Origin: Lutraria lutraria
Taxonomy: Eukaryota > Mollusca > Bivalvia > Venerida > Mactridae
Reading direction: 5' to 3'
NCBI GenBank assembly: GCA_964023205.1
Contig: OZ026834.1
Coordinates: 47,177,029-47,241,028 of the forward strand
Length of the DNA stretch: 64,000 nt
In this document: positions 1 to 64,000 of the stretch, in pieces
Numbering within the stretch: the stretch's first letter is position 1
Layout: every line of letters begins with the position of its first letter
Position numbers and translations under genes: made by a program
Notes under the pieces: generated by a model
Databases searched by the model: none
The model's input: the letters and a program-made list of their open reading frames with translations, nothing else
What the model was told of the DNA's origin: nothing

Positions 1-1563
1 GCCGTTAATACAGGGACAAGAAAATTAATTATATAAGGCCAAACAATTGTATTATTTCTATTTCACCAGACAGATGATTATAGTTTGACCTTGGGTACGC
101 GGCAGAAACAAAATTAAATTTCAGGAATGTTCAGTTCGAAATGAAATTGAGTGAGCGAACAAGAAAGTGACTTAATTTTTTATTGTACCGAATATTTCTG
201 AAATACCCGGAACATCACGCACAATGTTACCCTGTTCAGCTAAGCTTATATATTATAATGTTGCAAACCAATTAATAAAATATACGGTTTTCTTAAGAAA
301 GTTAGTTTCAGAAGCGACTTAAATTTAACGTACGTTATCACTTAAGTCTTGTACAAATCCAATATACTCGTAAAATAACGCAACATGTATACATTGTATT
401 TCACAATTTATAGCGTGTAAACAAATAACTCGGCTATCAAAGTCAAGCGTCGTCTGAATCATTTTTATGACTAGTACATTAATTGTAGTAAGTGACCACA
501 AGTGATAAAATGTCATTAACGTGTATATATGTATGGTGGAGACGAGATGTTTGTAAATTTCACCTGAGGCATGTATATTTGCCGATTTGTGAATAAACTG
601 AACTGAACATAATACGTGTAGTATGCAATCATTAGTCCGGAAGTTGAGCAGACAATTATGTTGAATGTATTATGTGTGAAATTTTGTAGAATCTATCTGG
701 TTTTAGAATGCAAATTGTGTTAGTCGTACTAAGAATTAAAGCTATACATGTATAATCGCTACCACTCCTTTAAATTTAAGCTTTCTTATATGCGAGGAAC
801 ATAAGTGCGCTAAATTGTAGGAAAGCATTATGTTGTATATTAAATTGTCTATCTATGCGATTTAATTTATAAATCATATACGTAACCTTCCGTTAACTTG
901 GCCTGTCTACGGTCTATATGAATCATCAGCAATTCACTGCCGACCTCTACATAGTATAGGTCAATGGTGAAATTAGGAGATGATGCAGACAGAAAGCACA
1001 CGAACGAAGCAAAGCGAGTGTATAAGTAGAATTCTGATGAGATACGTTGGTCATACTAAGCCAAGTTAAATGTTGAAATACTTCATGCAGCTAATTATGG
1101 CTTTATTTAATCAAATAATAGCAAAACATTATGGGAGAAAAAACTTATTTTACCTCGCTGGAGGTCCGCGGCGGGCGAAAGGATGGGATTTTCCAAAATG
1201 CTATTTTTGGGATGGAGGCGCGTCCACATAGGGGGCGGCACCGGTATGCATTGTATTGTCTAACAATACAGTGCGCCAGTAGAGGATTGGCAGTTCGGCG
1301 GGACAGTGTAAAGCACAAGTATGCCGTTCTTATACTTAGCACAAGGAGTCTATAGGCATCCAAAACATTTAATTCTTTTCCCACTTTGGAATGCTTAGGA
1401 TAATTTGCCAAACTATGAACTATATGTACAATGTAAAATCCCTGGCTCAGCCAATTAAGTAGTTAGTATTTATCATTTATATTACCTTCCAGTTACTTCT
1501 AACAAGACGTACGCTATATGCATCTCTTATATGTCAATAATTATTAAAAGTCATTAGATTAAT
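1..1563. other. intergenic, no gene recognised
   Basis: AT-rich sequence with no convincing exon. A short GC-richer patch at about 1,130-1,410 is open on both strands (75 and 88 codons) but resembles no protein I know, and such paired open frames are usual in a small GC-rich island. Nothing else is visible. Confidence 0.5.
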
Positions 1564-2070
1564 CAAGGACTTATATACATACATGGATTCGCAACTGCTA
1601 AAAATAGCTCAAACGATATCGTTCGGCGATCCCACAATGCATTGCTATATACTCGGCAATGTCCGACAGCTGTAATTGGGTGTTTACGAATTTGATTTTA
1701 CTAAAACAAACTCTGGCAATTGGGCACGGGAAATTGGTAAAGGATGCAACAAATTCCTTAAAGATATTGAGATACATTTATAATCCACAAAGTCTAAGTA
1801 TAAGCATTGAAAAAGGCATCAGTCGAACATTTTAAATTCCAAGATGGCGGACATCTATTATAATCCTTTCGTCTCCGAGATTAAACATTCGGAATACCAC
1901 GGATATTTTCGCTGTTATTATCATTCGGATTATCACGGATATTTTCGTATTTTCGCTTTTGTAAACAATAGCTTGTATTCCCGTTGATTCACGTCTTATC
2001 ATCGCGGGATTTGATTACTTTAAACTGTTAATACGGAAGTTGCGAATCCATGTATGTATATAAGTCCTTG
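1564..2070. mobile_element. MITE with 33-bp perfect terminal inverted repeats
   Basis: The ends at 1,564-1,596 and 2,038-2,070 are perfect inverted copies beginning CAAGGACTTATATACATACA. Both ends are flanked by GATTAAT, which fits a 7-bp target duplication, though the exact boundary is ambiguous because the flank is AT-rich. The interior has no open frame of note and carries a direct repeat of ACGGATATTTTCG near 1,900-1,950. This is a non-autonomous DNA element. The superfamily is not determined. Confidence 0.75.
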
Positions 2071-2227
2071 GATTAATTAAGAAGTAGAAATTATTACACC
2101 GCATCTGGGACCAGATATTGATCCAAGCGCGTATATATTAATAATTAAATTGGGTTAGCGATTTGAGGAACCTGGGACAAATATGCATTAATTGGTGTAT
2201 ATATTGCTCCCAGGTGGAATCAAAGGG

Positions 2228-2326
2228 ATTCGGCACATAAATTTTGACCAAAAATCACCTTACACTATATATATTGAAAATGTATATAGTGTAAGGTGAG
2301 TTTTTGTCAAAATGTATGTGCCGAAT
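2228..2326. repeat. 99-nt near-perfect hairpin
   Basis: Two arms of about 46 nt (starting ATTCGGCACATA and ending TATGTGCCGAAT) pair almost completely around a loop of a few bases. This is either a very small palindromic MITE or a precursor-microRNA-like hairpin. The sequence alone does not decide. Confidence 0.7.
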
Positions 2327-3209
2327 ACCTTCGGATGGAACTTACATTATACCAGGTAATTTTATGACTGAATTAAACTATAAAAATCAAGACAACCTGA
2401 TTATACACGTAAATAAACCTGGAGAAGAATTTATTTTCAATTGCTAAGTGAAGTATCCATAATATACCGGCAGCAATAACTCATAATGGTTGCACTTAAA
2501 ACATGTCGCCACCAGCTCTTCAGAAGGTTGAAGACGCACACCCCTTCAGGTCGCCCCTCCCTGTACGCCCATGGTAAACCTTTCATCACCAAACATCATA
2601 TCCAGAGTTGTCGATCGTTACTTATGATATACATGTAAACATCTCATAAACTGGTTCCCATCCCATTTCCCTGCGCAGTGGGACACAGGCGGAGAGAACA
2701 AATAAACATTTGGTGCACCGCAACATAGAACGAGAACAAGTTTATGAGACTCATTTTCCACCACGAAATAGTTAACTAACGATGTTTTGTTAAGTAACTG
2801 ATTTCATTCGACTGGGACTGTGACGTAAAAGTGTTAACTAAGTTCTTAACGAAAAAAAAGATGCGTTAAGTAGGTCACGTGGTAGCTAAAAATGGTAAAT
2901 GGACACTTCGGACCACGGACATTACGGAGCAGACCATATTTTGGGACAGTACGTACGGACCATTATACTTTGGGACACTACGGACCTTATCATAATTATA
3001 GGGGGTTCATGGCTTTTAATAACTTTATATATGTTTTTCATAAATTCTGTAATATGAAATATATTTGATTATGAAATAGTCTTCAATGCACGAAACACGT
3101 ATAATTACATAATTTTATAATGATTTACGAAGAAAATATCAGTATCAGTATGGTATAATACATCTCTGAAAATATGTAAAGAGTCGTTGTAGGAGAAGAC
3201 CAAATATAC
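2327..3209. other. intergenic, no gene recognised
   Basis: No exon or known element is seen. Around 2,890-3,000 there are short, imperfect repetitions of a GGACCA / TTTGGGACA pattern, too irregular to call a satellite. Confidence 0.45.
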
Positions 3210-3332
3210 CACAGGTAACTGTATCATGAATAGATTATAAAAATATGAAAAAAAAAAAAAAAAAAATATTTATTAATATTTTTATTTATTTTTTCATATT
3301 TTTATAATCTATTCATGATACAGTTACCTGTG
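3210..3332. repeat. 123-nt hairpin with about 44-bp perfect arms
   Basis: The left arm starts CACAGGTAACTGTATCATGA and the right arm is its exact inverse ending at 3,332. The centre is a poly-A/poly-T tract. This is most likely a palindromic MITE remnant or a recent inverted duplication. Confidence 0.75.
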
Positions 3333-3998
3333 AAATATACATGACTTTGTAGAAATACCGACTTGAAAATTCAGTTCAATTGAGAATTTTGTCGATATAT
3401 TAATCTTTTAAAATCAGAAATGCACTGTACTTTGAATAATATATTGCAGCTTAATTGCGATTGCTGGTAAATGATTAATGTAGGCAGAGACATAGATGTT
3501 ATCTACTTCTCTGATGTAAACGATTCTTGTTTTTATTTGTATTTTTTGCGTGTGCACTGTTAACGCACGTATCATGAAGGTACAATGTATAAAGCTATTA
3601 TTAATTATTAGATAAATAACTATATGTATGTATTGTTTTATACTATGCACGTACTCAAGTGCATATATTTGCCTATTGTATATACTAATAAACTATGAAA
3701 AAACTGTAAACTCGTAATAATTACTTTCTGGTGTTTCGTCCATATTTCATCTTTTAGACGTGTGTATAAGTTCCACTCTTCTTGCGGTGTTAATTCAACT
3801 CATTAATTTTCCCATAAATCGTTACAGACGCAATATACAATGCGATCTATCAATTATCTCAGAAATTAGTTATGAATACTCAACGAAACTTTGTCAATAT
3901 ATCCACCATATCAAATTCGTTCTTCCCACGAACTTTTCGGACGCTAACGTCGATGACGTCATCAGCGCACGTTTTTTCTTGGCGTCACTCTTAACAAA

Positions 3999-4765
3999 AT
4001 GGACGCGGTAACGTCTCATGACCAACGTAATTACAATAAAATTGAGTACCGTCGTAACAAAAATGCAATGGAAATGTTTGTTGCCTTACAAAGAGCTTAA
4101 TTGTGGCGAATGTTGCCTCCTTTTATATACTCAAGTAGCGAGATGGGTAAATGAATTTATGAACGGCAGAATACTGGTAGAAGATGACCAGGGTGCTGGG
4201 CGGAAAACTAGTGCCATGGACACATACAAGTACAAAAAGCGAGAGAGTTACTGAACACAGATATACGATTAACATGTGAGGAGATAGCCCAGGAAGTCGA
4301 CATTAATGTTGGATCAGTTCATACAATTTTAAGGAACAAGTTAAAAATGCACAAGATTTCCGTGCGGTTGGTGCCTCAGGGTCAGATGTCTGACAACGCC
4401 ACCCCTCATACTTCATAGAGCGGGACGTCATTGATTTTGGATTACAAGTGAGAAACGCTTTATCATCCACCATACTCACCTGACATAAGCCCCTGTGATT
4501 ACGACATATTCCCTGCCGGACTAAAATAAAATATACGAGGTATTTGCCGACCTAAATGACGTTGAAACTGTCGTGGCCTCACAGGTTTGGGTGTATGAGC
4601 GTAGTTACCAAGCGACGGAAATAGAAGATCTTCCGAAAAGATCGAAGTCGGTCATTGGACGCAAGGGATGTTACTTTGAATGATTCTGACAATGTTAGAA
4701 CACTTCTTGCTTTTATTTAGAAAGTATGTGGTAGTTGGCATATTATATATTGAATGACCCTCGTA
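3999..4765 (+). pseudogene. mariner-like transposase pseudogene
   Basis: Broken pieces of a mariner/SETMAR-type transposase are spread over three frames. The N-terminal helix-turn-helix part includes LTCEEIAQEVDINVGSVHTI (about 4,271-4,330), and the catalytic-domain signature HHPPYSPDISPCDYDIFPA appears near 4,455-4,515, shorter than expected and out of frame with the rest. In-frame stops (for example just after 4,095 and at 4,252) and frameshifts make it inactive. The right end, ATTGAATGACCCTCGTA, resembles a mariner terminal repeat. I did not find a matching left end. A TGACGTCA palindrome lies just upstream (3,954-3,961). Confidence 0.75.
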
Positions 4766-6778
4766 TGCGCATTTTGAGTGTGTACAGTATAATAATTATA
4801 AATGTACCCCACCGATCAACATTAAGAAATTAAAATAAAAACAAGTATCAAATTGTATTTAATCTGATACAGTAATATACACACATTTTATAACAGAACG
4901 GAACACAATTATAACAGTCATACATTCATACATAGGAACACTTACAAAAAAACTTTTGTAATAATTATTACCTAATTAATTTATCAATTAACATAGACTT
5001 TATAGTTGGTTTCCGGCCGTTAGTTATGGTGTCATAATAACAAAGAAAGTTTCTTGACAATTGAACAGCTTCGTGCTGTCAGAGACATAGATATCTGTGG
5101 TGACGTGGTTTATGTGTCCGCTTGTCATGCAGTAGAGTCACAGGACCTATCCTCGCCCAAAATATGCATACAATTCTCAGGAACTATAAGTGCCGATAAG
5201 ATCAAATTAAAATCTTTTACGCTCGACTTTTACACTGGCGAAGTAGCATCTTGTAAAACAACATATTTAAATCCTGGCCATAAATATAACATTAATTGAG
5301 GAGAGTCTGGACCCATGCTCACCCTTCAACATTTTAGTATCTAAAAAGACTGTCAGGAGAAATAATATATTCCCTTGATAGACTAACCTACAAATGATAT
5401 TTTAGATATATTGAAGTAGCGATAACAGTTAGAACTGCCAACATAATTAATAAAAGCTTCAGGTCATAGTCCACCACTGACGGGAATCGAATTCACACAA
5501 TAATCGGAAATTCTACTCCAAAAAGACTTCTAAAAGCTCTCAAGAACATGGGCTTAACTCAAAACAAAACAAACTGATGATTTATCTTGAGAAAATGATC
5601 CCTGCTTACACGTGCATGCACATTGTTAATTATTTTCCCGCGATTCTGCAAAGTACGAAGTCGTTCTCTAGGATCTAAGCATTTCAAATAAAAAAATATA
5701 GTTGTGAACGTATTAGCTAAGTGTTAATATTTTAATATCCAAGGTCATGATCTATTTAGCTCGTACATACTCAAAGAATAATTCAATTCCTTCCTGAAAA
5801 CTTTAAGTAGACATATATATATGTATAAACATTAATTGTTTCATTTAATAACTTATTCGTGCTACTATTAGAATATACTTTAGTGAACAAAGTAATGTCA
5901 GACTGTATATGTTTCATCTTGATATCTTTATAAACCTTAAAACATCGTGATAACAATATTGCCAGCGAATGATTATAAAAAAGCTTTCTAGTATTTATGA
6001 ATTTGCAAGAATATTTCTAATGAAAACCATTAGAATTACTTATGATAAGTAATAAAATGTGTGATTTTGAGACTTATTTTATATCAAACGATGTCTTATA
6101 TAGCTAGTGTTCTAAATTTCGTGAAAATGGCTCATGGTATATAATAATTAAATGAAAATGAATATCACTTCCTCCTATTTTACAATTAATAATATCTTCA
6201 ATTAAATAGCAACACTTAGTCATAACTAACCACTTGGATGTCTTAACTCAAACTATAATGCCGAATCCATTCAGTGCAAATTGCGTACTAAAAATATCGT
6301 GTTCAAATTTGGACGAATAGAAAAAATACTCATTAATGAACAAAATTAAATTTAATATTCAGAACTCCCAATTCAGTAAATATTGTAAAACATCTATAAA
6401 AATAAGTACAAAATATGCTCAGGTTCTGTGGCGAGTCGTTATTACTTTGTGAATCGTTTTTACTTTGTGGCCAGTGGTTATTTATAGTGTGCCGAGTCGT
6501 TATTGTGGCGCGTCATTACTATATACCGTTTCCTACATGTACCGGAAGTTTACATATGTTCGTTAAGTAATCATGTAGTTCGACTGGTGATTAATGTTAA
6601 GCAACACCATTCCTCTGCGCATGTAGGCGGAGCTTAGCATTACTTAACTAGAATTCCCCAGTCGAATACACCAAATGATATTGAGCTAGCCTACCTGTAT
6701 TGCAAAAAAACATCTTCCTGTGATTATCATCGTATGTATTACTATATAAGTCCTTATTTATTATTATTGGTCCCAGAT
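4766..6778. other. intergenic, no gene recognised
   Basis: AT-rich with no spliced gene signal. One open frame of 81 codons (5,054-5,299, +) has a protein-like composition (segment SPKICIQFSGTISADKIKLK) but I cannot assign it to a family. It could be an exon remnant. Between about 6,540 and 6,670 there are short inverted segments (GTTAAGTAAT / ATTACTTAAC and TTCGACTGG / CCAGTCGAA). Confidence 0.4.
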
Positions 6779-6827
6779 TGCACTGTAGTAAAAATTGAGG
6801 TTTTATTTCTTGTTTTACTACAGTGCA
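6779..6827. repeat. short hairpin, 15-bp perfect arms
   Basis: TGCACTGTAGTAAAA pairs with TTTTACTACAGTGCA across a 19-nt loop. The CTACAGTG core resembles the CAGT termini of the MITEs further right, so this may be a collapsed copy with only its ends left. Confidence 0.5.
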
Positions 6828-7069
6828 TGGATATATATATTGTGGCGATGCATTCACGGACCTTCTCGTCACTGAAATTTGACTGGATAAGAAAGAACGA
6901 CAACTCTGGAATGGAGATTTGGAAAATAGGTCAAGCAAATAATTTTATCAAGCCGTTGCTATAATTAAATTTGAAATATAATAAACCTTTCAAGTTCCTA
7001 TATGTTTAAATTTATGAAATTATACGAGAAACCCCTTTCCTTCAACCATAAATTATTTTTCGCCGAAAA

Positions 7070-7400
7070 TATCCGAAATGTTACGGAACATTGAACGCGA
7101 GGAGATCACGTGACACAAGCACCAACACGTAATCGTGAGAAGAAAATTTATGTGAAAACATCCAAAGTCTGATCACAACTGTAAGCATTGTTTGTTTTTA
7201 TTATGATCATAGGATGGAATTTCCCATGTTTTCGGTTTCTGCTTTCGTGTTTTTCTGATAACGATTATATTAGACCCGCTTTGTTGATCGGTCTCTGCAT
7301 TTCTCATAACCGTCATTCCGGCCGATACAAAATGGCGTCTACGATTACGAAGAGAAATTTGTTAAAAATGCTAAGGCTTAAAATAAAACAATAAGTCATC
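7070..7400 (+). promoter_or_regulatory. probable promoter / 5' UTR region of the plus-strand SR gene
   Basis: This is a more CpG-containing stretch than its surroundings, about 0.6-0.9 kb upstream of the first coding exon. It includes the E-box palindrome TCACGTGA (7,106-7,113) and AAAATGGCG (7,329-7,337), which resembles the YY1 consensus often found just downstream of transcription starts. The acceptor before the first coding exon (TTTTCTAG, ending 8,007) shows that an upstream non-coding exon exists. I could not identify its donor with confidence. Confidence 0.4.
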
Positions 7401-7639
7401 GCTGTACTCTTGCACTGGCCTACTATAATAATTCAGATTCGTATTTACTGGAAATGATCATAGAACTTGAGTAATATATGTGTTTGGTATATTTTGTTCA
7501 ATGGATCTGTCGCTTGTGTGGACTAAAAATAGGCCATTCGCCTAACTAACTTACTAAGTAGAGTTGAATTGATGGGCTTTTAGAATTGTTTGTTTACATA
7601 TGTATGCTGAATCTGTTTTAAGATGTTGTCAGTGATGTT

Positions 7640-7975
7640 TCACTTTCTAGAACAAAGGCCTATTACAGGCCTATTCTCAATTGAAAATTTCTTTAAAATC
7701 ATGCAGTTCTCAACTTAACCAGCTATTTTGATATTTGTTTTCCCAAATCAGCAATTTTAGCCATAACTCTTCCCAAAATCAACAGGCTAAGGTCTCTTCC
7801 GGGGTTAATATCAACCGGCCGCAGACCAATTTAGCCGCTTAGATTTGAAAATAGTGCTGGAAAATGTCTTGACCCCACCCCTATCAGGCCTGTTAGTCTA
7901 GCTTTTGGGCATGTTAGCCACACATTTATTGAAAACCCTGCACTTCCCAATGAAGAGAGAAAAAATACTGTTCCA
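7640..7975. repeat. dispersed repeat (two adjacent families)
   Basis: The left half (AACAAAGGCCTATTACAGG...) recurs at about 34,555-34,720. The right half (GGCCTGTTAGTCTAGCTTTT core) recurs at about 21,205-21,375. No coding capacity or clean termini are seen. Confidence 0.6.
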
Positions 7976-8014
7976 GTTCTCATGACATTATTTGTATTCT
8001 TTTCTAGTTTAATA

Positions 8015-11000
8015 ATGTCATCGTCAACTAGAGTGTATGTTGGTAGAATACCTAGTGACACAAGAGAGAAAGATATTGAACGTTTCTTTAAAGGATATGG
8101 AAAACTAAGAGAAGTACTTCTAAAGAATGGATACAGTTTTGTGGTAAGTATGTGAGAACCATCTGTGAAGGAGATCAGTCTTTGTGAGATTGCTGATAAC
8201 AACTAGATGCCAATCAAATTGTAAACACTTTTTTTAGAAAACTGGCTTTTTTGTGAAGAAAAATCCTGCAATGTAGAAGCAATTTCTCCACATGAAAGTC
8301 TATTCTAGGACGCTAGATTTTGATTTGCTATTTTTTTAAAGATTGCGTACATTCTGGGCTCATATGCATGAAAATCCTGCATCTGTATTCATTGATGAAC
8401 TAAAATACTGTTAAACTTCCACTCTATCTATTTGTGACAGGAACATCAGAAAGCTAGGGAGGTAACTCATGAAAATAAAAAAAATCGTTTAAAATCTTAC
8501 TATTTAAAAGTCTCACAAATTTCATTGATATAAAGGACACAATTCTTAAAATATATTAACATTTTCATTTAGGAATTTGATGATCCTAGAGATGCGGATG
8601 ATGCTGTTTATGAATTAAATGGAAAGGAACTCCTTGGTGAAAGGTAAGGTCTATATAGTATTATATTTAACTTATATTCTGAATCATTAAATTTTGTGTT
8701 TATTTGAATTATTTCTGGTATCATAAGTTTTTTGTCAGGATTGTTGAACGTAATTTTAAATGATTTTTTTTTCACATTATGTAATTATTGTATTTCATAT
8801 CATTATAGGTTGATCATTGAACACGCTCGTGCTTCACGTGGCCGTGGTGGTGGTAGCGGTGGTCGAGGAGGAGGTAGAGGATATGGTGGTGGTGGTGGTG
8901 GTGGCGGATACGGTGGTGGTGGTGGTGGATATGGCGGAGGAGGTGGTAGATTCGGAGGAAGAGACAACAGATATGGAGGAGGTGGTGGCGGCGGTGGACG
9001 TCGTCCTGGTGGAAGCCAAGGTGGTGGTGGTGGCGGCAGGTAGGATCTTATTAAGTTCTTCTGAATGAAAATCTGTCTTGGTGCCTTGTAAGTCCTTGGA
9101 AATTTTGTTGGCTGACTTTGCTCGTCCAATTATCAGCTAAGGGTAATTTTTTACCCTCAATTTCTGACGTCTTGTGTAAATTAATGAAACACAAAACTAA
9201 TTTTTTTACTATGATTGGCTTGAAAATCGAATATATATATTTAATATAAACTTAAAGAATGAAGATTATTGATGGTTATTGTTTTATACAGATTTGGTCC
9301 TCCACAGAGAACTGATTACCGACTTAGAGTTGAGAATTTATCATCAAGAGCTAGCTGGCAGGTAAGACTAGTTCAGAGATATAAGAGTATTGAACTCATG
9401 GTCTTTCGCATAAAACTTACTCTTTAAATATAAAAAATATTTTTATGAAATCTAAAATTTTCTTTTTATATAAATTCTTGTCCCTTGTATGTCTGCTTTA
9501 TTTCTATAATGTTTTAGAAATTAATGAATCTTGACTTCCATATTTTTATGCTTTTCCTATTGTTAACCTCCAATCGTTGATGACTTTCATCTGCATGTTC
9601 ATCCATCCTTAATAATGATGTGCCATCTCATTGTCAATCACTACATTTAATACCATCTGTTATCTATACAAATTGACAAAATAATATAAAACTTCTGTTC
9701 ACTTGTGTGAAAACTGATTTCCCATTAAAGCTATCCTAGGCTAAATAATATTAGCATGTAGTTGATGGATAAGCATGGAAAAAGATCAGTTTTGAATTAA
9801 CTTTTGGACTGAAGTTTTATATCTTTTTCTTATCTATGATGGGTGTGCAGGTTACCTCTTATTGAGGTGAAGATATAATATATATAACTATTGGGTTGCA
9901 GCATGAATCAAAGGAACTACTCCGTATAGTGCATATTACCATATCTGTGTGTGATCTATTGCGGGTTTAGGGTGACCTACTTGTTACTGGACACGGCTTC
10001 TGGGATGGATCAAAACCTTGCTATTATCCCTCGTTTTCACATAACGTGGAAACTAAAGTTTCATACAAGATCTTTTCATTTCTGACTTTTTGTAATATAC
10101 TTTTTTTAAGTGTTGAGCTAAATTTTTTAACAATTTTTTATTAATGAATGATATCTTCTATTTGTTCATTGTAAAATTTCTGTAAATTTCTACTTGATGT
10201 TTCTTTTACTTTCAGAGAATAGGTTTCGTAATATGAGAATCACTCTTAAGGTTTGGTCCCTAAAATAACAAGCAGGGTTTTGAGCGAGTGTACCATTAAG
10301 TTTTGTCTGCACACGGTCGGGTTAGACTTTTGCCTCACGCAGGTACAAGAACAGGCAGCCATCTAGGTTCACCCCTTGAAGGTGTCCATGCGCGAATGTC
10401 AGATAGGAGAAACCGGTTCATGGCGGCCATCTGTGCCTCACCCTTTGATGGCATCCGTACGCCAACTGGCAGGCATAGTCAGCCGTTGTCTGGTCAAGAT
10501 CGCTTGGTTGCATATAAACAGGCCCTGGGTCACGCACCTTTAGTTTGGTATTGATATTGGTCGAGTTACGCATAAAGCCCCTGTCAGCCGGGTAGGAGAT
10601 TATCCACAGGGCATTTTAACAGGTCTGAACGATATACAAGAGTGAGGTAATTACATTAGGATTTTCTGGCCAGTTCTGAGCTATGATTTATTCATAATGT
10701 TTTGTTCTTTGTACATTTTCATTGTATAACAGAGCATGTTTCCCCTAGTATCGGCGATTCCATATTTAATTGTCGTAATGCATATTAAAAGATGATATTC
10801 AACTGAAAGAATATTGTACTATGTTAAAAAAATGTATTTTGAGGTAGATTGGCAATAATTTTTTTTGTTTTCTTTATATTATCTCCTGCTTCAAGTATAC
10901 ATGCAGCTTGATAGATCTAGATTCCCTGGACACTCGACCTACAAGGCAGAAGAAGCAAGCAAGTCCAACACAGATAAAACGTTCATAGATATCGTTACAG

Positions 11001-12345
11001 TTTAATTCAAATATTTTTTTCTGTCCGTTTTCCAGGATCTGAAGGATCACATGAGATCTGCTGGTGTTGAAGTATCATTTGCTGATGCCCATAAACAGAG
11101 GACAGGCGAAGGGTTAGTAGAATAATTTAATAATACTAAGGGTTTTATTTATTGTATTGTTGTAGCTGGTAAAGTGCCTTCCCCTCTGAAAATTTCTTTG
11201 AAGTCATGCAATTGTCTCCAAATGTCCAAATTTACTCCTTGAAATTTCTTTCCTCAAATTGGTTTCGGGCAAGAATATTTTCACACAAAGAGGCTTCAAC
11301 CCGCTTCAACCCGCTATCTCATCCTTATGTTAAGGACTAGGACACCTTCCCCAAAATGTAAAGATGTCAGAGGATTTCATAATTCATTTTAATAGCCAAA
11401 TCAAATTTTCAAATATTCTGGTATAAATTTAAATGTTACTGAATTTCACTTGTATATTGTGTTTGAAATTTTATTGTTTGTAAAATAATCATTTCTTCTG
11501 TCTATATTTTGTAGAGTTTGTGAATTCACCAGTGAATCAGACATGAATCGTGCCATTGAAAAGTTGGATGGTACAGACATCAATGGTAAAAAGATCAGAT
11601 TAGTTGAGGAAAGACGAGGTGGTGGCGGAGGTGGAGGATTTAGAAGCAGAAGAAGGTTAGTAGCACTCTTATCTCAATTCAATGTCTTCACGGATAACTT
11701 TTTCAATGACCGGACATTCGGTCTTGTGAAGACACAGATTTTACCAGACCGAATGAAATGCATTCTAGACTCTATCAGCTCAAAATTTCACCAGACCATT
11801 GGTCTGGTAATCTGTCAATTTCTACCGGACTGGTAGTGATTAACGGACTCAGTCTTCGTACCTGTGGCTCAATTCGAAGACTGCAATGTATTAAGAAGTT
11901 ACGTATAGGTCAATGGATGGAACGTTGGTCTTCTGATAAAGAGGTCTGTACAGTTATGTGTCACAGAGAACTGCAAAATCATGTGTTAATTCTTATTTCC
12001 TTAAACAATATAAAAAACACTTAGTAATGAATGTCGCGGTTTTGTTATTTTTCACTGTATACATATCATTCAATTGATCATTTTCATAAAGCATCATGTC
12101 ACTGTATTGCTTTGCCTCATTCATGTTCTTGTCAGATGTTGATCCTATTTTTTCCAAGCTTGTATCATTTTTCATAACTCATCAAACCTCGTCTTTTATC
12201 TCATCTTAACTTCAGTTTTTCACGCAGCAGATCCCGATCTGAGAGCAGAAGCCGATCTAGATCCAGTCGTAGTCGTTCTAGATCAAGCTCACCACCAAAG
12301 AAACGCTCACGCACAAAGTCTGGGGATGATCCCGAAGACGATTGA
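8015..12345 (+). CDS. SR-family splicing factor (SRSF4/5/6-like), Gly-rich linker
   Basis: Nuclear RNA-binding protein that promotes exon recognition and regulates alternative splicing. Coding exons: 8015-8143, 8573-8643, 8809-9039, 9292-9361, 11036-11112, 11515-11655, 12228-12345; joined length 837 nt, 278 aa plus stop, all introns GT-AG. RRM1 (about residues 5-74) shows RNP2 VYVGRI and RNP1 NGYSFVEF. A long Gly/Arg linker follows (about 75-143). The second, pseudo-RRM carries the hallmark [10 protein letters not shown]. The protein ends in a short RS domain and an acidic tail (SGDDPEDD). The start ATG follows a clear acceptor and gives the typical SR N-terminus. Compared with the minus-strand gene, the RS domain is much shorter (about 30 residues) and the linker more glycine-rich, so it is a diverged paralogue; an hnRNP-like function is possible but less likely given SWQDLKD. 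Intron 4 contains a probable poison exon, suggesting autoregulation through nonsense-mediated decay. Confidence 0.93.
10216..10646 (+). other. candidate poison (NMD) cassette exon in intron 4 of the plus-strand SR gene
   Basis: A strong 3' splice site (TTTCTTTTACTTTCAG, ending 10,215) and a good 5' splice site (GAG|GTAATT at 10,646/10,647) bracket 431 nt that are clearly richer in GC than the rest of the intron. Exon 4 ends in phase 0, so inclusion would read RIGFVI and then stop at TGA (10,234-10,236), truncating the protein inside the second RRM. SR genes are known for autoregulatory poison exons. Use of this exon is inferred, not shown. Confidence 0.5.
11675..11890 (+). repeat. dispersed repeat with AATTCGAAGACTGC end
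   Basis: Lies in intron 6 of the SR gene. Related copies are at about 30,330-30,620 (+) and 58,720-58,960 (-). They share GGACATTCGGTCTTG-like and ACTGGAC-like blocks; this copy and the 30,330 copy also end in AATTCGAAGACTGC. Non-coding. Confidence 0.55.
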
Positions 12346-13300
12346 TTCAGCAGCTTATACTAACGTCATCAATTTCTGATTTCATTCAAGCAATGTCTTT
12401 TTATGTAAGAAGACTTTTTGCATGTATTGCTCACTATTTTTTTACTAGTGAGAATATGCTTGAACAAATTGTTAGAAATGATATTATCATGTCACAAGTG
12501 TGTACAGTGGTTAGTTAAGTGGAGATGTTGGGATTTCTGTTGTAACAGAGTATATACATATTGTACATTTTAATATTTTTTAATCGCAACATACATCGGT
12601 CAAAATCATTAAAGTAAGTCTCACAACCCTGTCATTGTTATTCATAATCACCCTGTCAGTGACATTCTTGAAGATTTCAACCATTCTCATACAAAATGTG
12701 TTTTTATTGTAATATGTTTATTATGTATTTTCAACAGCCATGTAAATGTATCTCTTGTTACCTACATGTTGACACATGTCTACTCAATGAATTACAAAAT
12801 AGTCTAAAGATCTTAAAATGTTTCTATCATTCACTCCTTGTATTGGACTTACATTGCTTAAATTTCATTTATTCATACTTGATATCACCAAATGCATTGC
12901 CAACACTTGTTGGTGTTGTACTTATATCTGTAAATTTATTTTTTGAAAAAGAAAATGTATTAATTGAAGCATGTGTCAAATATTCTTGTTTCAGTGACAC
13001 TTGATCTTGTCATAAGAATTTTATTACCTCTTTGAGTTTGTTATCCATTTATTACATTTTCTGTGACAATTTGTGCGGTACAATTTGATGTTTTCTTCTG
13101 AAAGGAGGTAAAAGTTGTGCATTATTTACTAGAACTTGATCACATCACGTCATTTGTTTGTGAAACATTTTGAATGTCATAATGCATTTTTTATGCTGAA
13201 CTAAAGTGTATGTATTTAACTATTTAGAAATTTGTCCATATTTATTATCTGTGATGGATAAATAATTGTGATTTTGTGAAATAAAGATTTATGTCAAGAC
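12346..13300 (+). other. 3' UTR of the plus-strand SR gene
   Basis: AT-rich sequence after the TGA stop with no intron signals, extending to the first strong polyadenylation signal at 13,280. Its exact end is inferred. A 102-codon open frame inside (12,696-13,004) has no recognisable domain and is treated as chance. Confidence 0.55.
13280..13285 (+). terminator. polyadenylation signal AATAAA
   Basis: Canonical AATAAA followed within about 40 nt by a T-rich stretch. It is the best candidate end for the plus-strand SR transcript. Confidence 0.6.
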
Positions 13301-13984
13301 CTATGATCATTTTGCTCCTATATCTTTCTTTAAAACATAACAACACATTGTACTGTAATGACTAAAACATAACAGTTTGGACTAGTATAGTACAATTTTA
13401 TTAACCTGTCGAAGCCACATAATTTCATGGTCAATAATTTCATTTATTTTTAGCTTCGATTAATTTCGTGAGTGATGTAGAATGAGACATTCCCTAAAGG
13501 TAAAATAAAAAAACTGTCTACTGTTGCACAAAGCTAAAAATAAGTGTATTCAGTGACTGTGTAATTATTCAGCTTTGACAGTTTAATAAAATCACACTAT
13601 ATACATACATCATTGATGGATTTTATTTTCACTGAAAGATTGACCTAGCTCATTAAATCACAATAGCCCAATATATTGTTTGACAAGTCTTTCTTAATAA
13701 AATGTTGTAGATTCAACTTGAAAATAGTTTTAATTAATCCAAAAGTTTGAATGTTAGTAAAAGCTTGATAGTCTTATGTAATGTCATTGCTTATAAAAAT
13801 GAAATCTTGGGTATAATAAAATAAATATCACATTTCTGAGAGGAAGTTATTGAAAATTGTCAGTGCGAGAAATATTATGCAGACCAAGGCAGCGCGGTGA
13901 TTTAATATATTACCAGTCTCCAAGCTTGGATTTCTTGTCCTAATATTTCTAAGTTAATTATGATCAGGCAATGATATTATTGAT

Positions 13985-15710
13985 GCACCAATCATGTAGG
14001 AAGTTTCGTTCTTCTGAAACAGCATTAATCCAAGTTCAGAAAGATAGATTACAATCATTAGACCATCACAATGTTACAATTCTGGTAATGTTAGATTTGT
14101 CTGCAGCATTTTACACCAGTGACCATAGAACACAAGACATTACTTAGAAGGCATGAAAGCCACTTCGGCATTACGGGACTGCCACTTGCTTGGATGAAGT
14201 CCTATCAGAGTAATCGATATCAGACTGATGGTATTAGAGCTGGGTATCGGTCCTTATAAGCGTATCACGATATATCATAATATTTCATGCTGTATCACGA
14301 TATATATAAATGGTAAATTTACAGAAAAACATTACCAATTAACATTTATATAATGCCTTGGGTAACAATACAGACAATAGCTCACAGTGTATTTTCACAT
14401 TTCAAATATTTTGTTCTGTTTTAGCAGTGTTGAAACTATTAATGCTTGCATAAATATACATATACATGTATATGCGTTCACAGTTAATAATATTACAAGA
14501 TTGACCAGCATTTAGGCATAAATAACACTTTACCACTATGTATAAACTTTTTTACAATAATAAACATAAAGTTCAGTTATTTCAGCATAACACGATATAT
14601 CGGTATGGTGAAAAAATATTGTGATATTTATATTGTCTAGCTGATATCGCGATATACCGATAAAACCTCCCAGCTCTAGTTGGTATAGATGGAGAGCTGT
14701 CGAAGCTGGCACAAAGGTCGGTTCTAGACACAAATGACTATTTCATTTACACAAAGCAAGGTGGTGCTATTTGTCGTAAACATGGGTTGAACACAAATTT
14801 TTATGCGAATGACTTAACTGTATACAATTACATATATACAAACAATGTAACCATCAAAGGTACAATTAATTGTGTGACAAACTGAGTCGATGAAATTATT
14901 CTCTGGATGAACAGCAACATATTGAAACCAAATTCTGAAAAAACTGAACTCAATGTTTTCATACGTATTAAACTCAAAAGCAGTTTCAAATATTACAGTA
15001 AAAGTAGACAAGTCACAAATAACACAGCTAGTGTAAGAAATCTAGGTACTTTCTTAGACAAAATCAACATGGAGTAACATGGTAATTCTGTGTGCAGATC
15101 CACTAATGCTCAGTTACAGCAAATTGGTCGCGTTAGATAATATAATAACAGAGACGCCACAAAATCTCTAGTGAATGCTGTAGTTACATCACGGCTTGAA
15201 TATTGCAACGCGCCTCTTTACGGAGTCTCACTACACGATTAACACTGTTCAAAACACCGCAACCCGCATAATAACCAAAACATCAAGGACCAGCCACATC
15301 ACACCAATACTAAAGGATCTCCATTGGCTTCCCATCCAATATAGAGTGAACTACAAAATTCTTACACATACATTCAAAGCTCTTCACGACCAATCACCGG
15401 TGTATATCAAAGACAAGATAGAAATTTACAGACCAACAAGTAAACTACGCTCAGTAAACCAATCATTGATATTGGTGGTTCCGTCTAAAAGTAAACAGGT
15501 GAAATATGGTGACAGATGCTTTGAATCAGCCGCGGCTACATTGTGGAACTCACTGCCATCAAGTGTTAAGAGACTTTAAGACACTTCCAAGTTTCAAGAG
15601 ACAACTAAAAACCTACTACTGCAAGTCTACAGGAACTGATCATTTCTATTACAGCACAGGCAACGAGCAGAATAGGAACTGTATAAATAATCTACATGAT
15701 AAATAAGTTG
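13985..15710 (+). pseudogene. decayed non-LTR retrotransposon (CR1/L2-like reverse transcriptase)
   Basis: Reverse-transcriptase fragments occur in order. Near 13,995 there is an AYRKFRSSETALIQVQ-like block, then a LDLSAAF block near 14,095, then FGITGLPLAWMKSYQSNRYQ near 14,165-14,225. A degraded YADD motif reads YANDLTVY near 14,802. The C-terminal region includes ITPILKDLHWLPIQYRVNYK and LWNSLPSSVK (15,298-15,575). Stops and frameshifts occur throughout, so it is inactive. A MITE (14,237-14,676) is inserted in the middle and is therefore younger than the LINE copy. It lies between the two convergent SR genes. Confidence 0.85.
14237..14676. mobile_element. 440-bp MITE inserted in the LINE
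   Basis: Starts GAGCTGGG and ends CCCAGCTC with TA on both sides, fitting TA target duplication. It is rich in internal palindromes (ATCACGATATATCA and CGATATATCG). A second copy at 49,945-51,012 aligns over the whole length apart from a later insertion. Confidence 0.85.
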
Positions 15711-16690
15711 GGACTGTATACAGCTCAACCTTGTTTTTCTGAGCTGTGACGGAAGAATGCACTAAATCAACTGGGTATGCATAGTACTTGAGCATGCTAC
15801 ATTTATCTGATTAATATGTTTCAGTCAGATTTGTTACGAGTATCCATATTCGCCATTTGACTTAGTGTATTACTCTGAATAATTTCGCCACGGCTCGAAA
15901 AACATGGTCACACTATGTACATACTACCTATGCTTTTAATATACAATAATCTGTTTTGATGTACCATAATCTGTTTATGTCAATTTGTGAAGCGCTTTCG
16001 AACATATTTTTTTTGAGAAAAAAAAAGCATTATAGAAGTATGGTATGATAATAATTAGTCTAATAGAGCTTAGTTTATCTGAATAATTGATCTGCTCAAT
16101 CTTTTCAACTGCAATACGTTGGGAATGGAATTGCGCTCGGAGATCAAATAAATTTTGTTATCTCGGGGCTTAAAACCATACATATTCTGCTATGTCTGTT
16201 CACTTTTAACAGTTCTGTCTAAAGGATATTTCTTACTAGGAATGTACAGTGGCTATTGATGAATTTGACTTCCTTATGCCATCAAAAGCTGCAATACTGT
16301 ACACTGAATTATGTTGGACATCAGGTGTCAATAGAGCAAAATTTAAAATCCCAAAAATCATATGGAGCCAACCATTTTTGCCAAACAAGAAGCCTTCAAC
16401 TACATTGTATCCATATTTAACTCAGTTTGTATAGTCTTCAGAGCAGATTAGTGACCACAACTTTGCCCTTTCTCCAGTTATTTCCACCAAAAATAACTTA
16501 TTTTGCTCAGAAATCAGTTTTTCCCTTCATACTTGTCATGAAGAATTTCACAATAATAGAATCTTCCAAAATCTTGAAAGGAGATACCATCTTTTTGTAA
16601 AACACAAAACCAAGTACAGTTGTCTGGTTTCACTATCAAGAATAATATCATTCCTCAAATATAGACAAGACAAAAAACAATAGAAGGAAT
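15711..16690. other. intergenic spacer between convergent SR genes
   Basis: No exon, RNA gene or clear repeat is recognised. Confidence 0.4.
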
Positions 16691-16705
16691 ACAAGGCAGT
16701 GATAG

Positions 16706-16711
16706 TTTATT
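16706..16711 (-). terminator. polyadenylation signal of the minus-strand SR gene
   Basis: AATAAA on the minus strand, about 400 nt after the stop codon. It is a plausible 3' end, though other AT-rich hexamers lie nearby. Confidence 0.45.
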
Positions 16712-17113
16712 TTATCATTGATGTCAACAGCACTACCTTTACTAGTATGACAGTTTAAATATTTACAAAATAAGAAACTTGCATGAATAATATAATATTA
16801 TCGTTAGATAAAAACATATATGATACAGAAGACTTGCTCCCAAAATGGTAACTATACAATGATTATCACAAGTATTAACAGTATATACAAATGACTGACC
16901 AGAACATGAAGAACAAATGGAATTAGCGTGCATATCATTAAACAGAAATGATCGATAAACATTTTTAAAAGTTTGTTATGCTACTAGACTTAAATTAAAG
17001 CTTATAAGTATCTATTAGAGTTAGCAATACAACAAATCATTAATGTAAGTTTACGAACAAAATGATCCCTGTGTTAAGTGACAGCTTATTACATATATAA
17101 TATTTTTCAACTC

Positions 17114-20100
17114 TTATTCATCATTTTTATCTTCTTCCATGTCATTATCAGGCGTTTTAGATCGTGATTTTGAACGAGATCGGGATCTTGATGGTTCCTT
17201 TTCTACACTTTTTGATCTAGATCTCGATTTTGACTTGCTTTTAGATCGACTCTTTGATCTGCTCTTGTCACGACTTGGGCTCCTTGACCTTGATTTAGAA
17301 CGTGAACCAGATTTCCTTGACCTAGATCTGGAACGAGATGATCTCCTACGCCTTGATCGAGAACGACTTCGGCTTCTACTGTCAGATCTTGATCTTGTGG
17401 ACCTAAAAGACAGAAAATATTCATCAGCTAAATTTAGTTCATGACTACAGAATCTGAAAATCAGATTTCCATTCTATGAATAACTGAACACACGTTTCTT
17501 GTATTTTTTTACAAGTTTAACCATTCATCATATTGAATCAAACACACAAAGTGTTTGTCTGCTGATCGAGATGTCTGAATTAAGTGGGGTAGCTTGGCAG
17601 AAGCTTATGGATAGAATGTGGTTAGTACTGGTTAAGGCCTGAATGAAGTCCAGGAAAGCTGTTAAGGATAACTGCCCGCCACGATACAATTGAAATAATG
17701 TTGAAAATGGCTTTAAATCCGATAAAAAACAATAAAGAAACAAATTATTAGAACTATCCTACCTCCTGCGTTTTCTTGGTTTATCTTCTATCAATTTAAT
17801 TTTCCTGCCATTTATTTCGGAACCATCAAGTTTATCTACAGCTCTCTTCAGGTCATTATAAGACTGAAACTCCACAATCCTGAAAGTTGTAGTATATACA
17901 ATATTAGTTTATCACTATGTACATATACCACAGTAGCTGACGGTAAAATCAAAACTTAGGTAAGTAAATGATATAACTTCAAATGAGAATGGCTCAGGGT
18001 TTACAGGGCTCATCATAATCAGTCCCGTCTTGAAACAACATCACAGCCATCTTAATAACAATTCATCCATAACATCCAACACATGGAAAATGATGTAATG
18101 GTTACTATTTGTCATAAGACTATAAAAGTGAAAGGCTAACATAATTTATAGATCAGCAGGCTTTAATATTCAACATGAATAAGGTGTTCAGTGAGGTTTG
18201 TCAACATAATATTCTGACCCGAAAGATGGACATCATTACACCTTTTCTTCACATGTTCTGTTCATATTGAAAATTCTCTCACCAAGGACAATTAAACAAT
18301 AGAATGAAACAATAATAGGAATATTAAGAAACTTGATAGCTCAGTATTCTAAATATCATCAAATTCAGTCCCGTCTTGAAACAAACATCATGGCTATCAT
18401 TTCTCAGCATTTATTGATTTTAAATTGCATAAATTAAAAGTTTACCATAAATTGGTAACTGATAGAAACAACCGATTTTGAACTAAAAATTACAACACAT
18501 GAAACAATACATAAGGACAATAGAATTTCTGGTAGACCTTGGTGTTCAGTGAGGTTTGTCAGCATAATATTCTGACCCGAAAGATGGACATCATAACACC
18601 TTTTCTTCACATGTTCTGTTCATATTGAAAATTCTCTCACCAAGGACAATTAAACAATAGAATGAAACAATAATAGGAATATTAAGAAACTTGATAGCTC
18701 AGTATTCAAAATATCATCAAATTCAGTCCCGTCTTGAAACAAACATCATGGCTATCATTTCTCAGCATTTATTGATTTTAAATTGCATAAATTAAAAGTT
18801 TACCATAAATTGGTAACTGATAGAAACAACCGATTTTGAACTAAAAATTACAACACATGAAACAATACATAAGGACAATAGAATTTCTGGTAGACCTTGG
18901 TGTTCAGTGAGGTTTGTCAACATAATATTCTGACCCGAAAGATGGACATCATAACACCTTTTCTTCACATGTTCTGTTCATATTGAAAATTCTCTCACCA
19001 AGGACAATTAAACAATAGAATGAAACAATAATAGGAATATTAAGAAACTTGATAGCTTAGTATTCAAAATATCATCAAATTCAGTCCCGTCTTGAAACAA
19101 ACATCATGGCTATCATTTCTCTGCATTTATTGATTTTAAATTGCATAAATTAATAGTTTACCATAAATTGATAACTTATAGAAACAACTGATTTTGAACT
19201 AAAAATTACAACACATGAAACAACACATAAGGACAATAGAATTTCTGGTAGACCTTGGTGTTCAGTGAGGTTTGTCAACATAGATTTCTGACCCGAAAGA
19301 TGGACATCATTACACCAATGGAAGAAAATACAACTATGATCATGTGTGTGCTCAGAATGAATACAAAATAATTAATCTGGACCATACTGTTACATTTTAT
19401 AACACTTGCACTATATTAACTCACAGCACCTAAATCTGAATTACACGAATATTTTTAAGATAATGCATTTCTTTACATCTGGCATTTACATTAAGTCAAA
19501 TCATTATCATATTACCCTAGTATTTATAATGATACATGTCCTACAGATTAGATGTAAACCTATTTATGCTATTAATCAGATCCTAATTTTTAAAGCATGT
19601 GTTGATGTTCAGTGAGGTTGGTCAACATAACAATTCAGACCCGAAAGATGGACATCATTACATCAACTAGAAATAGGACACAGATGTAATTAATACCAAA
19701 AAACAAATTCAAGGACAGATAACTTCATCTTCAGCCTTTGACAGAGTTAAACCCTCTACACACAACTTAATATGCTGATTAACATTGTTGTACAATTTCA
19801 TAATTCTGTCCGAATTCTTTTCAAGGTGTGAGACAAGATTTTCGAATGGATGGACAACGGTAAACTTATATAGATCCCATCTTCTTTCCGAGTGGGAGCA
19901 AAACCAATGATGCTCGCTATAAAGCACATAGCGAGACTTGACATATTGATGTTCAGTGAGGTTGGTCAACATAGCAATTCAGACCCGAAAGATGGACATC
20001 ATTACATCAACTAGAAATAGGACACAGATACAATGCCAAAATACAAATTCAAGGACACAGTCTTCAGCCTTTGTCTTTTTTTTTGTTTGTTTACACCGAG

Positions 20101-23100
20101 TTATACGCCCCTTTTCAACAGTCAGAGTCATATGAGGCGGACCGTTCACCTAAGCATCGTTCCTTGGAAGAACCAATACTAGACTCCCATCCTCCATAAG
20201 CAATTGCCTACTTTCTCAAATAAAGAGACATAGTCGGTAATTGGGTTTGAACCCAATACCCTCCATCAGTGAGAGGTTACAGTGATTTGAAGTCAACAAC
20301 CTTAACCACTTGACCACTGAGACAGGCCTTTGTCAGAGTTAAAACCCTTTATGCACCACTTTCTGTACAATTTCATCTCTGCCCTAATACTTTTTGCTTG
20401 ACAAGATTTTGGAAGACAGACAAGGGTAAACCTTTCAGAGTATGGGCAAAACCATGACAAGTACATTTATCTATAATCTAAACTGATGCTTGCTTTAAAT
20501 CACAAACTTGACTTGTTGATGTTCAGTGAGGTTGGTCAGCATAAGATGTCAGACCCGAAAGATGGACATCATAACATCAACAAAGGCAAGTTTAGTAATC
20601 TAAAAAGATGCTTGATTTAAAGCACATACACACGTGTTTAGTGTCTACACACACAGATCATTGAATCATTTCAATGCCTTATAGTTATCTTTGTAACTAC
20701 ATTTGGAAAATTTCATACAAACAAAAAATGCAAGCTTACCCTTCGTTTTTCCTGTCTCTATGAGCATCAGCATATGTCACTTCACCAGCCTGTCTCATGT
20801 AATCCTTCAAGTCCTGAATTGGAAAAATAATACTTTACAACCAACTGCAAGATCTTGATAAAAATAAATGAGAACAAAGACTGAGCAGGAAGCAATAATA
20901 AAATCACATCTTGTATTTATACCTCTACCACAAGCATAGAAACCTTACCTTCCAGTAAATCACCTTACCATTTTCCACCTATTTCTAGTTATGCCTAAAT
21001 TTTGATACATATAACTTATTTATATTTACATTTTACAAAACTATTTTATCAATGATAAGCCTAACAGATCTACAAAAAATAATATCTAAATACAATACAA
21101 TGAACCTAGAACTTGTATTCACCCATTAAAATGCTTACGCAAATATACTAAGTATGGCTTAAATGATGGCCAGATAAATGAAAGTAAAAAATTGTATAAT
21201 ATCCAGGGTTCTCAATAACAAACAGACCACGGCTGATTTGGCCGCTTAGGAATGAGTTTCGGTCAGTTAGTTTTAAAAATATTGCTGAAAAATTTATTAG
21301 ACCCCCATCTCCCCTAGCAGGCCTGTTAGTCTAGCTTTTGGGCCAGTTGGCAACCAACTTGTAGAGAACCCTGAATATGCACAGATCCTAGGTACATTGC
21401 ATTGCTTCCTATAATAAAATAGAAACAACATTCTGCATCGCTCACAATATCTCCCATTTCATAAATTACCTCCACGTCAAGATTTCACATGAAACAGTGA
21501 GTTGTGGGGGATGTTAGCCAAAGGATGTTATTGACCTCTAAATGGTCCTCGTCTTTATGTGCCTTAATCAGCCAGAAAATGCCTCGCATCCCTGACACTT
21601 TAAACCAGCCAGTAAACCATGGAACACCCAAGCAAGGTTACATCTTTGAAAGTCAGAACGTACGTCATAGCATTTGCATGCCAGTCAATCGTCAGTCCAA
21701 GAATATACTAAAATAGTACATTCTCAAAATGCTGAACTTATGCCAAAAAAGTTATGCCAATGTACAAGTACATTGTTCTACATTCTGACCCTACTGAGTT
21801 AAGTTATGCTTCATGAAGATAACCACACTCAGTTTATCTGGGCAAGGTAATTTCTTCTGCAGAAACATCTGATCTTCTGACAATGACCAAAATGGTGGCC
21901 CCAGTGGGAGATGGTTGCATGAACAAGTTGTGGGTGGGTGGCGCATACTGCTGGGCTAGCCCCTTGTGCCAACATGGATTGCTTTGAGCCTTGAGCCTAC
22001 TGACTGATGTGGCACCTCTACTAAATTGCCTCTATTGATTGAGTGATTCTGGCTTGCTCCAATTGATCATGGGTCCTTATGATGTAAGAGAGCGACACTT
22101 CATATTAAAATATATGTTTAGAAACAGAGTTTTAAGTTTTATTTTTGAAAAATTTAAGCTCAAAAAGTGCTCATTATACCAGATTGCAATTTTGGCCAGA
22201 TATACACAACAAATTTTTTTTTATAAATTAAACTGACACCTTAATTGTCTTAACAGTCAGAATCAACATACCATCATATCCAAATATGGTTAAATCCTAA
22301 TTTTGGTTTAACTTCAAATTGATAAAAATCCTAGTTCGGCAACCTGACAATAAACTTTCAAATGATAAAAATTCTTCTATATTGACATATAAAGCCAGAA
22401 ATGAAACAATAAATTTTAGATCTGAATCGAAGGATCACTAAAGTTTAGCATACATTCAGATCCAAGTAAGAAGGAATCATTCAACAAGACACTTACCTGC
22501 CAGCTAACTCTGGATGACAGATTTTCAACAATTAACCTGTTGTCAGTTCTCGTAGGAGGACCATATCTGTAAAATAAAAATTCCATTCAAACCATTCAGG
22601 ATTACTTAACAGTTAAGTCAATTTGAGAACAGTATAACTCTGAACGTAACAAGTTTTTGTGACCAAGTTCTTAAAATGAAATCAACATTATTGAACAAAA
22701 CTTTAGAGCTCAATAAATCGAATAGGGCTCAGGTAACATTCAAAACTAGAAGGTAAAATCTACTTTTAAAACCTTGTACAGACAAAGGGACAAGGCAATC
22801 AATGTATGTAAATTACTAGTAATTAGATGCTGGGGGGCATAGAAGTGATCATTACAAACTATGACAAGAAGAAACTTACTTGTCTCTTGCACTACTTCTT
22901 CGTCCTCCACCACCACCACCACCTCCTCCTCCTCCACCTCGTCTTGATTGTGGATGTCTATCATAACTACTATCATAATATCGGTCAGAACCCCTAGGAG
23001 TTCCTCGAGCGTGCTCAACACTCACTCTGTAAAAAATCCATTATGTCATATCAAAGAATCATCTAAACATAAGAATACAATTAACAAAACACAACAAAAG

Positions 23101-23712
23101 AATTTAATTTGTAGCTACTGATAAAGTCTGAGGTTTATGAGAAGTTTTACATTTCTTCAATGCAATGTTTTCTGAAAGATTTTGCATCAATAACCTGACA
23201 GGCACAGCAAATATTCACAGAATATTGGCAATGATTGACTAATGGAATAGTGACGTGTAAGAAAGCATTCAATTAAGAATAATTCTATTATAGAATGAAG
23301 AAATGTTACTTTAGACATTAGACTTTGTTAGCATTATAGTTTACCTCTCTCCACACATGTCTTTTCCATTTAATTCATATACTGCATCATCAGCATCTCT
23401 GTAATCTTCAAATTCCTGAAATAGAAGTAAAATATGACTTACTTATAAAATCTGCAGTATTATATTCATTGCTATCATACATTAAATTTCTAAGAGAAGT
23501 TATTTCAAGTTTTTTAATTAAAAACATTGAATTGATCATCAATTTTACAGTTAAGGCAAAGGAAATTACATTAAATTATAACTACTCACCACAAATCCAT
23601 AGCCGTTTTTCAACATAATGTCCTTCAATCGACCATATCCTTTGAAAAATCTTTCAACATCTTTCTCTCGGACATGGTATGGTAACCTTCCTAGATATAC
23701 TCTAGTTCCCAT
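17114..23712 (-). CDS. SR splicing factor, SRSF4/5/6 orthologue group
   Basis: Pre-mRNA splicing regulator acting in the nucleus. Coding exons in transcript order: 23712-23590, 23415-23345, 23026-22880, 22566-22497, 20813-20740, 17879-17763, 17402-17114; joined 891 nt, 296 aa plus stop. RRM1 begins [20 protein letters not shown] with RNP1 NGYGFVEF. A Gly/Arg linker (about 70-115) leads to RRM2 with [20 protein letters not shown] and a [12 protein letters not shown] block. The last exon encodes about 85 residues of Arg-Ser repeats and an acidic tail (DMEEDKNDE). The similarity to vertebrate SRSF4/5/6 is very close. The 71-nt second and 70-nt fourth exons match the plus-strand paralogue exactly in length. 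A non-coding first exon ends at 24,130 and is spliced to the acceptor just upstream of the ATG (exon start 23,720). Intron 5 (20,739-17,880) hosts the snoRNA array, and intron 4 has a weaker poison-exon candidate. Confidence 0.95.
17577..17735 (+). mobile_element. SINE 3' fragment
   Basis: Contains the block GGGGTAGCTTGG, TGGTTAGTACTGGTTAAGGC and the end GAAAATGGCTTTAAATCC. It matches the 3' parts of the fuller copies at 35,169 and 60,432. The tRNA-like head is missing. It lies in the last intron of the minus-strand SR gene, antisense to it. Confidence 0.75.
17989..18050 (-). ncRNA. C/D-box snoRNA, family 2, copy 2a
   Basis: On the minus strand: terminal stem ATGGCT/AGCCAT, box C GTGATGT, guide TTTCAAGACGGGA, box D' CTGA, box C' ATGATGA, box D CTGA. 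The guide is complementary to the invariant large-subunit rRNA segment CCCGTCTTGAAACA. It is the most diverged copy and the one closest to the host 3' splice site (about 108 nt upstream). Confidence 0.8.
18183..18242 (-). ncRNA. C/D-box snoRNA, family 1, copy A
   Basis: Box C ATGATGT, guide CCATCTTTCGGGT, a D'-position CAGA (non-canonical), C'-like ATGTTGA, box D CTGA, terminal stem GGTGT/ACACC. The guide is complementary over 13 nt to rRNA ACCCGAAAGATGG. Same strand as the host intron. Confidence 0.8.
18334..18399 (-). ncRNA. C/D-box snoRNA, family 2, copy 2b
   Basis: 66 nt. Terminal stem TGATAGC/GCTATCA, box C ATGATGT, guide TGTTTCAAGACGGGA, box D' CTGA, perfect box C' TGATGA, box D CTGA. 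The guide pairs with rRNA CCCGTCTTGAAACA; the D'+5 rule points to the G of CCCG. From memory this matches the site assigned to vertebrate U21 (SNORD21), ten bases 5' of the U18 site. Confidence 0.87.
18541..18600 (-). ncRNA. C/D-box snoRNA, family 1, copy B
   Basis: Same architecture as copy A with box C' ATGCTGA (closer to consensus), box D CTGA and terminal stem GGTGTT/AACACC. The D' position reads CAGA. The guide CCATCTTTCGGGT is unchanged. Confidence 0.82.
18692..18757 (-). ncRNA. C/D-box snoRNA, family 2, copy 2c
   Basis: Differs from copy 2b only in the short C'-D spacer. All boxes and the terminal stem TGATAGC/GCTATCA are intact. Confidence 0.87.
18899..18958 (-). ncRNA. C/D-box snoRNA, family 1, copy C
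   Basis: Box C ATGATGT, guide CCATCTTTCGGGT, D' position CAGA, C' ATGTTGA, box D CTGA, terminal stem GGTGTT/AACACC. Belongs to the third 358-bp unit. Confidence 0.82.
19050..19115 (-). ncRNA. C/D-box snoRNA, family 2, copy 2d (box D altered)
   Basis: Same as 2c except that box D reads CTAA instead of CTGA, which should weaken or abolish the C/D kink-turn. Guide, box C, D' and C' are intact. Probably a decaying copy. Confidence 0.7.
19257..19316 (-). ncRNA. C/D-box snoRNA, family 1, copy D
   Basis: Guide and boxes C, C' and D are as in copy A, with changes between D' and C' (D' position CAGA). Terminal stem GGTGT/ACACC. It starts the partial fourth unit; the sequence beyond it no longer matches the 358-bp repeat. 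Confidence 0.8.
19601..19667 (-). ncRNA. C/D-box snoRNA, family 1, copy E
   Basis: 67 nt. Terminal stem GTTGATGT/ACATCAAC, box C ATGATGT, guide CCATCTTTCGGGT, canonical D' CTGA, C' ATGTTGA, box D CTGA. The longer stem and canonical D' make this a better-formed member than copies A-D. Confidence 0.87.
19946..20010 (-). ncRNA. C/D-box snoRNA, family 1, copy F
   Basis: Terminal stem TTGATGT/ACATCAA, box C ATGATGT, guide CCATCTTTCGGGT, D' CTGA, C' ATGTTGA, box D CTGA. The spacers around E, F and G are related to each other, so these three form an older duplication series. Confidence 0.87.
20076..20325 (-). mobile_element. tRNA-derived SINE
   Basis: Minus-strand element with an A-box-like head (GTGGTCAAGTGGTTAAGG), B box GGGTTCAAACCC and an A-rich tail. 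It is flanked by the target duplication GCCTTTGTC (20,067-20,075 and 20,326-20,334). It sits in the spacer between snoRNA copies F and G and splits sequence that is continuous in the E-F spacer, so it arrived after that duplication. Confidence 0.88.
20515..20581 (-). ncRNA. C/D-box snoRNA, family 1, copy G
   Basis: The best-formed copy: perfect 9-bp terminal stem GTTGATGTT/AACATCAAC, box C ATGATGT, guide CCATCTTTCGGGT, D' CTGA, C' ATGCTGA, box D CTGA. The guide is complementary to rRNA ACCCGAAAGATGG. The D'+5 rule selects the G of ACCCG, which I recall as yeast 25S Gm805 (snR39b site). Confidence 0.9.
21205..21375. repeat. dispersed repeat, copy of the 7,795-7,975 element
   Basis: Shares the core GGCCTGTTAGTCTAGCTTTT and a GGCCGCTTAG-like block with the copy upstream of the plus-strand SR gene. 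Lies in intron 4 of the minus-strand SR gene. Confidence 0.65.
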
Positions 23713-24129
23713 ATTGATATCTACAATAGAAAATAAATAAATCTATCAATAACAATGGACAATGAAATTATGAATGAAATTGGGAGAACCACGTGTGGGC
23801 AGCGGCTGTAAAAATGCCTCTCACTGGCGTGATACTGTCGTTTAGAACCAGGAATAAAAGACGTACAACCACATTTTATTAAATAGAGATGACCATATAC
23901 CGTGAATTTAAAATATATCCACTAAAGATCACAGATCCTGATAATAATGCCCGGTAATGTCTGAACTCAAATGGGTGGGGTATGAAATTGAAAAATAAAA
24001 CAAAACTAAGTTTCTGTATGATAAATGAAAGCGCATAAATTCACTGCATTCAGTCGCCTGCACAGCTTAAATGAAAATCTAAGATATTAATTTGCTACAA
24101 CATGAACAAATATTAAGAAAGAAGCATAC

Positions 24130-24260
24130 CTTCACGCGAGTCAAAGCAGAGAGGCGGCGTGAAAATTCGTCGGTACAACGCGTGCGTAATTGCCCTTTGT
24201 ACACGCATCAACACGAATCTGTAAAGCAGCGCCACCTGCCGAAAAGTTAGAGGTGGAAAA
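24130..24260 (-). promoter_or_regulatory. non-coding first exon and promoter-proximal region of the minus-strand SR gene
   Basis: A CpG-rich block on the minus strand ends in GCGTGAAG|GTATGC, a good donor at 24,130. The matching acceptor (TTTTCTATTGTAG) precedes the coding exon at 23,720. The 5' end is not determined. It faces the INO80 first exon about 1.7 kb away, so the two genes are head-to-head. Confidence 0.6.
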
Positions 24261-24359
24261 TCCAGTTACTGCCGAAATATGACTGACATGATAAATTCAT
24301 GAACCCTTGCACATAGATTTTTATTTTATTGTTCATGAAATCGAAATGCAGATCATGCA

Positions 24360-24990
24360 AAAATCCATTTATCATCAATAATGACGTCATTGATCAGAGA
24401 CATGGATAACAGAGAATGGTAACTTAAAATATTATCATGCGTACGTACCAGACATCATTTCGTAAATACTGAAGCAGGTAAAACTCAAAAACCAAATAAC
24501 ATAAATATATTAATTATACATTTTCTGAAAGTTTGAACATTTGACTTCTGCTGAAAAAATAGCAATATTTTGTTGTATTTTCACATTTAATTTTTATATC
24601 AATACCCACTAAAATGTAGTCGGCTTGAAAAAAAAATGGTACCAGTAGATATTTTTTAAAACATATTATGTGCACTGTATACATCTATATTTAAAGACTA
24701 TGCAAAGACATCCGACGTTTCCTTTAAACTTCTGATTAAGTGTATGTATATGAACATGTGTAACTAACTAATAACTGAGCTTTATAATTCCTAACCTTGT
24801 GACGTCTGTTGATTTGTTAGATCAGAGACGTAGATAACAAGCAACTAAAAATATCACGTGTGACACACAACATTTCGTATATTCTGTAGCAGCTAAAACT
24901 AAAAAACGAAATAGCATATTACTGTATATAAATTATACATTTTCTGAAAGTTTTAACATTTGACCTCTGCTGGATATGATACTTTAATTG
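24360..24990. repeat. diverged direct duplication in the intergenic promoter region
   Basis: About 24,370-24,560 and 24,790-24,985 are alignable. They share GATCAGAGAC, ATTATACATTTTCTGAAAGT and CATTTGACNTCTGCTG. The first copy carries TGACGTCA (24,382-24,389), the second a related TGACGTCT. Confidence 0.65.
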
Positions 24991-25569
24991 TTACATTATC
25001 TCAGTTAGGGTCTAGCTATACCAACTAGAATGTAATCGGTCTAAAAAATGGTATTTTTAAATGGCATAAGTAGGTATATATATAAACAGGGGTGTAATAA
25101 ATCTAAAAGTCAATTTTTGAGATTTGAAAAAACTCAGCAGCCAATATAGTTTAAAGAATAGACTTTCAGAAAGTGTAAAATTTATGTATGCATTTAATAT
25201 CAGTAGGTAAGAAGTTTTGTTTGTTACATTATCAGCATTTTGGTGAAAAGTACAATTACAATGATAAATTGAATGATTAATTAACATATGGATGACCGGG
25301 CTATATAAAATTATGAATTAATAGACAACTTTAAACTGCCCGTTTACATTTCCAAGACGCTAGAACATTGACGGGACAGGAATTATTTAATGTAAAACGT
25401 TTAAGAGTGATATTGGTGGATGACTTGCTGTACGGATGTTTGAGTAATGATTATTTCATTTCTTCCTCTATCAGTGGAGCAAAAGTAGACAAAATGAACG
25501 TGGTAGGGGAGGCAAACCTGATAAAGCCAAATGTGTTTATATTTGGGTCATTTATCCGATGAGGGTCCT

Positions 25570-25946
25570 ACATTTTGTATCTAAAAATATATAATTTTCG
25601 AGTTTCTTATCAATACTTTTACTGATTTTTATCATCATTTTACCTCACTAGCTGAAATCTTTGTAAGATATTAAAAAATATTTTGGTTTGAAAATCACCA
25701 GACATTACCTGTGACGTCATTTGACTAATTTCCATATCTAAATTTAGAAACAACCTTGAAAAAATATAATCTCTAACAGAAAGCTTTATGCGTCTAAATG
25801 ATCTTAATTTGGCTTTATATACATACTTGATATAAAGTGTGCTACTTTGAATGTTACTGATATCAATAAAATTATTTGTATTAAGTTAATTTATATTACA
25901 AAGTATTTCTGTTGAGTATGTTTGGGTTCAAGACGCACTGTTTATA
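25570..25946 (+). promoter_or_regulatory. probable INO80 promoter region
   Basis: Sequence immediately upstream of the presumed first exon. It contains a CRE palindrome TGACGTCA (25,712-25,719). No TATA box is placed convincingly. The first exon itself holds CCGCCATTTTG (26,042-26,052), the reverse of a YY1-type motif. Confidence 0.35.
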
Positions 25947-28096
25947 ATGGCGGGGGACCCCCAGCATACTAAGAGGAAAGTCATGACTGGGGTTATGTTT
26001 TCCGCAAGCGACTGCCATATCAAGCGACCGCATTTCTTTATCCGCCATTTTGTTAGCTATGATATTGTTGCTCAGGGAACGAAAGAAGCCTATGTTCTTT
26101 TAGCAAAACATATTTTAGAGGTAATTTATCGAGTTTGAGACTGCGACACAATATTTTGTTGCATTTGTCGAGCGTGTCCTAAATACGATGAATAAATAAT
26201 CGTTACGCTGGTTTGTCAGCTCAAGTCGTTGATGCGTTCGGGCCATTCTGTATACTTGAAACGTCCTTGGATCTCGTTTGTTGAATATTTCTCTCGTTTT
26301 TAACCACTTATCCTGCAGTGTCCGCAATAAATCCGTCTGCTTTAGCATTTCTACTTTCGGTTTTCATTACTCGCATGTATAGAAATGGATATAATTTATA
26401 CTATTGGGACCACTTGGATTATGACCCTGTATGTGTGTCTAACGACATTGCTTGAATGCTTTGTCCCAGTCTATTCATTCATAGAGTCATTTAATGACAT
26501 TATGAGGTCTTTCATAACTTTATTTGATAGCAATTACAATCTCTGGCTGAAGTTTTAGCAGTTCTGATGACATGTAACCCATAACATACAGTATAGCCTA
26601 ATAGGTCATCCAACTCTAAATCTTATTAAAAAAAGATCACTTAACAATTATCACACATTTTTAGTATAATTACTAAATTAGAGCATCTGACCTGCAAGCA
26701 GGAGGTTGCGGGTTAACGAGGTTAAAACAAATTCCAATAATTACATGACAAAATTCTAGCTTATTGTCCATATTTTGTTTTTCTTCCTGGTAACTGAACG
26801 TAACAAGTAATTTGTTTATATATGATTAATAACCATGCTATTATGATACAGTTTGTGTCCTGTATCATAGTGTATGTGATTGATATTTAATTCAGGTTGC
26901 TTTATAACAGTATAACTAAGCACATATTCTGGCTGAATTCATCAGTTAATTTTGTCTGAATGCTTACATGTTTTTTTTTTATTTCAATGCCTAAATACAT
27001 GTAATATGGAATATTAATTGTTTTAATTGTCATATATTTCATTTGCCTCAAGTTTTTTGTAGGTTTCCATGTTGCCTTCATATAAAATTACTTGTTTTAA
27101 ATATATTTTTTCATTATGCCCCTTTAGCAGAAAAGGGGTTATATTGCTTTGCACATGTATGTATGTTGGTCAGTCATTTTACATCACATGTAGATGACCC
27201 CAATTAATTTTGAGGTCAAAGGTCAAGGTCTTACTATCCAGTTGGCCTTTAGGGAGAATCGATGTTTCACAAACACTTCATGTATTTACAGTTATTTTGT
27301 GTATTTTAACTACTAACCAATCAGTCAGCAATACTTCTAATTTATCATCAAACAATATTGATGTTTCATTACATTGTAATATTGTGACTGTTACAGTCAG
27401 TAGAACTTTGATGTGAAATTGTCTTTGACATTGTGTCAAAACCAAGGTTTCCTTGGGTATATATTTAGACATCATAACTTTTGAATACACTCGCCAGTTT
27501 TGACATGTGATTAGTAAGTTATTCTTGTCTCTAAAAGGATTGACTTGCTCAGTCTTCACGCTAACCCACTAGCCCACAGCCCGGGGCTAGTAAATTTCTA
27601 TTCGGGCTAGTAAAATTTATCAAAATTGTGTATTTGGGCTAGTGGTAAATTGTCTATTTTCTATAGTCCACATACAGTTCGGTGCTTTAAAAGAATTAAT
27701 TCGAAGACTGCTTGCTCAAAAAAGTTCTGAACATTGCTTGTGGTCTTTTACGGACTGCATTCTTATTTCTTATATCTCAAAGTACAAACTTTCCAAAGTG
27801 GCCCTCTCTTGAGCAACAACAGCATGATTTTTTCCTATGGAACAATTTTAATTTAACCTCTCTAGATTAACAACCTCTCAAAAACAACATAATTTTACTA
27901 CTACCAAAGGGTGTTGCTTTGGAGGGGTTGCACTGTATTTCTGAAATTGAACTTTTTTGTAAATTGTATATGTCCCATCTGTGTGCATTGACTATTTCTG
28001 TCTTACAGCCAAACAACTTTCCTGTCCTTCAAATGTAATCTTACTCTTAATTAAACATATTTTTATAGGAAAATGTTGTAGAAGCAGCTGTAGCTA

Positions 28097-28125
<29 letters not shown>
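25947..28125 (+). CDS. spliced 76-codon upstream ORF overlapping the INO80 start
   Basis: Exons 25947-26120 and 28069-28125. The donor TTAGAG|GTAATT joins the acceptor TTTTTATAG in phase 0, giving 76 residues beginning MAGDPQHTKRKVMTGVMFSA and ending at a TGA (28,123-28,125) that lies 29 nt past the first base of the INO80 ATG, in a different frame. The upstream ATG has a strong context (A at -3, G at +4), whereas the INO80 ATG has C at -3. I do not recognise the peptide. It may be a regulatory uORF or a small protein. The exon junction is predicted from splice signals only. If translated, it would limit initiation at INO80. Confidence 0.4.
26675..26720 (+). repeat. tRNA-like SINE fragment
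   Basis: TAGAGCATCTGACCTGCAAG followed by CAGGAGGTTGCGGGTT resembles the anticodon-to-T-arm part of a tRNA-derived head. It is truncated and not a functional tRNA. Confidence 0.45.
27113..27580 (+). repeat. bivalve-type dispersed intronic repeat
   Basis: Starts with a small palindrome, CCCCTTTAGCAGAAAAGGGG, then TTATATTGCTTTGCACATGT, followed by phrases such as GAGGTCAAAGGTCAAGGTC. I recognise this class from bivalve introns. No coding capacity. Confidence 0.55.
27785..27934. mobile_element. MITE, CAACCTCTCC subfamily
   Basis: The right end GGAGGGGTTGCACTG is followed by TA. The interior CTCTTGAGCAACAACAGCAT and the CTCTAGATTAACAACC block match the copies at 44,249 and 55,096. The left end is eroded. 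Confidence 0.65.
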
Positions 28126-60715
<32,590 letters not shown>

Positions 60716-63700
60716 ACCATTCACAGTTAAATTCAGGCATATATGTTCAGTATAATTTGCATGTAGCTGGTGTGTGGAGGGTTGGGTATAATAGTGAGTG
60801 TACTGTTATATTGTTAAGAGCTGGCTGTTCCTATATTGGGGTCTTATTTGTGCTCTGCTCTCACGGTACCTTTAAGGCATAAATCCTCCTGTCATGTCAG
60901 TTTGGTGAGAAAATTGCTGCTTTATGCTAAACACAGCTCCCGTCATGTACTGGAATAAGCTGAATTCATTGTGCAGTAAACTGCGAGCTTCCTTCCTTGG
61001 CCATTAATGCCATATTTAAACTCTTCACATAGATTTGACTAATGTTTTTATTCATTGACTGTGTATTCACTAACATAGCCTGTAGTATTTCCCATCTGTC
61101 ACACTAGTTGATGTACGTTTTCCTGTCCGGATGAATGCTCACTATAGTATTTCATGACCTTATTTGTCCTAATTTGGGCAAGATTGCCGTTAACAGAATG
61201 TTCTTAAAATAGATAATCATTTAAGTTAATGATATTGACCAGTCTGTGGTTTATTTCACCTCTCTGTCCACTTAAGCAGTTATCTCGATGGTTGAGATGT
61301 TTTGTGATGCAGATTTTACACTAGGGGTGGGTCGTATGATTGCCCGGTATAGGCCTGTAGTGTATTACCTTGACTTGTTGCACGAGGAGAACTTCCTGTA
61401 TGTCTTATTGTTTTCATGTTAATTTTATTGATGCTGGTTTTGTGATGATACTGATGTATGTGTCAGATTGTTGGATGGGGTCAGTGCTGGGGTCAGTTCT
61501 GGTCATCTTGTCGTATTGTCCAGCTTACAGGTGACTATTCTGGTGGTCAGTATATCAGAGTTAGTGTCCAGTCTCACATTGTCACACTGATAAACATTAG
61601 TCTTTTGATGGTATGGGTGGTATATCGTTATCATTAAATTAAATGTTTATGATTTGAATTTATTTTGTTTATATTCTGGGTTTTGAAGAAATCCTTGTCG
61701 ATTTATTGTTATTTTAAAATACATGTAGTTGTACATAGTGGTCCGTAAGTGAAAGAATTTGTCTTTTATAAACATCATGTTGAAGTTAGATTTATTGTAG
61801 CCGCTTTCATTGCCTTCTCCACTTTTTCCTGAATGTTACTTAATTATATTTTCTTCTTTATTACCCTGTCAAGTTTTACTTTTATTTTACCTTTAAAGAA
61901 ATCCACTTTGAAATTGACCTCTGACACCTGTTGGTATAAAAGTGACAGATGCAGCTTGCCTCGTACTTCTTTCATTTCTGTGTTTGTCTACAAGTCTCAT
62001 GTAGGGATATCAGCTTTGTAGAATCTGTTCTGTTTTTGTAATTTTACGTTGAACTGTTGAGTTTGGTTTAAATCCTTATAGAGTTTGTAATCAGCCCCCT
62101 AGGGTAAAGTTTAGTGCTTAGCGGGCTCTCAAAAGGGGCTTTTAGGGCTCTATTCAACAAGTTGCATGGCTATACAATTGAACCTGCTGGGTGTTTTCAT
62201 TCATGGCCGCTCAATGTTTTGTGAAATGTTCCAACTCAATTACATATGAAGTATAATCGTACTGGTTACAAACTTGTCAGATTTTTATGCTACACCGGTT
62301 GCCGTGGTCACCTGATGACCTCACTCATAAACTAGCCTGACCCCTAAACCAGGTTGGTTCATTTAACTGTAGTTTCTTAATAATCATTGAATTTGAAATT
62401 AAATCTTCGATGGTCGACATTGAACTAATATCTCGTTCATTCAAATTTTTCATGATTTATGCATCGGAATAATAATCATTATTTGACAGCTTGAGAAATT
62501 TAGTGTCAATCTCATGACTAGCAGATTGCCGATAATTTCATGAAATTATATTTCAATAATTGAATGATTGACTATTTAGGATGCAGAAAATGAATTTAAA
62601 GATTTTAAATATAATTAAATTCCAGAAAAAATTGATTCAATGTTATAGTATCGAGTTTTTTAACATATCAAATTATAATCACTAATTAATAAGAATAAAT
62701 TAAATCTTTATTGTTATAACCTAATTTAATGATTTATGGTATATTTCTCACTTATCTGATCTTTATTTTACATTTTTCCATCCCCTTATTACAAGTTCAC
62801 CTCTAAAGCTGATTCAATCTTTCTGTTGTCAATATTTGGTTTTCAAGGTCGTCAATCAAAATTAGCATTTTTCTGAGTTATTGTCAAGGTGAAAGCAGTG
62901 TCTCCTCCAGTCCTCCCGGCATTATGTTAACGTCTTTTTGAGTTCTTGCTTTATCGAGAATTATAAAAATTAGTGCGTGCATAATTTGATGTGGATATTA
63001 AATTGAATCATGAAATGATAATGATACAATCAGTTATATCTCACATTAAAATTTTATTTCAAAAAATTTCCCTCCAAATTTTACCCAATCTGCATAAACA
63101 TATAGTTTTTATTAGATGGGATGTGATCAAAGGTCAGGCATTATGTTTAACAGTTAAAATCGTTCACATCTGTGATGTCATTATTGGCAGATTGGATCAA
63201 AGGTGTTTTTTTGTCTGAAAAAAATTAAATTTTCAGTTTTGAACCACTTTGTAATAATATTGCACATCTGTTGTCAATGGAGTTATTTATAGATGATGAC
63301 AAAAATCAACCGTACCAGGAAAGTTAATATGAGCTGTATTGTAAAATCATAATATGGACTTGTCAAGAAAAAACACTATCTTGTAGCCTTGATTTTTACA
63401 TGCAGTGCAGTACTATTCAAGTTTAGCTGCATTAATGACTATTTGTTACAATTTTAGGGGTTTCAACTCCCTAAAACCCTCTCATAAAACTTTCTCTTGA
63501 AAGATAAAGTATGAAATGATAATTTATTTTGACTTTAATTACAAAGTTTTTTGTGATAATTCTTCATGACTGTCTGCCTAGGGTGACGGTTTATGACATT
63601 TTTTTGTAACGACTTTCTCGATGTACGGGGATTGCAGCTGCTGTATGTTGATGTCATGTGACCTAAGTTTAAAATTCACCTGCGTCTATATATACTGTGG

Positions 63701-63783
63701 ATTATTTACTGCCTTACTGCTTAATTCACAGCCCATGATTTTAATTCAATTTTTGTCATCTCTGGGTTTTAAACAGCATTTTT

Positions 63784-64000
63784 AGCTCACCAGAGCACGA
63801 ATGTGCTCAGGGTGAGCTTTTGTGATCGCCCGGCGTCCGTCGTGCGTCGTTACGAATACGTGGCGTCCATGTTTACTTAAAACAACATCTCCTCCTACAC
63901 CCCTATGCCAATTGCAACCAAACTTGGCTGGAATGATCCTTGGGTGGTCCCCTTTCAAAGTTGTTCAAAAAATTAAATTTCATTAAAAATTCTGGTTGCT
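63784..64000 (+). repeat. bivalve-wide dispersed repeat (GCTCACC...GGTGAGC)
   Basis: Opens with a stem-loop (GCTCACCAGAGCAC / GTGCTCAGGGTGAGC), then TTTGTGATCGCCCGGCGTCC and AACCAAACTTGGCTGGAATG, ATCCTTGGGTGGTCCCC. I recognise this family from many bivalve genomes. It is cut by the window edge. Confidence 0.8.

Follow-up and report, generated by a model that had tools for sequence, protein, structure and literature searches.

Box C/D snoRNAs of two vertebrate families are the closest known counterparts of the elements studied here. SNORD2/snR39B is described in vertebrates as a single copy in intron 3 of EIF4A2 (PMC10324135, PMC2653536), with position 1509 of human 28S rRNA as its target (PMC10324135). 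SNORD21/U21 resides in an intron of RPL5 in vertebrates. In chicken, snR39B is assigned to 28S-G-1457 and U21 to 28S-G-1253 (PMC2653536). Layouts called intronic gene clusters are reported first from rice and then from Drosophila (PMC2780460); judged by its title, the Drosophila work concerns box H/ACA snoRNAs. Intronic clusters are given as one recognised layout of snoRNA genes in a 2024 review, with one snoRNA per intron predominating in animals (PMC11028025). Tandem amplification of one C/D family is seen in the SNORD115 and SNORD116 arrays of SNHG14, which are reported to use 48 and 29 introns, respectively, with one copy in each (PMC11608373).

The window analyzed here is a 64-kb stretch of the clam genome. 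Seven family-1 and four family-2 box C/D elements are located at 17989-20580 (minus), on the strand of the host gene, in the number, place and orientation that a sequence-only reading of this DNA had claimed. The host gene (17113..23720, minus) encodes an SR protein of the SRSF4/5/6 type. Its seven coding exons (23720-23590, 23415-23345, 23026-22880, 22566-22497, 20813-20740, 17879-17763, and 17402-17113) join into an intact SR protein of 296 aa, and the array occupies a GT-AG intron of 2860 nt (20739-17880, minus), so that the claimed host and the claimed 2.86-kb intron were both recovered. The last copy is separated from the following exon by 109 nt, one more than the approximate 108 given earlier.

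With eleven elements on the host strand, this intron contains more than one snoRNA gene, as the intronic clusters of rice and Drosophila do. It differs from them in having two C/D families and eleven copies, partly in tandem, in an animal protein-coding host. The tandem amplification resembles that of SNORD115 and SNORD116, but the clam copies share one intron. Neither the guides nor the intron-cluster layout is a new kind; what sets the clam case apart is its copy number, the co-occurrence of two families, and an SR-protein gene as host. Eleven copies in a single animal intron look unusual. The sequence-only reading overstated how exceptional the layout is: one snoRNA per intron predominates in animals (PMC11028025), but intronic clusters as such have been described (PMC2780460, PMC11028025). 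Among the literature matches listed for SRSF5 and snoRNA, no title indicated an SRSF host for a snoRNA array, and no title among the matches listed indicated bivalve snoRNA genes. The host genes of SNORD2 and SNORD21 searched jointly gave no literature match, and sn668 gave a single one, on Candida. An exact family-1 20-mer had 0 matches in viral_contigs, and phage records gave no match; since these collections are non-animal, the result is uninformative on conservation.

The families were unnamed in the sequence-only reading. Family 1 is one alignable family of seven copies: S2a (20516..20580; 36.6 bits, stem TTGATGT/ACATCAA, D' CTGA), S2b (19946..20010; 40.6 bits), S2c (19602..19666; 41.5 bits), S2d (19255..19318; 29.8 bits, stem TTGGTGT/ACACCAA, D' CAGA), S2e (18897..18960; 27.5 bits), S2f (18539..18602; 26.4 bits), and S2g (18181..18244; 32.1 bits, stem AAGGTGT/ACACCTT), all on the minus strand. 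Judged from the guide before D', the 28S target G, the terminal stem, and the C and D boxes, this family is assigned to SNORD2/snR39B (RF01299). S2b and S2c are above the SNORD2 gathering score (37), and the other five copies match below it. The clam elements are 64-65 nt long against a model of 69 positions. Four of the seven (S2d to S2g) have CAGA as the D' box, and the C' box is ATGTTGA or ATGCTGA, one base off RUGAUGA.

Family 2 consists of S21a (19052..19113), S21b (18694..18755), S21c (18336..18397), and S21d (17989..18050), all on the minus strand. S21d is the most diverged of the four, with the stem ATGGC/GCCAT. By its guide sequence, family 2 is predicted to serve the SNORD21 site. 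All four copies align end to end with RF01162 (sn668) at 30.3-36.5 bits over the full model, below the gathering score of 40. They also match RF00068 (SNORD21), with which they share the 28S target and the guide core, at 23.7-26.6 bits where the common guide overlaps. The guide is at D' in the clam, whereas that of chicken U21 is reported at the 3' side (PMC2653536), and the host is an SR-protein gene instead of RPL5. A vertebrate-style SNORD21, with the guide at D and the body upstream, was rejected: those RF00068 scores compare with a gathering score of 63, and by eye the RF00068 match at 19171-19072 has no C box at its start.

A covariance-model search of the minus strand, suggested with the sequence-only reading, thus returned Rfam matches to SNORD2 and RF01162, with 2/7 and 0/4 copies above gathering. 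In the whole-window Rfam search, the two best SNORD2 copies have E values of 7e-05 and 1.2e-04, and the best family-2 copy has 4.4e-04. Six of the seven SNORD2 copies and all four RF01162 matches are found at E <=0.5; S2f was missed there, and appears at E 0.073 when the search space is cut to 6 kb. Searching the 64-kb window with the models R1 and R2 revealed no copies beyond the eleven, only weak matches (R1, 35990-36049 at 17.0 bits and 42851-42913 at 13.3 bits; R2, 15.1 bits on S21c).

The C box is RTGATGT in all eleven elements, with a final T instead of the A in the consensus RUGAUGA. The D box is CTGA in ten, the exception being S21a with CTAA. All eleven elements are closed by 5 or more terminal pairs, although S2e and S2f retain only the inner 5 of the 7 family-1 pairs. 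The description of every element as having a terminal stem and C, D', C' and D boxes needs correction for the CAGA D' boxes, the off-consensus C' and C boxes, the D box of S21a, and the shortened stems of S2e and S2f. The fold energy of the elements is not distinctive (z -1.14 to +0.41, n=11), which is uninformative either way because C/D RNAs have little structure.

At D', the family-1 guide has 13 nt of Watson-Crick complementarity to LSU rRNA in 7/7 copies, and the family-2 guide has 14 nt in 4/4, the complements ending 0 nt and 1 nt before D', respectively. None of 20,000 random guides reaches 13 nt against LSU, and 9 reach 12. The target locus was confirmed by Rfam as eukaryotic LSU. A search for a second guide at D gave at best 8 nt in LSU, equalled by 1,888 of 20,000 random guides. 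The predicted 2'-O-methylation sites in 28S rRNA are the G in ACCCGAAAGATGG and, in CCCGTCTTGAAACA, the first G; 164-188 nt separate the two in those LSU rRNAs that were measured. The family-1 guide fits the G at human 28S 1509, the SNORD2 site, and the two predictions agree with the positions reported for human SNORD2 (PMC10324135) and for chicken snR39B and U21 (PMC2653536). It is most likely that the two families direct methylation at two rRNA sites.

In the family-1 terminal stem, three of the seven pairs are changed on both sides. The share of paired cells is equalled by 2/500 shuffles, while the counts of covarying pairs and of pair types are equalled by 87 and 304 of 500. In family 2, one pair is changed on both sides (equalled by 119/500); for all these shuffles, the relatedness of the rows makes the test lenient. 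In older copies, the elements are better kept than their flanks. Identity in the element and in the two flanks is 59/65 against 40/83 and 38/76 for S2d/S2g, 59/65 against 44/82 and 47/82 for S2a/S2b, 64/65 against 55/76 and 39/76 for S2b/S2c, and 48/63 against 43/79 and 42/79 for S21b/S21d, where shuffled 70-mers give a mean of 0.51 and a maximum of 0.62. The 72% identity remaining in the upstream flank of S2b/S2c, and a 74% stretch that the linkers after S2a and S2b have in common (blastn), indicate that these flanks are not fully randomised. Four of the copies compared, S2b, S2c, S2d, and S2g, lie inside the array. A semblance of conservation can also arise by gene conversion, and present inner copies may once have been outer ones.

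We consider this intron to be a cluster of working box C/D guide RNA genes, with a probability of roughly three in four, and the array grew by tandem duplication. The Rfam matches, guides, stems, and flank comparisons point to real guide genes, and the boxes and the sense orientation in an intact host gene add to the support at the sequence level. Against this reading count the sub-gathering scores of 5/7 and 4/4 copies, the loss of CTGA in S21a, the covariation counts that many shuffles equal, and the lack of excess element conservation between the young units. A functionless repeat was rejected for the older copies, based on the guide complementarity, the family-1 stem covariation and the conservation of elements over flanks, and was not rejected for the youngest units.

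The youngest units form a tandem array of 3.2 copies of a 358-nt unit (18183..19316, minus), each full unit containing one family-1 and one family-2 element. With 97-99% identity over 300 nt, this array is young. Units 2 and 3 differ at 2/126 element bases and 0/232 linker bases, and units 1 and 2 at 7/126 and 6/232, so the linkers are kept no worse than the elements. These units, together with the broken D box of S21a, which is probably weak or dead, and the shortened stems of S2e and S2f, are what would be expected if the array had expanded neutrally, one or two copies per family working and the rest being young, decaying duplicates. As an account of the whole array this is quite unlikely, since all seven family-1 copies, those with diverged flanks included, have an identical guide and identical C and D boxes; it suits the young units (S21a to S21c, S2e, S2f) more than the older copies. 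Another alternative concerns processing. Exonuclease trimming after debranching is reported to halt at outer snoRNPs, and sno-lncRNAs are reported from introns with two snoRNAs (PMC11028025). Maturation might then be confined to S2a and S21d at the two ends, or the whole intron might become a snoRNP chain of ~2.6 kb, with the inner copies protective or passive. A search of 12 linker segments for hairpins of the kind expected at an endonuclease site revealed none (60 shuffles each, z -1.93 to +1.78), which suits this alternative. It is still improbable, as older inner copies keep the guide, the boxes and a covarying stem despite diverged flanks, which is unexpected of passive sequences. Very unlikely is an action of the array in cis on host splicing, for which human SNORD2, covering a branch point in EIF4A2, is the model case (PMC10324135): for 0/11 elements does pairing to the 109-nt 3' tail of the intron exceed that of shuffles, 15-74% of 200 shuffles being as low.

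Under the reading as a cluster of working guide genes, the copies would be co-transcribed with the SR-protein pre-mRNA, and a snoRNP would assemble on each. The intron would be spliced and debranched, its ends trimmed by exonucleases, and the inner copies released where the linkers, A+T-rich and unstructured, are cleaved. The seven SNORD2-type copies would then direct 2'-O-methylation to a single G (human 28S 1509) and the four family-2 copies to the G close by at the SNORD21 site, and the multiplication of copies would raise the dose of both guides. The conservation of inner copies leans towards their maturation, and we regard maturation of most of them as rather probable. More tentatively, and with considerable doubt, the intron could be a polycistronic animal snoRNA operon. 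One splicing event of the SR gene would then supply as many as eleven snoRNPs serving two methyl sites, with inner copies excised at unstructured linkers, and the dose of both rRNA marks would be coupled to a splicing regulator.

The host intron may also conceal mini-introns that each carry a single snoRNA. A donor weight-matrix scan of the intron, with approximate matrices, found 0 sites scoring >=4.5; 5/6 true host donors score at least 4.8 and the sixth only 2.9, so a weak intronic donor could escape the scan. The acceptor matrix gives -2.6 to 1.9 on the 7 true host sites, an uninformative spread.

Should the inner copies mature, the intron would offer a natural experiment on how animal cells release many snoRNAs from a single intron, as end-trimming alone would trap the inner ones. 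Because some bases occur in one copy or a few copies only, inner maturation is answerable by ordinary small-RNA reads. The copies also inform on their own multiplication. By its sequence, S2e looks like a recombinant of its neighbours, the 5' part being similar to S2g and the 3' end to S2d, and S2f looks like a recombinant of the same kind. Such copies suggest that C/D genes can multiply by unequal exchange with a breakpoint inside the snoRNA. Five of the seven element differences between units 1 and 2 are bases common to S2g.

From the sequence, the eleven box C/D snoRNA elements are most simply read as clustered, functional guides that derive from the pre-mRNA of an SR protein. The host gene is intact on the minus strand (23720-17113), with seven coding exons, GT-AG splice sites, and a 296-residue product. 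This protein has two RRM stretches and an RS tail, the latter identified by eye, and its best solved relative, based on the first 201 residues, is SRSF6. Among the matches listed (120 of 2080), four of the five best homologues are bivalve SRSF4/6-like proteins that each align to 66% of the query, from Crassostrea virginica (74%), Ostrea edulis (73%), Saccostrea echinata (75%), and Dreissena polymorpha (79%); the fifth comes from a firefly (53%, covering 94%). These matches point to a bivalve as the probable source of the DNA. The 2860-nt intron (20739-17880) interrupts the coding region of RRM2. It contains, on the host strand, seven family-1 (S2a to S2g) and four family-2 (S21a to S21d) elements in the 5' to 3' order S2a, S2b, S2c, S2d, S21a, S2e, S21b, S2f, S21c, S2g, and S21d, with 159 nt before S2a (20516-20580) and 109 nt after S21d (17989-18050).

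The family assignments are based on covariance scores relative to the Rfam gathering thresholds. Family 1 scored 41.5, 40.6, 36.6, 32.1, 29.8, 27.5, and 26.4 bits against the SNORD2 model (gathering 37) and is filed as SNORD2. Family 2 scored 36.5, 34.1, 33.4, and 30.3 bits against RF01162 (gathering 40), and 26.6, 24.8, 24.8, and 23.7 bits against RF00068 SNORD21 (gathering 63); it is filed under neither, yet bears a predicted guide for the SNORD21 site.

Ten rDNA contigs (L001 to L010) were retrieved with an LSU motif. They are filed as bacterial genomes and bear eukaryote-type rDNA motifs, which is contamination of public bacterial assemblies. In Rfam, L004 contains eukaryotic SSU, 5.8S, and LSU rRNA, the last lacking its 3' end, as well as three group I introns. 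The family-2 target is present in all ten contigs, inevitably, as it is part of the search pattern. For family 1, seven contigs contain the target as an exact 13-mer, and L001, L005, and L007 do not. Where both targets are present, the two target G's are 164 to 188 nt apart. Against the L004 LSU, all seven family-1 guides show 13 Watson-Crick bases immediately 5' of D', and all four family-2 guides show 14, ending one base short of D'. Of 20,000 random guides with the composition of the intron, none reached 13 and nine reached 12. When G-U was allowed and position ignored, the duplexes of 14-15 obtained were not unusual, as lengths of 11 to 15 arose on the 8-kb locus in 30 shuffled versions of S2a. 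The putative guide assignment rests on Watson-Crick pairing and the position at D', not on such G-U-tolerant duplexes.

The SNORD2 target is given as human 28S 1509 (PMC10324135). For chicken, snR39B is listed as a 5' guide for 28S-G-1457 in EIF4A2 intron 3, and U21 as a 3' guide for 28S-G-1253 in RPL5 intron 4 (PMC2653536). We read the G paired by family 2 as chicken 28S-G-1253, judging by the motif and by the U18 site, which lies 10 away from that G in the table of PMC2653536. The guide of chicken U21 is 3', whereas that of family 2 is at D'.

The terminal stem of family 1 is TTGATGT/ACATCAA in S2a to S2c, TTGGTGT/ACACCAA in S2d, and AAGGTGT/ACACCTT in S2g. Three of seven pairs are altered on both sides. 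In total, 91.8% of 49 cells are paired, versus 24 to 50% with the partner slid. Two of 500 shuffles reached the observed paired-cell share, cells altered on both sides, and covariation score, but as many doubly altered pairs arose in 87 of them and as many pair types in 304. In family 2, one of five pairs is altered on both sides, which 119 of 500 shuffles reached.

Pairs of copies were compared for identity within the element and in the 70-nt flanks on both sides. Among older copies, elements are kept better than flanks: 64/65 versus 55/76 and 39/76 for S2b/S2c, 59/65 versus 44/82 and 47/82 for S2a/S2b, 59/65 versus 40/83 and 38/76 for S2d/S2g, and 48/63 versus 43/79 and 42/79 for S21b/S21d. 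Shuffled 70-mers had a mean identity of 0.51 and a maximum of 0.62. The upstream flank of S2b/S2c (0.72) is beyond this range, and the linkers after S2a and S2b are 74% alike over 77 columns; the S2a to S2c linkers are therefore of common descent. A 358-nt unit is present at 18183-19316 in 3.2 copies, an exact count dependent on the assembly, which are 97-99% alike over 300 nt. The units are mutually distinct and thus not a single copy assembled twice. Between these young units the element-over-linker contrast is missing: units 2 and 3 differ at 2/126 element and 0/232 linker bases, and units 1 and 2 at 7/126 and 6/232.

S2e and S2f share the 5' arm and mid bases with S2g and the 3' end with S2d, the outcome that would be expected of unequal exchange between S2d and S2g within the snoRNA. 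The T at position 8 of both matches neither, and their two outermost stem pairs are broken. The D box is CTAA in S21a and CTGA in S21b to S21d. A 34-nt direct repeat flanks S2a (20474-20507 and 20596-20629, 85% alike), and similar wording was seen by eye after S2b and S2c. The repeat may be a trace of a lost extra SNORD2 unit upstream. The S2a-S2b linker contains a structured, SINE-like insert on the minus strand (20085-20345). Its end is A-rich, part of it resembles a tRNA promoter by eye, and it has no second copy within the 64-kb window.

Trimming after debranching would free the end copies only, and release of inner copies would require cuts within linkers. The linkers are A+T-rich (G+C 0.26-0.40), and folding z of 12 segments ranges from -1.93, in the S2a-S2b linker with the insert, to +1.78. 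This structure is unremarkable, so none of these segments shows a hairpin that would mark RNase-III-type cleavage. That inner copies are conserved makes it more likely that they mature, with the caveat that copies now inner may formerly have been outer. An EIF4A2-type cis mechanism, reported for SNORD2 (PMC10324135), lacks support at the last 109 nt of the intron, since none of the 11 elements pairs there beyond shuffles.

Intronic snoRNA clusters are described first from rice and later from Drosophila (PMC2780460). The array here differs in its scale (eleven), its C/D type, the partly tandem amplification of two families whose two rRNA target sites lie close together, and its SR-protein host.

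A second SRSF4/5/6-like gene on the plus strand (7835-11836) is tail-to-tail with the host gene; its RRM1-like ORF (7835-8155) and RRM2-like end (11489-11836) were recognized by eye from ORFs. Rfam searches and models built from both element families found no snoRNA match in it. A weak SNORD75 match is present at 511-571 on the plus strand (24 bits versus gathering 50, E 0.052). At 2217-2337 is a long near-palindrome, in which 109 nt match their reverse complement at 88%. Several miRNA families match it on both strands, all below gathering, and it resembles a MITE more than it does a miRNA. On the plus strand, three ORFs (37939-38196, 42247-42570, and 60195-60470) are, by eye, INO80-type helicase-like pieces.
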